Part shown: positions 1 to 64,000 of the stretch, piece by piece
Numbering within the stretch: the first letter of the stretch is position 1
Layout of the letters: each line of letters opens with the position of its first letter
IMG/VR virus record: IMGVR_UViG_3300021962_008747
Span: 1-64,000 of that record
Reading direction: 5' to 3' (one strand)
Length of the DNA: 64,000 nucleotides
From: a virus
The notes under the pieces: model-generated
What the model was told of the DNA's origin: nothing
Databases searched by the model: none
Seen by the model: the letters and a program-made list of their open reading frames with translations, nothing else
Program-made: the position numbers and the translations under genes

Positions 1-1338
1 TGGGAAAATGGAATAATCACAGGTCAAACAAATATTGAGTCCTCAACAATATCTGCAACAACATATCTTAATTTACCTATAAGTGGTTTAACTGAAGGTA
101 GTAATATTAATATAAGTGGGACTAATGGTAATTACACAATATCTGTAACAGGAATAACTCAAGGTTTAACAGGAGAATACCTTCCTTTAAGTGGTGGAAC
201 AGTTAGTGGTAATACCACAATAACTGCAGATTTGACTGTCAGTGGAAATTCAGGAATAAATTGGTTTAGTTCAAATACGTCTTCAGATTTAGTTAGAATT
301 ACACAAACAGGAATAGGAAACGCATTTGTTATTGAGGACAACACAAATCCAGACTCAACACCATTTATAATAAATTCAGGTGGTAGCGTATCTGTTGGAA
401 CAACAAGCGTATTTTCAGTTGGTGGGGGTGCAGAAACTAAATTAAACGTATCAAACGGTTCTTCAGGGGTTGCAACTACAGGGTTAGCAATATCAACAGT
501 ATTTTTAGCAGAATCTGCGATTGGTACAAGTATTGGTTTATTAAACCCTGATGTTGCTAACTCACAAATATATTTTGGAACACCTTCAGACACATTTGGT
601 TCTTATTTAAGGTGGGATTATACAAATAGAGATTTTATATTAAGTACCGCGAATAGTACGGGTAAATTAATATTTCAAACAGCAAATAGTGTTGAGGCCG
701 CAAGAATTGACCAAAATGGAAATATGGGTATTGGTCTTACAGGTGCCACACAAAAACTAGAAGTAAGTGGTAATACAAGAATATATGGGTCAATGAGTGC
801 TCAGACCGGATATATTTCAGGATCAGGCCAAAACATTCTTACTGTTATTGGTTCAGGAAATAGTACTACTTCACCATTATTTAGTGTTCAAGGATCAAGC
901 GGCGAATTATTTTCAATTACAGATAGTCTAACAGGTTCGTTATTTAGTGTAAATGATATTTCAGGTCTTCCAATATTAGAAACTTTTTCAGATAACACAA
1001 CATTATGGGGATCATATCAGTCTCCATCATTAAATACAACAACGAAAACAAGTTTAACTGCAGGTACAAACACAATATATTCTATTCCTACAAGTGCTTA
1101 CACAGGTGCGTTTTATGAATATACTTTAATTAGTACAGGATCAACAGGTGCAAGAGCAGGACAAATTATGTCAATATGGAGTGGTTCGACTGCGAACTTC
1201 ACTGAAACATCAACAACAGATATTGGAACAACTACTGGTGTAACATTCACAGTTGCTGTTAGTGGAAATAATGCGGTATTAAGTTCATCAGCAACAACAG
1301 CCGGATGGACAGTTAAAACAATTATAAGGAGCATATAA
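1..1338 (+). CDS. Tail fibre protein, 5' end outside window
   Basis: The frame is open from base 1, so the gene is cut by the window edge and the true start is not visible. The protein is rich in Ser, Thr, Gly and Asn and contains the fibre-type phrase YLPLSGGTVSGNT near residue 60. Residues from about 100 onward align by eye with the fibre that starts at 62132: both contain a FIINSGGSV segment, a YFGTPS segment and a 'GN(M/V)GIG' segment in the same order. No enzyme motif or S74-type intramolecular chaperone triad was recognised. The stop codon lies 2 nt before the next fibre gene. It is inferred to be a distal tail fibre or adhesin subunit; the exact role is unknown. Confidence 0.75.
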   Translation, partial: WENGIITGQTNIESSTISATTYLNLPISGLTEGSNINISGTNGNYTISVTGITQGLTGEYLPLSGGTVSGNTTITADLTVSGNSGINWFSSNTSSDLVRITQTGIGNAFVIEDNTNPDSTPFIINSGGSVSVGTTSVFSVGGGAETKLNVSNGSSGVATTGLAISTVFLAESAIGTSIGLLNPDVANSQIYFGTPSDTFGSYLRWDYTNRDFILSTANSTGKLIFQTANSVEAARIDQNGNMGIGLTGATQKLEVSGNTRIYGSMSAQTGYISGSGQNILTVIGSGNSTTSPLFSVQGSSGELFSITDSLTGSLFSVNDISGLPILETFSDNTTLWGSYQSPSLNTTTKTSLTAGTNTIYSIPTSAYTGAFYEYTLISTGSTGARAGQIMSIWSGSTANFTETSTTDIGTTTGVTFTVAVSGNNAVLSSSATTAGWTVKTIIRSI

Positions 1339-1340
1339 AA

Positions 1341-2072
1341 ATGGCTTTTCATTATTCACCAAAAATAGTTACAGACGGTTTAGTGTTGTATTTAGATGCT
1401 GCAAATACAAAATCATATGTTTCAGGATCAACATCTTGGAATGATATGAGTAAAAATACCAATAATGGAAACTTAATTAATGGGCCAACTTTTAGTGACA
1501 CTAATATGGGTTCAATTTCTTTTGACGGCACAGATGATTATTTTATTACACCAACAGGTTTAACACCAACATTAAATATTACATCTGAAATTACTTTAGA
1601 AACTTGGTTTAAATCAACCGCACTTGCAAATGTTAGTCACGGAGATAATTTATTTAGTAAAGGGTTGTCAACTGACTTAAATAGTGGTGTTTATGAGTTA
1701 AATTTGGCCAATAATACAACGGCAAATAGACCTTCATTTAGAATGAGAATCGGTTCTTCAACCCCATTGTATAGTCCAACAAATATTTTAATAGAATTAA
1801 ACACAATATACAACGTGGTTTGTACGTATAATGGTAGTATAATGAGAATTTTTGTAAATGGGGTTGAAAGTGGTTCGGGATTATCGACTTCCGGTGCGAT
1901 ACAAAACAATACACAACAATTAACAATTGGTGTTAGATATGTACATAGAACAGGAATCTCTGATTCATTTTTTTCAGGTAATATATACATCTCAAAAATA
2001 TATAATCGTGCACTTTCATCATCCGAAATTATACAAAATTATAACGCAACTAAAACCAGATTTGGACTTTAA
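1341..2072 (+). CDS. LamG/concanavalin A-like tail fibre domain protein, paralogue 1
   Basis: A 243-residue protein that is a single LamG_3-type (concanavalin A-like) beta-sandwich. Seen in order: GLVLYLDAANTKSY near the N-terminus, the W-N-D-M-S-x-N segment, NGPTF, SFDGTDDYF, a central ETWFKS strand, NTIYNVVCTYNG and a C-terminal YNRALSSSEIIQNYNATK. Domains of this fold bind glycans, which would suit receptor recognition by a tail fibre. It is the first of three paralogues (next at 2076 and 3050) transcribed in the same direction with 2-3 nt spacing. Glycan binding is inferred from the fold only. Confidence 0.75.
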   Translation: MAFHYSPKIVTDGLVLYLDAANTKSYVSGSTSWNDMSKNTNNGNLINGPTFSDTNMGSISFDGTDDYFITPTGLTPTLNITSEITLETWFKSTALANVSHGDNLFSKGLSTDLNSGVYELNLANNTTANRPSFRMRIGSSTPLYSPTNILIELNTIYNVVCTYNGSIMRIFVNGVESGSGLSTSGAIQNNTQQLTIGVRYVHRTGISDSFFSGNIYISKIYNRALSSSEIIQNYNATKTRFGL

Positions 2073-2075
2073 AAT

Positions 2076-2783
2076 ATGGCAGGAAGAATAACATATTATG
2101 GAGGAATTGTAACACAAGGTTTAGTGTTAGACTTAGATGCCGCTAAACATGATTCATATCCTAGAACAGGTACAGCGTGGAATGATATTTCGGGTAATAG
2201 AAATAATGGTACATTGGTAAATGGGCCTACGTTTGATACTGGAAATGGTGGTAGTATAGTGTTTGATGGTGTTGATGATAGAATTGGATCAACTATTTTA
2301 CAAATAACAAGTGCAATAACTATTTCATTTTGGATGAAGACAACTACAACAGCTAATTTAAATGCTATTGTTTGTAGAGATGAAACAGGTAGTGCTAGAT
2401 TATGGAATGTAATATACAGAGGTAGTACTCTTAGATATTTAAATTTTGTCGTTTGGCACACTAATGGAACATTTACTGAACTTTTAAGTACTGCTAATAT
2501 TTTAGATGACGGTCTTTGGAAACATATAGTTTGTACGTATGACGGAACGACAAATACTAATAACTATAGAATATATATTAATGGATCCTTAGATAAACAA
2601 TCTACACCAAACAGTACCGGTATTAAAACTAACTTAACTACCACCCTAACTTTAGGTTCTTTAACTAATGGTAATGGTTGGTTTTTTAACGGAAATATAT
2701 CTCAAGTACTCATTTATAACAAATACTTCTCAGTATCCGAAGTACTACAAAACTATAACGCAACTAAAGGAAGATATTTATAA
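2076..2783 (+). CDS. LamG/concanavalin A-like tail fibre domain protein, paralogue 2
   Basis: A 235-residue paralogue of the preceding gene, with the same skeleton: YYGGIVTQGLVLDLDAAK, W-N-D-I-S-G-N, NGPTFD, SIVFDGVDDR, WKHIVCTYDG and the C-terminal SEVLQNYNATK. The N-terminal YYGGIV phrase is shared with paralogue 3 at 3050 but not with paralogue 1, so 2 and 3 may be closer relatives. It lies 3 nt after paralogue 1 and is probably co-transcribed with it. The role is inferred to be a fibre tip or decoration lectin. Confidence 0.75.
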   Translation: MAGRITYYGGIVTQGLVLDLDAAKHDSYPRTGTAWNDISGNRNNGTLVNGPTFDTGNGGSIVFDGVDDRIGSTILQITSAITISFWMKTTTTANLNAIVCRDETGSARLWNVIYRGSTLRYLNFVVWHTNGTFTELLSTANILDDGLWKHIVCTYDGTTNTNNYRIYINGSLDKQSTPNSTGIKTNLTTTLTLGSLTNGNGWFFNGNISQVLIYNKYFSVSEVLQNYNATKGRYL

Positions 2784-2786
2784 CAT

Positions 2787-3053
2787 ATGGAAACACAAGA
2801 TTACACAAACAGAGAATTTATGATATTTAACGTATCTGAATTACCACTTATTGATTTTTCACAAGTATTAGAAACATCAATCGACACAGTTAGAAAAAGT
2901 GTTGATGAAACAAAAACATTTGTAAAATGGGATGGAAATACTATTCCATCAAGTGTTGATTCATTAACAACAAAAGAGGGTCCTTATACCTATGAAGAGA
3001 TTTTGGTAATATTATCGGGACCTGAATGGACAAACAATATTGATTTAGTATGA
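2787..3053 (+). CDS. Small fibre-cluster protein of unknown function
   Basis: An 88-residue acidic protein between LamG paralogues 2 and 3. It has no signal peptide, membrane segment or recognised motif; the C-terminal part reads TYEEILVILSGPEW. Its stop overlaps the start of the next gene (ATGA), which indicates translational coupling within the fibre operon. It could be a fibre assembly factor or a short virion component, but nothing in the sequence decides this. Confidence 0.6.
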   Translation: METQDYTNREFMIFNVSELPLIDFSQVLETSIDTVRKSVDETKTFVKWDGNTIPSSVDSLTTKEGPYTYEEILVILSGPEWTNNIDLV

Positions 3054-3772
3054 GCACTGTAAGTGGAAATTACTATGGCGGAATAGTTAGGCAAGGATTA
3101 CTACTATTATTAGATAGTGCTAAACGCGACTCTTACGTTGGTTATGGGACAGAATGGGCCGATATTTCACGTAATCAGTATAATGCCACATTAATAAATG
3201 GACCCACATTTAATTCCGATAATGGAAGAAGTATTGTATTTGATGGGACGAACGATTATGTTAAGGGGGATAGTATATTTAGTGTTTTAAATGGTACAAA
3301 TAAATTATCGTTATCAATGTGGATTAATGTCACGGATTTATTAAGTAGTAGGATTTTATTTCACATACCAAAAAATCTAACAGCATCTAATTCTCAAGTT
3401 TTAATTTTTTTACGTACTACAGGTGTTTTGGACATTTCTGTAAATTCAGCAAGTACATTTTGTAGAAGTATTAGTGGTTCGGTCACTAGTAATATATGGA
3501 CTAACATAAGTATTAATTTTGATTTATCTCAGGCTACACAATCGAATAGAATAAGACCTTATGTTAACGGAATTGACGTTTTTAGTGTATCCAATAACCC
3601 CCCTACGTCATTTCCTGTGTCAACCGGTGAATATTGGTTAGGTGAAGAGTCAAATGGATATCTTAATCCATTCAAAGGAAATATCTCAAATTTAATTTTA
3701 TATAATAGAGTTTTGACAACTTCAGAAATTTCACAAAACTTTAATGCTTATAGATCTCGTTTTGGTATATGA
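3050..3772 (+). CDS. LamG/concanavalin A-like tail fibre domain protein, paralogue 3
   Basis: A 240-residue third copy of the LamG-type domain: YYGGIVRQGLLLLLDSAKRDSY, W-A-D-I-S-R-N, NGPTFN, SIVFDGTNDY, NIWTNISINFD and the C-terminal YNRVLTTSEISQNFNAYRSR. The ATG overlaps the stop of the small gene upstream (ATGA). The core strands are conserved between the copies while the loops differ, which is the pattern expected of a duplicated receptor-binding module under diversifying selection (inference). Confidence 0.75.
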   Translation: MSTVSGNYYGGIVRQGLLLLLDSAKRDSYVGYGTEWADISRNQYNATLINGPTFNSDNGRSIVFDGTNDYVKGDSIFSVLNGTNKLSLSMWINVTDLLSSRILFHIPKNLTASNSQVLIFLRTTGVLDISVNSASTFCRSISGSVTSNIWTNISINFDLSQATQSNRIRPYVNGIDVFSVSNNPPTSFPVSTGEYWLGEESNGYLNPFKGNISNLILYNRVLTTSEISQNFNAYRSRFGI

Positions 3773-3774
3773 TA

Positions 3775-3783
3775 TATTTATAT
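3775..3783 (+). promoter_or_regulatory. Candidate phage late promoter octamer (TATTTATAT)
   Basis: TATTTATAT on the coding strand, 33 nt before the ATG at 3817 and just after the stop of the LamG array. It would give the 3817 gene its own transcription start. Confidence 0.45.
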
Positions 3784-3816
3784 TAAAATAACAATTACTG
3801 GATAGGGAAAGTAATT

Positions 3817-4335
3817 ATGGCAAATGAATTTATAATTAAAAATGGTTTTGTTTCAAAAGGTAACTCAACAATAGAAGGTACTTTTAGCGGATCAACTCTC
3901 AAAACAAACACAATAGATACCTCACTTAGGAATTTATACGCATCTGATCTAACACCAACGGTTGATTGGGAGACGACTCAGCTGGTGGGAGTTGGTGGTT
4001 CGGTTATTTTGGATTGGACACAAGGAACAATAAAAGATTCGGGACCTAACTTGAGTATTGATTGGAATAATAGGATTTTATATGATGGTAGTGAAATAGG
4101 TGTTTTAGATTGGCAAAATAAAATCATGACAGGAATGACTAATGTGACCACCACTGTATTGACAGTAGACGAAACAATCGATTTTTCATCTGCTGGAACT
4201 ATTTCAGGAGCAGGTTTAGTAATACCAACAACAATACCGGCAGAACCGGTTTCTGGTTCAACCTACGTTGATCTATCCGCATTAAGACTTTATATTTATG
4301 ACGGAGTAACTTGGAGAAACACAATACTTACTTAA
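3817..4335 (+). CDS. Fibre-associated structural protein
   Basis: A 172-residue protein starting MANEFIIKNGFVSKG, followed by short Thr/Ser-rich beta-type segments (GTFSGSTLKTNTID) and repeated W-D/W-N phrases (VDWETT, LDWTQG, IDWNNR, LDWQNK) spaced about 15-20 residues apart. The C-terminus reads GSTYVDLSALRLYIYDGVTWRN, a phrase type often seen at the ends of phage fibre or neck-whisker proteins. It is the last plus-strand gene of this fibre block and overlaps the convergent gene at 4332 by 4 nt. Confidence 0.6.
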   Translation: MANEFIIKNGFVSKGNSTIEGTFSGSTLKTNTIDTSLRNLYASDLTPTVDWETTQLVGVGGSVILDWTQGTIKDSGPNLSIDWNNRILYDGSEIGVLDWQNKIMTGMTNVTTTVLTVDETIDFSSAGTISGAGLVIPTTIPAEPVSGSTYVDLSALRLYIYDGVTWRNTILT

Positions 4336-4820
4336 ACTAATTCAGGTTTAAAAAACAAACGTTCTTTACTACCAACCATTTGTTTATACCACATATTCTT
4401 ATCGTCTAACCACACATAAGGATCTTCAGGATTTTCAGTCCAACCGTGTTTAGAATAGTAATCAAAATCTTTACGTAATAAATTTGCCCTATGAGATGAA
4501 TGAAATTCTTCACAACCTAACCAATTAGGTAAGATAAATTCACCCTCAATTGTTTCATATTCCATAGTATTTTTGAAACCACGTTCTTTCCATACGTCAA
4601 TACAGTCGTTGTAATATTGTTTGAGGGCGTTTACATAATCACGCCACATTACTGAACATGGGTGGTTTAACCAACCCTTGTAAGGTTTACCATCTTTACG
4701 TAAACGACCTGTAATTGCCGATATAATTTGATAAGCCTCAACACGTTGTTTACCAAGACGTTTATTGTCTAAAGACTCTAATGATTTTCTGAAATCAGAA
4801 TAAGGAAGAAATGTTTGCAT
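4332..4820 (-). CDS. Pyrimidine dimer DNA glycosylase-like protein (endonuclease V/DenV-like family)
   Basis: A 162-residue protein that I read as a member of the Pyr_excise (T4 endonuclease V-related) family. The features are an MQTFLPYSDF start, a LDNKRLGKQRVEAYQI helix, WLNHPCSVMWRDYVNAL, LPNWLGCEEFHSSHRANLLRKD and a C-terminal Y-V-W phrase. The family is thought to cut out UV photoproducts in DNA; the T4 enzyme uses its N-terminal amine as the nucleophile, but this branch is poorly characterised. A TATCTTTG (host -7-like) box lies 5 nt before the ATG, without a good -33 box. Confidence 0.65.
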   Translation of the reverse strand: MQTFLPYSDFRKSLESLDNKRLGKQRVEAYQIISAITGRLRKDGKPYKGWLNHPCSVMWRDYVNALKQYYNDCIDVWKERGFKNTMEYETIEGEFILPNWLGCEEFHSSHRANLLRKDFDYYSKHGWTENPEDPYVWLDDKNMWYKQMVGSKERLFFKPELV

Positions 4821-4918
4821 AGTACAAAGATAAGAAAATTTTTCTAATTAATTATTGAATAATTGAAAAAAAAGAGATATATATTAAATATAATAAACAT
4901 AAATTACAAAACAAAAAA

Positions 4919-5113
4919 ATGAAAAAATTAGTTTTACTTTCTGCAGCTTTTTTAACGACAGTATCTCTTTTGACATCTTGTGGTGAAAAAGGAACAGGAA
5001 ACGCAACTGAATGTGCAAGTGATTGTGCCACTGAATGTGCAACTGCTAATACAACTAAAGTTGATTCTACAAAAGTATCTACAGACGTTGTTGTTGACAC
5101 AACAGAAAATTAA
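4919..5113 (+). CDS. Small lipoprotein
   Basis: A 64-residue protein with a lysine N-terminus, a hydrophobic stretch and an LLTSC lipobox at residues 17-21, so it should be lipidated at Cys21. The mature part is about 43 residues, Thr/Asp rich, with four cysteines in a repeated ECASDCATECAT pattern. It ends in front of a clear terminator and is probably a single-gene transcript. Small phage lipoproteins often act in superinfection exclusion, but that is only a possibility here. Confidence 0.7.
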   Translation: MKKLVLLSAAFLTTVSLLTSCGEKGTGNATECASDCATECATANTTKVDSTKVSTDVVVDTTEN

Positions 5114-5135
5114 TTAGGAACTAACCTAAAAAAGA

Positions 5136-5163
5136 AAACCCACTTCAAAAGAGTGGGTTTTTT
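5136..5163 (+). terminator. Rho-independent terminator between convergent genes
   Basis: Stem AAACCCACT / AGTGGGTTT with a 7-nt loop, followed by T residues. It lies between the lipoprotein gene and the oppositely oriented HNH gene and could serve both. Confidence 0.8.
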
Positions 5164-5165
5164 AA

Positions 5166-5705
5166 TTATTCTTTTTTTGAATAAAAATCACATACCGTTT
5201 TTAAGAAAGTTAACATTTCTTCATGTGTAAGGCTGTTCTTTGCTTGGTTACAAATGATACTAATAAACTGTAAGTTTCCTTTAACATAACCTATTTTACT
5301 ATCAATTCTATCTAAAGATGCTGTATTTAAATTATTACCACCTTCGTTTGGATGTAATAATTTAACCCCACTATATGGGCAAATACCCTTTTGGTTGTTC
5401 CATAATTCTAATAAATCTTCTAACCCAACATCGTAATAATGTTTTCTTTTTTTAATCCTTCTGAAATGTTCTCTTAATCCGGTGAAATTGTCTCTCATAT
5501 TACCGCAGTGAGGTAATAAGTATTTCACATTTTCTTTACTATACTTTTTTAAATGTTCGTGACTTGTATGACCACAACACTTTAAAGAGCAATGATTTTT
5601 TCTACCAATTTTTTTATTTCTTGTAACTTCAGATGAATCTTTGTAAAATTCTTTTTTACATTCAGGATTTGAGCACACCACTAATTCTTTTTTTCTATTT
5701 GCCAT
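5166..5705 (-). CDS. HNH endonuclease (probable free-standing homing endonuclease)
   Basis: A 179-residue protein. The N-terminal third has zinc-finger-like cysteines (CSNPECKKEF, then CSLKCC). The C-terminal half carries the HNH core: CPYSGVKL, then ASLDRIDSKIGYVKGNLQFISIICNQAKNSL, typical of phage AP2/HNH homing enzymes. The start at 5705 (MANRKK) is preferred over one 8 codons upstream because a TATTTATA box lies just before it. It sits directly downstream of the tmRNA gene, which would be a conserved target site for a mobile endonuclease (inference). Confidence 0.8.
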   Translation of the reverse strand: MANRKKELVVCSNPECKKEFYKDSSEVTRNKKIGRKNHCSLKCCGHTSHEHLKKYSKENVKYLLPHCGNMRDNFTGLREHFRRIKKRKHYYDVGLEDLLELWNNQKGICPYSGVKLLHPNEGGNNLNTASLDRIDSKIGYVKGNLQFISIICNQAKNSLTHEEMLTFLKTVCDFYSKKE

Positions 5706-5716
5706 GATCTTTATTA

Positions 5717-5724
5717 TATAAATA
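5717..5724 (-). promoter_or_regulatory. Candidate phage late promoter octamer (TATTTATA)
   Basis: TATTTATA on the minus strand, 11 nt before the ATG at 5705. It supports the shorter start chosen for the HNH gene. Confidence 0.5.
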
Positions 5725-5770
5725 TCCACATCTCCACAAAAAAGTAGTCCGTCTCCACAAAAATTTAAAT

Positions 5771-5801
5771 AAAAAAACCCACCATAATAAAATAGTGGGT
5801 T
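5771..5801 (-). terminator. Terminator of the tmRNA gene
   Basis: On the minus strand: AACCCAC, a 12-nt loop, GTGGGTT, then a run of T. The stem begins 3 nt after the encoded CCA end of the tmRNA. Confidence 0.85.
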
Positions 5802-5804
5802 AAG

Positions 5805-6212
5805 TGGTGGACCTAGAGGGCTCCGACTCCCTCGTCCAGATCATCTTGTTTAAAAGACACCTACATGTTTAGGTTGGTGTTTTCTAACACCCCAAAATAT
5901 TTGATTTTATCTTGATCAAAAACAAGTATGGTTTGTTCTTCACTATCGTAAACCAAAAACCAATAGACCACTCAATTTCGGGTTTAGTGGTAATCTACCT
6001 TAGTCACTTCTGTTCCTGAGCGTATGTGAACCGGCTCGCGTATCCGTAAACTTCTTAAGCTACAGTTACTTCTTGAGTTGAGATTAGACCCAAAGTCTCA
6101 AGGTTGTTTAGCACATTGCCATTTGTAGTGTGAATCAGTTTTTAACGAGATTAATTCAGTCCCGACATGCTTCTTTTATTCAACCAATGCCCGTCAAATC
6201 CATTATAGGCCC
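5805..6212 (-). ncRNA. ssrA: tmRNA (SsrA), about 408 nt
   Basis: Transfer-messenger RNA, which rescues stalled ribosomes. Seen on the minus strand: 5' GGGCCTA pairs over 7 bp (one G-U) with TAGGTCC before an A and an encoded CCA. The D-region signature GGATTTGACGGG follows the 5' end. A PK1-like pseudoknot can be drawn (CGGGA/TCTCG and TGAAT/ATTCA) 10 nt before a GGC resume codon. The tag frame runs 22 codons to TAA, ending ACT-GTA-GCT-TAA. A T-stem GAGGG/CCCTC closes an unusual 8-nt loop lacking the standard TTCRA. It has a host-type promoter upstream and a terminator downstream. tmRNAs occur in some large phages; the glycine resume codon is as in Bacteroidota. Confidence 0.92.
6055..6120 (-). 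other. tmRNA tag-peptide reading frame
   Basis: From the GGC resume codon at 6120-6118 to the TAA at 6057-6055 the frame codes 21 residues, beginning GNVLNN and ending QEVTVA. The usual Bacteroidota tag is 8-10 residues and ends in ALAA. Here the tag is longer and ends in TVA, so recognition by the host ClpXP route may be altered. The frame was fixed by the position of the pseudoknot and by similarity of the end (GTA-GCT-TAA) to the usual GCA-GCT-TAA. Confidence 0.7.
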
Positions 6213-6247
6213 GTATATCTTAAATAACGATTTTCAAAGAACTTATA

Positions 6248-6278
6248 CAAAGATAATATATTTGTTTCTATTATCCAA
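6248..6278 (-). promoter_or_regulatory. Host-type (Bacteroidota sigma) promoter of the tmRNA
   Basis: On the minus strand: TTG, a 20-nt spacer, TATCTTTG, matching the Bacteroidota consensus (-33 TTG, -7 TAnnTTTG). Transcription would start some 30 nt upstream of the mature 5' end, leaving a leader for RNase P. Confidence 0.7.
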
Positions 6279-6280
6279 TA

Positions 6281-6288
6281 TATTTATA
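6281..6288 (+). promoter_or_regulatory. Candidate phage late promoter octamer (TATTTATA)
   Basis: TATTTATA ends only 5 nt before the ATG at 6294. If it acts as a -10 box, the mRNA would be leaderless or nearly so. Confidence 0.5.
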
Positions 6289-6293
6289 TAAAT

Positions 6294-7475
6294 ATGTTGA
6301 AAAAAAAGTTTATTTTCGAAAACGATCATGAAGAAGACCCTGACAACTGGTCTGATTATAAAAACATCATGTATTTGGCTAAAAATAGAATTAGTCCGTA
6401 TGGTGTTACTTTTGAAACATCTGATGGTAAAAGTTTTGATGATATTATTGAAGTTACTCGCGACGGTATAATTTTTACTTTTGACGGATTAAAAGATTAT
6501 TTACAATTCTTTTTTCCTGAAGATTACGGTGAAGATAATACTGATGGTGAATGGGATGCTAGTAATTATGAATCAATGTATGAGGGTAACTGGGAGTGGT
6601 ATAATGATTTTTATGATAGAGATGTTGAAGATTGGAGAGAAGGTTATGTTACAGATCGTTTTAGAAAAAATCATTTAGAATTAATTAGAGATATAACAAA
6701 AACTATTTCACCAAGATTATACATAAAACTAACAAATGTTTTAGAAGAAAAAGAGGAATATGATGGAATATTAAATATTGAAGTAAGAGATTTTTTAGAT
6801 ACAATAAATATTGGTGATAATATAGTAGAGGCTTACACTGACGCTAATTACCAAGCAGTTGTAGATGAAATACCAAAAGGAATTAGAGAAACGTATTGTG
6901 ATTGCTTAAGAAATGTTGGTGTTGAAAGATATAGTAAAAAAACTTGTTTTTGGAAATATGAAATGGATTGGGGGTCTTGTATGATGTTATATGCTCGTTT
7001 TGGAACTGATGAAGACAAACTTTTAGATTTATTATTTGAATCAATTAAAAAAGAAGGTATTAGACATTTACCCGCATATTATGAAATGCAATATGAATTT
7101 TGGGATGACAATAGATTTGAAACTACATGGAATACAAAAGTTACAGAAGTTCTTGAAAAAAAATTAGAAGACATTCAAAATAATCCTGAAGATTACGATG
7201 AAAAATATTTAGAAGTTATTGATAAAGTATCCCAACTTGGAGGAATTAATACTTGGATCAAAACAAAAGATGGTAAATATGAAATATTAATTAGCGATAT
7301 TGAACCAAGCACTAGTTTAATTAAATATAAAATTAAAGAACCTTATAAGTGGCAAACTAAAGTAGGAAAAACTGATATTGATAGTTTAATAAATATGATT
7401 TATAACGAGAAGTTATTTAACATGTTGGAACATATTGATAGATTTTCAATACTTAGAAATAAAACGTTCCTTTAA
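6294..7475 (+). CDS. Acidic protein of unknown function
   Basis: A 393-residue cytoplasmic-type protein with no signal peptide or membrane segment. It is strongly acidic and rich in Trp and Tyr, mainly in residues 70-125 (several E-D-W-Y clusters). I recognise no family. It has its own late-type promoter box and overlaps the convergent peptidase gene by 30 nt at the 3' end. It is not part of an obvious operon; a DNA mimic or anti-host factor is possible for such an acidic protein but is not supported by a motif. Confidence 0.75.
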   Translation: MLKKKFIFENDHEEDPDNWSDYKNIMYLAKNRISPYGVTFETSDGKSFDDIIEVTRDGIIFTFDGLKDYLQFFFPEDYGEDNTDGEWDASNYESMYEGNWEWYNDFYDRDVEDWREGYVTDRFRKNHLELIRDITKTISPRLYIKLTNVLEEKEEYDGILNIEVRDFLDTINIGDNIVEAYTDANYQAVVDEIPKGIRETYCDCLRNVGVERYSKKTCFWKYEMDWGSCMMLYARFGTDEDKLLDLLFESIKKEGIRHLPAYYEMQYEFWDDNRFETTWNTKVTEVLEKKLEDIQNNPEDYDEKYLEVIDKVSQLGGINTWIKTKDGKYEILISDIEPSTSLIKYKIKEPYKWQTKVGKTDIDSLINMIYNEKLFNMLEHIDRFSILRNKTFL

Positions 7476-8492
7476 TATCTCATAAAGATAAACCAAATCA
7501 TCATCATTTATAAAAAGATTATTACCGTCAAAAATATCTGATATTGTAATACCATCTTTTTCTTCAATTACATCAATACTTTCTAATTGATGAACAGGGT
7601 AATCTTCAATTTCTTCATCATCTTCAAATTGTAATAAAGAATTCATAACAGTTTGTGGTGTATAAACAATTGGTTTATATTCGTACTTATATTTTTTTAA
7701 ACCCAATTCTTTAACCATATTTAATCCTGCGGTAATTGCATTTTTTACATCCTCTATTGATACAAATTCTTGGTTTGAATGCATGTTATAATAACCACAA
7801 GACATGTTGATACAACAAACATCAATTTTCTTTTTTAGTTGTGATATGTCAGTATATGGGTGTGATTGAACAAGCATTTCATTTCCAAATGCCCTTTCAA
7901 TAACATCAATTGATTTAATAAAAAATTCACTATCACGATCAAATAAACGAACTCCCGAGCAAATCTCGGATATTAAATGATTTCCCGGAGCATCATATTG
8001 AGTAATGTATCCAACATTTTGTAAGAAGTTTTCATCACATTTTGAAGATCCATGACAACCCGTTTCTTCTGAAACAAATAGACCAATTTTTACTTTATCT
8101 AATGTTTTAAGTAATTCTAAACAGATAAAAATACCACATTTATCATCACCACCAATACCTGTTGGATTACCGTCTTCGGTATATGCCTTCAAACACGGAA
8201 CCTCATCATTATTAAATGTTTTACCAAAAGTGTTTGGTCTGATGAGGTTCTCTTCTTTTACGATAATTTTATCTACCTTTTGATGAACGGTGTCCGTGTG
8301 GGCAATAAACATTGGGTAGTATTCACCTTCGTTTAATTCGCCTTTAGTTGCATATATATTCATCATATTATCTCGGTAGTAGGAGACGCCTGGAATTGTG
8401 TCAAGTTCATTACAAAGATATTCTACCATATCTTCTTCTTGATATGTTTTAGAAGGGATTGATAGTAACTCTTTGAATTTAGATAGGTTCAT
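7446..8492 (-). CDS. M20/M28/M42-type zinc aminopeptidase (peptidase T-like)
   Basis: A 348-residue metallopeptidase with the co-catalytic zinc-site pattern of the M20/M28/M42 clan: AHTDTVH (H65, D67), GGDDKCG (D116/D117), SEETGCHGSS (E142/E143), QYDAPG (D167) and a late histidine in YNMHSNQE (H238). All expected ligands are present, so it should be active. The last 70 residues are acidic and not part of the known fold. It is divergent from the 8541 gene, sharing an upstream region of about 48 nt. It is an unusual gene for a phage; use of host peptides during infection is one possible role. Confidence 0.8.
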   Translation of the reverse strand: MNLSKFKELLSIPSKTYQEEDMVEYLCNELDTIPGVSYYRDNMMNIYATKGELNEGEYYPMFIAHTDTVHQKVDKIIVKEENLIRPNTFGKTFNNDEVPCLKAYTEDGNPTGIGGDDKCGIFICLELLKTLDKVKIGLFVSEETGCHGSSKCDENFLQNVGYITQYDAPGNHLISEICSGVRLFDRDSEFFIKSIDVIERAFGNEMLVQSHPYTDISQLKKKIDVCCINMSCGYYNMHSNQEFVSIEDVKNAITAGLNMVKELGLKKYKYEYKPIVYTPQTVMNSLLQFEDDEEIEDYPVHQLESIDVIEEKDGITISDIFDGNNLFINDDDLVYLYEILKERFISKY

Positions 8493-8515
8493 TTTCTTTT
8501 TTTGTAAAGGTAATA

Positions 8516-8530
8516 TATTTATTTATAAAA
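8516..8530 (+). promoter_or_regulatory. Candidate phage late promoter (TATTTATTTATAAAA)
   Basis: TATTTATTTATAAAA, 10 nt before the ATG at 8541. The same 15-mer occurs at 23180. Read on the other strand it contains TATAAATA and could also drive the divergent peptidase gene. Confidence 0.5.
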
Positions 8531-8540
8531 ACAAAAATTT

Positions 8541-10058
8541 ATGAAAAATATTTTATTAAGTCTTAATGATGGTGAAAAGAAAAGAATACTTGAAATGCAT
8601 TATAACGCGGCAGGTAAAACATTAATATCTAATTATAATGAAAAAAGTGGTAGATTTAATATTAATGAAGGTGGATTAAATTTACCAGAAGTAAGATTGA
8701 ATTTTCCTGCTGGAGAATATAGACCAACAGAAGCAATTAAAGTAAAATTAAAGGGAGATTTGGCATCTTTAGTTAATTTTATAAAAAATCCCGACCCTGG
8801 TTTTAAAAATCACTACATTCAAATTAACGTTGAAGCTAGTGCTGATGCTTCTAGACTTAGCCAAAGCGCATTACAATTATGTGCAGATTTAGGTATAACA
8901 TCAAGTATGTCCGCTCAAGAACAAAACGAAACACTATCAAGGGCCAGAATGCAAACCGCAGTTGATCTAATAAAGAAAATATTAACAGAAGATTTGGGTA
9001 TTACACAAAATGAGTTAGATAAGTCAGTGATAATTAATGGAACAAATAAGGTTAGTACCTCTCAAAACAATCCAAATGATAGATATGTAAAGGCCACGTT
9101 TTCTAAAGGAAAAGAAAAAGAAGATGATGTACCACCACCAATTACCGCAACCACAGAAAATTTAAAATGTAACTTACCGCCAACCGAGTATGCGGGGAAA
9201 GAAAGTTTAAAACCTCCTTATGTTGGTTATTCACAAACCTTTTCTACACCAATAGGTGTTGGGGATCAAATGACAATATATTTTGACCCTGTAGATTTCC
9301 CTGATGCCTTTTACATAAAAGTAGGTGAGGGTGGTGACGGTAGAGAGGCGTTCAGTGGATTTATTGGTATGACATCAAAGGGTAAAGGTAGGGGTATGAG
9401 AAATTTTGTTAGTGAGTTGGCGGATCTTAAATCCAAAGGATTAAAAACTGACGTAGATAATTTTATTAAATCAGTTGGTGGTACATTAACAACAAAAGAC
9501 GACGAATATGTACCAATAGGTAATTTAACGGAGATAAAAACACTTATATCTGATACCGCAAAAACATTATTGAAAAAAGAAAATTGGGCACCATACCTAA
9601 CCGCGATGATTGGCATGAACCCAAAGACAACATGGGCAAAAACATCACTACCTGGTTTTTATGTTGATATGAACTTTTTTGAAAAAAGTAAATGGAAAAT
9701 TATTAGAAAATTAATTAAAAATGGAGGTTTTGGAATACCTAAAACTTGGGATAAGAAAAAAAAGTCGGCATTTTTAAACACTATAAATAATAGAAGTGTA
9801 GGTATGGATGGTGCAAGACTAGAACAACTACCAATAACTCCAGATGTTCTAGTTGAGTTAGCTAAAGAAGGAAAAATCTATTCTTTAATATTACTAAGGT
9901 CTAAATTTGATATAGTTTCAAAAGGAAAAAATAAAGCTGAGTTAAAATGGCAATTTAGTTTTACTAAACAAACAGAAAACGAAACAATACAACTTTATGT
10001 TTTTTCACCATTAGAAGGTACTATATTTTATATGTCTACAAAATGTCAGACATCATAA
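8541..10058 (+). CDS. Probable virion protein with an OmpA-like segment
   Basis: A 505-residue protein. The N-terminus (MKNILLSLNDGEKKRILEMHY) is a short amphipathic helix followed by candidate prohead-protease sites (ILE/M and NINE/G). Residues about 85-180 resemble the OmpA/MotB C-terminal fold: IQINVEASAD, an LSRARMQTAVDLIKKIL helix and a NDRYVKATF strand. The rest (about 215-505) is not recognised. The combination suggests a cell-wall or envelope-binding protein carried in the particle, but this is weak. It is a monocistronic unit with its own late-type box. Confidence 0.65.
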   Translation: MKNILLSLNDGEKKRILEMHYNAAGKTLISNYNEKSGRFNINEGGLNLPEVRLNFPAGEYRPTEAIKVKLKGDLASLVNFIKNPDPGFKNHYIQINVEASADASRLSQSALQLCADLGITSSMSAQEQNETLSRARMQTAVDLIKKILTEDLGITQNELDKSVIINGTNKVSTSQNNPNDRYVKATFSKGKEKEDDVPPPITATTENLKCNLPPTEYAGKESLKPPYVGYSQTFSTPIGVGDQMTIYFDPVDFPDAFYIKVGEGGDGREAFSGFIGMTSKGKGRGMRNFVSELADLKSKGLKTDVDNFIKSVGGTLTTKDDEYVPIGNLTEIKTLISDTAKTLLKKENWAPYLTAMIGMNPKTTWAKTSLPGFYVDMNFFEKSKWKIIRKLIKNGGFGIPKTWDKKKKSAFLNTINNRSVGMDGARLEQLPITPDVLVELAKEGKIYSLILLRSKFDIVSKGKNKAELKWQFSFTKQTENETIQLYVFSPLEGTIFYMSTKCQTS

Positions 10059-10060
10059 AA

Positions 10061-10585
10061 TTAATTGTTAAATAAAACACATTTTTCTAATTCAGGAACG
10101 TTTTTAATGGATGTAATAATAACATCATACGTTAAATAACTTTTTTGATCGTCAATTGTTTTATTCGTTACACAAATACCCAATATAATTGGCTTTGAGT
10201 ATTTATTGTTATCAAAACTAAACCATTTAACGTGTGAACAATTGTATTTTGAAATTAAAATTTTAAAAACTGAATCCACAAGATTAGTAACATTTTTTTC
10301 AGATTTACTAATATATAATGTAAATTTTTGATAATCGTATGCCGCCCATTCATTACTATATCCCGTTTCAAAAATAATTTTGTCTTTATCGATTTTATCA
10401 TGCAATTTATAAAATATTGAACTAATAAAATTAGACTCGTAAGTAGTGTCTATTTTACCTAAGTTTTTATCTAAACGAATTTGGTTCATTGAACTTAATA
10501 TTGATTCTTTAATCAAATACTCATTTGATTGTGAAAAAACAAAATTTAAAAATAAACAAGAAATTAAGGTTAATAACGTTTTCAT
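10061..10585 (-). CDS. Secreted protein of unknown function
   Basis: A 174-residue protein with a clear signal peptide (MKTLLTLISCLFLNFVFSQ, cleavage near residue 18-19), so it is periplasmic or surface exposed. No family recognised; no T9SS tail or lipobox. Its promoter matches the host housekeeping consensus rather than the phage late motif, so it may be expressed early or from the prophage-like state. It looks like an accessory (moron) gene. Confidence 0.7.
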   Translation of the reverse strand: MKTLLTLISCLFLNFVFSQSNEYLIKESILSSMNQIRLDKNLGKIDTTYESNFISSIFYKLHDKIDKDKIIFETGYSNEWAAYDYQKFTLYISKSEKNVTNLVDSVFKILISKYNCSHVKWFSFDNNKYSKPIILGICVTNKTIDDQKSYLTYDVIITSIKNVPELEKCVLFNN

Positions 10586-10611
10586 AATAGTGTATTTAAT
10601 TATTTATAATA

Positions 10612-10641
10612 CAAACTTACGAAAACTTTTAGAATCTACAA
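10612..10641 (-). promoter_or_regulatory. Host-type (Bacteroidota sigma) promoter
   Basis: On the minus strand: TTG, a 19-nt spacer, TAAGTTTG, a full match to the Bacteroidota TTG/TAnnTTTG consensus, 27 nt before the ATG at 10585. It lies over the 3' end of the ClpC-like gene. Confidence 0.7.
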
Positions 10642-12681
10642 AATGTTTTTTCTTTTTTTTGTGGGTTTTTTTATTTTAACCTCTGTTTTTTTATCTTTTT
10701 CGTTATATGATAATGTAAATTTAGAACCTTTTTCTGGATTGTCGGAAATAATTTTATCAGTCACAGCATCATCAACCCACTTTTGAATTGTTCTTTTTAA
10801 TATTCTTGCACCAAATCTAGTGTCTGTACCTACAGAAATGATATGTTTTTTCAAACTTTCTTCTACTTCTAATTCAAAATCAATTCCATTAATTCTTTCA
10901 TATACTTTTACTAATTCAATTTCTACAATTTTTAATAAATCATTTTCAGTAAGATCTTTAAAGTATATTATCTCGTCAAATCTATTTATAAATTCAGGTG
11001 CAAACTTTTTAAATAATTCTTTTTCTAATACTGATTTAATTTCCTCATCTTTTTGTTCTTGCTTAGTGTTTGTTGAAAAACCAACACCTGTACCATATTG
11101 TTGAACTATTCTAGTACCAACATTAGAGGTCATTAATATTATACAATTTTTGAAATTAATTTTTCTTCCGTGACCATCAGTTAAAAATCCTTCATCTAAC
11201 ATCTGTAAAAATACGTTGAATATTTCGGGATGTGCCTTTTCAATCTCATCTAATAAAATAACTGAATAAGGTTTATTTTTAATTTTATTTAAAAATGGAG
11301 ACCCATCCTCATACCCAACATAACCTGGTGAAGTTCCTGTTAATTTTGATGTTGCAATCTTATCTGAAAATTCACTCATATCTAATCTTATCAATGCATC
11401 TTCACTATTAAACATATGTTTTGCCAATTGTTTTGCTAACTCAGTTTTACCGACACCCGAATTACCAATTAATAAACCACTAAATATTGGTTTTTTAGGA
11501 TCATTTAAACCAACTTTATTTCTTTGGATTGCTCTTGAAATTTTTGATACGGCGTCATCTTGACCTATTACTTTAGAACATAAAGTTTCTTTTAGGGTTT
11601 TTAATTGCTCTGTCTCGTCCGTTGATATTTTAGAAATAGGTATTTTTGTAATTAATGATGCTACGTCATAAACCACATCTTCAGTAACTTCCCTTTTAAA
11701 TAAATTTCTATTTTTTTCAAACTCAGATTTTTCTCTTTCTAAATCATTTAAAATTTTTCTTTCTTTATCTCTAAGGTTTGCTGCTTCCTCATATCTTTGA
11801 CTATTAATAACTTTTACTTTTTCTTCTTTTATTTCTTGTGCTTGTCTTTTTAAATCCTCAATAATTTCAGGTAATTTAATTTCTACTTGTGATCTAGCAC
11901 CAACCTCATCAATAATATCAAAAGCTTTATCAGGGAATTCTCTATCTGTAATATATCTATCTGCTAACTCAACACATAATTTTAATATATCATCACTATA
12001 AGTGACTTTATGGTGGTCTTCATATCTTTCTTTAACATTTTTTAATATTTGTAGAGTTTCTTCTTTTGTTGATGGGTCCACCATAACTTTTTGAAATCTT
12101 CTTTCTAATGCGCCATCCTTTTCAATATTTTTTCTGTATTCCTCAAGTGTGGTTGCCCCAATACACTGTAGTTCACCTCTTGAAAGCGCAGGTTTAAAGA
12201 TATTTGACGCATCCATAGACCCTGAGGCGTTACCTGCACCAATCATCGTATGTATTTCGTCGATGAATACAATTATATCAGGATTATTATATAACTCTTC
12301 CATTATAACCTTCATTCTTTCTTCAAATTGACCTCTGTATTTAGTACCTGCAACAATTGAGGTCATATCTAATGAAACAATTCTTTTTCCCGCTAAATTT
12401 TGAGGACAATCCCCCTCAAAAATTTTTTTAGCTAATCCCTCAACTATAGCTGTTTTACCACAACCTGGTTCGCCTAATATAATTGGATTATTTTTTTTTC
12501 TTCTTGAAAGAATTTGAGCAATTCTATTAATCTCATTTTCTCTACCAACAACGGGATCCAATTTTCCCTCTTCTGCTAATTTTATAAGGTCTCTTGAAAA
12601 GTTGTCTAAAACAGGTGTTTTTGTTTTTGTCTCTGTATTTTTATTTTTAGATTTTTCTGATTCGTCAAATGATTCAATCAT
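10636..12681 (-). CDS. clpC: ClpC/ClpA-like AAA+ protein unfoldase without N-domain
   Basis: A 681-residue class I Hsp100 unfoldase. AAA module 1: Walker A GEPGCGKT (70-77), Walker B VFIDEIH (138-144). Middle domain with a UVR-type coiled coil (about 285-325). AAA module 2: Walker A GNSGVGKT (406-413), Walker [13 protein letters not shown] tripeptide at 533-535 is at the place of the ClpP-docking loop, so it could feed host ClpP. ClpC proteins are usually about 810-850 residues; this one begins at the linker ([11 protein letters not shown]) and lacks the two Clp_N repeats that bind adaptors. It is divergent from the UVR protein at 12857, a plausible partner. No ClpP gene is seen in the window. 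Confidence 0.9.
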
Positions 12682-12763
12682 AATAATTTTTTTAATTTTT
12701 TATTTGTCTAAAAGTTAATTAAATATAGATTAATAATCAATAATTTTTAATTTTTTATCATAA

Positions 12764-12815
12764 TGTCATATATACTGACATTTTGTCATATTTTTTTTAT
12801 TTGGCATTTAATTGG
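12764..12815 (+). promoter_or_regulatory. Sigma-54-like promoter with TGACA inverted repeats
   Basis: TGTCA (12764), then a perfect inverted repeat TGACA-TTT-TGTCA (12776-12788), then TGGCAT-N4-TTGG (12802-12815), one base from the sigma-54 pattern TGGCAY-N4-TTGC. The ATG at 12857 follows at a suitable distance. The inverted repeats could bind an activator. I infer a host stress-type promoter for the UVR gene. Confidence 0.45.
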
Positions 12816-12856
12816 TGTAAAATCGTACCAAAATAAACTTATAAAAAAATAAAATT

Positions 12857-13222
12857 ATGTTTAGTAGAAATTTTGAAAAATTATTTAACGAACTATGGTC
12901 ATCAGATCCATTTTTTAATGGTGGTAATTGGGAAAGAAAAAACTATAAGTCTGAAGATGGAAGTATTTCTTTTACCTACATTACAAATAAACGTGGAAAC
13001 CTTAATAAACAAGATGAGATATCTTTATTAAAACAAAAATTAGATATTGCGGTTGATAAACAAAATTTTGAGGAAGCAGTAGAACTCAGAGACAAAATTA
13101 AAAATTTAGAAAAAAATAAAGAAGAACTTATAAAACTTAATAAAGAACTAGATGAATGTGTAAAAAAACAAGATTTTGAAAATGCGATAATAATTAGAGA
13201 CAAAATTAAAGATTTAAAATAA
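12857..13222 (+). CDS. Two-UVR-motif protein, McsA-like ClpC adaptor candidate
   Basis: A 121-residue protein. Residues about 1-45 are unrecognised (MFSRNFEKLFNELW, aromatic rich). Two UVR motifs follow: LDIAVDKQNFEEAVELRDKIK and LDECVKKQDFENAIIIRDKIK. UVR motifs are found in UvrB/UvrC, in the ClpC middle domain and in the ClpC partner McsA. It lacks the zinc-finger cysteines of McsA. Its position divergent from a UVR-containing ClpC-like gene makes an adaptor role likely (inference). It ends at a strong terminator. Confidence 0.75.
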   Translation: MFSRNFEKLFNELWSSDPFFNGGNWERKNYKSEDGSISFTYITNKRGNLNKQDEISLLKQKLDIAVDKQNFEEAVELRDKIKNLEKNKEELIKLNKELDECVKKQDFENAIIIRDKIKDLK

Positions 13223-13242
13223 TTCGTTCTTTTTGAGTTTTG

Positions 13243-13271
13243 AATCCACCCAAAAGGTGGATTTTTTTTTT
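13243..13271 (+). terminator. Rho-independent terminator
   Basis: Stem AATCCACC / GGTGGATT with a 5-nt loop, followed by eight or more T. It ends the UVR gene transcript. Confidence 0.85.
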
Positions 13272-13284
13272 AATTAATATATTT

Positions 13285-13292
13285 TATAAATA
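13285..13292 (+). promoter_or_regulatory. Possible promoter box TATAAATA
   Basis: TATAAATA, 7 nt before the ATG at 13300. This is the T4 late-promoter sequence in its T4 orientation and the inverse of the octamer seen before most other genes here. Confidence 0.35.
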
Positions 13293-13299
13293 AAAGATT

Positions 13300-13548
13300 A
13301 TGGCAATTAAAAAGACTGAAATTATTGGAACAAAAATTATTTGCGAAGTAGAGTCGAGTAATTTAAAAAAAACTGAATACGATTTAGACACAAAAAAACT
13401 AATTGTTGAATTTAAAAATGGTATGTCTTATGAATATGATGAAGTACCACATACCACATACACACAATTTAGGTTGTCTGATTCACAAGGAAAATTCTTC
13501 AATACACAAATATCAAAAACATATAAATACAAAAAACTAAATAATTAA
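13300..13548 (+). CDS. KTSC domain protein
   Basis: An 82-residue protein that is essentially one KTSC domain: VESSNLKKTEYDLDTKKLIVEFKNG, Y-E-Y-D-E-V-P, then GKFFNTQISKTYKYKK. The domain is common in phages and mobile elements and its function is unknown. It lies between a terminator and the nucleotidyltransferase gene, 21 nt from the latter. Confidence 0.8.
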   Translation: MAIKKTEIIGTKIICEVESSNLKKTEYDLDTKKLIVEFKNGMSYEYDEVPHTTYTQFRLSDSQGKFFNTQISKTYKYKKLNN

Positions 13549-13558
13549 TTTTTTGCCA

Positions 13559-13566
13559 TATTTATT
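13559..13566 (+). promoter_or_regulatory. Candidate phage late promoter octamer (TATTTATT)
   Basis: TATTTATT ending 3 nt before the ATG at 13570, again implying an almost leaderless transcript if it is a -10 box. Confidence 0.4.
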
Positions 13567-13569
13567 ATT

Positions 13570-14328
13570 ATGGCGATCAGCAAAAAAATTATAAATAGTT
13601 TTTATTTACAGGAAGAATTAAATCCTGATGTTTGGGACTTACCAAATGAAAAATATATGGGAGATAAAGATGCTCAAAATTATAAATTAAAACCATTAAT
13701 TAGAGAACGTTTATTAAAAGTTGCCGAAATTTTTATAGATTATTTAGATACAGACTTATTTATACAAGATGTTATTTTTGTAGGTTCTTTAGTTGGTTAT
13801 AATTGGAGCGAATTTTCTGATTTTGATTTACACATTTTAATTGATTTGAACGAGGCAGGAGAAGATAAAGAAATGTATGAAGAATTATTTAGACTAAAAA
13901 AATCAATATTTAACGCGGCTCACGATATTTCAATTAGAGGTTTTGAAACAGAACTTTATGTTCAAGATTTGAATGAAAAAAATGAAAGTCAAGGTGTTTA
14001 TTCTATTTTAAAAGACAAATGGATAAAGGTCCCTAAAAAAGAAGATTTTAAAATAGATGAAAAAAAATTAAAAGAAAAAATTAAACAATGGACCGACATT
14101 ATTGATGGTGTTTTAGAAAACGCCGAAGATGAGGATATTGAAGGAGCATTAAAACTTGTAAAAAAATATAGAGAAAAACTTAGAAAATATCGAACATGTG
14201 GTTTAAAAAGAGAAGGTGAATATTCTTATGAAAATTTAGTTTTTAAATACCTAAGAAGAAATGGTTATATTGGAAAACTTGAAAACTTTAAAAATAAATT
14301 TGTAGATAAAAAGTTGTCTTTAAAGTAA
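13570..14328 (+). CDS. Nucleotidyltransferase-fold protein
   Basis: A 252-residue protein with the NTase core: VGSLVGYNWSEFSDFDLHILID (GS motif followed by D-x-D) at about residues 75-98 and a third acidic strand ETELYVQD at about 123-130. The C-terminal third is a Lys/Glu-rich helical region. The substrate cannot be told. The N-terminus MAISKKIINSFYLQE/EL looks like a short capsid-targeting helix with a prohead-protease site (L-x-E), so the enzyme may be packaged and injected like T4 internal proteins (inference). Confidence 0.75.
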   Translation: MAISKKIINSFYLQEELNPDVWDLPNEKYMGDKDAQNYKLKPLIRERLLKVAEIFIDYLDTDLFIQDVIFVGSLVGYNWSEFSDFDLHILIDLNEAGEDKEMYEELFRLKKSIFNAAHDISIRGFETELYVQDLNEKNESQGVYSILKDKWIKVPKKEDFKIDEKKLKEKIKQWTDIIDGVLENAEDEDIEGALKLVKKYREKLRKYRTCGLKREGEYSYENLVFKYLRRNGYIGKLENFKNKFVDKKLSLK

Positions 14329-14367
14329 TAATATATATACAAAAATATAAAATACAAATTATGCGTA

Positions 14368-14383
14368 TATTTATATATAAAAA
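14368..14383 (+). promoter_or_regulatory. Candidate phage late promoter (TATTTATATATAAAAA)
   Basis: Lies 54 nt before the ATG at 14438 and heads the head-gene block, where it may drive the run of coupled genes up to the terminase. Confidence 0.5.
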
Positions 14384-14437
14384 TATTTTATCACATAATT
14401 TGTGTAAATAATTTATTAAATAACAAAAAAAAATAAT

Positions 14438-15805
14438 ATGGCAGATTTAAAACCACTTGGTAGCGAGAAATTACAAGGAATGGATAAAATTAGAAGGATT
14501 TTAGAAATCGCTCAATACAAAGAAACACCAAAACAAAATATAAATGAAACCTCATCTACTGATTATACAGTCACGTTAGCGGATGGTTATACATATGGTA
14601 TTGTTAAAGAAAGATCGGGTTACATAATTAAAAAAGGTTTGAATGAAACTGCTTTGGGTTATTCAGAACCAATACCACAAAGAAAATATTTCAGATCTTA
14701 TTCTGAAGCGATGAAAAAACTCAATTTGACCGCAGCTGAACTTAATAGAATTTATGAAAATGAGGAAGGTATTGCGTTAATTGGCGAACAAGCCGGTCAA
14801 AAAAAAAAGTTCGTACTAAAAGTACCTAAAAAAGGTGGAAACAAAACACCTGATGTGGGAGGATCTACACCTGCCGCACCAGCACCACCAGCGGCTCCAA
14901 CAACACCCCCAGGAGGTGAAGAAGGACCTGTAGGTGAACCTACGTCTGACGCTGGAGGATTACCTGAATTAAGTACAGAACCAACAGCAACACCCGAAAG
15001 CGGAGAGCCAACAGGAGAACCAGGGTCAGAAACACCAACAGGAGAACCTGAAGGTGATATGGGTGCAACACCTGAATTAAGTACAGAACCAACAGGAGGG
15101 CCTGAAGGCGATGAAGAACCTATGGGGGAACCAACAGGAGAACCTGAAGGAGGAGATGATTTAGATTTAGATGGTGGAACTAGACCACCAAGTTTTAAAT
15201 CAATACAAAGATTAACCGGTAAATTAAGTCAAAGATTAAGAACAATAGAAAAAGAAAAAAGTTTAGAGTCTGACGATATTAAATACGTTTTAAATTCAAT
15301 CATATCTGCCTTAAATTTAGATAATTTAGAAGAAGATGATAGAGAAGATATACTTTCTAAATTCGATGAAGATGAATCCGAGTATGGTGCCGAGGGGGAA
15401 GGAGATCTTGATATGTCTTCAGAAGATGATTTTGATATGGGAGGATCTGAAGATATGGGATCACCTGAAGATACTGGAGGACCGGTTGGAGAACCAATGG
15501 AAACTCACAATAGATTTAATGAATCGGTTGTTGAGAAGGTATTAGGTGGATATTTCAAATACAAACCAAATGAGAAAAAAATATTAGAAGAAAAAAGAAA
15601 AAAAGAATTTTTAAAAAATCAATTAAAAAACGCCGAAATAAAAAAAGAAATAAGACAAATGTCAGAAAGTATCGAACAAATGAAAGCGTCTTTTAAACTT
15701 CTAAATGAAAATGCCAAATTTGTTGGAAAAACAAATAAAGAAAATTTAATTTTTATTAAAAACGGAAAACAATTAAAGGTAACTCAAAGAGGAAGAATTT
15801 TATGA
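14438..15805 (+). CDS. Acidic Pro/Gly/Glu-rich virion protein
   Basis: A 455-residue protein. Residues 1-125 are folded-looking and include DKIRRILE and NINETSS, both possible prohead-protease sites. Residues about 130-250 are low complexity with repeated GEPTGEPE, ELSTEPT and PAAPAPPA units. An acidic stretch (DLDMSSEDDFDMGGSEDMG) and a Lys-rich coiled coil near the C-terminus follow. Its stop overlaps the next start (ATGA). The composition resembles prohead core or internal head proteins; no homologue recognised. Confidence 0.65.
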   Translation: MADLKPLGSEKLQGMDKIRRILEIAQYKETPKQNINETSSTDYTVTLADGYTYGIVKERSGYIIKKGLNETALGYSEPIPQRKYFRSYSEAMKKLNLTAAELNRIYENEEGIALIGEQAGQKKKFVLKVPKKGGNKTPDVGGSTPAAPAPPAAPTTPPGGEEGPVGEPTSDAGGLPELSTEPTATPESGEPTGEPGSETPTGEPEGDMGATPELSTEPTGGPEGDEEPMGEPTGEPEGGDDLDLDGGTRPPSFKSIQRLTGKLSQRLRTIEKEKSLESDDIKYVLNSIISALNLDNLEEDDREDILSKFDEDESEYGAEGEGDLDMSSEDDFDMGGSEDMGSPEDTGGPVGEPMETHNRFNESVVEKVLGGYFKYKPNEKKILEEKRKKEFLKNQLKNAEIKKEIRQMSESIEQMKASFKLLNENAKFVGKTNKENLIFIKNGKQLKVTQRGRIL

Positions 15806-16215
15806 AATTAGTTTATATAAATGAGTTAGGTCCAAATTATAAAGGGGATAATATATACGAATTTATTTTCTCAGATATGGACGATGTTTGGGGTGAGGAT
15901 TGGGATGCGGAACCGGCCGCGGGAAAACCACTTCCGCCTAATATTAATTACATAGAAAAGGTTGGGGTTTTAAAAAATTCAGAAATAGAATTAATTTTGA
16001 TTCAAAATTCAGACTATTTTGGGGTTTATGATGCAATTGATGGTGTTATTTCTTTAGGTTGGGAAAATGCAAATAGTGACGATATATTAATACATAAAAG
16101 AAAAAGACTTGTTTTCAATTATGGTGAGAGTATAAAGTCAATTGAAGATAAATTATATGAACGAGACATCGTATTAAATTGGGAAAAAAACTTTGTTAAA
16201 AATGAATCACATTAA
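15802..16215 (+). CDS. Head-region protein of unknown function
   Basis: A 137-residue protein starting MKLVYINELGPNYKGDNIYEFIFSD, with a central W-G-E-D-W-D-A-E segment. No domain recognised. It overlaps both neighbours (ATGA at the start and 14 nt at the end), so it belongs to the same translational unit as the 14438 and 16202 genes. YINE/L could be a processing site. It is inferred to be a virion or head-assembly protein from position. Confidence 0.65.
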   Translation: MKLVYINELGPNYKGDNIYEFIFSDMDDVWGEDWDAEPAAGKPLPPNINYIEKVGVLKNSEIELILIQNSDYFGVYDAIDGVISLGWENANSDDILIHKRKRLVFNYGESIKSIEDKLYERDIVLNWEKNFVKNESH

Positions 16216-16747
16216 TTATAAAATAGGCGTATTATTACACGAAGGATTTTCTATGAAAACCTTAGAAAAATTCAATAATAAACAAATTGATTTATTATAT
16301 GAAAAAGTAAAAAAAGAAAAAACTAAGGAGTTTGGTGAACAATTAGACATGGTCGTTAAAAAAGATAAATTGACAGACCCTAAAACAATTGATGCTATGA
16401 AAAAAGTTGCGCCAGGTACAAAAGTAACTATCGAAACTGAAGTTACCGAAAAGTCTGTATCAAGAAAACAACAAAAAGCCATGGGAATCGCATTAGCGGC
16501 AAAAAAAGGAGATATACCTAAAAGTGAACTGAAAGGCTCATCTAAAGAAATGGTTAAAATGTCAAAAAGTGATTTAGAGGATTTTGCATCAACAAAACAT
16601 AAAGGATTACCGGAGAAAAAAACAAAAAGTAAAAAATCTGAAGTTAAAAAACTTGAAGAGAATATTTTAAAAATAGTGGAAAATCATTTACCTCCACACA
16701 CAACAAAGGCGGAACTACTTAAAGTTATTAAAGGATACAAAAGATAA
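16202..16747 (+). CDS. DUF3008-like head-region protein
   Basis: A 181-residue Lys-rich protein. The central part SRKQQKAMGIALAAKKGDIPKSELKGSSKEM followed by KSDLEDFASTKHKGLPEKK matches the DUF3008 pattern, a small basic domain of unknown function. The N-terminus MNHINYKIGVLLHE/GFS has an L-x-E processing-like site. ATG 16202 was chosen; a TTG 3 codons upstream and an ATG at 16253 are alternatives. It sits just before the terminase gene (4 nt), where a small terminase subunit would be expected, but no such motif is seen. Confidence 0.7.
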   Translation: MNHINYKIGVLLHEGFSMKTLEKFNNKQIDLLYEKVKKEKTKEFGEQLDMVVKKDKLTDPKTIDAMKKVAPGTKVTIETEVTEKSVSRKQQKAMGIALAAKKGDIPKSELKGSSKEMVKMSKSDLEDFASTKHKGLPEKKTKSKKSEVKKLEENILKIVENHLPPHTTKAELLKVIKGYKR

Positions 16748-16750
16748 TGA

Positions 16751-18529
16751 ATGTCTTTATCAAAAGAACAAGCACTTTTAGAATATGCTAAATGCGTAAA
16801 TGATACACCATACGCACTTAAAACATATTTACAAACTTACGACAACACACAATCAAAATATGTTCCATTAGAATTATTTAACGATCAAGTAACTCTCGTA
16901 AAAGATTATGACACCTGTGAAGAAAATATCGCACTTAAATATAGACAGGCTGGTGTATCAACAGTAACCTCTGCATGGGCGTCAAAAAGATTAGTATTTG
17001 CCCGTAAAGAAAAACCCGAAAAAATTCTAATTATTGCCAACAAACTAGATACTGCCGTTGAAATGGCAAATAAAGTTAGGGCATTTGTTGACCAATGGCC
17101 AAAATGGATGGGTGTTACGTTTTCAAATGAAAAAAATTCACAAAGACATTTTAAATTAACTAACGGTTGTGAAGTAAAGGCGGTTGCAACATCAAAAGAT
17201 GCGTTACGTGGATATACACCAACGATTCTTATTTTCGACGAAGCGGCATATATTGATGCCGACGAAGATTTTTGGTCAGCATGTATGGCGTCCCTATCAA
17301 CAGGAGGTAAAGTGATTGTTATTTCAACACCAAATGGATTTGATCCAATATATTACTCAATATACAGTCAGGCAATTAAAGGAATGAATGACTTTAGAAT
17401 TACTGAAATGTATTGGTTTAGGGATCCTAGATACTCTAAAGATTTAAAATTAATTAAATGTAATGATATTGTACATTACATGTTAAATAGAGCAGACTAT
17501 AAAGACGATGAAATTACTATAGATTATACCAATACTAAAGTTGGTGACAGAGATTTCCAAGAAATAAAACAAAAAATAGAAAACGAGGGGTATAAAGCCT
17601 ATAGTTCTTGGTTTGAGGCCATGGCTAAAAAGTTAAAGTTTGATAGAAGAAAAATTTCTCAGGAACTTGAATGTAACTTTTTGGGTTCTGGTGATAACGT
17701 TATTCCACCTGAAACAATGAAATCAATTAAGGATAATCAATTAAAAGAACCTGAAAATAAGTACATGGGTGGGGTTCTTTGGCAGTGGAAAGAACCAATA
17801 GAGGGTCATAAATACATAATGGGGATGGACGTTTCTAGAGGTGATAGTGAAGATTTTACAACATTTACAATAATAGATTTTGATGAAAGGGAACAGGTTT
17901 TAGAATACTTAGCAAAAGTCCCACCTGATGTTGTTGCAGAAATCGCATTCAAATGGGCAACTATGTATAATGCATTTATTGTGACAGATATAACAGGAGG
18001 TATGGGTGTCGCAACTTCAAGAAAACTTCAAGAATTAGGTTACAAAAATCTTTATATAGATGGTGTTAATCTTGCAGACAAATGGAAGTGGGATCCAAAG
18101 GCAAATGAAAAAATACCCGGTATAAACTTCAACTCTAAAAGAGTTCAAATAGTTGCCGCTTTTGAGGAGGCATTAAGACACGATTTTGGAGTAAGATCCC
18201 AAAGATTATTTAATGAGCTTAATACTTTTGTTTATGTTAATGGAAAACCGGATCACCAAAAAGGTCAACATGACGATTTAATTATGGCGTTGGCTATGGC
18301 GTTATATGTTGCAGAAACGTCTTTTTCTAAATTAGAAAAAGCGACAGAACAAGCAAAAGCGATGTTAAATTCTTGGTCTACGGAGAAAAAAGAATTTAAA
18401 GAATCTTCTCAAAACTTTAATCCTGGATTACCTGTTGGGTATGTAGATAATATGTATATGAGTAGAAGTACGTTAACTCAAAGTGATTACCAAAACTATT
18501 TATGGTTATTCGGTAAAAAAAGAGTTTAG
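16751..18529 (+). CDS. Terminase large subunit (gp17-like)
   Basis: A 592-residue DNA-packaging motor. ATPase domain: Walker A-like KYRQAGVST (63-71), Walker B TILIFDEAAY (158-167), and a coupling motif region VISTPNG. Nuclease domain (RNase H-like): MGMDVSRGDSEDFT with the first acidic pair, VTDITGGMG, and HDDLIMALAMAL near the C-terminus. The length and order match T4 gp17. It cuts concatemeric DNA and pumps it into the prohead through the portal encoded next. Confidence 0.95.
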   Translation: MSLSKEQALLEYAKCVNDTPYALKTYLQTYDNTQSKYVPLELFNDQVTLVKDYDTCEENIALKYRQAGVSTVTSAWASKRLVFARKEKPEKILIIANKLDTAVEMANKVRAFVDQWPKWMGVTFSNEKNSQRHFKLTNGCEVKAVATSKDALRGYTPTILIFDEAAYIDADEDFWSACMASLSTGGKVIVISTPNGFDPIYYSIYSQAIKGMNDFRITEMYWFRDPRYSKDLKLIKCNDIVHYMLNRADYKDDEITIDYTNTKVGDRDFQEIKQKIENEGYKAYSSWFEAMAKKLKFDRRKISQELECNFLGSGDNVIPPETMKSIKDNQLKEPENKYMGGVLWQWKEPIEGHKYIMGMDVSRGDSEDFTTFTIIDFDEREQVLEYLAKVPPDVVAEIAFKWATMYNAFIVTDITGGMGVATSRKLQELGYKNLYIDGVNLADKWKWDPKANEKIPGINFNSKRVQIVAAFEEALRHDFGVRSQRLFNELNTFVYVNGKPDHQKGQHDDLIMALAMALYVAETSFSKLEKATEQAKAMLNSWSTEKKEFKESSQNFNPGLPVGYVDNMYMSRSTLTQSDYQNYLWLFGKKRV

Positions 18530-18566
18530 TTTATAAATTATAGAATTATTTTTAAAATAAAAAAAT

Positions 18567-20387
18567 ATGGCAGAACAAAAATATACAGTTTGGCAGAGAT
18601 TAGGTAGAGTTTTTGGACCTAATTCAACTATGGACCAACAGGCTCCTGTTTTCAAATTTGATAAAAAACAATTACTGAAAACAACAGATAAATCTGAATT
18701 TGAAAAAGAAAAACTTGAAGCCCAACAAACTATGTATGTTGGTAAACAATGGCAAAGAGTCGAGACTAATCTTTATCAACAGGCGGTTTATTATGAACCA
18801 ACAAGAATGGCCTCATATTATGATTATGAGTCTATGGAATATACGCCTGAAATATCGGCGGCTCTTGATATATACTCTGAAGAATCCACAACACCTGACC
18901 AAGACGGGTTAATATTGAGGGTTTATTCTGAATCAAAAAGAATAAAACAAGTATTAACTGACTTATTTCAAAATAAATTAGATATAAATACAAATTTACC
19001 TATGTGGACAAGAAACACATGTAAGTTTGGTGACAATTTTGTTTATCTAAAATTAGATCCCGAAAATGGGGTCGTTGGTTGCCAACAATTACCTAACATA
19101 CAAATTGAAAGATTAGAAAAAGGTATGAGATTTCAACCAGACAAATATTCACAAGAAATGGAAAATGATGCTTTGAAGTTTGTTTGGAAAGAAAAAAACA
19201 TGGAATTTAATACTTGGGAAATTGCACATTTTAGAATTTTAGGAGATGATAGAAAACTACCATATGGGACATCTATGTTAGAAAAAGCAAGGCGTATTTG
19301 GAAACAATTATTACTATCCGAAGATGCGATGTTAGTATATAGAGTTTCAAGAGCACCTGAAAGAAGAGTTTTCAAGATTTTTGTAGGTAATATGGACGAT
19401 AAAGATGTTGACGCTTACGTTCAAAAAGTTGCAAATAAATTTAAAAGAGATCAAATTGCCGACCCACAAACAGGAAATGTTGATTTAAGATATAATCAGT
19501 TAGCGGTAGATCAAGATTATTTTATTCCTGTTAGAGATGCTGGTGCTGCAAATCCAATAGACACGTTACCTGCGGGTCAGAATTTAGCGGAAATTGCAGA
19601 TATTGAATATATACAGAAAAAATTAGTAACAGCATTAAGGATACCTAAGGCATATTTAGGTTTTGAAGAGGCTGTAGGTGATGGAAAAAATCTATCACTA
19701 TTAGATATTAGATTTGCAAGAACTATTAATAGAATACAAAAATCTATGATTGCTGAGTTGAATAAAATTGCAATCATACATTTATTTTTACTTGGGTTTG
19801 AAGATGAGTTAACTAACTTTACTTTGAGTTTAAATAATCCTTCAAAACAAGGTGAACTTTTATCTATAGAAATTTGGAAAGAAAAAATAACTCTATACAA
19901 AGATGCGGTTGCTGAAGTTCCAAATTCATTAGCACCAACATCGGCGTCTTGGGCTAAAAAACACATTTTAGGGTTTTCTGATGAGGAAATAAGACTAGAT
20001 ATTCAACAACAAAGAATAGAAAGGGCAGTTTATGGTGAATTAGCTAAGACACCTGAAGTTATAACTAAAACAGGTTTATTTGATAATATTGATCAGCTTT
20101 ATACTAAAAAAGAAGCGGGAGCGGCAGGTACGGCACCTGGAGTAGCACCGGCACCTGGAGGAACGCCGGAACCTGGAGGAGTACCTGAAGCAGGCGGGTC
20201 TCCACCATCACCAACATCTGAACCACCTCCAGGAGGTGAAGTAACTCCCGAAAGTTTCAAACGAAATGATCTAAATTTATTGTTAGAAGATAGCCTATAT
20301 TACGGTAAAACATCAATAGATTTATCAAAAGGAAGATTATCTTTAGATCAAGTAGACAAAAAACTGAAAGATTTAATTGATAAGTGA
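18567..20387 (+). CDS. Portal protein (gp20-like)
   Basis: A 606-residue protein of the T4 gp20 type: MEYTPEISAALDIYSEESTTPDQDG, WTRNTCKFGDNFVYLKL, IAHFRILGDDRKLPYGTSMLEKARRIWKQL and LLLSEDAMLVYRVSRAPERRVFKI are characteristic. It forms the dodecameric ring at the capsid vertex. The C-terminus has a Pro/Gly-rich linker (GVAPAPGGTPEPGGVP) and an RNDLNLLLEDSLYYGK tail; the LLLE/D could be a processing site. Confidence 0.93.
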   Translation: MAEQKYTVWQRLGRVFGPNSTMDQQAPVFKFDKKQLLKTTDKSEFEKEKLEAQQTMYVGKQWQRVETNLYQQAVYYEPTRMASYYDYESMEYTPEISAALDIYSEESTTPDQDGLILRVYSESKRIKQVLTDLFQNKLDINTNLPMWTRNTCKFGDNFVYLKLDPENGVVGCQQLPNIQIERLEKGMRFQPDKYSQEMENDALKFVWKEKNMEFNTWEIAHFRILGDDRKLPYGTSMLEKARRIWKQLLLSEDAMLVYRVSRAPERRVFKIFVGNMDDKDVDAYVQKVANKFKRDQIADPQTGNVDLRYNQLAVDQDYFIPVRDAGAANPIDTLPAGQNLAEIADIEYIQKKLVTALRIPKAYLGFEEAVGDGKNLSLLDIRFARTINRIQKSMIAELNKIAIIHLFLLGFEDELTNFTLSLNNPSKQGELLSIEIWKEKITLYKDAVAEVPNSLAPTSASWAKKHILGFSDEEIRLDIQQQRIERAVYGELAKTPEVITKTGLFDNIDQLYTKKEAGAAGTAPGVAPAPGGTPEPGGVPEAGGSPPSPTSEPPPGGEVTPESFKRNDLNLLLEDSLYYGKTSIDLSKGRLSLDQVDKKLKDLIDK

Positions 20388-20399
20388 TATTTATAAATA
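20388..20399 (+). promoter_or_regulatory. Candidate phage late promoter (TATTTATAAATA)
   Basis: A 12-bp palindrome-like box holding both TATTTATA and TATAAATA, starting right after the portal stop and 8 nt before the ATG at 20408. It decides that start over a GTG at 20384. Confidence 0.5.
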
Positions 20400-20407
20400 A
20401 AAATCAT

Positions 20408-21139
20408 ATGAGCACTTTTGGTACAATAAAAACAAAAATAGAAAACACGGCTACTGAATTAGCAAAAAAACCATCATTTAAAAGATTTATATTTGAATTG
20501 AATTCTTTGGTTTTAAAAAATAAAGACCTTTGTGAGTTATATTATATTTATGATGATTTATCATCAAATAAAGGATTACCTTCAGATATTGCTAACGATT
20601 ACATAAATGAAACCGTTGAATATTCTCAAATATTACTTGAAAGTCAATCTAAAAGATTAGAAGATATTTCTCTATGGATAAACTCATGGAATAATAAAAA
20701 TCAAAACAATTACTCGGACATTGATAATGCTGTTTATACTACGGGAATTAGAAATTTAGAAAGTATTTTGGAATCTAAAAAAAATATAAAAAATACAATT
20801 ACAAAAGAAGAGAGTAAAAAATCTGTAACAGAAAGTGTTAATTTACCAATTTCGTCGATGGTAAAAATTGCAAATGAAAATTTAAAAAAAGAATTAAACT
20901 CATTAAATGAAAATGATAAAAAACAGTTAGACGAAATATTATCACTAACAGGTGAAGAATTAAAAGAAAATTTTGATAAAGTAAAAAATATTGTTTTGGA
21001 AAATTTAAAAAGTTCAATAAATGAATCAAAAGATGATGAACTAAAGGTTGCAATTAACAAAACAATCAATAAAATAATGGAGTCTAAATGTAACCATTAT
21101 GATTATTATAAACTAAAAAAATTAAGTTTGGGACTATGA
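20408..21139 (+). CDS. Head-assembly protein of unknown function
   Basis: A 243-residue, largely helical and charged protein (MSTFGTIKTKIENTATELAKK at the start; long Lys/Glu/Asn/Ser helices from residue 120 on). It lies between portal and prohead protease genes, where T4 has the small core genes 67 and 68, so a prohead core role is a fair guess. No motif supports it directly. Its end overlaps the next start by 4 nt. Confidence 0.65.
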   Translation: MSTFGTIKTKIENTATELAKKPSFKRFIFELNSLVLKNKDLCELYYIYDDLSSNKGLPSDIANDYINETVEYSQILLESQSKRLEDISLWINSWNNKNQNNYSDIDNAVYTTGIRNLESILESKKNIKNTITKEESKKSVTESVNLPISSMVKIANENLKKELNSLNENDKKQLDEILSLTGEELKENFDKVKNIVLENLKSSINESKDDELKVAINKTINKIMESKCNHYDYYKLKKLSLGL

Positions 21140-21405
21140 AAAATTTTTTTAAAGGAATCGGTAGATTGTTTATGGACAGCCAAGGTAACGCTTCTTCCAA
21201 AAGATTTGTAGGAATACTTTGTGGTGTTTCTCTTTGTGTTACTTTGTATGCTAATAGCTACACGCACGGAGACATTAAACCGTCTGACACGTTAGTTAAT
21301 GCGGTAGCAATGTTAGCGTTTGGTTGTTTAGGTCTTACTTCTACTGAAAAGATTTTTGGAAAAAAATCAGAAGAGAAAAAAGAAGAAACTCAAGAAAACA
21401 TTTGA
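21136..21405 (+). CDS. Small membrane protein, holin-like candidate
   Basis: An 89-residue protein with two probable transmembrane helices: FVGILCGVSLCVTLYA (about 24-39) and LVNAVAMLAFGCLGL (about 53-67). A short loop separates them and the C-terminal tail is highly charged (KKSEEKKEE). This layout is that of a class II holin or of a small phage inner-membrane protein. No endolysin gene is adjacent. A terminator follows within the opposite gene. Confidence 0.6.
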   Translation: MKNFFKGIGRLFMDSQGNASSKRFVGILCGVSLCVTLYANSYTHGDIKPSDTLVNAVAMLAFGCLGLTSTEKIFGKKSEEKKEETQENI

Positions 21406-21578
21406 TTCTTTTGTTTGTATTTTGCTTTTTGAACTTGAGCCCTTCGTTTTACGGAGGGTTTTTTATATTCTTGACGTTCTTGTAGTTTTTGGATTTGTTT
21501 AGTTTTATATATTTTAAACTTATATGTTTTTAATGCTTGTTCTAAAGACTTTTCGTTTTTTACATGTACAATAATCAT
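21390..21578 (-). CDS. rpsU: Ribosomal protein bS21
   Basis: A 62-residue basic protein matching Bacteroidota bS21 along its length: MIIVHVKNEKSLEQALKTYK, then LQERQEYKKPSVKRRAQVQKAKYKQK. bS21 sits on the 30S platform by the anti-Shine-Dalgarno end of 16S rRNA; in flavobacteria it is known to help hide that sequence. The phage copy could replace the host protein and shift which mRNAs are initiated (inference). There is no Shine-Dalgarno sequence before the ATG, only the phage TATTTATA box. It overlaps the convergent 21136 gene by 16 nt. Confidence 0.9.
   Translation of the reverse strand: MIIVHVKNEKSLEQALKTYKFKIYKTKQIQKLQERQEYKKPSVKRRAQVQKAKYKQKNQMFS
21440..21464 (+). terminator. Rho-independent terminator inside the opposite bS21 gene
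   Basis: Stem CCCTTCGT / ACGGAGGG (one G-U) with a TTT loop, followed by TTTTTT. It should end the portal-to-21405 transcript and lies within the antisense bS21 coding region. Confidence 0.75.
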
Positions 21579-21599
21579 AAATTTTTTTTGGTTTTACAA

Positions 21600-21607
21600 T
21601 ATAAATA
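21600..21607 (-). promoter_or_regulatory. Candidate phage late promoter octamer (TATTTATA)
   Basis: TATTTATA on the minus strand, 21 nt before the bS21 ATG at 21578, so the phage bS21 would be made with the phage genes rather than under host control. Confidence 0.5.
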
Positions 21608-21685
21608 GTAGATATTTTTTTAATTTTTGACAAGTATATCATTTTTAATTATAATTGTTAAAAATAAACTCGAAAGAAATGAAAA

Positions 21686-22138
21686 ATGAAAAAAGGAAAA
21701 ACATCAAAATTAAACATTTTTGATGATGCAAAATGTCACTACGGTACTGTCGACTCTAAAGAATTAAAATCAATTTATTTAGTATTACAAACATGGGTTG
21801 AACCTATAGTTGATGATGACAATAATTGGAATAAAATAACTGGTTTAATAAAGAGACAAATTTTACATACACTATTAGAGGTTGTTGATTTCACAACATT
21901 TGAAAAAAAACAAATAGTTGACCTTGATTTAAGAACAAGTGGGATACAAAGAAACAAAAAAAGTTTTTTAAATTTAGAAATAACTTTATTTGTGCATGAA
22001 AAAAATGTAGATTTTAAATCTTTAATTTTAAGGTCTAAAATAAAAAAAATAATCACATCTGTTTATTACGATGACCTAAAAAAATCTAAGTATTTTACTT
22101 TAAGTAAAACAAAAATAAAAGAAACCGAATTAATATAA
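21686..22138 (+). CDS. Protein of unknown function in the head block
   Basis: A 150-residue, Lys- and Ile-rich soluble protein. Phrases such as WVEPIVDDDNNWNKITGLIKRQIL and VDLDLRTSGIQRNKKSFLNLEITLF show mixed alpha/beta content, but no family is recognised. It stands just upstream of the prohead protease gene. The ATG at 21686 is preferred; an out-of-frame ATG lies 7 nt earlier. Confidence 0.65.
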   Translation: MKKGKTSKLNIFDDAKCHYGTVDSKELKSIYLVLQTWVEPIVDDDNNWNKITGLIKRQILHTLLEVVDFTTFEKKQIVDLDLRTSGIQRNKKSFLNLEITLFVHEKNVDFKSLILRSKIKKIITSVYYDDLKKSKYFTLSKTKIKETELI

Positions 22139-22152
22139 TATTTATCATAAAA
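22139..22152 (+). promoter_or_regulatory. Candidate phage late promoter (TATTTATCATAAAA)
   Basis: Starts right after the preceding stop and ends 6 nt before the prohead protease ATG at 22159. The same 14-mer precedes the 56688 gene. Confidence 0.55.
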
Positions 22153-22158
22153 AACATT

Positions 22159-22869
22159 ATGAAAATATTAGGTCCAAATGATATAGGTAAAGGTATTTTA
22201 GTTGAGTGGGATGCTGGTACACTTAACCCAAATGAGTATAGAAATAGCCAAGTAATAAAAGAATCTTACGGTCAATTAGATCACTCTAAACCGTTTGTAT
22301 TTTATGCAACATTACAAAAATACGGAGTACCAAACAGAAACGGAAGAATTTATCCTGAAAAAATATTAAAAAGAGAAGCCGATAGGTATAAAGAAATGAT
22401 TAATAGGGGTATGTCGATATCTGAATTAAATCACCCTGAGTCTTCTCTTATTGATTTAGATAGAGTTGCGCATTTAATTACCGATATTTGGTGGGAAGAT
22501 AATGTATTGATGGGAAAAATTAAATTACTAACAACACCTGGTTTCCATGAAAGAGGTATTGTTTCTTCAAAAGGTGATGTTGCGGCAAATATGATGAGAC
22601 AAGGAGTGACTATGGGGGTATCTTCAAGAGGGGTTGGTTCTTTAGTTAAAAAGGGAGAACAAAACGAGGTACAAGAAGATTTTGAATTAATTTGTTTTGA
22701 TTTGGTTTCGTCACCATCGACACCCGGAGCATACCTTTATTTAAATAAAGAAGACAGACCAAAATATGAGGAAAAACTAACAGAACATGAAAATATAGAG
22801 ACTAGCTCAAATCCTTTTGGTAAATCTATTGACTTAATGAAAAGATTATCCGATTATTTGGATAAATAA
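22159..22869 (+). CDS. Prohead core protease (gp21-like)
   Basis: A 236-residue serine protease of the T4 gp21 type. Seen: YGVPNRNGRIYP, the ELNHPES segment with the probable catalytic His92, and TMGVSSRGVG with the catalytic Ser155 or Ser156, followed by the FDLVSSPSTPGAYL strand. It matures the prohead by cutting the scaffold, the major capsid protein and internal proteins, in T4 after (L/I)-x-E. Matching sites (LINE/A) occur in the capsid protein here. Confidence 0.92.
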   Translation: MKILGPNDIGKGILVEWDAGTLNPNEYRNSQVIKESYGQLDHSKPFVFYATLQKYGVPNRNGRIYPEKILKREADRYKEMINRGMSISELNHPESSLIDLDRVAHLITDIWWEDNVLMGKIKLLTTPGFHERGIVSSKGDVAANMMRQGVTMGVSSRGVGSLVKKGEQNEVQEDFELICFDLVSSPSTPGAYLYLNKEDRPKYEEKLTEHENIETSSNPFGKSIDLMKRLSDYLDK

Positions 22870-22881
22870 AATTATTAAGAA

Positions 22882-23091
22882 ATGGAAGAAAAATATTTTG
22901 TAGCTAGAGTAACTACCGACATGGTAGATGAAAACACAGGGAAAGTTAAAAAAATTAAAGAAGAAAAATTAGTTAAAGCATATTCACCAACAGATGTTGA
23001 AGCTAAAGTAACAAAGGCTTATGAAACATATACTATGGATTGGAGAATTACTGCAATTGTTGAAAGTAAAATAGATGAGGTGATAGAATAA
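22882..23091 (+). CDS. Small protein, DUF4494-like
   Basis: A 69-residue acidic protein with a single alpha/beta unit: YFVARVTTDMVDENTGKVKK, EEKLVKAYSPTDVEAKV, then a WRITAIVESKIDEVIE strand. The order and the 'LV-A-S-T-D-E' core are like DUF4494, a short domain known from Bacteroidota and their phages; the match is by eye only. It lies between protease and scaffold genes and is followed by a terminator. Confidence 0.6.
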   Translation: MEEKYFVARVTTDMVDENTGKVKKIKEEKLVKAYSPTDVEAKVTKAYETYTMDWRITAIVESKIDEVIE

Positions 23092-23112
23092 AAAAAAAAT
23101 TAAATCTAAATT

Positions 23113-23148
23113 AAAAAACGGAAGTCATGTTGGCTTCCGTTTTTTTTT
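23113..23148 (+). terminator. Rho-independent terminator
   Basis: Stem AACGGAAG / CTTCCGTT with a 9-nt loop, flanked by A and T runs. It separates the protease unit from the scaffold unit. Confidence 0.85.
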
Positions 23149-23179
23149 GTCTAAAATTAACTTTTTTATAAAGGCAATA

Positions 23180-23194
23180 TATTTATTTATAAAA
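23180..23194 (+). promoter_or_regulatory. Candidate phage late promoter (TATTTATTTATAAAA)
   Basis: The same 15-mer as at 8516, here 35 nt before the scaffold ATG at 23230. Confidence 0.55.
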
Positions 23195-23229
23195 TAAACA
23201 ATAATAAAGCAAAAAATATTGCATTTTTT

Positions 23230-24666
23230 ATGGAAAAAAACAAATCTGTAGTTGAACAAACTTTATTGCAAATTAAAGCAGTTGAGGATGCTATCAGTGA
23301 AAACGCAAAAGGAATACTTGCTTCAACAATGAAACAAGAAATCAGTGAATTAGTAAAAGAATCCCTAAAAGGGAAAAATAATCTACACGAACAAGATGAA
23401 AACGATCCTGAAATGGATGAACCTGAAATTGAAGGTGATGATCAGCTCGCGACTGACGTTGAACCTGAAATAGATGGAGAAGAAGATGGTGTAGAAGATT
23501 CTGAGGAAATTGACGCTGAAATGGCGATGGATTCCGAAGAAGATAATCAAGAAGAATTACCACCATTGGATATGACGCAAGCTTCACCTGATGAAGTTTT
23601 ACGTGTATTTAAGGCGATGGGAGATCAGGACGGTATAATTGTTAAAAAACAAGATGATGGAGACATTCATTTAGTTGATAGTAACAATAATACAGAATAC
23701 CTAATTTCATTTGGTGGTGAGTCTGAACCAATACAAGATAATGTAATGGAAAATGAAGATAAAGACGATTTTTTAAGTGCATTGAGTGATTCTTTGTACG
23801 GTAGTGAAATGGAAGAACAGTACGATGATGAAGATGAAGATTTTATGTCTTTTGATGATGAATTTAATGAAGGATATGAAGAGATGGGTGAAAATGAAAA
23901 TTTTTACGAAATGTCTGAAGATGATTTAGAATCTGTTATGGAAACATTTAAATATAGTAAAAAGCCTAACATGGAAGGTGGGTTCGATGAAGAAATGAAA
24001 GAAGGACCTAAAAGACATGGTAAAAATGGAAATGCTAAAAATGCGACTAAATACCCTTCTAAAATGAAACACGGCGTTACTGAAACTGATCACGAAGAAG
24101 AAGAATTTGAAGCTTGGGAAGAAGAAGAATATGAAGATGTTATGCCTTATGAAGAAGACGTTGATATGGAAACTACTGAAGCTTCTAGAACTTTAGGTAA
24201 TGGTAAATATTGGGGTAGAAAAGGTTTACCTAAACCAAGAACAGCACCTAGACACTTAAAAGTTGAATCAGTTAACAAGGAATTAGAAGTTTTGAGAGAA
24301 AAAAATGAGGAATATAAAAAAGCATTAGATTTTTTTAGAAATAAATTAAACGAAGTTGCCGTATTTAATTCTAATCTCGCATATTCTACAAGATTGTTTA
24401 CTGAACACTCAACAACAAAACAAGAAAAGATTAATATTCTTAGAAGATTTGATAATGTTGAATCATTAAAAGAATCAAAAAATCTTTACAAAACAATTAA
24501 AAACGAATTAGATGGTGAAGTAACTAATAATGTGGTTAAAGAATCTATAACTGAAAGAGTTATAAAAACACCTAAGACTGGTTCTTCAACAAATCTAATT
24601 GAAAATAAAACTTATGAGAATCCTCAGTTCTTGAGAATGAAGGATTTGATGGCAAAAATTAAATAA
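23230..24666 (+). CDS. Prohead scaffold/core protein (gp22-like)
   Basis: A 478-residue, very acidic protein between protease and capsid genes, the position of the T4 gp22 scaffold. N-terminal helix (residues 1-50), a long Glu/Asp-rich middle (50-320) with repeated DEDE and EEEYED runs, and a C-terminal coiled-coil (about 345-410: LEVLREKNEEYKKALDFF). It is expected to form the core around which the capsid assembles and then to be degraded by the prohead protease. Assignment rests on position and composition. Confidence 0.75.
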   Translation: MEKNKSVVEQTLLQIKAVEDAISENAKGILASTMKQEISELVKESLKGKNNLHEQDENDPEMDEPEIEGDDQLATDVEPEIDGEEDGVEDSEEIDAEMAMDSEEDNQEELPPLDMTQASPDEVLRVFKAMGDQDGIIVKKQDDGDIHLVDSNNNTEYLISFGGESEPIQDNVMENEDKDDFLSALSDSLYGSEMEEQYDDEDEDFMSFDDEFNEGYEEMGENENFYEMSEDDLESVMETFKYSKKPNMEGGFDEEMKEGPKRHGKNGNAKNATKYPSKMKHGVTETDHEEEEFEAWEEEEYEDVMPYEEDVDMETTEASRTLGNGKYWGRKGLPKPRTAPRHLKVESVNKELEVLREKNEEYKKALDFFRNKLNEVAVFNSNLAYSTRLFTEHSTTKQEKINILRRFDNVESLKESKNLYKTIKNELDGEVTNNVVKESITERVIKTPKTGSSTNLIENKTYENPQFLRMKDLMAKIK

Positions 24667-24691
24667 AAATAAACTTTTTTAAAAATCTGTA

Positions 24692-24706
24692 TATTTATAT
24701 ACAAAA
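24692..24706 (+). promoter_or_regulatory. Candidate phage late promoter (TATTTATATACAAAA)
   Basis: Lies 38 nt before the major capsid protein ATG at 24745, giving this highly expressed gene its own start. Confidence 0.55.
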
Positions 24707-24744
24707 TAATAAAAAAAAATAAACTCTAATTAAAAAATTAAAAA

Positions 24745-26619
24745 ATGGGAGCATTATTAGAATCAGGTCTTGTTGGTAACATCGGTCTTAAGCACTTGAA
24801 AGTTATCAAAGAAGATACAATTAACAAATGGGATAGATTAGGATTCCTAGATGGTTTGAAAGGACACATTAAAGAGAACATGGCACAATTATATGAAAAC
24901 CAAGCATCTCACCTAATTAACGAAGCGGCGTCTACTGATAGTTCAGGTTCATTCGAAACAGTAGTATTTCCTATCGTTAGAAGAGTATTCTCTAAATTAT
25001 TAGCTAATGATTTAGTATCAGTACAAGCAATGAATTTACCAATCGGTAAATTATTCTACTTTGTACCAAGAATTCAAGGTTATTCTTCTTCAACTGATCA
25101 AACAGCGGCTAACGCTTATGGTGGTGACGCATATCACTATTCACCTGTTGGATCTCCATCTAACACAGGTACAACTGGTGTTGGTGCTGGATACCCACCT
25201 AACTCAAACGCTTTCGGTAAAAGTCTTTATGATTTATTTTATGAAGGGGCTGAAGGTCAATTAAACCCTCCAGGATTATTTGATTATTCAAAAGGAAAAT
25301 GGTCGGCAGTTACTTCAACTGCAACTGTTAAAGTTTGGAGCAATGGTACATTAGTTAATGCTACTAACCAATACCCTAGCGGAACTAACGTAAGAAAAGT
25401 AATTTTGGAGCTTGGTGGTTTTACAACTGCAGGTACTGGAAAATTAATTGGTCCTGATGGTAGTGAAGTAGATACTGAAACTTTCCTTTCTGATTTGAGA
25501 ATTTTCTCTAATGTTGCAAAGGCGTCTTCAGTTTTATCTGCGTCCACACCATGTAACGTTGTTTATAACAGTGACGGTAACCCTAATTCATTATTATTTA
25601 GAGTTGTTACTCAACAATATGGTAGAGGTATTGTAAACCCTACATCCACTCAAACACCAACTTCATGGGCATCTACAGGAAATGGTGGTTCTTATGATGA
25701 TATTTGTACACAAAACGGTAAAATATTATTGGAGGTTGATCTTTCTTGTCCGGTGTGTGCCGATTGTAATGCTACGTCACTAGACGGTTATACAGGTACT
25801 ACATTAACTGGTGGTTTAAGTGGTACTCCATTCTCAGCTGTTTGGAGAAGATATGCTAACTTAGAATTTGAAGACCAAATTGGTGAAGTATCTTTTGACC
25901 TTGAGTCAGTTACTGTATCAGTTACAGAAAGAAAACTAAGAGCACAATGGTCACCTGAATTAGCACAAGACGTTTCTGCATTCCATAACATCGACGCTGA
26001 AGCTGAATTAACGGCTTTATTGTCTGAGCAAGTAGCGGCAGAAATCGATAGAGAAATCTTGAGAGACCTTAGAAAAGGAGCGGCTTGGAACCTAAGATGG
26101 GATTACAACGGATGGAGAAGAATTTCTCAAACAACATCATACACTCAAAAAGACTGGAATCAAACATTGATCACAGCAATCAACCAATTGTCGGCACAAA
26201 TCCACAAATCAACATTGAGAGGTGGGGCTAACTGGATTGTTGTTTCTTCTGAGGTTTCAGCCATCTTTGATGACCTAGAGTACTTCCACGTATCTAACGC
26301 TTCACCTGAGCAAGATCAGTACAACATGGGTATCGAAAGAGTTGGTACATTGGCAGGGCGTTACCAAGTGTATAGAGATCCATACTTCCCAGCTAACCAA
26401 ATCCTTATCGGACACAAAGGTTCATCTTTGTTAGACACAGGATATGTATACGCTCCGTATGTACCTCTACAATTAACACCTACAATGTATAACCCATTCA
26501 ACTTTACACCTATCAAAGGTATCATGACTAGATACGCTAAGAAAATGGTTAACAACCGTTTCTATGGTAGAATCACAGTTGATGGAGTTAGAACATTCGA
26601 CTTACAAGAATTGAGATAA
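24745..26619 (+). CDS. Major capsid protein (gp23-like)
   Basis: A 624-residue HK97-fold capsid protein of the T4 gp23 type. Recognisable: FPIVRRVFSKLLANDLVSVQAMNLPIGKLFY (about 75-105), FEDQIGEVSFDLESVTVSVTERKLRAQWSPELAQD, IDAEAELTALLSEQVAAEIDREIL, and a C-terminal PFNFTPIKGIMTRYAKKMVNNRFYG. LINE/A at residues 57-61 is the expected prohead-protease site (gp23 of T4 is cut after Glu65). The coding DNA uses more C-ending codons (AAC, TAC, ATC) than its neighbours, as expected for a very highly expressed gene. Confidence 0.95.
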   Translation: MGALLESGLVGNIGLKHLKVIKEDTINKWDRLGFLDGLKGHIKENMAQLYENQASHLINEAASTDSSGSFETVVFPIVRRVFSKLLANDLVSVQAMNLPIGKLFYFVPRIQGYSSSTDQTAANAYGGDAYHYSPVGSPSNTGTTGVGAGYPPNSNAFGKSLYDLFYEGAEGQLNPPGLFDYSKGKWSAVTSTATVKVWSNGTLVNATNQYPSGTNVRKVILELGGFTTAGTGKLIGPDGSEVDTETFLSDLRIFSNVAKASSVLSASTPCNVVYNSDGNPNSLLFRVVTQQYGRGIVNPTSTQTPTSWASTGNGGSYDDICTQNGKILLEVDLSCPVCADCNATSLDGYTGTTLTGGLSGTPFSAVWRRYANLEFEDQIGEVSFDLESVTVSVTERKLRAQWSPELAQDVSAFHNIDAEAELTALLSEQVAAEIDREILRDLRKGAAWNLRWDYNGWRRISQTTSYTQKDWNQTLITAINQLSAQIHKSTLRGGANWIVVSSEVSAIFDDLEYFHVSNASPEQDQYNMGIERVGTLAGRYQVYRDPYFPANQILIGHKGSSLLDTGYVYAPYVPLQLTPTMYNPFNFTPIKGIMTRYAKKMVNNRFYGRITVDGVRTFDLQELR

Positions 26620-26640
26620 TCAATATCTTTAGAATAAGAA

Positions 26641-26668
26641 AAGGTCAGAGTAATCTGACCTTTTTTGT
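26641..26668 (+). terminator. Terminator after the major capsid gene
   Basis: Stem AAGGTCAGA / TCTGACCTT with a 4-nt loop, followed by TTTT. It insulates the capsid gene from the secreted-protein cassette. Confidence 0.88.
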
Positions 26669-26686
26669 TTTTATATAATTAGTTTT

Positions 26687-26827
26687 ATTACGTATTATAC
26701 TACGTAATATTACCCAAACAATAGTAGTAACGACTATGTAATGTGATAGTTTAGAGGGTACCAAAAAGTGGTTTTTCCTTATATATACGAGTATCTATTG
26801 GTGTAAACAAAATAAAACCAATAGAAA
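26687..26827 (+). repeat. Duplicated 5' leader, copy 1 (141 nt)
   Basis: It begins with the hairpin ATTACGTA-TTATAC-TACGTAAT and ends with the hairpin CTATTGGT-14 nt-ACCAATAG, whose foot is 3 nt before the ATG. Between them are AACGACTATGTAA and a CAAAAAGTGGTTTT segment. Copy 2 at 27587-27727 has the same length and the same parts. The TATTTATA octamer is absent. It may be an operator plus a translation-control hairpin, or a structured leader RNA. Confidence 0.8.
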
Positions 26828-27517
26828 ATGAAAAATTTAAAAACACTTAAAAAAATCTTATTAGCCGGATTATTCGGATTTATAACAACAACGTCGATGG
26901 CAAATCAAACAGGGTCAATTTACAGCAATCAACAAGAGATTATGTCATTTGAGGTTAAAGATCAAACTTGTCACAACAATAATGATGGTAGTATTGAGAT
27001 TAATATCGTAGATGGGAATAACTACTTTTTTTCTTGGGATAGTGGTGTGAATACTAAAGATTTATATAATCTTTCAAAAGGTATTTTTAGAGTTAAAATT
27101 GAGACCCCACAAGGTGAAATAATTTGGGCATCATTTACTGTTGATTCACCCGATCAATTACAAGGTATGATAACTCAAGATAATTTTAATGGAATTGTTA
27201 ATTTAGATTTAATGGTACAAGGTGGCACATCACCATATAATTATTCTTGGAGTAACTCACAAACCACTGAAGATCTTTACGGTATAACTGAAGAGGGTAT
27301 ATATGAAGTTAATATTACAGACGATAACGGATGTTCATTAAATTTAGGAACTTATGTTATTAACGAACAAACATCCTCAATAACTGAAAATACTATTTCA
27401 AACACAGGTGAAAAAATAGTATATGATTTAAGTGGTAAACAAGTTATTTTAGATAATTCACCATCTGGTATGTATATTATTTTAGAAAACAACAAAACAA
27501 CTAAAATAATCAAATAA
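26828..27517 (+). CDS. Secreted protein with SprB-like repeats and T9SS sorting tail
   Basis: A 229-residue protein. Signal peptide [25 protein letters not shown] (about 1-25). Residues about 40-180 hold two SprB-type beta repeats (first: [16 protein letters not shown]; second: [29 protein letters not shown]-like with one extra residue, then DDNGCS). The C-terminus (about 195-229), ending [20 protein letters not shown] then TTKIIK, has the type A T9SS sorting pattern (VYDLSGK, PSGxY, K-I-I-K). It should cross the outer membrane through the host T9SS, the route of gliding adhesins. Host-derived origin is likely. Confidence 0.85.
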   Translation: [229 protein letters not shown]

Positions 27518-27535
27518 AAACATAACTGATTATTG

Positions 27536-27567
27536 AAAAAGGGGTAAGAGATTATCCCTTTTTTTAT
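27536..27567 (+). terminator. Rho-independent terminator
   Basis: Stem AAAGGGGTAA / TTATCCCTTT (one G-T) followed by a T-rich run. It closes the first secreted-protein unit. Confidence 0.8.
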
Positions 27568-27586
27568 TTTATAAAAATTAGTTTTT

Positions 27587-27727
27587 ATTACGTATTGTAC
27601 TACGTAATTTTACACATATAACAATAGAAACGACTATGTAAATTGAATGTTTAGGGGGTGTCAAAAAGTGGTTTTACCGACCAATCTCAACTATCTATTG
27701 GTATAACAAAATAAAAACCAATAGAAA
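27587..27727 (+). repeat. Duplicated 5' leader, copy 2 (141 nt)
   Basis: Both hairpins of copy 1 are kept: ATTACGTA-TTGTAC-TACGTAAT at the start and CTATTGGT-14 nt-ACCAATAG at the end. The middle has substitutions and small indels that cancel, so the distance from the first hairpin to the ATG is the same in both copies. Confidence 0.8.
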
Positions 27728-29191
27728 ATGAAAAATTTAAAAAACTTAATCACAACAACATTAATCAGTTTAGTAACTGTAATATCATTTGGTCAAAAAA
27801 GTTCTGTATGGGCAACTGTAGAAAATATAGATCAATTAAAAAGAAATCCACAGTTCACATCAATCCTTACTAATCAAAACATTTCATTAACATACAACAA
27901 AGCATTTTCTTCTTCAAAACAAGAGTCATTACAAATGGTATATGAATTTACTTGTAATTGTGATGTGACAGACTTATATATTACATTAAGTAGAGTGAGT
28001 GGTTTAAAAGGTGTTGAGTATGGACCAACATACGAAACATTAGAAACACCGAATGATTATAGTTTAGTTTCTACAACAAATTGGGCTTTAGATTTAATTG
28101 GAGCACAAAACGCATGGGTTTATACAACAGGTGACCCAACTTTAAATGTAGCGGTATCGGACCAAAACTTTTATAATAATCACGAAGAATTAACAGGTAA
28201 AATTAATTATTATGACAACACAAACACAGCAACAAAAACACATGGTACGGCCGTGGCAACAATAGTTGCAGGAAACACAAACAACTCAATCGGTTTATCA
28301 TCAATCGGTTACAACACAACCCTTAATCTTTATAGAATGAACTATAACGAAATGTTAACCGCTTCTTATAATGGGGCTAGAGTTATTAACTTATCTTGGA
28401 CTTCAGGATGTTTTTTTAATACTTACGCACAACAAGCAATTGATGAGGTTTATAATAACGGAACATTTATCGTGGCGTCAGCAGGAAATGGTTCAACATG
28501 TGGTGGCCCTAACTCACTTGTTTATCCCGCAGCTTACAATCATGTATTTGCCGTAACAAGTGTTGGTTCACAAGATAACATAGAAAAAACAATCGGTAAT
28601 CCAAACACAAGACACCAAACAAACTCATCAGTTGATATTTGTGCACCCGGACATAACGTACCATTAACCGCAGCACCAGGATGGTATTTAAACTCTTCAG
28701 GCACTTCATTTGCGGCACCTTACGTTACAGGAACAGTTGCTCTTATGTTATCGGTAAAATCAGATTTAACAAATGATGAAATTGATTCAATTTTAAGATT
28801 AACAGCAACAAACATTGATACTTTAAATCCAAATTATATTGGTATGATCGGTTCAGGAAGATTAAACTCAGGATTTGCAGTACAAAAAGTATGGGAAATG
28901 ACTCAAGTAGTTGAAGACGACGGAAATAACGGTCACGGAAACGATGAAGATGGGGTGGATGATTCTAATCCAGGTCAAGGTAACGGAAATCAAGGAAACA
29001 ACGGAAATCAAGGTGGGAATGGTAATCACTTTGGTTGGGACAAAAATGAAAAAACAACTTTAGGTGATGATTTATCAAATATGGTTGTAATTGATATAAA
29101 TGGTAGAACAACAACTTTAGATAACGCATTACCTGGATACTACTTCGTAGTGAATAACGGAATTATAACTAAAAAAATATATAAAAATTAA
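27728..29191 (+). CDS. Subtilisin-like serine protease (S8) with T9SS sorting tail
   Basis: A 487-residue secreted protease. Signal peptide about 1-22 (MKNLKNLITTTLISLVTVISFG). Possible propeptide to about residue 110. Catalytic domain about 115-390 with a complete triad: Asp145 (VAVSDQNF), His172 (THGTAVATIVAG), Ser327 (SSGTSFAAPYV), and the oxyanion Asn254 (ASAGNGS). A Gly/Asn/Asp-rich linker (about 395-435) leads to a C-terminal tail (VVIDINGRTTTL, LPGYYFVVNNG, KKIYK) of the type A T9SS class. It should be secreted to the cell surface. It could process surface proteins or exclude other phages; this is speculation. Confidence 0.9.
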   Translation: MKNLKNLITTTLISLVTVISFGQKSSVWATVENIDQLKRNPQFTSILTNQNISLTYNKAFSSSKQESLQMVYEFTCNCDVTDLYITLSRVSGLKGVEYGPTYETLETPNDYSLVSTTNWALDLIGAQNAWVYTTGDPTLNVAVSDQNFYNNHEELTGKINYYDNTNTATKTHGTAVATIVAGNTNNSIGLSSIGYNTTLNLYRMNYNEMLTASYNGARVINLSWTSGCFFNTYAQQAIDEVYNNGTFIVASAGNGSTCGGPNSLVYPAAYNHVFAVTSVGSQDNIEKTIGNPNTRHQTNSSVDICAPGHNVPLTAAPGWYLNSSGTSFAAPYVTGTVALMLSVKSDLTNDEIDSILRLTATNIDTLNPNYIGMIGSGRLNSGFAVQKVWEMTQVVEDDGNNGHGNDEDGVDDSNPGQGNGNQGNNGNQGGNGNHFGWDKNEKTTLGDDLSNMVVIDINGRTTTLDNALPGYYFVVNNGIITKKIYKN

Positions 29192-29192
29192 T

Positions 29193-29312
29193 ATGAAAAA
29201 TAAAAATCACAAGGCCAAGATAGATGATTTAAAAATGATGGGAGTGCTGTTTTTGACAGCACTCACCTTCATGCAGGGACTAAGAATTTTAATTATCGGA
29301 TCAATTTTTTAG
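29193..29312 (+). CDS. Possible 39-residue membrane peptide
   Basis: An ATG 2 nt after the protease stop opens a frame of 39 codons with a charged N-terminus (MKNKNHKAKIDDLKMM) and one hydrophobic helix (GVLFLTALTFMQGLRILIIG). It overlaps the convergent gene by 20 nt. A perfect hairpin GAGTGCTG-7 nt-CAGCACTC (29242-29264) lies inside it, without a T run. The frame could be a real small membrane protein or a chance opening around the hairpin. Confidence 0.35.
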   Translation: MKNKNHKAKIDDLKMMGVLFLTALTFMQGLRILIIGSIF

Positions 29313-31044
29313 TTGACCCATCTGAATAAACTTCTATTACAAGACCAATCGTAGTTAGAGGATTCACTTCTTGTCCCATTAAATTAACGTACTTAACTAT
29401 AGTTTTATTAATAGTTTTTGAAACCACGATAGGACCATATGTCTCATACTTACCATCAATATCGTATTGAATTAATCTATAATAAGTTAATTCTTTTTGT
29501 GTATAGTCAATCCAAGAATATTTAATTTCTTCTGTTGAATTGCCGGCTGACGGCCTTTTGGCAATTTCTCTCCACATCTCACCATCAACACTTGATTCTA
29601 AAGAAAAGTAATCACTATTCTGTTCAGAAGCCGTTGTCCATTTAATAACATTCCATTGTGGGTATGGGCTTGCCTCAAATTGTGTTAAAACAATAGGTAA
29701 CGCTTGAGGTGTAGAAACAAACATTTTAAACGTACCTACTGTTCCTCCACCATATTCCCAAAAGCGAATATAAATCGTCTCTCCTGGTATAAAATCCTCT
29801 CTATAAATCCAAGGCATTAATCCATCTAACGCATCATCGTCATCACATTCTATTTCTGTTAATGAACCTGGTGTTCCTCTATAGATTGTCATCCCGCCAT
29901 CAGTTATATCTCCAGTTTGAGTATCAAAATCTAAAACAGTAACGTATTGAGGAACTACTACTTTAAACCAAACATCTTGACCTGTGTAAGATGCACAAGA
30001 TGGAGTTGATTCTGTTGTTGTATTAGTTGAGTTTTCATTTGAATATGTTTTGTATCCTAACCCATCATTTACAGTAAGAAGTATTGCTCCTGCTGGATCG
30101 TCATTTGATGGTGGTGGAGGTGGGTCTGCTAACTTTGTAATTGTTATAGAATACTCACCACAAGTAGGTGATGGCCAAGTATCAGTCCACAAATAATACG
30201 TTCCTGCTGCTAGTATCTGAGAAAAAGAAATAGAAGTTCCTGATGATGTTACATTGTAGTTGATTACATTTGCATTGCTAGGTGTACATGCAGAGTGAAG
30301 TGATAATATTTTATAAGTTCCAGTACCACCTAAATCAAATTGGTAATTACCTCCTCCAGAAGGAATTGTTATTTGCCAAACGGCATCTTCACCATCACCG
30401 TATAAAGAAGAACCAAAAGAGTTTACTGGAAAGTCATTACCTCTACCGCAAGTTGTTTGAGTTCCGGTAGTTGTTGTAGAACCTTGTGTTGTTGGTACAG
30501 AGAGTGTTGTAATTGTTGCACAATCACTATTAGATGGTAATGGTGGACCAACTGTTGTAGCGAAGTCGTGAAGATATAGAGCCCTGTTTGCGTTGTTGTT
30601 GTATATTCTTATTTCTAAATTGGATCTACCATCATCGATGGTTATATTTGAAGTGATGGCAGTTGTTGCTGAGGTTGTATATGAGTTAATTAATTCCCAA
30701 GCACCACCGTTCGCTCGCTTATATAAAGCAAATCCACCATTAGATCCACTTACCCTTAACTTTAGTGTTAATGTACCTACACCTCCTGAGCTTATTACTG
30801 GTGTGATCAATTCTCCACCTGCTTTTGATAATTGAGAGTATCCGGCAGAACCCGTACCATTTGCAGCACCGCCTGGTGCAACTATTGTCTTGGTGTATAA
30901 CCAAGTACCACCGTTACCGTTTTGAGTGGATTGTGTTGTTAGATATGAGGTTTGTGAACTCCATGATTGAAATGTTTCATTTAGTTGACCAAATAAAGAA
31001 CAACTAAATAGCATGATTGCTAATGTAAATAATAATGTTTTCAT
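29293..31044 (-). CDS. Large secreted adhesin-like protein with T9SS sorting tail
   Basis: A 583-residue protein. Signal peptide MKTLLFTLAIMLFSCSLFGQ (about 1-19). Residues about 20-165 form a jelly-roll-like beta domain (GELITPVISSGGVGTLTLKLRVSG). Two pre-peptidase-like/CUB-like beta modules follow, each with CATITT... or DDPAGAILL... starts and YYLWTDTWPSP / YIRFWEYGG strands. The C-terminal part has the fibronectin-like segment common before T9SS tails (NVIKWTTASEQNSDYFSLESS, LTYYRLIQYD-D-G) and ends YVNLMGQEV...STKKLIR, a type A T9SS tail. Transcribed towards the protease gene. Confidence 0.85.
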   Translation of the reverse strand: MKTLLFTLAIMLFSCSLFGQLNETFQSWSSQTSYLTTQSTQNGNGGTWLYTKTIVAPGGAANGTGSAGYSQLSKAGGELITPVISSGGVGTLTLKLRVSGSNGGFALYKRANGGAWELINSYTTSATTAITSNITIDDGRSNLEIRIYNNNANRALYLHDFATTVGPPLPSNSDCATITTLSVPTTQGSTTTTGTQTTCGRGNDFPVNSFGSSLYGDGEDAVWQITIPSGGGNYQFDLGGTGTYKILSLHSACTPSNANVINYNVTSSGTSISFSQILAAGTYYLWTDTWPSPTCGEYSITITKLADPPPPPSNDDPAGAILLTVNDGLGYKTYSNENSTNTTTESTPSCASYTGQDVWFKVVVPQYVTVLDFDTQTGDITDGGMTIYRGTPGSLTEIECDDDDALDGLMPWIYREDFIPGETIYIRFWEYGGGTVGTFKMFVSTPQALPIVLTQFEASPYPQWNVIKWTTASEQNSDYFSLESSVDGEMWREIAKRPSAGNSTEEIKYSWIDYTQKELTYYRLIQYDIDGKYETYGPIVVSKTINKTIVKYVNLMGQEVNPLTTIGLVIEVYSDGSTKKLIR

Positions 31045-31192
31045 AATAATTGGTCTTGTTTTTTTATAGTACTTACTTAATAATAAGTATTTCTACTTAA
31101 TAAATATACTATCTATATTAAAATGACATCACCAAATTATTATTTTATGGATTTAAATTATTATTTATCTAAATTTATCTTTAATTTTTTAA

Positions 31193-31205
31193 TATTTATA
31201 TATAA
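31193..31205 (+). promoter_or_regulatory. Candidate phage late promoter (TATTTATATATAA)
   Basis: Lies 14 nt before the ATG at 31220 in the 175-nt gap after the adhesin-like gene. The rest of that gap shows only AT-rich sequence with a short TACTTA/TAAGTA inverted repeat. Confidence 0.5.
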
Positions 31206-31219
31206 CAAATAATAAATAA

Positions 31220-31684
31220 ATGAATAGATGGGATATGTTTGAAAGGTTGTTCGCATCCGTTTTAGCGGTAGTTCAACCTTTCATCATTTATTTCCTATAC
31301 GGTGATAACAATGCTATATCTAGATCTTGGGACACTCCACTCCAACCACTTTTTATAATTACAAACGCTCTTGTTAGTTTTTTCTTTTTTAAAATGCCAA
31401 AATGGAGAATACCTGCAATACTTTTATTACTTTTAACTTCTTTTTCAGTAACCGATCATTTTGTTTTACATAATATTTTTGCGGTATCATTTTTTATATT
31501 CTCAGCCGTATCGTTATGGAGTATTAAAAAATTCAGGTATTATTTTTTTATATTTTTATTAACCGCTATTTTTCTTTTTGATGGATTATTTTGGGCAGAA
31601 ACTTGGGGGATATTATCTTTAGTTTTTTATCACACACATTTAACAATATATAGATATTTATTAGATATAAGAAGTCAAAAATGA
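31220..31684 (+). CDS. Integral membrane protein of unknown function
   Basis: A 154-residue protein with about five hydrophobic segments, starting near LFASVLAVVQPFIIYFLY, then LFIITNALVSFFFF, IPAILLLLLTSF, IFAVSFFIFSAVSLW and YYFFIFLLTAIFLF. Short charged loops separate them. It resembles small phage inner-membrane proteins of no known function. Its stop overlaps the next start (4 nt), so it is coupled to the DUF5872-like gene. Confidence 0.7.
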   Translation: MNRWDMFERLFASVLAVVQPFIIYFLYGDNNAISRSWDTPLQPLFIITNALVSFFFFKMPKWRIPAILLLLLTSFSVTDHFVLHNIFAVSFFIFSAVSLWSIKKFRYYFFIFLLTAIFLFDGLFWAETWGILSLVFYHTHLTIYRYLLDIRSQK

Positions 31685-32796
31685 ATGTTAATAATATTGT
31701 AAAAAAAATATTAATAGAAGCAAATTCAAGTAGATATGCCGGTTATTATAATGGACCATTAACTATGGGAGAAATTGATTGGGAAGATAATACTTTAGGT
31801 CCATTTACTAATAAAGTATCTAAGTTTTATAATGCTGAACTGGAACACGACAGTTATGACGGATCTTTAGACTCTCACAAAAAAGATAGAAAAAGTTTAG
31901 AGTCCAAATCACGTAAAATTTCAAAATATAATAAAAAACATCACGAATTAAATGATGAAGATGGTGGAATAATAAATCAAACACCAGGGAAAGGTCAGAA
32001 AATAGTGCCAATAGTTAGAGAATGGGTCGATTTAAATAGAATACCATTAAACGAAGATTTGGCCGTTTGGTTTGGTAAAAAGAAAAAACCAAAAGGTTCA
32101 AAACAACCAAAAGGACCTTGGGTTGATATATGTAGAAAAGTTGACGGAAAACACCCCCCTTGTGGAAGAAGTGATGCTGATAAAGGAGCCTATCCTAAAT
32201 GTAGGGCGGCTGGTGTTGCAGGTAAAATGACAGATTCACAAAAAAAATCTGCATGTCAACAAAAAAGAAGGGCGGAAAAAAAAGATACGCAATCAGGTAA
32301 AGGACAAAAACCCGTTATGACATCATACAAACCAAAAAATAAAAAAAAAACAAATGAAATAATGAAAAAAAATAGTTTAATACTAAGTGAAAGAGAGTTA
32401 ATTGCTTTAATAAAAAGAATAATTAATGAAAGTACAGAACCGCCAAAAGGAGTATCATTAAATCTTACCTGTAGAGGTAATGATGGTTCTTTTAATAAAG
32501 ACAATTTAACATTTTACAGTTCAAATAGTTCTATACCGGGATATAAACAAAGACTAAGTTTAAAAACTAGTGAAACGCAAGTACCTGATGGCGTAATTGC
32601 TTCATCAAAACCCAATTTTTTCACCTTAGATGTTGTAAGTACAGAAATGATACCAAAAGTTGTAAGTGAATTGTCGGATTTTATAGATTCTGGTAGTGGA
32701 TATGCTTTAATTGGTAACAAAGCTAATCGTCAATATTATTGTGCACCTAATGTTGGAACCGACCAAAAATGGATTGATTATTTTAATAGTCTTTAA
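31681..32796 (+). CDS. DUF5872-like Lys-rich protein, probable fused cargo protein
   Basis: A 371-residue protein. The N-terminus MNVNNIVKKILIE/ANSSRY is a short amphipathic helix ending in an I-x-E/A site, like a T4 capsid-targeting sequence. Residues about 130-200 match the DUF5872 pattern (GPWVDICRKVDGKHPPCGRSDADKG, YPKCRAAGVAGKM, Lys/Arg-rich end). Near residue 228 a second start-like segment appears (MKKNSLILSERELIALIKRIINE/STE), followed by an unrelated 140-residue domain, so the protein looks like two cargo proteins joined. It could be packaged in the head and injected (inference). Confidence 0.7.
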   Translation: MNVNNIVKKILIEANSSRYAGYYNGPLTMGEIDWEDNTLGPFTNKVSKFYNAELEHDSYDGSLDSHKKDRKSLESKSRKISKYNKKHHELNDEDGGIINQTPGKGQKIVPIVREWVDLNRIPLNEDLAVWFGKKKKPKGSKQPKGPWVDICRKVDGKHPPCGRSDADKGAYPKCRAAGVAGKMTDSQKKSACQQKRRAEKKDTQSGKGQKPVMTSYKPKNKKKTNEIMKKNSLILSERELIALIKRIINESTEPPKGVSLNLTCRGNDGSFNKDNLTFYSSNSSIPGYKQRLSLKTSETQVPDGVIASSKPNFFTLDVVSTEMIPKVVSELSDFIDSGSGYALIGNKANRQYYCAPNVGTDQKWIDYFNSL

Positions 32797-33050
32797 TTTT
32801 TATTTAGGTAAGGATTAATCTGCTCTTTTGGTAAAGTAAATCCCCCCTTTTTAAAAATAAAAGTATTTGCAAAGTGTTTTTTTTCTTCTTCAGACCATTT
32901 TGACATTTCTGACGATGACTCCAAATCAAATTTTTTAAGATCGTAGTTTTCATTATTTGGTGTTTCGGTATTAATATTTTGATTGGTATTTACTTGAGAG
33001 TAAGACGATAACCCGATAGTTAAAAAAAGAGTAATAATTAATGTTTTCAT
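32793..33050 (-). CDS. Small secreted protein
   Basis: An 85-residue protein with a signal peptide MKTLIITLFLTIGLSSYSQ (cleavage near residue 18-19) and a short mature part rich in Asn and Glu, with KWSEEEKKHFANTF near the middle. No family recognised. A TATATTTG box (host -7-like) lies about 20 nt before the ATG; no good -33 box. Like the gene at 10585 it looks like an accessory secreted product. Confidence 0.6.
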   Translation of the reverse strand: MKTLIITLFLTIGLSSYSQVNTNQNINTETPNNENYDLKKFDLESSSEMSKWSEEEKKHFANTFIFKKGGFTLPKEQINPYLNKN

Positions 33051-33130
33051 ATTGTTTTATTTTTATAATACAAATATAATATTTTTTATTAAATAAAAAA
33101 ATTAAATCACCAAAATAATTTGCGATAAAA

Positions 33131-33574
33131 TTAACAATAAGGTGGTGTACACCTTTTTTTACCGTCAAGACCTTTAATTTTTCCTTTGCATACTTGAATC
33201 GCATGTCCATTTGCATACGCAGAAGGATACACATCATATTTAGATTTAGCAGAAGCTTTTCCCCTAGCACAAAGTTTTGTTCCTGTTTTTTTACGACCTT
33301 CCTCAATCATATCTTCATAGTCATGATCTCCTTCCGTTTCGTTTTTTAAAAAATCAAATACTTGATCCATGTTATTTTTAGCTTCTGCAATATGATCTTG
33401 AGCCCAATCATGACCATTTTCTAATATTGACTCAATCTCATCTTGATCCATATCTAATAACATTTCACACTGTCTTTTCATTTGTTCAAGATTAGAAAAA
33501 AACATATATCTACTTGAATGTTTATTTTCTTCTTCTTTTAATACTTTACGTATAATATAATTGATATTCATCAT
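33131..33574 (-). CDS. DUF5872-related protein with capsid-targeting-like N-terminus
   Basis: A 147-residue protein. The N-terminus (M)MNINYIIRKVLKE/EENKHSSRY parallels that of the 31681 gene (MNVNNIVKKILIE, then SSRY). The middle is acidic and helical (MDQDEIESILENGHDWAQDHI). The C-terminal 50 residues have cysteines and basic residues (GTKLCARGKASAKSKYDVYPSAYANG, VCKGKIKG, CTPPYC), a pattern often seen with DUF5872-type phage proteins. The second Met (33571) may be the true start; it gives a 13-residue N-terminal piece as in 31681. Confidence 0.7.
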   Translation of the reverse strand: MMNINYIIRKVLKEEENKHSSRYMFFSNLEQMKRQCEMLLDMDQDEIESILENGHDWAQDHIAEAKNNMDQVFDFLKNETEGDHDYEDMIEEGRKKTGTKLCARGKASAKSKYDVYPSAYANGHAIQVCKGKIKGLDGKKRCTPPYC

Positions 33575-33754
33575 TTAAGCATTTAATCCATTAGGTCCAC
33601 CTAAAGTAACCATATTTAATTGTACTACCGTACCTCCTGTCAAATCTGAGTAAACTGGGTGAGGTGCCGATACCTCAACAACGGTTGTACCACCCGATCC
33701 ATCACATATTTGCTCACAAAAAGTAACTTCTGTATTTGCGCTAACTTGTCCCAT
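33575..33754 (-). CDS. Small virion-type protein (59 residues)
   Basis: A 59-residue frame between the 33769 and 33574 genes, starting MGQVSANTEVTFCEQICDG and ending TLGGPNGLNA. The stop is directly followed by the ATG of the next gene, and the start is 14 nt after the upstream stop. It is rich in Gly, Thr and Val with two cysteines, and the frame fills the gap exactly. It is probably a small tail or baseplate component. Confidence 0.6.
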   Translation of the reverse strand: MGQVSANTEVTFCEQICDGSGGTTVVEVSAPHPVYSDLTGGTVVQLNMVTLGGPNGLNA

Positions 33755-33768
33755 TTAATTAATTTTTT

Positions 33769-35229
33769 TTATAATTTATTTACAATCTGAAATTGTATTT
33801 CTCTTTTATAAGTATCTATGTTTCTATCTGAAACTACTTTCATATCTATAAAATATTCATTAGGTATTTTATCTATTGTATCAAAAACAAAATAATACCC
33901 ATCTGTAGTTCTATTAATTTCTGTCCAATCTTGAACTTGTATTTCTGTATTTGATCCCTCTCTAACATATATTCTATAATACGCCCTTACTCCTTTTAAT
34001 ACTGTTGAGCTAGAATATGCCTGTTTGATAGTCACATTAACTTTTCTTAAATCAGTATTTAATATTTTTTCATTTTGTTTAATTCCATTAAAAGAAAACC
34101 CAAATAATTTAGGACTTTCTGTTTTAGTACCAATATTATATTTGTTAGACTTAGGTAAAATTGCAAATTCATTTTCTATATTATCTAAAGAACTACCACC
34201 AATCACTAAATTTTTCCAAACATCGGTAAACAAACATGGAGTATTATCAGAAGTTAATCCATTTATATCTACTTTATAAACCCCTTTTGTTACCAAACAT
34301 GTGGTTAGCGATGTAAAACCAACGACAGGATCACCATCCAAATTTAAAATATCTACTGTAGGGTTTGAGTCTAAATTTATTGGTGATCCATTTTCATAAA
34401 CATATAAATAAAGTTTATTATCAAACGAATCATAAAAATTATTTCTATCATCTAAAATTAAATCATCGTATGATGTTTCTAAATAAGGTTCATAAAAAGT
34501 CTGAGTGTATGGAGAGAAAAAACCAACAAAATAATTCTCAGTCATACCTGAAATATTTTCTAATTCAGGTAAATATGCAATTCCCCAACCTGTCACCCCA
34601 GTGGTACCTCCGGTTAAGATTGAATTTATTTCATTTGTCATATCAAACTCAATATCTTCATTACCTAATTCAAAATGTTGGGTATCTATAATTGTTAGTG
34701 CCGAATAATTTACTGATGATCCTGAAGACGAATTTGTATTATCGTATATCCCATTAGTTGACCAACCACTTAAAGTAGTTCTTTGAAACCAATTAGATGA
34801 CCTATCAGAAAAAGATTTATCATTCAAATTAGTTATCCCAAAATCATAATAATCATATCCTACACCCATATCCCACTGTTGATTTTGGGGTATTCTAAAT
34901 AATATTAAATCAAATGAGGTTGCTCTTCTTCTGCCTTGAGACGTTTTATCATTAAGTAACTCTTTATCAAAAAATGATGTGTTAGTCATTTTTAATTTGT
35001 GAGTTATATTAGAAAAACCAGTACATCCTGTAGATATAATTCCTTCAGATATTTTTGTCTGTAAATTTGTTAAATCTATATTAAAAATATACCTACTATA
35101 TCCTATAGGTACTGAAAGGTTATCCACCCTACCAAAAAATAATTCAACAATAGGATTTCTCGCAGTATTAGTGTAAGAATTATATATAATTGTATTAGAC
35201 TTATCGAAATAAGATTTATGAATAGACAT
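33769..35229 (-). CDS. Probable baseplate/tail structural protein
   Basis: A 486-residue protein of mainly beta structure (FFGRVDNLSVPIGYSRYIFNIDL, ATSFDLILFRIPQNQQWDMGVGYDYYDFG, FYEPYLETSYDDLILDDRNNFYDS). No recognised domain beyond a DNRLRE-like beta-sandwich impression in the N-terminal half. It sits in the same direction as the gp5-like and other structural genes upstream, with a small gene following. It has its own late-type promoter box. Confidence 0.6.
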   Translation of the reverse strand: MSIHKSYFDKSNTIIYNSYTNTARNPIVELFFGRVDNLSVPIGYSRYIFNIDLTNLQTKISEGIISTGCTGFSNITHKLKMTNTSFFDKELLNDKTSQGRRRATSFDLILFRIPQNQQWDMGVGYDYYDFGITNLNDKSFSDRSSNWFQRTTLSGWSTNGIYDNTNSSSGSSVNYSALTIIDTQHFELGNEDIEFDMTNEINSILTGGTTGVTGWGIAYLPELENISGMTENYFVGFFSPYTQTFYEPYLETSYDDLILDDRNNFYDSFDNKLYLYVYENGSPINLDSNPTVDILNLDGDPVVGFTSLTTCLVTKGVYKVDINGLTSDNTPCLFTDVWKNLVIGGSSLDNIENEFAILPKSNKYNIGTKTESPKLFGFSFNGIKQNEKILNTDLRKVNVTIKQAYSSSTVLKGVRAYYRIYVREGSNTEIQVQDWTEINRTTDGYYFVFDTIDKIPNEYFIDMKVVSDRNIDTYKREIQFQIVNKL

Positions 35230-35242
35230 ATAACGTTTTATA

Positions 35243-35250
35243 TATAAATA
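35243..35250 (-). promoter_or_regulatory. Candidate phage late promoter octamer (TATTTATA)
   Basis: TATTTATATATAAAA on the minus strand, 13 nt before the ATG at 35229; the octamer is 35243-35250. Confidence 0.55.
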
Positions 35251-35251
35251 C

Positions 35252-36544
35252 TCAATTAATTCGAATATTACTATTTAAAACATTTTGGTAGGCTTCTTGC
35301 ATTTTTGTTAATATATCCGCTGTCGATATACCTGACGCCGCTGAAACCGGTGTTGGTGGTAACATAGGGTATGGGTGGTCGTGAGTTACTAAAAAATTAA
35401 CAATTAACTGGAGTAAATCTAATAAAGGTTCGCCTCTAACCATAGATTTTGTATTTGGTTGTAATGTGTCATATATGTCGTCAGCCTCTATTCCGTATAT
35501 TCCTTTTGTTGATAATACTTCTTTAATTTCTGGTGTGGTGTTATCATGAGATAGAAAATACATTTGTTGTGCGCCCATTAAATTTATTGTTGTTCCTATT
35601 TGTTCTTCTGTGACCGGTTTGTATGTTTCCTCAATTTTAATGAATGGTTCTCTTGGATTATTATTTATATCACTTACCAAACCATATCCTTGGGATATAT
35701 CGGCAGGACTAACTTGAACCGCGTCCATTATTTTAGTCGCATTTTGAATTACATTAATATCTATATTATTACTAGAAATTAAGTCAGTTATTGAGTTTCT
35801 TAATGTAGAATCAGGTCTATAGAAAAAAGGAAAATTATCCCCTTGTTCAATAGTTGGTATAAGTACCTGCGGTTGATTTTTAAAATCAATTAAAACTTTA
35901 TTAATTTCATTTATAAATAAATCAAAAGATAATGCGGTAAGAGTTTTTGTATAAATTATAGATGGAGTTATGTTTGTAAAAATTGTGTTGTAATCTAAAA
36001 AATCGGTCTTGGTTTGAGCATCCTCCGGTAGTTTGTATATTATAACCATTCCCGTATAAACATCGACAGTGGTACTTAAAGTAGAGCATTGATATTCTAT
36101 TAAATATTTTACACCCTCTATGTTTGGTACTAATCTAGTGATTGTTTTATCATCACCATATATTTTAACTTTATCAAAATAAGACATTTGAAAAAATGCT
36201 CTATTTTCATTTGGTGATGGTATTTCTCCTCTTTGAAATGCAAAATGTTTTCCTGCTCTAAGTAGTAATTCACTTTCCTTAATGATTATGTCAGAACTAT
36301 CTCTACCATTTATCGAAATATCAACAGGCTCAACAAAAACTCCCTTTTTTTCTTTGTCTGCATATTGACCATTACTGTCTTTTATAAAAGGAATACTTAT
36401 TGTGGAATTACCATAACCACTATCTAAATGGGTATTTGATGATCTAAAATCTTCATTTTTTATTGTGGTTGGGGAAGAATAGGGAGCAATCATATAAAAC
36501 TTATTTCTACCTGATCTTCTTTTTCTATCAAAATAAAATAACAA
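35252..36544 (-). CDS. Baseplate hub/spike-like protein, main part (frameshifted from the gene upstream)
   Basis: A 430-residue frame that has no normal start: it opens at a TTG a few codons after an in-frame TGA. The first residues (LLFYFDRKRRSGRNKFYMIAPYSSP) continue logically from the OB-fold-like protein encoded in the overlapping frame at 36490-36822. Later segments (LLDLLQLIVNFLVTHDHPYPMLPPTP) are of the type found at the end of T4-like gp5/baseplate spike proteins. I treat it as the C-terminal part of one gene spanning 35252-36822. Confidence 0.6.
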   Translation of the reverse strand: MLFYFDRKRRSGRNKFYMIAPYSSPTTIKNEDFRSSNTHLDSGYGNSTISIPFIKDSNGQYADKEKKGVFVEPVDISINGRDSSDIIIKESELLLRAGKHFAFQRGEIPSPNENRAFFQMSYFDKVKIYGDDKTITRLVPNIEGVKYLIEYQCSTLSTTVDVYTGMVIIYKLPEDAQTKTDFLDYNTIFTNITPSIIYTKTLTALSFDLFINEINKVLIDFKNQPQVLIPTIEQGDNFPFFYRPDSTLRNSITDLISSNNIDINVIQNATKIMDAVQVSPADISQGYGLVSDINNNPREPFIKIEETYKPVTEEQIGTTINLMGAQQMYFLSHDNTTPEIKEVLSTKGIYGIEADDIYDTLQPNTKSMVRGEPLLDLLQLIVNFLVTHDHPYPMLPPTPVSAASGISTADILTKMQEAYQNVLNSNIRIN

Positions 36545-36822
36545 ACATTTTCACCTGGCTTTGGTACTTGATTTATAAAGTATGGTAATAGAGGTAAAAA
36601 TATGAATGGGTCTTTTGGTGACCACGGACCATTTTTAAATGGAGTTTTAGAATTTTCATCAAAACCTTTTATTGATTTTTTAACTTGATCTTCATCTTCA
36701 TTTGTTGGCGCAACTCTAATACGACCTAACATTAAAGGGTCTTTAGTGTCTAAACAGACCCCAAAATATATATTTTGTGTCATGTCAGATGAAAAATCAC
36801 TGGGCATTAAACTAGTTGCCAT
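36490..36822 (-). CDS. Baseplate spike-like protein, N-terminal OB-fold part
   Basis: A 110-residue frame: MATSLMPSDF, YFGVCLDTKDPLMLGRIRVAP, DPFIFLPLLPYFINQVPKPGENV. The 'G-V-V/C-D-P-x-x-x-G-R-I-R-V' strand order is that of gp5/VgrG-type OB folds. After PKPGEN the sequence stops making sense (CYFILIEKEDQVEISFI, stop), whereas the -1 frame continues well. One extra A in the run AAAA near 36547 would join the two. It overlaps the downstream frame by 55 nt. Confidence 0.65.
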   Translation of the reverse strand: MATSLMPSDFSSDMTQNIYFGVCLDTKDPLMLGRIRVAPTNEDEDQVKKSIKGFDENSKTPFKNGPWSPKDPFIFLPLLPYFINQVPKPGENVCYFILIEKEDQVEISFI

Positions 36823-37018
36823 TGTTTGTTCTTCTATTAAATTCTTCTAATATTTTATTGTAACTTGTTTCAGTTATATCTAAGTGACGAGTAAGCTTCA
36901 ATATTAAATCCTTAGTTTTATAAAAATCTTTATCTAAAAATTTTAATGCTTCCAATAGTTCTTTATTAGAAATTGATTTATAATTATTTAATATCTCAAA
37001 AATTTTTTCTTGTTCCAT
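36812..37018 (-). CDS. Small protein of unknown function
   Basis: A 68-residue helical protein (MEQEKIFEILNNYKSISNKELLEALKFLDKDFYKTKDLIL). The ATG at 37018 was chosen because it is 1 nt after the stop of the upstream gene. It overlaps the next gene by 11 nt. Position between two structural genes suggests a baseplate assembly factor; nothing else supports this. Confidence 0.6.
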   Translation of the reverse strand: MEQEKIFEILNNYKSISNKELLEALKFLDKDFYKTKDLILKLTRHLDITETSYNKILEEFNRRTNNGN

Positions 37019-37019
37019 A

Positions 37020-39062
37020 TTAATACGCCTTACCAACCCCTTTAGATGGTAAAGTAATGCCTGCCGGGGTTATTGTCAATGGTGGAATAAACATCTCTGC
37101 TTTACCATTTTTATTATTTTCTGCATTTTGTCCTTGTATTAATCCTTTTAACGCAATATTCATAAGATTTGGACTTCCATCTGCATTTGCGCCAGTTGGT
37201 AAACCCGCCTTTTGTAAATTTTTTATAGTATTTGCAAAGGCTCTAGTATCTGAAACACCACCTAATTGGGCGGCACCTGCTAATACAAACTGAGGTAACC
37301 CAATATTGAGTTTAGCAACACTTAAATTTAATAGTTTTAATATTTCATCTATCACGTTTTTACAATTTGCAAAATCAGTAAATAATTGGTTTAATTGTAA
37401 CAAAGAATAAACAATACTAGAATACATTTCATAATATTTTTTTTGTTGTTCTGTTGCAATATCTAATAAAATATCTTGGACTAATAGTTTTATATTTTTT
37501 TTAATTTCTTTAAATAATTCTTCTATGAAAATGGTCACAATTTTTTTGGAAATGCCAAATACTACTTTTTTAAACTTTTTTATAAAATCTAATAAACCAT
37601 CATAGTATTCATTAAATGTGTTTGAGGCAACCGTTTTTATGGCTTTGAACATAGTCATAAACCCTAACATAAATTTAGGACTCAAAATAGTTTTTAAAAG
37701 ATTTGTAGGTAAATCAATTATCATTTCTCTAAAAATAAAATCAAGTATGTTCAAGTTTAACACGTCTATACTACCTGACCAATTTGGATCTTTACTTAAC
37801 CCAGCTAAACCATTTAATAAATTATCAATTTTCTTTTCACTTTTGTTTTCACTTATTATTTGTTTTTGTAGTTTTGTTACCGCTAAAACATTAATCGGTA
37901 ATAAAACAGAATCACAACCATCAAAAGTTACTAACCCATTTTGAATGTTGTTAACCCTATCCTCAATTTGTCTAAGTTCTATACCCGAAACCGTAAAAAA
38001 ATCATCACTTAAAGAATCGTCTTCGGCCACCTTAGCGTTTCCTGAAACCTCAATTTTTGGGTTGTCCGTACATATACCCATTAAACGTTTAATAATACTA
38101 AAAAACTTTTCAATTACTGTTAGTTCTTCTTCCGGTATTTGTAATTCAAAATTCGCAGTATTAAATAATTTAGATAGAATATTATTAATTAAATTGTCCA
38201 AATTAAATAAATCTATACTTCTATAATAATCTTCTAAAAAATTGGTAACAGTATCTTGATTATTGGCCTGAGGTCTAAGTGTTATTTTAAAATATTGTTC
38301 ATTATTAATCTGTTCGTATTGAATATCAAATATTTCATTTCCTGACGCACCTTTATAATATTCTCCGTATTCTTGAAAAAATGAATTTGAAGATGATAAC
38401 CTCGTATAAAGTTGTCTATTCATAGAATATGGAGTTCCTGATAAAAAAAGTGACCCGTTTGTGGTTGCAGAAGTTTCATAACTATATTTTGTCAATTCAT
38501 CATCTGGAGAATTTTTTAATATATTAAAAAAGTCTAAATTTTTTATTTTTACATATATAGGGGTGTTTGTTAATACAAAATTACCATATGATTGATCCTG
38601 AGAACATCCGATAGCGTATAAAATTTCTTGTATAATTATTTTAAGAATCCTTTCTTTTGTGTTTACACATGTTGTTAAAAAAATCCTACTCATCCTATCC
38701 AGACTATTTCTATTTTTTCTTTTTTGTTTTTTAGATTTTTTTTGTTTTATCTTTTCTTTTACGTTTTCATTAGAGTCTTCACTATCGTCAGTTTCTTCTG
38801 CGTCATCAGTTTGTGTAAAAATTGATAGCAACTTTTCTATTGGTGATTCTTCTGAAGATCTTAAATCTTTAATTTTTTCACCTAAACTTTTTTTGTCCTC
38901 ATCAGAAGTAATTTGTTTTTTTTCGGCTTTTGTATTTGAAGTTGGATCTTTGATTTTATCCTTCTTTAATTTCTTATCTGCTTTACTGGATTCTTTTACG
39001 GTTTTTATTGCTGAAATTTCTTCAGACGCATCACTATAACTTTTTTTTAAATCAAGTCCCAT
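37020..39062 (-). CDS. Large tail/baseplate structural protein
   Basis: A 680-residue protein. Residues 1-120 are Lys/Glu/Asp/Ser-rich and probably disordered (KSSKADKKLKKDK, KEKIKQKKSKKQKRKNRN). The rest is mixed alpha/beta with long hydrophobic helices in 430-560 (FREMIIDLPTNLLKTILSPKFMLGFMTMF and others), which could line a tail tube or span a membrane during injection. The C-terminus is Gly/Pro rich (PPLTITPAGITLPSKGVGK). No family recognised. Confidence 0.65.
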   Translation of the reverse strand: MGLDLKKSYSDASEEISAIKTVKESSKADKKLKKDKIKDPTSNTKAEKKQITSDEDKKSLGEKIKDLRSSEESPIEKLLSIFTQTDDAEETDDSEDSNENVKEKIKQKKSKKQKRKNRNSLDRMSRIFLTTCVNTKERILKIIIQEILYAIGCSQDQSYGNFVLTNTPIYVKIKNLDFFNILKNSPDDELTKYSYETSATTNGSLFLSGTPYSMNRQLYTRLSSSNSFFQEYGEYYKGASGNEIFDIQYEQINNEQYFKITLRPQANNQDTVTNFLEDYYRSIDLFNLDNLINNILSKLFNTANFELQIPEEELTVIEKFFSIIKRLMGICTDNPKIEVSGNAKVAEDDSLSDDFFTVSGIELRQIEDRVNNIQNGLVTFDGCDSVLLPINVLAVTKLQKQIISENKSEKKIDNLLNGLAGLSKDPNWSGSIDVLNLNILDFIFREMIIDLPTNLLKTILSPKFMLGFMTMFKAIKTVASNTFNEYYDGLLDFIKKFKKVVFGISKKIVTIFIEELFKEIKKNIKLLVQDILLDIATEQQKKYYEMYSSIVYSLLQLNQLFTDFANCKNVIDEILKLLNLSVAKLNIGLPQFVLAGAAQLGGVSDTRAFANTIKNLQKAGLPTGANADGSPNLMNIALKGLIQGQNAENNKNGKAEMFIPPLTITPAGITLPSKGVGKAY

Positions 39063-39065
39063 TTT

Positions 39066-39434
39066 TTAGATATTGAATGTACCGTTACTTGGTTTATTTA
39101 TGTCTTTTTGTATTAAATTTTGTAATAACTCATCATCAACATCAGTTAAACTAAAGTCTTCGTCACTTGATTTATTTGATTTTTCCCAAATTGTTGATTG
39201 TAATTTTGATAGTGATAGTTTTTTTTCTATGGTATCGTTAATAATTTTTTGCTGTTCTTTTATAACAGGACCTATTAATGTCATGTCTTCAGGATCTTTA
39301 AGCATAGATAACATTTTATTTTGTATTCTAATTGCGGTAGACCTCTGCTCAACTAGTTCATTATATATTTCTTGCATTAATCCTAAGACCGAATCTTTGT
39401 TTAGTGCAATCTCTTTTTTTCTTTGTCTATTCAT
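39066..39434 (-). CDS. Small structural-operon protein of unknown function
   Basis: A 122-residue, mostly helical, charged protein (MNRQRKKEIALNKDSVLGLMQEIYNELVEQRSTAIRIQNKML). Its C-terminal part is acidic (SSDEDFSLTDVDDELLQNLIQKD). It is separated by 3 nt from the large structural gene downstream and has its own late-type box, so it starts the 39434-33131 structural unit. A chaperone or tail-completion role is possible. Confidence 0.6.
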   Translation of the reverse strand: MNRQRKKEIALNKDSVLGLMQEIYNELVEQRSTAIRIQNKMLSMLKDPEDMTLIGPVIKEQQKIINDTIEKKLSLSKLQSTIWEKSNKSSDEDFSLTDVDDELLQNLIQKDINKPSNGTFNI

Positions 39435-39438
39435 AATA

Positions 39439-39446
39439 TATAAATA
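39439..39446 (-). promoter_or_regulatory. Candidate phage late promoter octamer (TATTTATA)
   Basis: TATTTATA on the minus strand ending 4 nt before the ATG at 39434; it marks the boundary between the sigma-factor operon and the structural operon. Confidence 0.5.
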
Positions 39447-39462
39447 TTAATTATAGAATTTT

Positions 39463-40194
39463 TCAATCCTTTTTTATCTTTTCTAAAGTAGTCAGATAAA
39501 GAGTCTTATATTTTTTAAGATATAATCTAATCTCTTTTGTGGATAAATTAGTCATTTCACGTAAAGATAAAAGTATTATATTTTTATTAAACTTATTATT
39601 GTCGTTACCTATAAAAATGTTTCCGTAGTTGTTAAACAACTCTATTAATGATTGACCTAATTTCATTTCCGAGTCGTTTAATTTCATATCCTGAATATAT
39701 GTTTTTAAGTCTTGTAAGAATACATCAATTATTTTTTCTGCGTCAATCTCTTCGTTTTCTATATAATATATTAAATCAGGCCTATTTTCCAAACTTGTAG
39801 AAATGTCTTCATAAGAAATTTTTCTATTCATTTCCCTTTGATCTTTTTGTATTTGACCCATTAAATAATTTTTACATATGGTACCAAAATAAGAATAGGC
39901 CTTCTTATTTTTATCTGGCTTAAACTTATCCACTTTTGTCATAAGAAAAGAATGAGTATCTGTGTGAAGATCTTTATAATCCATATCTTTTCTGTATAAT
40001 TTATATCTTCTAATAATAGAATCTATCATCTTATCAAGAGGATCTCTTAAAAAATTGTTATATATAAACTCTTTTTCTCTTTGGTCTTCACTATTAATAT
40101 AGTTAATAACTGCCTCTTCTTCGCGAATATCAAAATAATTATTTTTATTCGCCTTTTTCTTTTTTAATTCTTTGTTTTCATCATTAACTAACAT
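39463..40194 (-). CDS. Late-transcription sigma factor (gp55-like)
   Basis: A 243-residue protein that I read as a T4 gp55-type sigma factor. The region-2-like core is about residues 40-125: FIYNNFLRDPLDKMIDSIIRRYKLY, then DLHTDTHSFLMTKVDKFKPDKNKKAYSYFGTICKNYLMGQIQKDQRE. It would direct host RNA polymerase to phage late promoters; the TATTTATA boxes listed here are the natural candidates. It is the last gene of the glycosyltransferase operon, overlapping its neighbour by 1 nt, so it may be made before the structural genes it controls. Confidence 0.8.
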   Translation of the reverse strand: MLVNDENKELKKKKANKNNYFDIREEEAVINYINSEDQREKEFIYNNFLRDPLDKMIDSIIRRYKLYRKDMDYKDLHTDTHSFLMTKVDKFKPDKNKKAYSYFGTICKNYLMGQIQKDQREMNRKISYEDISTSLENRPDLIYYIENEEIDAEKIIDVFLQDLKTYIQDMKLNDSEMKLGQSLIELFNNYGNIFIGNDNNKFNKNIILLSLREMTNLSTKEIRLYLKKYKTLYLTTLEKIKKD

Positions 40195-40997
40195 TAAACA
40201 TTTTCTTCAACATACTTTATATTTCTATCTGTAGTAAAGAAATGTTCTTTTTTTGCGGTTTCTAACCAAAAACTAACCTCATTGTCGGAGATTTTTTCCT
40301 CACCATATTTGTAGTTCCAAAATAATGAACCTTCTCTCATATTTGTATGTTTATAACCAATTCTAGGTATTGTTAATATCTTATTAGAATTATATGTCAT
40401 TCTTAATAAAAGTTCATAAACAAAAGTTAATTTTATTGATGGTTTAAAACCTCCATTCTCTAAGAACTTTTCTTTTTTAACAACCATTCCACTCGTTTGA
40501 AAATTTTGATAATTTAACAATAGTTCATTTGTTAAATAACCTAACTCACTATTCATGCTGACGGCAAAAGTCGCTTCATTTGTAAACCCAGCAAAAACGC
40601 CTTTTTCATCTGTATCAACAACTAAAGGTAAAAACGCATCTATTTCAGGAAATGACTTTTCATAGTCTTTAACATTTTTAAACCATATAGAAGAATATTC
40701 ATCGTCAAATTCTAAAACAGAAACCCACTTACTTTTAGCTTCACTTACTCCTAAATTTACCTGTGTTGCGTAATCAAAAGAACCTTTATTTTCAATTAAC
40801 CTAACGGGTAATTGCTCAAAATCAAAATTTGATAAATGGCTGATTAATGATTCATCTGTTGAATGGACAATAATTAATTCATTTATTGGTAATGACTGAT
40901 TTTTTAAAGATTTTATTGATCTTTCTAACAATTCATCAAACCCTCTTACTTTTGAGCTTGAAAGCGGTAATATTACCGATACATCAAATTTTTCCAT
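40194..40997 (-). CDS. Family 2 glycosyltransferase
   Basis: A 267-residue GT-A fold enzyme: VSVILPLSSSK at the N-terminus (nucleotide-binding strand), RSIKSLKNQSLPINELIIVHS, and SKWVSVLEFDDEYSS, where the D-D pair takes the place of the DxD metal site. The sugar donor and acceptor cannot be told. It is part of the packed glycan operon 40194-53041. Confidence 0.8.
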   Translation of the reverse strand: MEKFDVSVILPLSSSKVRGFDELLERSIKSLKNQSLPINELIIVHSTDESLISHLSNFDFEQLPVRLIENKGSFDYATQVNLGVSEAKSKWVSVLEFDDEYSSIWFKNVKDYEKSFPEIDAFLPLVVDTDEKGVFAGFTNEATFAVSMNSELGYLTNELLLNYQNFQTSGMVVKKEKFLENGGFKPSIKLTFVYELLLRMTYNSNKILTIPRIGYKHTNMREGSLFWNYKYGEEKISDNEVSFWLETAKKEHFFTTDRNIKYVEENV

Positions 40998-41002
40998 ATT
41001 AA

Positions 41003-42067
41003 TTAATTTTCTACGTTTAATTTTATTTTTTCTAATTGTTCTTCAAATATCTCTAATCTAGTTTCAAAATATTTTTCAAATAACTTAACAACCTCCCCTT
41101 CAAATTTTTCAATATCTTTAAATTTATCTGAAGTATTTTTAATTTCTTCGTAAAGATTATCTGCAATATTATCCTCTAACCAATTTTGTGTAAAGTTTGC
41201 AATATAATCAACAATATCGTTTGTATTATTTGTCCAAATACCGTTATTTTCAGTCATCCACTCGTGAGGTAAATAAGGAACTTTACCAATTACAGGAGTA
41301 CCTGAAGACATAGATTCTAAAGGGAAAGTACCAAAAGAAGATATATCATCAACCCAAACAGAAAGATAACTTTCTTTTAAGAATTTAGAAAAATCATTTT
41401 GACTAATTCCTCTCATATCTCTAAACGTTAACCATCTAAACTGAGGATATTTTAAATAAAATGTTTTTATAATTTTTGCAGTATCTCTTTGTTCTCTGGA
41501 GTGTATTGAAATAATAGGGTTAGCGGGTCTTTCTTTTTTATTAAAAATAGATGATATTGTTGGCTCAATAATATCCACACTAACATTTCTAAAAATATCT
41601 GTTATGTATTTTTTTTGATTTTCACTAGTAGTAATACATTTTATAAAACCAAAATTAGCCCAAGAAGTTCCAGGCGCTAACGTTTCTAACATATAATCAT
41701 ACGACTGACATAAAACAATTTTACCACAAGTAAAGTTTTTTAATTGCTCCATTACATGACCATAAATTTCAGGAATAATAATAAAATCTTCAGGTGATAT
41801 TTGCAAATTTTGACCATCAATTGTTTGATGAGGTAATTCCATATACTCCTCACTCAACCAAGAAGATACTCCTTTATAATCTTGACTTTCATGAATGATA
41901 ATACTGTTATAACCTTTCTTAGAAAGAATCAAAGCCAAGTCATAAATGTATTTAACAGAAGCTTTTGGGTTACCTTTAGTGTCCTGCACTAAAAAATAAA
42001 TTCTTGACAACTTGTTTTTTAAACTGTTGACGGATTTTTCTAATTTTTCAATTTTTTCTAATTCCAT
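41003..42067 (-). CDS. GT-B (family 4-like) glycosyltransferase
   Basis: A 354-residue protein. An N-terminal coiled coil (ELEKIEKLEKSVNSLKNKL) precedes a GT-B fold: KYIYDLALILSKKGYNSIIIHES in the first domain, and ISIHSREQRDTAKIIKTF plus the donor-site segment FGTFPLESMSSGTPVIG in the second. The E in the latter is the usual family-4 nucleotide-sugar ligand. The C-terminal 50 residues are again coiled coil. It may glycosylate a virion or surface component. Confidence 0.75.
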   Translation of the reverse strand: MELEKIEKLEKSVNSLKNKLSRIYFLVQDTKGNPKASVKYIYDLALILSKKGYNSIIIHESQDYKGVSSWLSEEYMELPHQTIDGQNLQISPEDFIIIPEIYGHVMEQLKNFTCGKIVLCQSYDYMLETLAPGTSWANFGFIKCITTSENQKKYITDIFRNVSVDIIEPTISSIFNKKERPANPIISIHSREQRDTAKIIKTFYLKYPQFRWLTFRDMRGISQNDFSKFLKESYLSVWVDDISSFGTFPLESMSSGTPVIGKVPYLPHEWMTENNGIWTNNTNDIVDYIANFTQNWLEDNIADNLYEEIKNTSDKFKDIEKFEGEVVKLFEKYFETRLEIFEEQLEKIKLNVEN

Positions 42068-42070
42068 TTT

Positions 42071-42358
42071 TTAAAACTTTTTAAGTATTTTATTTATTAA
42101 TAAAGTGTTGAATGCGATTTTAAATGGGATTGTTAAGTTTTTTGCCCCATGTATACCTAAATCTTCATCTAACTCTTCACGTTCTGTAAGTAAAACCTCG
42201 ATCAAACTTTTAAAGGTTTCAAATCTTGTTACACTTATTTGTTGTTCTGGAGATTCTGTATCACCCGTGGTTAAAGGTAAAACAGATTTTTCGTAACTTA
42301 CTTGTTTTTCTAGTTCATTAATGTCCAAGAAATAGTTTTCTCCTAAAAATTCTAACAT
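42071..42358 (-). CDS. Small protein of unknown function
   Basis: A 95-residue helical protein (MLEFLGENYFLDINELEKQVSYEKSV, then SVTRFETFKSLIEVLLTEREELDEDLG). No motif. It overlaps the HAD-like gene by 7 nt and is 3 nt from the glycosyltransferase, so it is translated with them. Confidence 0.6.
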   Translation of the reverse strand: MLEFLGENYFLDINELEKQVSYEKSVLPLTTGDTESPEQQISVTRFETFKSLIEVLLTEREELDEDLGIHGAKNLTIPFKIAFNTLLINKILKKF

Positions 42359-43002
42359 ATATCTAATTTTTTTAATGTTTCGTCAAATTCTTTCAATGTG
42401 TTTATTTCATATTCACAACTGACATTTTTATTATAATTCGTATTAAATTTTACTACGATTTTATCTTTTGGTTTTTCTAATATTAGTTGAGGATTGGACG
42501 TAAGTAAAATGTCTACTTCATTCCACATTGAATTTATTGTAACATTTGAGTAAAATTTTATCTTTTCTAGTAAACATCCAAACTTAGAAAGAAAAAATAA
42601 TGAAGATGGCTTTGATTTTCCCATCTCATCAGAAACAATTAATAATTCATTTTTGTCTCGATATTTTAAATAAATTTCATTCAAGTCATTAAATGTAAAT
42701 GTTTCGGTGGACCCTGCGTGACCAAATATTTGCATCGCAAAATCTTCATACATAAAAGAATATAATTCATCTTCATTAGTAAAATTAAAATGATTCATTA
42801 AATTCAATGAAGTCACTTCACTAAGTATTTTATATTCAAATTCTACTATAGGTACTATTTCTTCAGTATTCCCTGAAAGATCGATTTCATAGGTTTTACT
42901 ATTATCATCTTTTTCTTCAATCATATGTTTTTCATATAACTGAGTAAATTTTCCAATAGTATCTCTTAGAACACCGTTAATCTCAATCCCTATTCTCTTC
43001 AT
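42352..43002 (-). CDS. HAD-superfamily-like protein with altered nucleophile motif
   Basis: A 216-residue protein with the outline of a HAD phosphatase: an N-terminal strand-loop IGIEINGVLRDT and a later LLIVSDEMGKSKPSSLFFLSKFG segment. The family's catalytic DxD is read here as E-I-N, so both the nucleophile Asp and the acid/base Asp are changed and the protein is probably not a phosphatase. Overlaps PhoH by 20 nt. Confidence 0.55.
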   Translation of the reverse strand: MKRIGIEINGVLRDTIGKFTQLYEKHMIEEKDDNSKTYEIDLSGNTEEIVPIVEFEYKILSEVTSLNLMNHFNFTNEDELYSFMYEDFAMQIFGHAGSTETFTFNDLNEIYLKYRDKNELLIVSDEMGKSKPSSLFFLSKFGCLLEKIKFYSNVTINSMWNEVDILLTSNPQLILEKPKDKIVVKFNTNYNKNVSCEYEINTLKEFDETLKKLDIC

Positions 43003-43714
43003 ATTTTTTTAATAACTTACTTATAAGTGGGTTTCTTACAACATCACCATCACCAAATTCAAACACACCAATATCAGAAACATCATTAAACTTTTTAATT
43101 GCATCATAAAGACCTGATTGTTTTTTATCTCTATAACGGTCAGTTTGTTCAATATCGCCCGATATAAAGAATTTACTATTAAACCCGATTCTTGTCAATA
43201 GTAATTTCATTTGATTTGGGCTTGAGTTTTGGGCCTCTTCAAATATTAAAATTGTATTATCAATATTCATCCCTCTCATATATGCCAAAGCAAACACCTC
43301 GATCACTTCCGCATCTTTTAGTCTTTCACGGGCTTCCTTACCTATGATTTTATTTAATAGATAATAAGAAGGAAAAATATAAGGGTCTAATTTTTCTTCT
43401 AAGTTACCCGGTAAAGAACCAAGTTTTTCTTCTGCTTCGACCGCTGGTCTAACAATAACTAATTTTTCATAAGAATTAGTCGGGTCCATTAATAAATCAA
43501 CTGCAGCCTTCATAGCGATGTACGATTTACCGACACCCGCGGGTCCCGAACAAATAGTTATCTGATTATTTCTTAAAAGGTTATAATAGTGTTCTTGACT
43601 CTCAGTTAGGAATTTATTTTTAATTTTTTTCTTTATTACCGAATTAATAAAGTCTTTTTTAGAAAAAGGTTTGGATTCTTGTTCTTCGGTTTGAGGTTGT
43701 TTTTTTCTTGTCAT
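42983..43714 (-). CDS. phoH: PhoH-like ATPase
   Basis: A 243-residue P-loop ATPase of the PhoH family: NNQITICSGPAGVGKSYIAMKAA with Walker A GPAGVGKS, IVRPAVEAEEKLGSLPGNLEEKLDPY, AYMRGMNIDNTILIFEEAQN with Walker B, and the S/T-GDIEQTDR motif. PhoH genes are very common in T4-like and marine phages. The role is uncertain (RNA-related helicase or phosphate-stress function have been suggested). Confidence 0.92.
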   Translation of the reverse strand: MTRKKQPQTEEQESKPFSKKDFINSVIKKKIKNKFLTESQEHYYNLLRNNQITICSGPAGVGKSYIAMKAAVDLLMDPTNSYEKLVIVRPAVEAEEKLGSLPGNLEEKLDPYIFPSYYLLNKIIGKEARERLKDAEVIEVFALAYMRGMNIDNTILIFEEAQNSSPNQMKLLLTRIGFNSKFFISGDIEQTDRYRDKKQSGLYDAIKKFNDVSDIGVFEFGDGDVVRNPLISKLLKKYEENRD

Positions 43715-43719
43715 AGTTT

Positions 43720-44544
43720 TTATTTATAAAGTTTGATTGAAAAATCCTTTAACTCGTTAAGTTGATCTTTTAATGTAGGTATATCAAATTTGTTTATATC
43801 ATCATATATTGTAGACAAACTTCTATCACAAGTTTTTTCAGTTTGTTTTTCAACCACAGTAACGTTAAGTTCAAATGTTTTACTTATTAATTCTACTAAT
43901 TCCTTTTTATTAAGTGTATTTGAGTGTAGATGTTTTGTACCACCCCAAAATAAATTTTTATCAATCATTTTTTTACAAATTTTTGCAAATTCTAAACAAG
44001 TTACACCATTCCAAAAATGATTAGTAAACCCATTAACCGTTTTATTTTTTTCGGACTTAACCCATTCTATAAGTGATCTACCTTGATTTACTTCTTCACC
44101 TATAATTGATGTTCTTATAACTGTACAATTTTTTGGTTCCCCAAGGGCTTTAGACATACCATAAACATCGTAAACATCATAATTATCATTTTCAGAATAA
44201 CTACCTTTGTTACCTGAATATACACAGTCGGTTGTTGGGTGTATCATTTTTACTTTGTAATACTCACATACATTTGCTAAAATTCTTGGGAAAACTGAAT
44301 TTACTAATACTGCATTTAAATCACCCAATTGATCTACTCTTGGTTTTATTGTGCCTGCGCAGTTGATTACTACATCTCCCTCATTAATTTTTAAATGTAT
44401 AAATTTTGCTTTTAATTCAGACTCTTTAATTAAAGATGCGTCTATATCTTTTCTACTAATTTCAACTACTTCATAATAATCATTCAAATACGTAGATACG
44501 TATTTCCCTAACATTCCGGTACTTCCTATAACAAAAATTTTCAT
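43720..44544 (-). CDS. dTDP-4-dehydrorhamnose reductase-like (RmlD/SDR) protein
   Basis: A 274-residue extended SDR. N-terminal IGSTGMLGKYV nucleotide-binding motif, NCAGTIKPRVDQ, PTTDCVYSGNKGSYSENDNY and the catalytic Y-G-M-S-K (DVYGMSKALGEP). This is the RmlD layout: reduction of a 4-keto sugar in deoxysugar synthesis. It is followed in the operon direction by other sugar genes and preceded by an RmlC-like cupin. Confidence 0.82.
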   Translation of the reverse strand: MKIFVIGSTGMLGKYVSTYLNDYYEVVEISRKDIDASLIKESELKAKFIHLKINEGDVVINCAGTIKPRVDQLGDLNAVLVNSVFPRILANVCEYYKVKMIHPTTDCVYSGNKGSYSENDNYDVYDVYGMSKALGEPKNCTVIRTSIIGEEVNQGRSLIEWVKSEKNKTVNGFTNHFWNGVTCLEFAKICKKMIDKNLFWGGTKHLHSNTLNKKELVELISKTFELNVTVVEKQTEKTCDRSLSTIYDDINKFDIPTLKDQLNELKDFSIKLYK

Positions 44545-44561
44545 ATTTTATATTTTATATT

Positions 44562-44981
44562 TTATCTATATTCTTCATTCCATATGTCCCACTTGTCGTG
44601 TTCCTGTCTTATATCGTCACCTAAACTTTCATCTAATGTTGACGTTGAAAAAAACATTATTTTTGTATTTTCTTCTAATGATTTAAATCCGTTATAATTA
44701 CCTGGAGGTATCCATAGTATTTTTGGTGATTTACTACTTAATACAAACTTTTTTACTTCTTCAGTCTCCATATTCACTACACCGATTAACGCAGAACCAC
44801 TTGTTACGTACACATATTTACCTTCTTTTTTGTGTCCGTGCCACGCTCTTATAAATCCCCTTCTGTGATTTTCTACTTGGTAAAATCTTTTTACTCCGAT
44901 AAAGTTAAAATCATTAACAAAACTAACAGAACCTCTATCATCGATAGAAAGTCCGCCATTTAAAATTTTACTTTCTGTCAT
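44562..44981 (-). CDS. dTDP-sugar 3,5-epimerase-like cupin (RmlC/FdtA-like)
   Basis: A 139-residue cupin. VKRFYQVENHRRGFIRAWHGHKKEGKYVYVTSGSALIGVV has the histidines of the RmlC/FdtA/WxcM-like family, and SPKILWIPPGNYNGFKSL is the second cupin motif. It could be a 3,5-epimerase or a 3,4-ketoisomerase. It overlaps the epimerase gene at 44978 by 4 nt. Confidence 0.78.
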   Translation of the reverse strand: MTESKILNGGLSIDDRGSVSFVNDFNFIGVKRFYQVENHRRGFIRAWHGHKKEGKYVYVTSGSALIGVVNMETEEVKKFVLSSKSPKILWIPPGNYNGFKSLEENTKIMFFSTSTLDESLGDDIRQEHDKWDIWNEEYR

Positions 44982-45937
44982 ACTAATTCTTTTTTATCTT
45001 TTTTATCTTTTAAAAAGGCTCCGTTGTGATAAACCCTGTCTTCAGGATCGATAACTCTATTTTCTTTAAACATGTTAAACATTCTTAATACCTCATCTTC
45101 AACAGATACTTGCGGTTTGTACTTAAAAATACTTAAAGATTTAGAATTATCAACCATATAGTTTCTTGCGTCTTGGAAAGAAATCTCAGTATAATTTATT
45201 TTAGTTTCTGGAATTATTTTGGTTATCCTCTCACCTAATTGCTTTATTATTACATTTTCTTTTGATAAAATAAAAATTCCGCCGTAGTTTTCTTTGCAGT
45301 CCTCAACAATATATTCCGCGATATCTTTAACGGCAATTATTGGTCTCCATTGTTCTCCACCGTTTATAGTTATTTCTTTGTCTTTAACCGATTTCATAGT
45401 TAAAACGTTTACAACTAAATCCATTCTAAGTCTAGAATATGTATCTCCTAAACCAAAAACAGTACCTAATCTAAATACCGTTCCTCCTTTTTGTAATACA
45501 TATTTTTCAGCAGCTAATTTAGTCGACGCATATGAAGATAATGGGTTAGTATCACTATCCTCATTTAATAAACCTTCTTGTGCACCATAAACTGAACATG
45601 TAGACATAAAAATTAAATGTTTGTTTGGTGAAACCACTTCACAAAAATCTTTAATAGATTTAAAATTTATTTCTTCAGTTAATTTGTGATCAACACTACA
45701 TGCAGGATCACCAACTAATGCTGCCATTAAAACTATAATATCAAAATTTTTAGATACGTTATATAATTTTTCAGTATCTCTAATATCACCATATATAAAT
45801 GGAATTTCTTTTAGATAACGGTTTTCATATAATAAATTATCATAAATAGTAACATTAAAACCTTCTCTAATTAAATAATCGCAAGTTAGCCCACCAATAT
45901 AACCGGCACCACCAACAACTAAAACATTCTTTTTCAT
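44978..45937 (-). CDS. NAD-dependent nucleotide-sugar epimerase/dehydratase
   Basis: A 319-residue extended SDR: VLVVGGAGYIGGLTCDYL (G-G-x-G-x-x-G at residues about 9-15), FIYGDIRD, FMSTCSVYGA, and the catalytic YASTKLAAEKY. The C-terminal domain ends with KDKKDKK. It acts on UDP- or dTDP-sugars; the exact sugar is not determined by the sequence. It is coupled to the RmlC-like gene. Confidence 0.85.
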   Translation of the reverse strand: MKKNVLVVGGAGYIGGLTCDYLIREGFNVTIYDNLLYENRYLKEIPFIYGDIRDTEKLYNVSKNFDIIVLMAALVGDPACSVDHKLTEEINFKSIKDFCEVVSPNKHLIFMSTCSVYGAQEGLLNEDSDTNPLSSYASTKLAAEKYVLQKGGTVFRLGTVFGLGDTYSRLRMDLVVNVLTMKSVKDKEITINGGEQWRPIIAVKDIAEYIVEDCKENYGGIFILSKENVIIKQLGERITKIIPETKINYTEISFQDARNYMVDNSKSLSIFKYKPQVSVEDEVLRMFNMFKENRVIDPEDRVYHNGAFLKDKKDKKELV

Positions 45938-45940
45938 TTT

Positions 45941-46507
45941 TTATTTTTTATTTTTTAAATTTAATAGGTATAATCTACCTCCGTATTTCTCACCAAAATT
46001 AAGTATGTCAAAATATTTTTGTATTTTTGGTTCCCAATAATTCATGTTTTCTTGAATTAAATGTAACTCAACTCCGTTATGGATATCAGAATGGTTTGCA
46101 ATGGTCAAAATTGAGAATTTTGATATCTTATTAAATGTTTTAAAAATATCGTCTACGCAATCTTTTTGTACGTGTTCTAACACGTCTAAACAAACTAATA
46201 AATCATAGTTTTTATTTTCTATTTTACTGAGTGAATTTTTATCACATAAGTTTAATTCTAAAAACTCACAATCATATTCGTGAAATTTTTTTAGATCACA
46301 TGAAGTTATCTCAATACTTGGATCTAGTTCTTTTATTATTTTGATTACATTACCTCTACCAGATCCAACATCCAATACCGATTTTATTTCATTTTCAATA
46401 ATAAAATTCTTTACTAATTGAAATCTATATTCCTCATCTGGGTGTTTATTGTAATTAGTGTCATTAAATGACGATTCATAAATGTTTTTAAAGTTTACTT
46501 TATTCAT
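45941..46507 (-). CDS. Class I SAM-dependent methyltransferase
   Basis: A 188-residue methyltransferase with motif I IKSVLDVGSGRGNVIKII (SAM-binding GSGRG), an ITSCDLKKF acidic motif II and YDLLVCLDVLEHVQKD motif IV. The VLEHV phrase is typical of sugar or small-molecule O/N-methyltransferases. Its place among glycosyltransferases suggests a methylated sugar product. Confidence 0.85.
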   Translation of the reverse strand: MNKVNFKNIYESSFNDTNYNKHPDEEYRFQLVKNFIIENEIKSVLDVGSGRGNVIKIIKELDPSIEITSCDLKKFHEYDCEFLELNLCDKNSLSKIENKNYDLLVCLDVLEHVQKDCVDDIFKTFNKISKFSILTIANHSDIHNGVELHLIQENMNYWEPKIQKYFDILNFGEKYGGRLYLLNLKNKK

Positions 46508-47229
46508 AGATTTTTCATTGTATAGTTTAATAATAAATTTTTATTTTTTTCTAGTAATTCGGAAGCATTAAGATGACTATAATTAACACTCTGATGCCAC
46601 TGGTGTGCAACAAAAGGATAATCTATTATTTTAATTTGTAGACCTTTTTTATTTACCCTAAAAAGAAATTCGTCGTCATCATATGCTAAACCAAGAGAAT
46701 ATCTTTGATCAAAACCATTTAATATTTCTAAATTTTTTTTGGTTATTACAGAACAAAAATGATACCCTTTGGGTCTATATATACTATGGTTATACCATGA
46801 TAATTGGCCGTCCATGGTTGCCGCAACATTTAGTATTTCAAAATCTTTTTTATTGTATGTGCTTTCTTTATCTAATGAATAACAAGCAAAACTAAAATAT
46901 TCATTATCAGTTATTTCTAAAGATTTTTTCATCACGTCGCCGACATGTTTACACTCAGGATTTTGGATAATTACTATATCACCTTTAATTTCTTTAAATC
47001 CAATATTAAACGGAACACACGGGTTTATCCACCATTTATCTTCTTTTTCTATTCTTATTACTTTTAAATTAGGGTATAAGTCTTGTAAATCTTCAATTCT
47101 ATGTTCGTCCGAACTAACATCATCAACAACTATATATTCATAGTCTTTAACTTCAGAATTTTTTAATGATTCAAGGGTGTTAATCAATAAATCTTTTCTA
47201 TTGTAATAAGCACTAACTATCGATATCAT
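46504..47229 (-). CDS. Family 2 glycosyltransferase
   Basis: A 241-residue GT-A enzyme: ISIVSAYYNRKDLLINTLESLKNS, YEYIVVDDVSSDEHRIEDL, then GDIVIIQNPECKHVGDV in place of a classical DxD, and a LGLAYDDDEFLFRVNKKGL segment with an acidic cluster near the C-terminus. It overlaps the methyltransferase gene by 4 nt. Confidence 0.82.
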   Translation of the reverse strand: MISIVSAYYNRKDLLINTLESLKNSEVKDYEYIVVDDVSSDEHRIEDLQDLYPNLKVIRIEKEDKWWINPCVPFNIGFKEIKGDIVIIQNPECKHVGDVMKKSLEITDNEYFSFACYSLDKESTYNKKDFEILNVAATMDGQLSWYNHSIYRPKGYHFCSVITKKNLEILNGFDQRYSLGLAYDDDEFLFRVNKKGLQIKIIDYPFVAHQWHQSVNYSHLNASELLEKNKNLLLNYTMKNL

Positions 47230-47230
47230 A

Positions 47231-48304
47231 TTAAATTTTTTCTTTTAAGATATTTATAATTTTTTCAGAAGTTGTTCCATCACCTAACCATTCTGTTTTT
47301 CTGTCGTTTGACTTTAATAATAACCAACTTTCTGAATTTGCCCAAGTAAAGTTTTTATTTGTGTTAACATCAATCATAAATGAACAATTGTTATTAACAG
47401 ATTCCGGTCTTTCTGTAAAATCTCTTGGTACTATTACCGGAGTATTAAGTAATGCTGGCTCTTCTTGTGCGGTCCCTGAATCTGAAATAATAAATTTTGA
47501 ATGATATACTTGATTAACATATTCTTTGAATGGTAATAAATTAATTATTTTTATGTTTTTTAAATCAATATTATACTCGTTTATATAGTCTAATGTTCTT
47601 TTGAAACCTAACATAAAAACAGGTAAACCATATTTTTCACTTATTTGGTTAGTATAATTAATTATATTATGTAATCTATCCTTATATTTAAAATTTTCTG
47701 GTCTGTGTATATCTAGTATAATTCTATCATTTTTTTTATTTTCTTTAGGTATGTGATTTTTTACAACTTCTACTATGGTGTTTCCTACAACAAAAATAGA
47801 ATCTTTATGTATGTTTTCTTTTAACGCCTTATCTTTGTAATTATCGTGATAAACAAATAAAAAATCGCTACAGTGATCACAAACAACCCTATTTATTTCC
47901 TCTAACATTCTTTTATCGTAAGAACGCATACCTGCCTCTATGTGACCAATTTTATAACCTTCTTTTTTTAAAGAAACTGAGGAGGTCACCGAATTTGAAT
48001 CCCCAAGAAACAAAATAATGTCAGGATTCAATTTTTCTTTACGAATTAATTCAATTAATTTAACAGATAAATCCGCGCTTTGGTGAAAATGTTCCTTACC
48101 TATACCTCCTATTTCTAAATTAAAGTTTGGTTTACGAATTTCTAATTCATCAAAAAAAACATCCGAAAGTAATTTATCAAAATGTTGGCCAGTATGGATT
48201 AAAATGTGGTTAAAATTTTTATCTAATTTTTTAAATATTTCAGACATTCTGATAAAATCAGGACGGATACCTGTAACGGTAATAATTGTTTTATTATTTA
48301 TCAT
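47231..48304 (-). CDS. UDP-N-acetylglucosamine 2-epimerase (WecB-like)
   Basis: A 357-residue GT-B-like epimerase: TVTGIRPDFIRMSEIFKKL, HTGQHFDKLLSDVFFDELEI, GDSNSVTSS, IGHIEAGMRS and SDSGTAQEEPALLNTPVIVPRDFTERPE. These match the non-hydrolysing UDP-GlcNAc 2-epimerase family, which makes UDP-ManNAc. It gives a precursor for the glycan made by the neighbouring transferases. Confidence 0.9.
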   Translation of the reverse strand: MINNKTIITVTGIRPDFIRMSEIFKKLDKNFNHILIHTGQHFDKLLSDVFFDELEIRKPNFNLEIGGIGKEHFHQSADLSVKLIELIRKEKLNPDIILFLGDSNSVTSSVSLKKEGYKIGHIEAGMRSYDKRMLEEINRVVCDHCSDFLFVYHDNYKDKALKENIHKDSIFVVGNTIVEVVKNHIPKENKKNDRIILDIHRPENFKYKDRLHNIINYTNQISEKYGLPVFMLGFKRTLDYINEYNIDLKNIKIINLLPFKEYVNQVYHSKFIISDSGTAQEEPALLNTPVIVPRDFTERPESVNNNCSFMIDVNTNKNFTWANSESWLLLKSNDRKTEWLGDGTTSEKIINILKEKI

Positions 48305-49082
48305 TTAAATTTATATTAAATATGTTATCAACTTCTACGGTGTTATACTCTGAAGGAGGGTTACCTGGAGTTATGGCCTTCATTCCGTGAGTCCAATTAT
48401 TAAAATAATTTATAAAAGTAGGAATGTAATTATCAAAGTTTATTTTTGCAGATGAATTACGTAATTTTTTTTCAATATCTTTTCTTATAAAACTCATATG
48501 ATGCATTTCAATTTCATCCCTTTCAAACCTTTTAAATTTTCCAGAATCCATACTTCTAGTTGGATCGGTTAGTACAGGAAAGTTATTTGCAAAAACATAT
48601 GTAATATTTGGTCTTATTTTGAATAGTAAACTAACATAATATTCTTCTTTTGGTTCTAATCTATATATTGGTTCTTTGTAATAAGTTGACATTTGGCATG
48701 CGGAAGAATCGTAATCTCCATCTAAAATTATTTTTTTCATATACTCAAATTGACTTTTTAAATAATACTCATCGGTATCCATAGACATGTGATGAGTACA
48801 CCCTCTTTTTTCGGAAAACATCAAACCAATATTTCTTTTATTAACCTCATTAATATGGGGGGAAACACCAAGTAGTGGGTGATATTCTATTATATCATCA
48901 ACTAAACCATCTTTTTTTAAATTATTTAAATAATTTTCTAAATTTTTGTTACAGTCTTGACCATAATTTGATTTTTTTTGGAAAACAACCGAAATATAAT
49001 CAACACTATTTCTTATTTGTGTTATAGAACCTTTTAAATGTTCTTCAGCATCAAAAACATTATAACTAACACCTACTTTCAT
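48294..49082 (-). CDS. Putative glycosyltransferase (GT-A-like)
   Basis: A 262-residue protein beginning MKVGVSYNVFDAEEHLKGSITQIRNSVDYISVVFQ, with a central HMSMDTDEYY that supplies a DxD metal site. The family is not recognised with certainty; it resembles unnamed GT2/GT92-like proteins of large phages. It overlaps its neighbours by 11 nt and 4 nt. Confidence 0.65.
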   Translation of the reverse strand: MKVGVSYNVFDAEEHLKGSITQIRNSVDYISVVFQKKSNYGQDCNKNLENYLNNLKKDGLVDDIIEYHPLLGVSPHINEVNKRNIGLMFSEKRGCTHHMSMDTDEYYLKSQFEYMKKIILDGDYDSSACQMSTYYKEPIYRLEPKEEYYVSLLFKIRPNITYVFANNFPVLTDPTRSMDSGKFKRFERDEIEMHHMSFIRKDIEKKLRNSSAKINFDNYIPTFINYFNNWTHGMKAITPGNPPSEYNTVEVDNIFNINLNDK

Positions 49083-50593
49083 TTTGTATTAATTTTTTGT
49101 ATTTTATTTTGTATTTTATCCCATCTTTTTTGAACCGCAGGTACTAAATAGTTTATATAGTCATAATTTAATTTTTGTAGATTTTCGGGGTCCAAGTTTC
49201 TAGAAAGAGATTCATAGTGATATGCGACACAATCACTATTTTGGATGTTTTCAAAACCTAAAGAGTTTGTTTCTATGTTTAATTCAACATCTTCAAAACA
49301 TGAAATATAATTTTCATTAAAAAAACCAATCTTTTCAAAAAGTTTTTTTCTTATCATTAGTAATCCACCTGTATTCCCAAAAACAACAATATTATTTGTA
49401 AAAAAATTATAATAGTTTTTTATATTCAAATGACCAACCTCTAATTTTTTATCTATAATTGCCATAAAAATACCATTATGTTGTATGGTATTATCTGCGT
49501 AATGTAATCTACCCCCAACGGTTCCCGCTTTTTTATTCTTTTCAAAAGTATCTAAAAACCCTGTAATAACATCATTAAGTATTTTTATATCATTATTACA
49601 AAACAAAATAAATTCGTATTCGTCACCAACATGGTTTTTAACAACATCGTTATTTATTTTTGCAAAGTTATAATAATCATATTCTATGAATGACACATTT
49701 TTAAAAGAAGTTATAAAATCTATTGTTTCTTTTTTTTCTAATTCAGAAGACCCTGTATCTGCAATAAAAATATTAAACACGTCACTATCACAATTTTCAA
49801 AAAATGAATTTATACAGTCTTTTAGAATTGGTACGTTACCTTTAGTAGGTATAATAATTGCCACCTTACCAAACTTTTTAAATTTTTTTGTATCTATTTT
49901 TTTGTAAAAAACTTTTTGTGGTTTTAAATCTAATGGTAAAATATTACCCCATTTTTCTAAAAATTTATTTTTACTTTCAAAAAATTCTTGATTTGGTTTA
50001 CCAACAGACTCATGGGTGATTTCAAAAGAAGACGTAACACCTATCTTAACGTTTTCTAAATAATTTGGTATACAAAATCCGTGATCATAAAAATGAAATT
50101 TACCAAAAGTTTCATCAAATCTATGTTTAATTTTATTTTTATCAAACGATATAAAAAGACCATCAATAGTAACTACAGGTATTATTTCAGGTATTTTAGG
50201 TGAATATTTACTTAACCATTTTTTTTGATTTGGTGGGTGGTGGTAAACCTGACCAACCATAGTTCTTTGCATATTTTCCCAATACACTCCAGATTCAGGA
50301 AAATAACATGAACCGGCTTTACCTAAAATACCATATTCTTTATTTTCATTAAAGTCATTTAGTAATTTTTTACCCCAATTTTTTTCTAGTTTTATATCGT
50401 TATGACAACAAACGATTATATTAAAAATTGATTCACCAATACCCTTGTTGTAAATTTGTGATAATGCGAACTCATTATTATTTTCATATTCAAGAATTTG
50501 TATGTCTTTTAGACCACAACTTTCTAATAAATGTTTTTTAAACTTGTCGTTATAGGTTTTGTCCTTATGTGTCGAATAAATAATACTTATCAT
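49079..50593 (-). CDS. Two-domain glycosyltransferase (tandem GT-A)
   Basis: A 504-residue protein. Residues about 1-230 form an unusual GT-A-like domain (ISIIYSTHKDKTYNDKFKKHLLES, NIIVCCHNDIKLEKNWG). Residues about 240-500 form a typical family-2 domain: KVAIIIPTKGNVPILKDCINSFF, FIADTGSSELEKKE, ILFCNNDIKIL (N-N-D in place of DxD) and GFFNENYISCFEDVELN. Such tandem enzymes may add two different sugars. Overlaps dUTPase by 4 nt (ATGA). Confidence 0.78.
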   Translation of the reverse strand: MISIIYSTHKDKTYNDKFKKHLLESCGLKDIQILEYENNNEFALSQIYNKGIGESIFNIIVCCHNDIKLEKNWGKKLLNDFNENKEYGILGKAGSCYFPESGVYWENMQRTMVGQVYHHPPNQKKWLSKYSPKIPEIIPVVTIDGLFISFDKNKIKHRFDETFGKFHFYDHGFCIPNYLENVKIGVTSSFEITHESVGKPNQEFFESKNKFLEKWGNILPLDLKPQKVFYKKIDTKKFKKFGKVAIIIPTKGNVPILKDCINSFFENCDSDVFNIFIADTGSSELEKKETIDFITSFKNVSFIEYDYYNFAKINNDVVKNHVGDEYEFILFCNNDIKILNDVITGFLDTFEKNKKAGTVGGRLHYADNTIQHNGIFMAIIDKKLEVGHLNIKNYYNFFTNNIVVFGNTGGLLMIRKKLFEKIGFFNENYISCFEDVELNIETNSLGFENIQNSDCVAYHYESLSRNLDPENLQKLNYDYINYLVPAVQKRWDKIQNKIQKINTK

Positions 50594-51171
50594 AATCCCG
50601 TACTTCCAAATCCTTTATTGTTTCTATCTTTTTCACTAATCTCTTCAACTTTAACTAAATTAACCCATTTACCGTTAACTACAGGACATAAAACTGCTTG
50701 TGCAATTTTTTGACCCTTCTCTATTTTGATTCTTTCGTTAGTTGTGTTGAAAATAATAACTTTTACTTCCCCTTGATACCCGCTATCAACAGTACCAGGC
50801 GAATTTAAAACCATAAGTCCCTGATTAAGAGCCAAACCACTCTTACTTCTTACCTGAATTTCATGACCGTCAGGAATATCAAACCTTAATCCTGTTGGAA
50901 TTAAGGATCTACTATTTGCCTGAACCCATATTTCCTCTCTTGATCTTAAATCAAAACCAGAATCAGATTCATACGCGTATTCAGGTTCTTTGTTTTCTGA
51001 TTCATTTTTATATTTTAATTCTAATTTTGAAACCATCGACCCTTCAAAAAATTGATTGATCATATCAACGTCAATTGAATTTAAAAAATCGTCAAATTCG
51101 TTATTTTCTGTATTATCTAAATTTAGTTTTTCTAATTGTTTCAATTTTGATTCTATGCTTTCTTCACTCAT
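50590..51171 (-). CDS. dut: dUTPase (dUTP diphosphatase)
   Basis: A 193-residue protein with all five trimeric dUTPase motifs: DSGFDL (1), VRSKSGLA (2), GTVDSGYQGE (3), GQKIAQAVLCP (4) and NNKGFGSTG (5) at the C-terminus. The N-terminal 60 residues are an extra acidic extension. It removes dUTP and supplies dUMP for thymidylate synthesis. Confidence 0.95.
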   Translation of the reverse strand: MSEESIESKLKQLEKLNLDNTENNEFDDFLNSIDVDMINQFFEGSMVSKLELKYKNESENKEPEYAYESDSGFDLRSREEIWVQANSRSLIPTGLRFDIPDGHEIQVRSKSGLALNQGLMVLNSPGTVDSGYQGEVKVIIFNTTNERIKIEKGQKIAQAVLCPVVNGKWVNLVKVEEISEKDRNNKGFGSTGL

Positions 51172-51896
51172 TTTAATTCTTTTAATTTTTTTATGAAATC
51201 TATTAATACATTAACATCTTTTTCGCAATATTCAGATATTTCTTGTAATCTATTATGGTTCCAATATGCTTCATGAACCATACCCCCATTCACCTCACCA
51301 TCTTTAGGTGTCGGTATGTCTAAAGTCGCACATACTAAATCTAAAGATCCAATCGCAGAGTATGCCCCGTATTGCCAAATTTCTTTTGTGTCAATTGCTT
51401 TAACTTCCCACGGCTTAGTATCATATGAAGGAAGTATTTTAGATGGTTTAATACCATTAATGATCATACGTTTTGCCATCATAGGTATATCAAAATTTTT
51501 AAGATTGTGACCACAAAGATAAAAATCTAAATTATGACATCTATCTAATAAATTTCTAACTTGTAATAATAATTCTCGTTCATCATCACCTGAAAATGTT
51601 TGCTTTTTTACTTCTCCATTTTCCATAACAAAGGCCATAGAAACACAAACTATTTTAGCAAACTCAGGAACAAGAGCTGAACGTTTTGAATAAACATCAT
51701 TCATTTTTTGTAATTCTTCTTCAAGACCATGGGTTTCATAATTGTCTTCAGGAAATCTTTTTAAAAACCAATCAAAATATTTAATAAATTGTTCAGCCAC
51801 TTTTGGATTACTTTGCTGACATGTTGACCAATCTTTACAAATTCCAACAGTTTCAATATCCAAAAATAAAATTTTTGTAATGGGTATATTAATCAT
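51168..51896 (-). CDS. DnaQ/PolB-like 3'-5' exonuclease
   Basis: A 242-residue DEDD-type exonuclease: KILFLDIETVGI (motif I, D-x-E), LCGHNLKNFDIPMMAKRM (motif II) and YCEKDVNVLIDF (motif III, Y-x-x-x-D). The enzyme is of the stand-alone proofreading-exonuclease type often found in phages. Substrate and partner polymerase are not seen in this window. Overlaps its neighbours by 4 nt on each side. Confidence 0.85.
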   Translation of the reverse strand: MINIPITKILFLDIETVGICKDWSTCQQSNPKVAEQFIKYFDWFLKRFPEDNYETHGLEEELQKMNDVYSKRSALVPEFAKIVCVSMAFVMENGEVKKQTFSGDDERELLLQVRNLLDRCHNLDFYLCGHNLKNFDIPMMAKRMIINGIKPSKILPSYDTKPWEVKAIDTKEIWQYGAYSAIGSLDLVCATLDIPTPKDGEVNGGMVHEAYWNHNRLQEISEYCEKDVNVLIDFIKKLKELK

Positions 51897-53041
51897 TTTA
51901 CTAATGTTTTATAAAGTTCCGCTCTGTCTTTTGTTACTTTATTTAAATCATACGTGTCTTTAACTGTCTCGTATAATCTTTGTCCTAAGTCATACGCCCA
52001 ATTAGGGTTATCAATTAATTTTTTCATGTATTTTGACCAATCCCCGTTTCTTACCTCATCTACAAGTAGTGCATTTCCATCAACAAATTCTCCATTTTTT
52101 AACGAATGTTTTAAATCGATAGTGTAAGGACCAACATTTGACGCTATAATTGCTTTCTTATAAAATCCCGCTTCAATAACTTTAAGTTGTGATTTTACTC
52201 TATTGAAAATATGATTTTTAATTGGTGCTAACGATACATCAAACCATCTGTAATTAGATGCGTAAGTTGTTACAGGTTTTGTCCAAACTCTGGTGTAAAA
52301 AGGTAAAGTATCCGAAACAAATTCTTCTTCTTTAAATTTCATTAAAAAATCTTTATGTTCAGGATCAACCATTCTGTAATTATCTGTGAAAATTTCTTCA
52401 TATCTAGCCCAAACCGTTTCTTCAGGTTTAATTGGTCTTTGTTTTTGTTCTCCTGTTTGTTTGTTAATTTCGGTAACACTTCCCCTTGTATCAAAACCAC
52501 ATAGGTACAAGCTAAACTTATCTCTGTGAGAACTTAATTTATTTATTGTACCATCTAACAATTTTAAATCATGTAAGTGAGACGAACCACCTAACCAACC
52601 AAATCTTAATTTTTCTGAAGGTAATGTTTCAAATTGAAATTGAGGTTCATTTGGGTTAATTGCATTTGGTAAAACAAAAACATTTTTATTTAATTTTTTT
52701 ATTTCATCTGCAAATATTGTTGTGGTTGTTGTTACATACTTAGCAACTTTCAAATTAGCTATTATTTTTTCATGTAATTTATTTTGTACAACTAATTGAT
52801 GAACAGGGTGTTCTTTTGTTGGTAACCAATAATCATCCAAATCCATAATAGTTACAATACCTAAATTATTTAAATTTTGAATTATACTTGTTGATGCGTC
52901 GTAGTTTTGACCAATACTTCTATGAAAATGTACAATATCGTATTGTTTCCAATAATTTATATCATTAATTTTTGGTTCGTAGTCAATATCTACGTGGAAA
53001 TCATCTCCGTGATTATTTTGTAACATAACGTGTGGATCCAC
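51893..53041 (-). CDS. GT-B glycosyltransferase, N-terminus missing
   Basis: A 382-residue frame opened by a GTG. It begins directly at VDPHVMLQNN and continues with YWKQYDIVHFHRSIG, TIMDLDDYWLPTKEHPVHQL, LRFGWLGGSSHLHDLKLL and IEAGFYKKAIIASNVGPY. Relatives I recall have about 45 more N-terminal residues (a first Rossmann strand and a conserved GG loop) before this point. The frame stays open upstream only to a TAG at 53087-53089, across a large hairpin and next to a homing endonuclease gene. It looks 5'-truncated or interrupted. Confidence 0.7.
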   Translation of the reverse strand: MDPHVMLQNNHGDDFHVDIDYEPKINDINYWKQYDIVHFHRSIGQNYDASTSIIQNLNNLGIVTIMDLDDYWLPTKEHPVHQLVVQNKLHEKIIANLKVAKYVTTTTTIFADEIKKLNKNVFVLPNAINPNEPQFQFETLPSEKLRFGWLGGSSHLHDLKLLDGTINKLSSHRDKFSLYLCGFDTRGSVTEINKQTGEQKQRPIKPEETVWARYEEIFTDNYRMVDPEHKDFLMKFKEEEFVSDTLPFYTRVWTKPVTTYASNYRWFDVSLAPIKNHIFNRVKSQLKVIEAGFYKKAIIASNVGPYTIDLKHSLKNGEFVDGNALLVDEVRNGDWSKYMKKLIDNPNWAYDLGQRLYETVKDTYDLNKVTKDRAELYKTLVK

Positions 53042-53063
53042 ACTTCTAAATTTACCTTAACCA

Positions 53064-53122
53064 ACTCCGGTACGGTCGCTAGGGAGTACTAACACCCTAA
53101 TTTTTCTGCGAACGTCCGGAGT
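53064..53122. other. Large GC-rich hairpin of unknown function
   Basis: Read on the plus strand: ACTCCGG...CCGGAGT (7 bp), ACG/CGT (3 bp), TCGC/GCGA (4 bp), with an inner TAGGG/CCCTA hairpin (5 bp) and an eight-base bulge. It stands out from very AT-rich surroundings. No T run follows on either strand, so it is not an ordinary terminator. It lies between the homing endonuclease and the truncated glycosyltransferase. Confidence 0.7.
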
Positions 53123-53126
53123 ATAT

Positions 53127-54044
53127 TTACTCTCTTGTGTCATATTTTTTTATAATTTGATTTATAAGTTTTGGATTTTTTTTAAGCTGTGACTCCCAAA
53201 CTACTTCTAAATTATAACCATTTCTTATTATTAAGTCAACCTTGTCCCTATCATAATCCCACAATTCTTGCGCTGTTTTTTGTTTTACTTGGTGAAAATA
53301 ACTACTACTGTATTTTTCAGGATTACAATGCCAATAATCTCCATTATATTCAATAACTAAATTTAATTTTGGTACGTATATATCACATATTTTTGTATCA
53401 ATTTTTAATGAATGTTTTACATCATAACCTATTTTTTTAATTTCTATTATTATTTCTTTTTCTTTTTTTGATCTTACAACTGATTTTATTTTACCTAATC
53501 TTCTAGTTTTCTTTATTGTTTCAGAAAATATTTTTCTTAGATGTTCCATTTTACCATCTTTCCATTTTTTTCTAATAATATTTGCAACTCTTTCTCTATT
53601 CTCTTTTTTAGACATATAGTTCTTTTCACCAACCCCCTTACCTTTTCTACTTTTAGAAATTTGTTTTTTAGTTTTACTTGAATGTTTTTTACCATAAAAT
53701 GGATTGCCTTCACCAATTTGTAATTCTAATGAACATTTTTTGCAAGGATTATTTTTTTTTAATTTATTAAAGTGGTTCCTACATGCAATTACTTTATCTT
53801 TTGATTTTGTTAAAATTATTTGATCACAATTTGGGCACAACCTTTCCACCGTGTAGAATTTACCATTTTGTTTAATATCCAAACTATCACATCTGTCACG
53901 TTTTCGTATTACATTATGTTTTTTAAGTATTTTCAAAATAACCGGTTTAGAAACACCGAACTCTGACGACAACACTAAAGAACTCTTACCATTAAGATAT
54001 TCTTTTAAAACTTTTTTTTCGTTTAAATTTATTTTATTACCCAT
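53127..54044 (-). CDS. Homing endonuclease, NUMOD3 plus EDxHD-type nuclease
   Basis: A 305-residue protein. N-terminal helix-turn-helix-like part (LNGKSSLVLSSEFGVSKPVILKILKKHNV), zinc-type cysteines (CPNCDQI, CKKCSLEL), a NUMOD3 motif (GEGNPFYGKKHSSKTKKQISKS), a basic linker, and a Vsr/PD-(D/E)xK-like nuclease: CDIYVPKLNLVIEYNGDYWHCNP with E, D and H of the EDxHD site, then LWDYDRDKVDLI and LEVVWESQ. Such enzymes copy themselves into alleles lacking them. It has its own late-type promoter box. Confidence 0.85.
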   Translation of the reverse strand: MGNKINLNEKKVLKEYLNGKSSLVLSSEFGVSKPVILKILKKHNVIRKRDRCDSLDIKQNGKFYTVERLCPNCDQIILTKSKDKVIACRNHFNKLKKNNPCKKCSLELQIGEGNPFYGKKHSSKTKKQISKSRKGKGVGEKNYMSKKENRERVANIIRKKWKDGKMEHLRKIFSETIKKTRRLGKIKSVVRSKKEKEIIIEIKKIGYDVKHSLKIDTKICDIYVPKLNLVIEYNGDYWHCNPEKYSSSYFHQVKQKTAQELWDYDRDKVDLIIRNGYNLEVVWESQLKKNPKLINQIIKKYDTRE

Positions 54045-54049
54045 AATAA

Positions 54050-54057
54050 TATAAATA
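54050..54057 (-). promoter_or_regulatory. Candidate phage late promoter octamer (TATTTATA)
   Basis: TATTTATA on the minus strand, 5 nt before the homing endonuclease ATG at 54044. Confidence 0.5.
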
Positions 54058-54086
54058 GTCCTGTTCTATCAAAAGGAAATATTACT

Positions 54087-54119
54087 ATAATAAAAAATCC
54101 ACCCTTTATAGGTGGATTT
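54087..54119 (-). terminator. Rho-independent terminator
   Basis: On the minus strand: AAATCCACC, 7-nt loop, GGTGGATTT, then TTTTATTA. It ends the 56636-54138 operon and separates it from the homing endonuclease. Confidence 0.85.
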
Positions 54120-54137
54120 ATCTAACGATACGCAACT

Positions 54138-54755
54138 TTATTTTTCTAAATTTTTAATCTTCGTGACTTTACCAACAAACAAAGTATTTCCTACTTTGAA
54201 TTGGATTGTTTCGTTAGTATTAATTGTTGATTCAACTAACATTCCAGCATCTTTTAACTCTTCTCTAACAACATCTCTAACAGTATCTCTAACAACATCT
54301 CTAATCATACTTTTCATTTCAGATAAGTTAAAATTTGAAGATTGTTCAGTGGGTTTAATTGTTTCTTGTTTTTTTGGTGTTTGTTTTTGCTCTGAGAAGT
54401 TTTCTTTTTTCATTAATCTAGCCGCACCTTCTATTACCTCATTTGATAGTTCCACCCCACCTGTCATTGAGCTTGGTTGAATTATTGGTTGTTCAATCAT
54501 TAATCTTTTAATTTCATCTGGTAGTTTTGAATTCATAATTCTATCCTGTTCTAACGGTCTCGTTGGATCGTGGTATGATTTTTCTGTGTTTTCATTTAAT
54601 AACTCTTCAGGTAAATTATATGATCCATTTACTGGTTCAAAATTTTGTACTGCTGGGTTTACGTTTCTTACATCCCCTCTTTTAATTTGTTCGGTTTTTT
54701 CCATTATTTTTTTTGACACTGCAAGTCTTTGCATTAAGTCCATTTCATTTGCCAT
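54138..54755 (-). CDS. Probable virion protein
   Basis: A 205-residue protein. N-terminal helix MANEMDLMQRLAVSKKIMEKTEQIKRGD, a Pro/Asn-rich middle, an amphipathic helix with repeated RDVVRDTVRDVVREEL (about 155-175) and a C-terminal FKVGNTLFVGKVTKIK beta unit. No family recognised. It is the last gene of a small operon and ends at a terminator. Confidence 0.65.
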   Translation of the reverse strand: MANEMDLMQRLAVSKKIMEKTEQIKRGDVRNVNPAVQNFEPVNGSYNLPEELLNENTEKSYHDPTRPLEQDRIMNSKLPDEIKRLMIEQPIIQPSSMTGGVELSNEVIEGAARLMKKENFSEQKQTPKKQETIKPTEQSSNFNLSEMKSMIRDVVRDTVRDVVREELKDAGMLVESTINTNETIQFKVGNTLFVGKVTKIKNLEK

Positions 54756-54757
54756 AA

Positions 54758-55159
54758 TTAAGTTATATTTTCTTCGTTGTCGAATTTTGCATTTATAAAA
54801 ACCCTTTCCATACTTTTATCACCATTAGGATTATATTTAGGTCTCATAGTATAAAAATTATCCATAGTTGGTCTATATGTAAAGATTTTATCTAATCTAA
54901 ATAATCTCCAACCAGGTAAAAAATTATTTTCATTTTGCGCACTCCAAGATGAACCTTCAATTTCCCATGCTCGTAATACGAAGTTTCCTTTTTTACTTAC
55001 GCCCAAACATACAGGTTCAATTGTTCTATATCCTTTTCCTCCATTATCTTCGCCATCATAATATATTATCATTACTTTTTTATTGCGTATAGAATTTCTA
55101 ACATCATCTATAGACGCCGCTTCATTAATAACACTTTTAAGGGAATTAATTAATTTCAT
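54758..55159 (-). CDS. Probable capsid-targeted protein of unknown function
   Basis: A 133-residue protein. Its N-terminus MKLINSLKSVINE/AASIDD ends in the same INEAAS string as the predicted cleavage site of the major capsid protein (LINEAAST), and the N-terminal piece is 13 residues, as in the 31681 protein. The rest is an alpha/beta or SH3-like domain (KVMIIYYDGEDNGGKGYRTIEPVCLG, FVLRAWEIEGSSW, WRLFRLDKIFTY); the last segments resemble WYL-type small beta domains. Confidence 0.65.
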   Translation of the reverse strand: MKLINSLKSVINEAASIDDVRNSIRNKKVMIIYYDGEDNGGKGYRTIEPVCLGVSKKGNFVLRAWEIEGSSWSAQNENNFLPGWRLFRLDKIFTYRPTMDNFYTMRPKYNPNGDKSMERVFINAKFDNEENIT

Positions 55160-55449
55160 CTAACTTGATAGTATGGATTGTTAGGTGAAAACTTGTTTAT
55201 TTTTATATCATCGATTCTTTCTGCTCTATCAACACTAGAACCGGCCTTTTGATTATAAATATCTAAATCACCACCGGTACCTTTACCATTCACATCACCA
55301 TCAGCAATTGCGTCAGGGTGTACTGCTGAATATTGGTCCGTTGGTTTAAAATCATTTCTTGGAAATAATTTTTTTCTTTGTTCTTCTGCAATTCTTGACA
55401 TTTCATTATCAGGTTGTGAAAGATCAATTTTATCACTTTGTACTGCCAT
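55156..55449 (-). CDS. Small hydrophilic protein of unknown function
   Basis: A 97-residue protein, Asp-rich and probably partly disordered (MAVQSDKIDLSQPDNEMSRIAEEQRKKLFPRNDFK, then GDVNGKGTGGDLDIYNQKAG). Its end overlaps the next start by 4 nt and its start is 1 nt after the preceding stop. It is part of the small virion-protein operon by position. Confidence 0.6.
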   Translation of the reverse strand: MAVQSDKIDLSQPDNEMSRIAEEQRKKLFPRNDFKPTDQYSAVHPDAIADGDVNGKGTGGDLDIYNQKAGSSVDRAERIDDIKINKFSPNNPYYQVR

Positions 55450-55450
55450 T

Positions 55451-55900
55451 TTAAATTACTTTTATTAAATTGTTTATTCTTATTATTTGGTTTTCTAATT
55501 TCAAATCATCCGCAGTTGTTGAATGTTTATCATTTAAATTAAAACTATTTTTTTCATGTGAATCTAAATATTGATTTTGCATACCGGCATCCGATTTAAT
55601 TTTTTTAGAATTATTAACACTTCCTCTCATTTGTTGTAGTGCGTGGTTTACCCAATTATGCATCCTATCACCACCATTTAACACAAAAGGGGCGTCTTCC
55701 TTTTTTCCGCTGTATGTATCAAACCAATTTTTTACTCTTTTTAAATCTTGATATGTTATTTGTTTAGATTGTCTAAGATTTTGATTTCTTTTATAACCCT
55801 CAGTATTGTTATCTCCTTGAACGGAATTGAAGCAATCACTCAAATGTTTTATCAAACTATCTGGTAAAATTATTATATTTCCATATAATTCTTTATTCAT
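55451..55900 (-). CDS. Protein of unknown function in the virion-protein operon
   Basis: A 149-residue protein: ELYGNIIILPDSLIKHLSDCFNSVQGDNNTEGYKRNQNLRQSKQITYQDLKRVKNWFDTYSG, then a GGDRMHNWVNHALQQMRGSV helix. The order LKR-x-x-NWFD...G...GG-x-x-M-x-x-WV-x-x-L is one I associate with small conserved proteins of large T4-like phages, function unknown. It overlaps the upstream gene by 8 nt. Confidence 0.65.
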   Translation of the reverse strand: MNKELYGNIIILPDSLIKHLSDCFNSVQGDNNTEGYKRNQNLRQSKQITYQDLKRVKNWFDTYSGKKEDAPFVLNGGDRMHNWVNHALQQMRGSVNNSKKIKSDAGMQNQYLDSHEKNSFNLNDKHSTTADDLKLENQIIRINNLIKVI

Positions 55901-56636
55901 CTTTCAATAATCTTATAAGTTCCATTTTTGAAACACCAAATTTATCCGCCATATTCTTCAAAGATTTTATGTTTCTTAGTAGTATTGGATTTATTTTTTT
56001 ATCCTTAATTGAAATTTCATCATTTGGTGAATTTTTTTTAAATAAAATGTCTTCAGTTATTTCATCATCTAATTCTTTTAAAATTAATCGATCTATAAAA
56101 TTTTTTTTCTTTTTTATATTTTTTGGTGTTCTTTTATGTAAATTGGGTTTTTTTCCTTGTTGTACCGCTCTATCGATAGCGTCTTCTTTATCTAAACCTA
56201 ATTTTTTTTCATAGTGTTTAACAGTATCATTGAAATCCATAAACATCGTATCTTCAAAACCAAAAGCATCTGCCATATCTTCTTCCGCCAATTTACCTTC
56301 ACCATAGTAACCATACCACCCCCTCAATAACGGGTCTCTTGGATTTCTACTCATAGGGACTATTTTATCGGTAAATACGGAACCATCAATAGATGATTGT
56401 GGATCTAAAATCGGAATGTCAGAGGTTAACCACGTACCGTCATCACCAACTAATTCAGTGACTTCAGTTTCTTTTCCTTTAGATTTTTTTTTGGTTTTTT
56501 CTTCGAATGTTTTCATATCCTTACAAGGCATATACTTCCTGTTACCATCTTCATTATGATAATGGGAACCGGTACACCCCAAAGATTTTGCAACTCTTTC
56601 GGCTCTTTCCTTTGTTGAATATTTATATGTTTTCAT
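55893..56636 (-). CDS. Protein of unknown function with Cys/His N-terminal motif
   Basis: A 247-residue protein. Residues 1-40 hold a small Cys/His unit (RVAKSLGCTGSHYHNEDGNRKYMPC) that may bind zinc. A Lys-rich linker and an acidic middle (EGKLAEEDMADAFGFEDTMFMDFNDTVKHYEKKLGLDKEDAI) follow, then a basic stretch and a C-terminal helix-turn-helix-like end (MADKFGVSKMELIRLLKDE). It is first in its operon, behind a TATTTATA box. Confidence 0.65.
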   Translation of the reverse strand: MKTYKYSTKERAERVAKSLGCTGSHYHNEDGNRKYMPCKDMKTFEEKTKKKSKGKETEVTELVGDDGTWLTSDIPILDPQSSIDGSVFTDKIVPMSRNPRDPLLRGWYGYYGEGKLAEEDMADAFGFEDTMFMDFNDTVKHYEKKLGLDKEDAIDRAVQQGKKPNLHKRTPKNIKKKKNFIDRLILKELDDEITEDILFKKNSPNDEISIKDKKINPILLRNIKSLKNMADKFGVSKMELIRLLKDE

Positions 56637-56649
56637 CTAGGGTTTTACC

Positions 56650-56657
56650 TATAAATA
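56650..56657 (-). promoter_or_regulatory. Candidate phage late promoter octamer (TATTTATA)
   Basis: TATTTATA on the minus strand, 13 nt before the ATG at 56636. Together with the box at 56670 it makes a divergent promoter pair in a 51-nt gap. Confidence 0.55.
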
Positions 56658-56669
56658 CCGCGATTAAAC

Positions 56670-56683
56670 TATTTATCATAAAA
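56670..56683 (+). promoter_or_regulatory. Candidate phage late promoter (TATTTATCATAAAA)
   Basis: The same 14-mer as before the prohead protease gene, ending 4 nt before the ATG at 56688. Confidence 0.55.
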
Positions 56684-56687
56684 AAGA

Positions 56688-58616
56688 ATGCCGAGTCAAA
56701 ATATTAATTCGTATTATTTTCCAAAATATTCCATAAATCTTAGTTATGGTCGTTACTTTGACTTAACTTTAGCTTCTGATGAAAGAGACTACGATGAGGA
56801 AGTTGTTTTTTCTACAAACATTATTGGATATAATGAGGGTAATAGATTACCAATAATAATAGATTTATCCAATAGTGCAACAACACAACAACCAATATTA
56901 AGTTTTGGTGAATATGTAAGTGGGAATACTTTGGTTTCAAAAAATTATTACAACCCAAAAAATTTAGACTTTTCGTGTTACACCTCATATACAGGTATTT
57001 GTGATGTAGGCTTAGTTGCGACCGATAATGGTTTATATACTAAAATGTCGGGGCAGACACTTAATTTTATAAAAGGTATTGACGATACTTACAAATTTCA
57101 CCCATATTATAGAGACAGTAGGTTTAAAATGCATCCCGTAACGGGATATACTCAATCACCTAATGAAGTTTTTTCAGGTAGACCAAAAAATACTATTTAT
57201 AATATAGTATCAAAAAGTAATTCAACTATAGGGTATTATCAAGAACTATACGGAGGGTTTTATCAAGGGTTTTATAAACTTCATGGATATGATTATGAAG
57301 TTTTTCCTGAAAGAGTTAATAAGGGTTGGACAGCGGAAATGTTACTAAAACCAAGAGTCACTGAAGAATATACGTTAACGGCAAATACTGAACAATATTT
57401 AAATGATGTATATAGTGGAAATAGTGGAACTTTTTTCTATTTTGGAACAAGGTCCGAAAATAAATATTACCACATATCTAGTGGTTCACCACAAAGTGAT
57501 TCGGGTTATACAAGAGTTACACAAGGACTTGATTGTTTAGAAACTTGTGGTTGCTCAAATACTGCGGTAACTAATTCTGATTGTGTAAAAATTTACCCAG
57601 TTAGTGGTTTTACATCAGAACATAACATAGGTTGTAATTGTGGGTGTGCAAGTACACAAAATATACCATTACCTGAGACTGATCCTAAATTTGATGTTTT
57701 ATCTAATGCGATTTCATTAAGATTTAGTGGTTGTCCGTTAAATCCTAGTATAGGTATAAAATATATTAAAATTACGGGTGATTGTGTAACAACCGGAGTT
57801 TGCGAAACCACCGGAGTAAATTTTCAAACAGGATATACAATAACTGAAGTATATACTCCACCAATCTATGATATTTGTAATTTAGAATGTGATGATAGTG
57901 ATGAAGAAAGATGGGTAATGATAAGTGCGGTTTTTGAAAGATATAAAACTATAGAGGAATGCGACTTAGAAAATTTAGGAGGTTTGAATGATTTAAGAAT
58001 CGTAACAACACAATCATCAATAGATGGGCAATCTTATAAATTAATAAGTCCACCTGAAACGCATCCAGGATCAACACCCGAAAGAAAAATACATAAAATA
58101 AGATTCGATAAAAAATGGTTTGATGATTTAGATTATAGATTGGGTACTTTAAAACTTTATGTTAATGGTTATTTATTTTTAGTAATAGAAGATTTTGAGG
58201 AAATAATTCCAAGAGAATTAAATACTGAAAAAGAAAAACAAGTTGGGGTTCCATTTAATATTTCATTCGGTGGAGGAACGCAAGGATTACACGACCACTT
58301 AATTTTTTCAGGTTGTTCTTTACCTAATGGACCTTACACTCAAGATCCTGAATTATTTCCAAATAATATTTTATCGGCAACCACTTTATCAGGACTTTCA
58401 ACAAATATTTTATTAGAACAAAATTTTGGGGGAACATTCATGGGAGGAATTTCTCAATTTAGAATGTATGTTGAACCGTTAAGTTCTCCACAAGTTCAAC
58501 ATAACTTTAGAATATTAAAAAATAATTTTAATTTATTTGATTTTTGGTGTCCAGATTGTATTCCGACTAATTATTATATGACTGAAGGTTACGTTGATCC
58601 GTTCTATTTCGAATAA
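56688..58616 (+). CDS. Large tail/fibre structural protein
   Basis: A 642-residue protein, mainly beta: YSINLSYGRYFDLTLASDERDYDEEVVFS near the start. There is a Cys-rich loop at about 280-325 (LDCLETCGCSNT, IGCNCGCAS) that may bind metal or form a cross-linked knob. A LamG-like C-terminal half follows (IRFDKKWFDDLDYRLGTLKLYVNGYLFLVIEDF, then FGGGTQGLHDH and FRMYVEPLSSPQVQHNFRILKNNF). The latter 'LYVNG...F-R-x-Y...S-x-x-x-x-x-N-F' order is like the LamG fibres at 1341-3772. Probably a fibre base or a receptor-binding subunit. Confidence 0.65.
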   Translation: MPSQNINSYYFPKYSINLSYGRYFDLTLASDERDYDEEVVFSTNIIGYNEGNRLPIIIDLSNSATTQQPILSFGEYVSGNTLVSKNYYNPKNLDFSCYTSYTGICDVGLVATDNGLYTKMSGQTLNFIKGIDDTYKFHPYYRDSRFKMHPVTGYTQSPNEVFSGRPKNTIYNIVSKSNSTIGYYQELYGGFYQGFYKLHGYDYEVFPERVNKGWTAEMLLKPRVTEEYTLTANTEQYLNDVYSGNSGTFFYFGTRSENKYYHISSGSPQSDSGYTRVTQGLDCLETCGCSNTAVTNSDCVKIYPVSGFTSEHNIGCNCGCASTQNIPLPETDPKFDVLSNAISLRFSGCPLNPSIGIKYIKITGDCVTTGVCETTGVNFQTGYTITEVYTPPIYDICNLECDDSDEERWVMISAVFERYKTIEECDLENLGGLNDLRIVTTQSSIDGQSYKLISPPETHPGSTPERKIHKIRFDKKWFDDLDYRLGTLKLYVNGYLFLVIEDFEEIIPRELNTEKEKQVGVPFNISFGGGTQGLHDHLIFSGCSLPNGPYTQDPELFPNNILSATTLSGLSTNILLEQNFGGTFMGGISQFRMYVEPLSSPQVQHNFRILKNNFNLFDFWCPDCIPTNYYMTEGYVDPFYFE

Positions 58617-58622
58617 ACTTTA

Positions 58623-58634
58623 TATTTATTAAAT
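58623..58634 (+). promoter_or_regulatory. Candidate phage late promoter (TATTTATTAAAT)
   Basis: Lies 6 nt before the ATG at 58641, in the 24-nt gap between two fibre genes. Confidence 0.45.
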
Positions 58635-58640
58635 AAAAAA

Positions 58641-60761
58641 ATGGGATTAATAACAAGACAGATAGGGCCAGACGCTAAGGGTAGTAAACTTACCTTTGTG
58701 GATATGGATAATAACTTGTATTATTTACAAGGTTTAGGTGTTTCAGATCTTACATATTCTGCGAGTACACTTACATTAACAAATCCTACTGGTGGTACTC
58801 TTAGTGTTAATATTGCAAGTGATACAAATACGTTTATAACTGCAACAACATATAATGATTTAACAAACACCATTACTTTAACTGACAATACTGATACTTC
58901 TTTTAATGTATATATTGATGCCGTTAGTGGTTTAACGGTAAATGGTATTTTATCGGCAACAACAATTAGTGGTGGGACATTATATGGTGACGGATCAAAT
59001 TTAACAGGGATCTCAACACAAGATACTTTTGTTACGGGAGGGACTTATTCAAATGGAACCGCAATATTTACAAATAATACGGGAGGTACTTTCAACGTTA
59101 ATGGTTTTTATACAGGTTCAACAGATGTTTTTGTTACCGGAGGAACTTTTAGTTCGTCAACAATTACTTTTACTAATAATACAGGAGGAACTTTTTCGGT
59201 TAGTGGTATAAGTTCTGGGACAAATCTATCTAAAATCTTATTCGTTGATCCAAATGGTAATGACGTAACTGCAGTAAAAGGGGATTTACATAAACCTTAT
59301 CAAAATTTATATGCGGCTAAAAGCGCATCAACTTCAGGTGATACCATTTATGTGTTACCTGGAACATGGACTTACGATAATAGAAACACTGCTGGTAACC
59401 CTTATAATGGACAAATAGACACGTTAGTCAATTTATGGAAAGACGGTGTTTATTATTATTTTAATCCTGGATCGAGAGTTGTGTTCTTTAATCAAACTGT
59501 AACAGGTACTGATATGTATTTGTTTAAATCACCAGGTAGTGGTGGTACTTGCACCGTTAGGGGTTCATTAGAGTTTAGCGGGGATTCAATCGGTGCCGAT
59601 AGTTTTGGTGGTGCAGTAGTTTTTTATGAACCGGGTATAGGTGATGGATGTACTTTTGATTGTGAAGTTAAATCACTAATATCTAAATCTCATTTAATCG
59701 GTGTCGGTACCAATACTATTACGGGGCAAACATCTACAGTAAAAATAACGGCAGATGAAATAAATTACACACATACGGGTAATAATGTTGGGCAATCAGG
59801 TACAGGTTCTCCATTAACAATTAGATCTACTGCAGATATACAATTTTATATAAACGTTAGAAAAGTTAAATCTACATATTATAGAGTAATTCATTTTAGA
59901 CAGTTATCAACTGGTAGTACAGCAACTTTAAATTTAGATTATGTACAAAACTTAGGTGGTAACGCTGCAATTTCTTGTGAAATTAACCAATCACCAAATA
60001 TATACCTAAACATAAATAAATGTGATTTTATTGCTTATCCTTATCAATCAACACAAAATACGGCAACATTTAGATTTATTGCAAATGTTAATTGGTATGA
60101 AGTCGGTGATTCTGGAGTTGCACAAAAATTTCAATCATTTTCAAGCTCAAATGGAGTTTCAATATTTAATGGTACTTATAATTTTAATTATAATAGAATA
60201 CTTTTTGAAAACCAAACAGCTGAAAAAATGTTTATAAACGGAGATATAAACATAGCAACTTCAAATTTCACCAACATTATTTTTTATAACAGAAACACAT
60301 CAGGAGAAATTAATTTTAATGGAAATATAACAGGAAATTTTCAAGGAGTGGTTGCTAGATCAAGAGCGGGTAAAATAAATATAAAAAATAGTAGTATTTT
60401 ACCTTCAATAACAGGAGGAACGTTTATAGATAATGACACAACTACAACAGGAACTACTGTAATATCGAATACAAACGCATATTTTAATAGTACATCAAGT
60501 TTAATTAATGGTCAGTATTTAAAAAATTATGTTTTAAATTCAAATATTAAAAATTCAGGTACAGGTAATTTATTTGTGAATGCAACAAGTACGGGATCTT
60601 TACAAATACATAACTCAACATTACAATCTGTGCCGGGATCAACAATAAATATATCAGGTTTAGCACCATTAACAATATCAAACACAACGTCGAACACCAA
60701 TATAACCGCATCGACAATAAATGGTTCGGTAACTGTATTAACAGAATTAGATTTATTATGA
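58641..60761 (+). CDS. Tail fibre/tailspike with predicted beta-helix
   Basis: A 706-residue protein. N-terminal part with fibre repeats: NGILSATTISGGTLYGDGSNLTGIS, then two FVTGGT(Y/F)S...FTNNTGGTF(N/S)V units. From about residue 200 (ILFVDPNGNDVTAVKGDLHKPYQNLYAAKSAS, GDTIYVLPGTW) the pattern is that of a right-handed parallel beta-helix, with many short N/S/T-rich turns up to the C-terminus. Such domains form trimeric tailspikes and often bind or cut polysaccharides; catalytic acids cannot be picked out. Its stop overlaps the next ATG (ATGA). Confidence 0.75.
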   Translation: MGLITRQIGPDAKGSKLTFVDMDNNLYYLQGLGVSDLTYSASTLTLTNPTGGTLSVNIASDTNTFITATTYNDLTNTITLTDNTDTSFNVYIDAVSGLTVNGILSATTISGGTLYGDGSNLTGISTQDTFVTGGTYSNGTAIFTNNTGGTFNVNGFYTGSTDVFVTGGTFSSSTITFTNNTGGTFSVSGISSGTNLSKILFVDPNGNDVTAVKGDLHKPYQNLYAAKSASTSGDTIYVLPGTWTYDNRNTAGNPYNGQIDTLVNLWKDGVYYYFNPGSRVVFFNQTVTGTDMYLFKSPGSGGTCTVRGSLEFSGDSIGADSFGGAVVFYEPGIGDGCTFDCEVKSLISKSHLIGVGTNTITGQTSTVKITADEINYTHTGNNVGQSGTGSPLTIRSTADIQFYINVRKVKSTYYRVIHFRQLSTGSTATLNLDYVQNLGGNAAISCEINQSPNIYLNINKCDFIAYPYQSTQNTATFRFIANVNWYEVGDSGVAQKFQSFSSSNGVSIFNGTYNFNYNRILFENQTAEKMFINGDINIATSNFTNIIFYNRNTSGEINFNGNITGNFQGVVARSRAGKINIKNSSILPSITGGTFIDNDTTTTGTTVISNTNAYFNSTSSLINGQYLKNYVLNSNIKNSGTGNLFVNATSTGSLQIHNSTLQSVPGSTINISGLAPLTISNTTSNTNITASTINGSVTVLTELDLL

Positions 60762-61015
60762 TATTAACATGTTTATTTGAGTTTAACACTCACAGCGAAG
60801 GTTTAAATAAAATGCAAAGTTTTGAATACCCATGTGCGTTTATTGTAAATGGGGAAATGTTTGATTATCAAGGTAATCCGATAACAATAACTGAAAACTA
60901 TTTTTTATCACCAAATGATAGTATGGTATTTATAAGTGGTTATGGTGATGAAAATACAACTGAAGGCGTATTATACGTTCAGGATAACATATGTAAAGTA
61001 AATAAAATAGGTTAA
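60758..61015 (+). CDS. Small fibre-cluster protein of unknown function
   Basis: An 85-residue protein beginning MILTCLFEFNTHSEGL and including YPCAFIVNGEMFDYQGNPITI, with alternating beta strands. The start overlaps the preceding stop (ATGA); an ATG at codon 19 is an alternative. No family recognised. Like the small genes at 2787 and 61961 it separates two fibre genes. Confidence 0.55.
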   Translation: MILTCLFEFNTHSEGLNKMQSFEYPCAFIVNGEMFDYQGNPITITENYFLSPNDSMVFISGYGDENTTEGVLYVQDNICKVNKIG

Positions 61016-61016
61016 A

Positions 61017-61961
61017 ATGGCAACATCACAAATAATATATGGGAGTTTATCGGCAAACACTTTAAGTGCAACAACACTCTATGGTAATGGGTCTAATTTA
61101 CTTGGTGTTTCTACAGGCGATACATACGTTACAGGAGGAACGTACAGTAATGGTACTGCAACATTTACAAACACAAGTGGGGGTACATTTAATGTTAGTG
61201 GATTTTACACAGGAGCAACTGATGTTTTTGTAACAGGTGGGACGTATTCCGCTGGAACGATTACCTTATTAAATAATACTGGAGGTACAATTTCTATAAC
61301 AGGGTTAAGTACAGGATATACTTATACACAAACAAATAATTACACAGCATCTATACCAATTACAATTACTCATAATTTAAATACTACTGAAATATTAATA
61401 CAAATAATAGACACAAACACCAATCAATTAATTTTAGGTAGTGTTAGTAACTACCAATTAAATTCCGTAGACATAACTTTGAGTAGTTCATTAAACGGTA
61501 TTAAAGTTGTTATTGTGGGAGGTTCAATATCTTCTGCAACACCTAGAGGAAAAATTAATTTATTATTTGGTCATGATTCTGTAAATCCCGTCGATTCAAC
61601 AACATATTATATAGGGGGTCAGTTTAATTTAGCTCCAACAATATCGGCCAATGACGGTAGAAGACTTATTTCTCCTGTTACTGGTTTTATTACACAAGTA
61701 TCTATTTGTGAAACTGTTGGTGGTACTTTGGGTTCGTCAGAAACTAGCACATTTACAATAAATAATGTCACAAAATCAACATCAAGTACTATAACTACAA
61801 CGACCACTTACGATTCATCATCATCATTAATAAATTATATTTTATCATCACCTTTATATGTTGTTAATGGAGATAAATTAGAAATAAGATGGGTAACGCC
61901 CGCTTGGGTAACGAACCCTACAACAGTAAGACAACAAATAAACGTTTTAATTGATTTTTAA
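61017..61961 (+). CDS. Tail fibre protein
   Basis: A 314-residue protein. Residues 1-100 are a near-copy of the repeat region of the 58641 fibre: LSATTLYGNGSNLLGVS, then TYVTGGTYSNGTATFTNTSGGTF and DVFVTGGTYSAGTITLLNNTGG. The central part (PITITHNLNTTEILIQIID) resembles a phage fibre beta-sandwich, and the C-terminal half is another Ser/Thr-rich beta domain. Its stop overlaps the start of the next small gene by 1 nt (TAATG). Confidence 0.7.
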   Translation: MATSQIIYGSLSANTLSATTLYGNGSNLLGVSTGDTYVTGGTYSNGTATFTNTSGGTFNVSGFYTGATDVFVTGGTYSAGTITLLNNTGGTISITGLSTGYTYTQTNNYTASIPITITHNLNTTEILIQIIDTNTNQLILGSVSNYQLNSVDITLSSSLNGIKVVIVGGSISSATPRGKINLLFGHDSVNPVDSTTYYIGGQFNLAPTISANDGRRLISPVTGFITQVSICETVGGTLGSSETSTFTINNVTKSTSSTITTTTTYDSSSSLINYILSSPLYVVNGDKLEIRWVTPAWVTNPTTVRQQINVLIDF

Positions 61962-62125
61962 TGGGATATTTAGGGACATATGAGATCGTAAATTATATCG
62001 TAAATCACCCAACAGAAGGTGTAATTAATAAACAAAAAATAATTTATTATAATAATCAAAATGAAATTGAAAACGAAGAGTATTATTTTGGTTACATAAG
62101 AGATGGTTATACACAAAAAAATTAA
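61961..62125 (+). CDS. Small protein (54 residues) between fibre genes
   Basis: An ATG sharing its A with the preceding TAA opens a 54-codon frame, MGYLGTYEIVNYIVNHPTEG near the start and EEYYFGYIRDGY near the end. It is Tyr- and Asn-rich. It ends 6 nt before the next fibre ATG and fills the gap, which supports its being real. Function unknown. Confidence 0.5.
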   Translation: MGYLGTYEIVNYIVNHPTEGVINKQKIIYYNNQNEIENEEYYFGYIRDGYTQKN

Positions 62126-62131
62126 TAAGAT

Positions 62132-64000
62132 ATGACTAATATTTATGATTCTTTAGGTATAAATGGCGGATTGAATATAAGTGCTAATTCAACAACTGAC
62201 GCAATATACATTAGCCAATTGGGTACGGGGAATGCCGTTTTGATAGAAGATAGTTCAAACCCTGACGCATCTCCGTTCATTATTAATTCGGGAGGTAGTG
62301 TGAATATTGGTAGAATTGAGTATTTGTCCACTTCAGGTGGTACACAATCTAAATTACAAGTTAATAATAGTACTTCTCAAATACCATCATCGGGTTTACC
62401 ATTCACCACAAATTTTATTGTACAAGGGTTTAATAATAATAATATCGGTTTTTTTACGACAGACATTAATACGTCACAATTATATTTTGGAACACCATCA
62501 AGTGTGTATGGAGCAAAACTTTCTTGGAGATATACTGGTGGGACATTTGATTTATCTACTCAGACCACAGGAGGAACTATTACTTTTGGTACCGATCAAG
62601 GTTTAGAAAGAATGAGAATACAAAGTGATGGAAATGTAGGTATCGGCACAACTGCGGCAACATCAACTTTAACCGTAAATGGTAGTTTAAGTGCAACAAC
62701 ATTATATGGTGACGGGTCAAATCTAACAGGAATTTCAGGTGGTGGTTCATTTACTGGAGGAACTGTAACAGGATCAACAACATTCAAAAACGGACTTTCA
62801 GCCAATACCTTTAGTTCAAATACCGAAACTATAATCGGAAAAGTACCAACAAGTGCGTCTGGATCGGTATCAACTGGTTCGGCCCCTTCTGGTATTTATG
62901 TTCAAGGAAGATATGTATATGTTGTAAATGTTGGTTCAGATTCACTTCAAATATTTGATGTTTCAAGTCCATCATCTCCGGTTTTAGTTGGGTCAACATC
63001 AACCGGTTCGGCCCCTTCTGGTATTTATGTTCAAGGAAGATATGCATATGTTGTAAATGTTGTTTCAACTTCGCTTCAAATATTTGATGTATCAAATCCA
63101 TCATCTCCGACATTAGTTGGAACTGCGTCAACAGGTTCGTCCCCTTCTCGTATTTATGTTCAAGGAAGATATGCATATGTTATTAACCGTACTTCAGATT
63201 CACTTCAAATATTTGATGTATCAAATCCATCATTACCTGTTTCAGTTGGGTCTGTGTCAACCGGTTCTCGACCTGATGGTATTTATGTTCAAGGAAGATA
63301 TGTATATGTTATAAACCGAGATTCAAGATCACTTCAAATATTTGATGTATCAAATCCATCATTACCTGTTTCAGTTGGGTCTGTGTCAACTGGTTCAGAC
63401 CCTTATCATATTTATGTTCAAGCAAGATATGCGTATGTCTTGAACCGAATTTCTTCTGAACTTAAAATATTTGATGTTTCAAATCCATCATCTCCGGTAT
63501 TAGTTGGAACTGCGTCAACAGGATCAGGTTCTGGTATTTATGTTCAAGGAAGATATGCATATGTTATAAATGGAAATGATTCACTTCAAATATTTGATGT
63601 ATCAAATCCATCATCACCTGTTTCAGTTGGGTCAACATCAACCGGTTCGGCCCCTTCTGGTATTTATGTTCAAGGAATATATGCGTATGTTGTAAACCGA
63701 CTTTCAAATTCACTTCAAATATTTGATGTTAGTGGTTCATATATTCAACAATTAGAAGTTGGTGGAATATTAACAAATACTTTGGAATCTGTTGGAAATA
63801 CAACTATTGGCAATGATTTAGCGGTAGTGGGCGGATTAAATGTAAGTCAATCAACAAACATACAAGGAAATTTATCGGCGACTAATTTAATAGTAGTTAG
63901 TGGAGTAACTTCAAACACTGTGTCTGCCAATACGATAAGTGCAACAACTTATCAGAATTTACCACAAACAACATCCGCAAATACTGCAACTATTCATTTT
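62132..64000 (+). CDS. Tail fibre with seven-bladed LVIVD-type beta-propeller, 3' end outside window
   Basis: An open frame of 623 codons that runs off the window. Residues 1-205 resemble the fibre at the start of the window (FIINSGGSV, LYFGTPS, GNVGIG in the same order). LSATTLYGDGSNLTGIS follows at about 185-205. From residue 247 seven near-identical units of 42-43 residues appear (consensus GIYVQGRYAYVVN...SLQIFDVSNPSSPVLVG), matching the LVIVD/beta-propeller repeat. After the seventh the fibre repeats resume (LEVGGILTNTLES, then ISATTYQNLPQT). The propeller is thus an inserted domain, probably receptor-binding. Confidence 0.8.
   Translation, partial: MTNIYDSLGINGGLNISANSTTDAIYISQLGTGNAVLIEDSSNPDASPFIINSGGSVNIGRIEYLSTSGGTQSKLQVNNSTSQIPSSGLPFTTNFIVQGFNNNNIGFFTTDINTSQLYFGTPSSVYGAKLSWRYTGGTFDLSTQTTGGTITFGTDQGLERMRIQSDGNVGIGTTAATSTLTVNGSLSATTLYGDGSNLTGISGGGSFTGGTVTGSTTFKNGLSANTFSSNTETIIGKVPTSASGSVSTGSAPSGIYVQGRYVYVVNVGSDSLQIFDVSSPSSPVLVGSTSTGSAPSGIYVQGRYAYVVNVVSTSLQIFDVSNPSSPTLVGTASTGSSPSRIYVQGRYAYVINRTSDSLQIFDVSNPSLPVSVGSVSTGSRPDGIYVQGRYVYVINRDSRSLQIFDVSNPSLPVSVGSVSTGSDPYHIYVQARYAYVLNRISSELKIFDVSNPSSPVLVGTASTGSGSGIYVQGRYAYVINGNDSLQIFDVSNPSSPVSVGSTSTGSAPSGIYVQGIYAYVVNRLSNSLQIFDVSGSYIQQLEVGGILTNTLESVGNTTIGNDLAVVGGLNVSQSTNIQGNLSATNLIVVSGVTSNTVSANTISATTYQNLPQTTSANTATIHF
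62870..63735 (+). repeat. Seven tandem in-frame repeats (129 or 126 bp)
   Basis: The GGTATTTATGTTCAAGGA-type core begins at 62891, 63020, 63149, 63278, 63407, 63533 and 63659, giving periods of 129 (four times) and 126 (twice). DNA identity between units is high, so recent duplication or gene conversion is likely. Each unit codes one propeller blade. Confidence 0.9.

Follow-up and report, generated by a model that had tools for sequence, protein, structure and literature searches.

Comparative analysis indicates that the 64-kb stretch of viral DNA examined here (the window) encodes a real and conserved phage tmRNA of a new variant, whose link to an unfoldase encoded by the same phage is suggestive and unproven. 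The virus record containing the window is 99.7 kb long and carries T4-type TerL, gp20, and gp23; the tmRNA belongs to a large clade of T4-like phages whose hosts are probably Bacteroidota. Elsewhere in the window, a minus-strand gene block (40194–50593) encodes proteins with N-termini like those of glycosyltransferases and nucleotide-sugar enzymes, among them an NDP-sugar epimerase-like gene (44978–45937).

Structure of the tmRNA Gene

The covariance model RF00023 matches positions 6212 to 5805 (minus strand) over its entire length (model positions 1–374; 78.4 bits against a threshold of 47 bits; E = 9.7e-29), and this is the sole RNA-family match across the 64-kb window to reach its gathering threshold. 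The acceptor stem (GGGCCUA/UAGGUCC followed by ACCA) contains both G3-U70 and the encoded CCA (Table 1). The D-loop sequence GGATTTGACGGG occurs once in the window (expectation, 0.13 matches at one mismatch or fewer), and an 18-mer from this region retrieves five nearly identical copies from viruses, each carrying the window's tag. ARAGORN reported no tmRNA at 5805–6212 when run on the window. The T-loop has eight nucleotides (AGTCGGAG) where TTCRANN is expected, and the tag ends in TVA where Ala-Ala is expected; despite the deviation of the T-loop in one element, assignment to the tmRNA family stands on the remaining features.

An earlier note, made from the DNA letters alone, had described a phage tmRNA with all its parts, a tag of 21 residues with TVA at its end, and a T-loop departing from TTCRA. 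The full-length RF00023 match, the terminator hairpin, PK1, the GGC, and the CCA bear out the first of these points; the tag is confirmed as 21 codons (GNVLNNLETLGLISTQEVTVA) followed by UAA, in a frame conserved in relatives, and the odd loop as the 8-nt sequence given above. The covariance model, which that note had named as a check, aligns the GGC as read and gives neither another frame nor a tag ending in ALAA.

Table 1. Positions of the tmRNA gene, its parts, and neighboring genes in the window
Feature	Position	Strand	Basis
Complete one-piece tmRNA (ssrA)	5805–6212	−	RF00023 match; helix covariation in 57 relatives
5′ acceptor strand GGGCCUA, pairing with 5809–5815; has G3-U70	6206–6212	−	
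3′ acceptor strand UAGGUCC, discriminator A (A73), and encoded CCA	5805–5815	−	Sequence; RF00023 alignment
D-loop region GGATTTGACGGG	6190–6201	−	RF00023 alignment; motif search
Pseudoknot PK1 (CGGGA/UCUCG and UGAAU/AUUCA)	6131–6164	−	Pair covariation in 57 relatives
A at −4 of the resume codon (equivalent to E. coli A86)	6124	−	Invariant in 57/57
Tag frame GNVLNNLETLGLISTQEVTVA (21 codons, Gly resume codon GGC) and stop UAA	6055–6120	−	Alignment; frame conservation
T-arm, with 8-nt loop AGTCGGAG at 5821–5828	5816–5833	−	Loop class common to 67 relatives
Intrinsic terminator directly 3′ of CCA	5776–5801	−	10-bp hairpin and T run
ClpC-type AAA+ unfoldase without N-domain, 681 aa, VGF ClpP-docking loop; proposed tag reader	10636–12681	−	PDB ClpC; PHROG 4871
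PepT/M42-like peptidase, lying between the Clp and tmRNA genes; may have a role	7446–8492	−	
UVR/McsA-like protein, 121 aa, divergent, adjoining Clp; possible Clp partner	12857–13222	+	PF02151, 62 bits

The predicted helices are supported by an alignment of 57 sequences with a mean column identity of 54%. Pairs in P1, P2, PK1, and the T-stem have a covariation of 0.359, compared with 0.148 ± 0.007 in shuffles and at most 0.185 in slid controls; double-changed cells number 197, as against 62 in shuffles; and RNAalifold finds 24 of 32 pairs backed by compensatory changes. The G3-U70 pair, which is the alanine-identity wobble, is retained in 172 of 174 relatives.

Two classes of T-loop are present in the family, an 8-nt AGTC(G/A)GAG and a 7-nt TTCGANN. 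The odd T-arm sequence matches 42 viral contigs, and the odd loop accounts for 20 of the 121 loci that were not picked by their T-loop. The window's own tag sits on 33 odd-loop and 10 canonical-loop copies; since both loop classes occur with identical tags, it appears that tag and tRNA-like domain are swapped as modules and that the odd loop is a maintained variant and not the product of decay. Decay of the T-loop was ruled out, the loop being conserved and present also on a tmRNA bearing a different tag. The latter belongs to an unrelated phage (L099, 2808–3261), with the odd T-loop AGTCGGAG and an alphaproteobacterial-like tag (ANNDVEIDDFAIAA). A natural internal deletion is seen in L340 (16300–16530), where it shortens the tag to GNVLDNLSVVGLN and removes the middle pseudoknots; the Clp of this phage is 95% identical to that of the window. 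Five loci with a match to the tmRNA T-arm (L090, L093, L103, L107, and L112) also contain GOLLD RNA (RF02032), which in L090, L093, L107, and L112 lies roughly 0.1–1.8 kb from the tmRNA, on the opposite strand.

Reading Frame and Conservation of the Tag

The RF00023 alignment places the window's GGC on the resume codon of the model; its P5/stop region falls, with low posterior, on a UAA outside the tag frame, apparently because the long tag does not fit the model. In E. coli, an A four bases before the resume codon sets the frame (the A86–G90 rule; PMC2481249). The corresponding A89–G93 is invariant here, the A at −4 being kept in 57 of 57 diverse relatives.

Codon statistics were compiled from 58 distinct tag DNAs, each beginning with a Gly codon. 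Codon position 2 is the least variable and position 3 the most (entropy 0.34 versus 1.16), and codons with a single difference are divided 911:438 between synonymous and nonsynonymous changes in the tag frame, versus 341:958 and 46:1280 in the other frames. Because the search pattern constrained the C-terminal codons and left codons 1–10 free, the count was repeated on codons 1–10, giving 495:334 in the tag frame versus 283:698 and 49:965. The alternative frames hold stops in 58/58 and 57/58 of the tag DNAs, and ARAGORN independently reads the tags GNTFAKMSALGLMREASVVAA, GNTFAKMAALGLTREAVVVAA, and GNTFAKLSTLGLIREESVVTA in distant relatives. As judged from these codon patterns, the tag amino acids are under purifying selection in the tag frame, codons 1–10 included.

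The most conserved part of the tag is its V-A/T-V-A C-terminus, part of which was fixed by the search pattern. The first 13 residues are also conserved, within a long N-terminal part that alternates hydrophobic residues. Every tag ends in a small hydrophobic stretch with a terminal Ala; the ends are TVA, AVA, VAA, or VTA, with VVAA and VVTA in distant members, and the VVAA ends came from members that were found without the C-terminal search pattern. The lineage of the window has lost the terminal Ala-Ala. The length of the tag is not decisive in itself, because Chlamydia uses a tag of 22 residues (PMC12493166).

Distribution of the Tag Family

Homologous tags were identified in at least 120 viral contigs (consensus, GNVLNKLEALGLIRTEEVTVA) with a degenerate DNA pattern describing the C-terminal end of the tag (GLxx[T/G]x[E/Q]V[T/A]VA*), and an nhmmer model of the tmRNAs matches every tag-bearing viral locus. 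Across 84,980 genomes of bacteria and archaea, the same pattern gave five matches, all of them lacking a tmRNA 5′ motif upstream, in agreement with a rough chance estimate of a few. Host tmRNA is present in 145 of 148 Bacteroidota genomes; the parsed host tags (70 loci, about one-third unparsed) are all classical, ending in YALAA, YAMAA, YRLAA, or similar, and TTCRA is found in every parsed T-arm of this set. As far as these searches reach, the tag family is therefore viral, the cellular matches being without a tmRNA and the parsed host tags classical, and on the same grounds a host origin of the tag was ruled out.

Searches of 50,697 phage records with the tmRNA (blastn) and with the 21-residue consensus tag (tblastn), short queries for which these methods are insensitive, gave no match and hence no cultured phage with the tag. 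A tmRNA was also looked for, and not found, in immuto, a T4-like Flavobacterium phage in culture, and the literature searches turned up no account of this tag family. SmpB was found neither in the window's virus nor among 34 large records, so host SmpB must serve the phage tmRNA.

A Phage Unfoldase Encoded Near the tmRNA

The predicted Clp protein encoded upstream of the tmRNA has ClpC as its best PDB match (E = 2e-202, over residues 11–669), and since the alignment begins at ClpC residue 149, the N-domain is missing. Its relatives are also about 680 residues long and are without the N-terminal adaptor-binding domain. The protein has two AAA+ domains, both Walker sites, a D1 KYRG and a D2 GYVG loop, and an M-domain segment; among 93 homologs, GYVG is present in all 93, and the VGF/IGF docking loop was recognized in 85, the remaining eight being unparsed. 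By these motifs the phage Clp is ClpC-like, set apart from ClpC by the absent N-terminal adaptor-binding domain. Firmicutes ClpC/ClpP (PDB 6em9 and 3j3r) shares the two AAA+ rings, the short M-domain segment, the pore loops, and the docking loop, but Firmicutes ClpC has an N-domain that binds MecA-type adaptors. The UVR/McsA-like gene stays beside Clp in many relatives; its product scores 42.5 bits against the NCBIfam McsA model, under the cut-off. The peptidase slot between Clp and the tmRNA is also kept, and in many relatives it is occupied by a 44–52% identical homolog in the opposite orientation.

Clp is present in 32 of 34 large records, most of which were chosen because they bear the tag, and the identical 32 carry the tag; in all 32, Clp lies on the tmRNA strand, about 1.8–5.7 kb upstream of the tmRNA. 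The two exceptions are a fragment without a tmRNA and L099, whose tmRNA bears the alphaproteobacterial-like tag. Starting from Clp, a tmRNA is found in 52 of 80 loci, and the other 28 end too early to tell; among these 80, no locus with at least 6 kb covered downstream was without a tmRNA. Clp occurs also in phages without the present tag. Presence alone cannot prove a partnership, because both are core genes of the clade, and the co-occurrence is largely shared descent within that one clade. Presence or absence was accordingly judged insufficient as the sole evidence, and co-divergence with controls was used instead.

Tag distances were regressed on the distances of several genes, with 1000 permutations; genes flanking the tmRNA and the remaining segments of the RNA served as controls. 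The standardized coefficients were 0.53 for Clp versus −0.02 for TerL (n = 30), 0.69 versus −0.03 for the peptidase (n = 72), 0.69 versus −0.02 for ORF393 (n = 52), and 0.59 versus 0.09 for ORF252 (n = 52); the Clp coefficient was reached by 0 of 1000 permutations. The peptidase and ORF393 both sit nearer the tmRNA than Clp does. With Clp and the peptidase in the model, the Clp coefficients were 0.19, 0.08, and 0.14 for the 5′, middle, and 3′ segments of the tmRNA and 0.69 for the tag. This co-divergence suggests a reader–tag pair, being the pattern expected of one, and is not proof; Clp evolves slowly and, of the genes near the tmRNA, may just be the one that tracks phylogeny most cleanly, the intervening genes being fast or swapped with paralogs and the RNA flanks subject to recombination.

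Proposed Role and Alternative Explanations

The reading that we tentatively prefer, at close to an even chance, is that this is a working phage tmRNA whose tag is a phage-specific degron, read mainly by the phage ClpC-type unfoldase without an N-domain acting on host ClpP. Its basis in the sequence is the completeness of the tmRNA, the tag frame and its selection, the Ala-identity pair, the failure to find a phage SmpB, the linkage and co-divergence with Clp, and the intact motor and docking motifs. That the RNA is expressed and charged, that proteins are tagged with it and are then recognized by the phage Clp and degraded, and what the host is, we infer. The phage tmRNA would be charged by host alanyl-tRNA synthetase and would work with host SmpB; where a ribosome stalls during infection, as on cleaved mRNA for instance, it would add Ala and GNVLNNLETLGLISTQEVTVA and free the ribosome. 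The tag would then act as a private C-terminal degron read mainly by the phage unfoldase, which would dock on host ClpP via the VGF loop, and the nearby PepT-like peptidase may finish the resulting peptides. Because the N-domain is absent, the phage motor cannot use standard ClpC adaptors; recognition would then fall to the pore of the motor or to another protein of the phage, for instance the UVR protein, and host ClpXP may contribute to turnover of the tag. Stalling the synthesis of phage proteins is among the defenses discussed for the Bacteroidetes species Cellulophaga baltica (PMC9723584), which would give a phage a reason to carry a rescue RNA.

It is conceivable, at rather under even odds, that the tmRNA tag and the phage Clp are a co-evolving pair, Clp being the dedicated reader, and form a self-contained viral circuit for tagging and destroying proteins, a private code parallel to the host tmRNA–ClpXP system; on the same joint reading, this code would run on host ribosomes, SmpB, and ClpP.

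A credible competitor, though one we doubt, is an ordinary phage tmRNA whose tag is degraded by host ClpXP/ClpCP, the phage Clp serving head assembly, general proteostasis, or similar functions. An ssrA tag ending in LVA works in E. coli, where AANDENYALVA confers fast turnover (half-life about 13 min versus 8 min for LAA; PMC3511798); relatives of the window's tag end in VVAA and VVTA, all the tags share the small hydrophobic end with its terminal Ala, and Clp is found also in phages without the present tag. The tag end (TVA, AVA, or VAA) may thus suffice for host ClpXP, and the earlier note's suggestion that ClpXP does not see the tag is weak and does not follow. Set against this explanation are the dissimilarity of the phage tags to every parsed host tag, the conservation of the first 13 residues for no obvious ClpXP reason, the higher ClpXP KM caused by changes of the penultimate Ala (PMC7652416), and the co-divergence of the tag with the phage Clp. 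The diversion of tagged proteins to the phage ClpC-like unfoldase, also proposed in that note, gains circumstantial support from the linkage in 32/32 records, the docking loop, and the co-divergence.

Rescue without destruction, in which the tag is invisible to proteases or has a role in localization or assembly, the ribosomes being released and the products spared, is improbable. It would account for the length and conservation of the tag's N-terminal part, in which hydrophobic residues alternate, and for the loss of the terminal Ala-Ala in the window's lineage, but the V-A/T-V-A end is degron-like and the most conserved part (with the reservation on the search pattern given above), VVAA occurs in distant members found without that pattern, and the adjacent Clp unfoldase has a ClpP loop.

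More improbable still is a decoy or decaying tmRNA, poorly charged or processed owing to its odd T-loop, that only titrates SmpB or inhibits host tmRNA. The loop AGTCGGAG does break the TTCRA rule and ARAGORN fails on it, a precedent exists in the tRNA-like stub of mycobacteriophage DS6A (PMC4131195, PMC11915505), and L340 has its natural internal deletion; 67 relatives nevertheless keep this loop class, with the same tags as are found on canonical-loop copies, and the tag frame, PK1, and G3-U70 are still under selection, a conserved tag being superfluous for a decoy. A chance product or artefact (misassembly of a host tmRNA, or a pseudogene whose frame is open by accident), which might be feared because the record is a metagenomic virus fragment, is refuted by the comparative data, namely the many independent contigs, the compensatory changes, the frame conservation, and the lack of a cellular source among the genomes searched, and its probability is negligible.

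Comparison with Known Systems

The window RNA shares with one-piece Bacteroidota tmRNA (RF00023) the P1 helix, D-loop motif, P2, PK1, A at −4, Gly resume codon, G3-U70, and CCA. In contrast to Bacteroidota host tags, which have 9–10 residues and end in YALAA or YAMAA (GENNYALAA, GNTQYAMAA), the phage tag has 21 residues and ends in EVTVA; the 8-nt T-loop and the location in a viral genome without SmpB are further differences.

Phage-borne tmRNAs dependent on host SmpB are likewise known from mycobacteriophages Bxz1 and Wildcat, Bacillus phage G, Melnitz, and Bradyrhizobium elkanii phages, but their descriptions include neither such a tag family nor a Clp linkage (PMC4131195, PMC9004378, PMC12656738); the Melnitz tmRNA is of the two-piece, alphaproteobacterial type, unlike the one-piece RNA of the window. 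The tmRNA of Cellulophaga phage phi38:1 (NC_021796, 26803–27164), a cultured Bacteroidota phage, has a long tag, read as GNNTNAVNAQIEANMEAVNAILNLEVAVGV, that contains EVAV, and a peptidase gene lies nearby. It differs in its 30-residue tag ending in LEVAVGV (ARAGORN starts the tag later than in this reading), in its canonical T-loop, and in having no ClpC annotated; long tags without Ala-Ala may therefore be wider among Bacteroidota phages. The NC_021796 record annotates a small opposite-strand CDS at the tmRNA site. The bS21 phages (PMC9723584) and moraphages (PMC12619734) are large aquatic phages with predicted Bacteroidota hosts that carry a Clp ATPase or have it as a core gene; the papers on them mention no tmRNA.

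By the count of an ARAGORN-based survey, about 2% of phage genomes carry a tmRNA (PMC9004378), and a 2025 database holds 97,179 tmRNAs, viral genomes included (PMC11915505). Genes of the kind described here are probably under-reported, because ARAGORN misses many of them or misreads their tags. In a huge-phage tmRNA (LR756508.1, 92434–92880; L421), the frame from GGC appears open for about 36 codons, and ARAGORN proposes GRRKPLSW.

Implications for Phage Biology

The tag family is conserved across very divergent phages and was not found in the cellular genomes searched. Tagging, if it takes place, would leave peptides containing NNLETLGLISTQEVTVA, and the tag and the phage Clp are a candidate orthogonal degron–unfoldase pair. 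Phage tmRNAs were known already; the coupling of this tag family to a phage unfoldase, in position and in evolution, offers a concrete and testable proposal for the role of a phage tmRNA.
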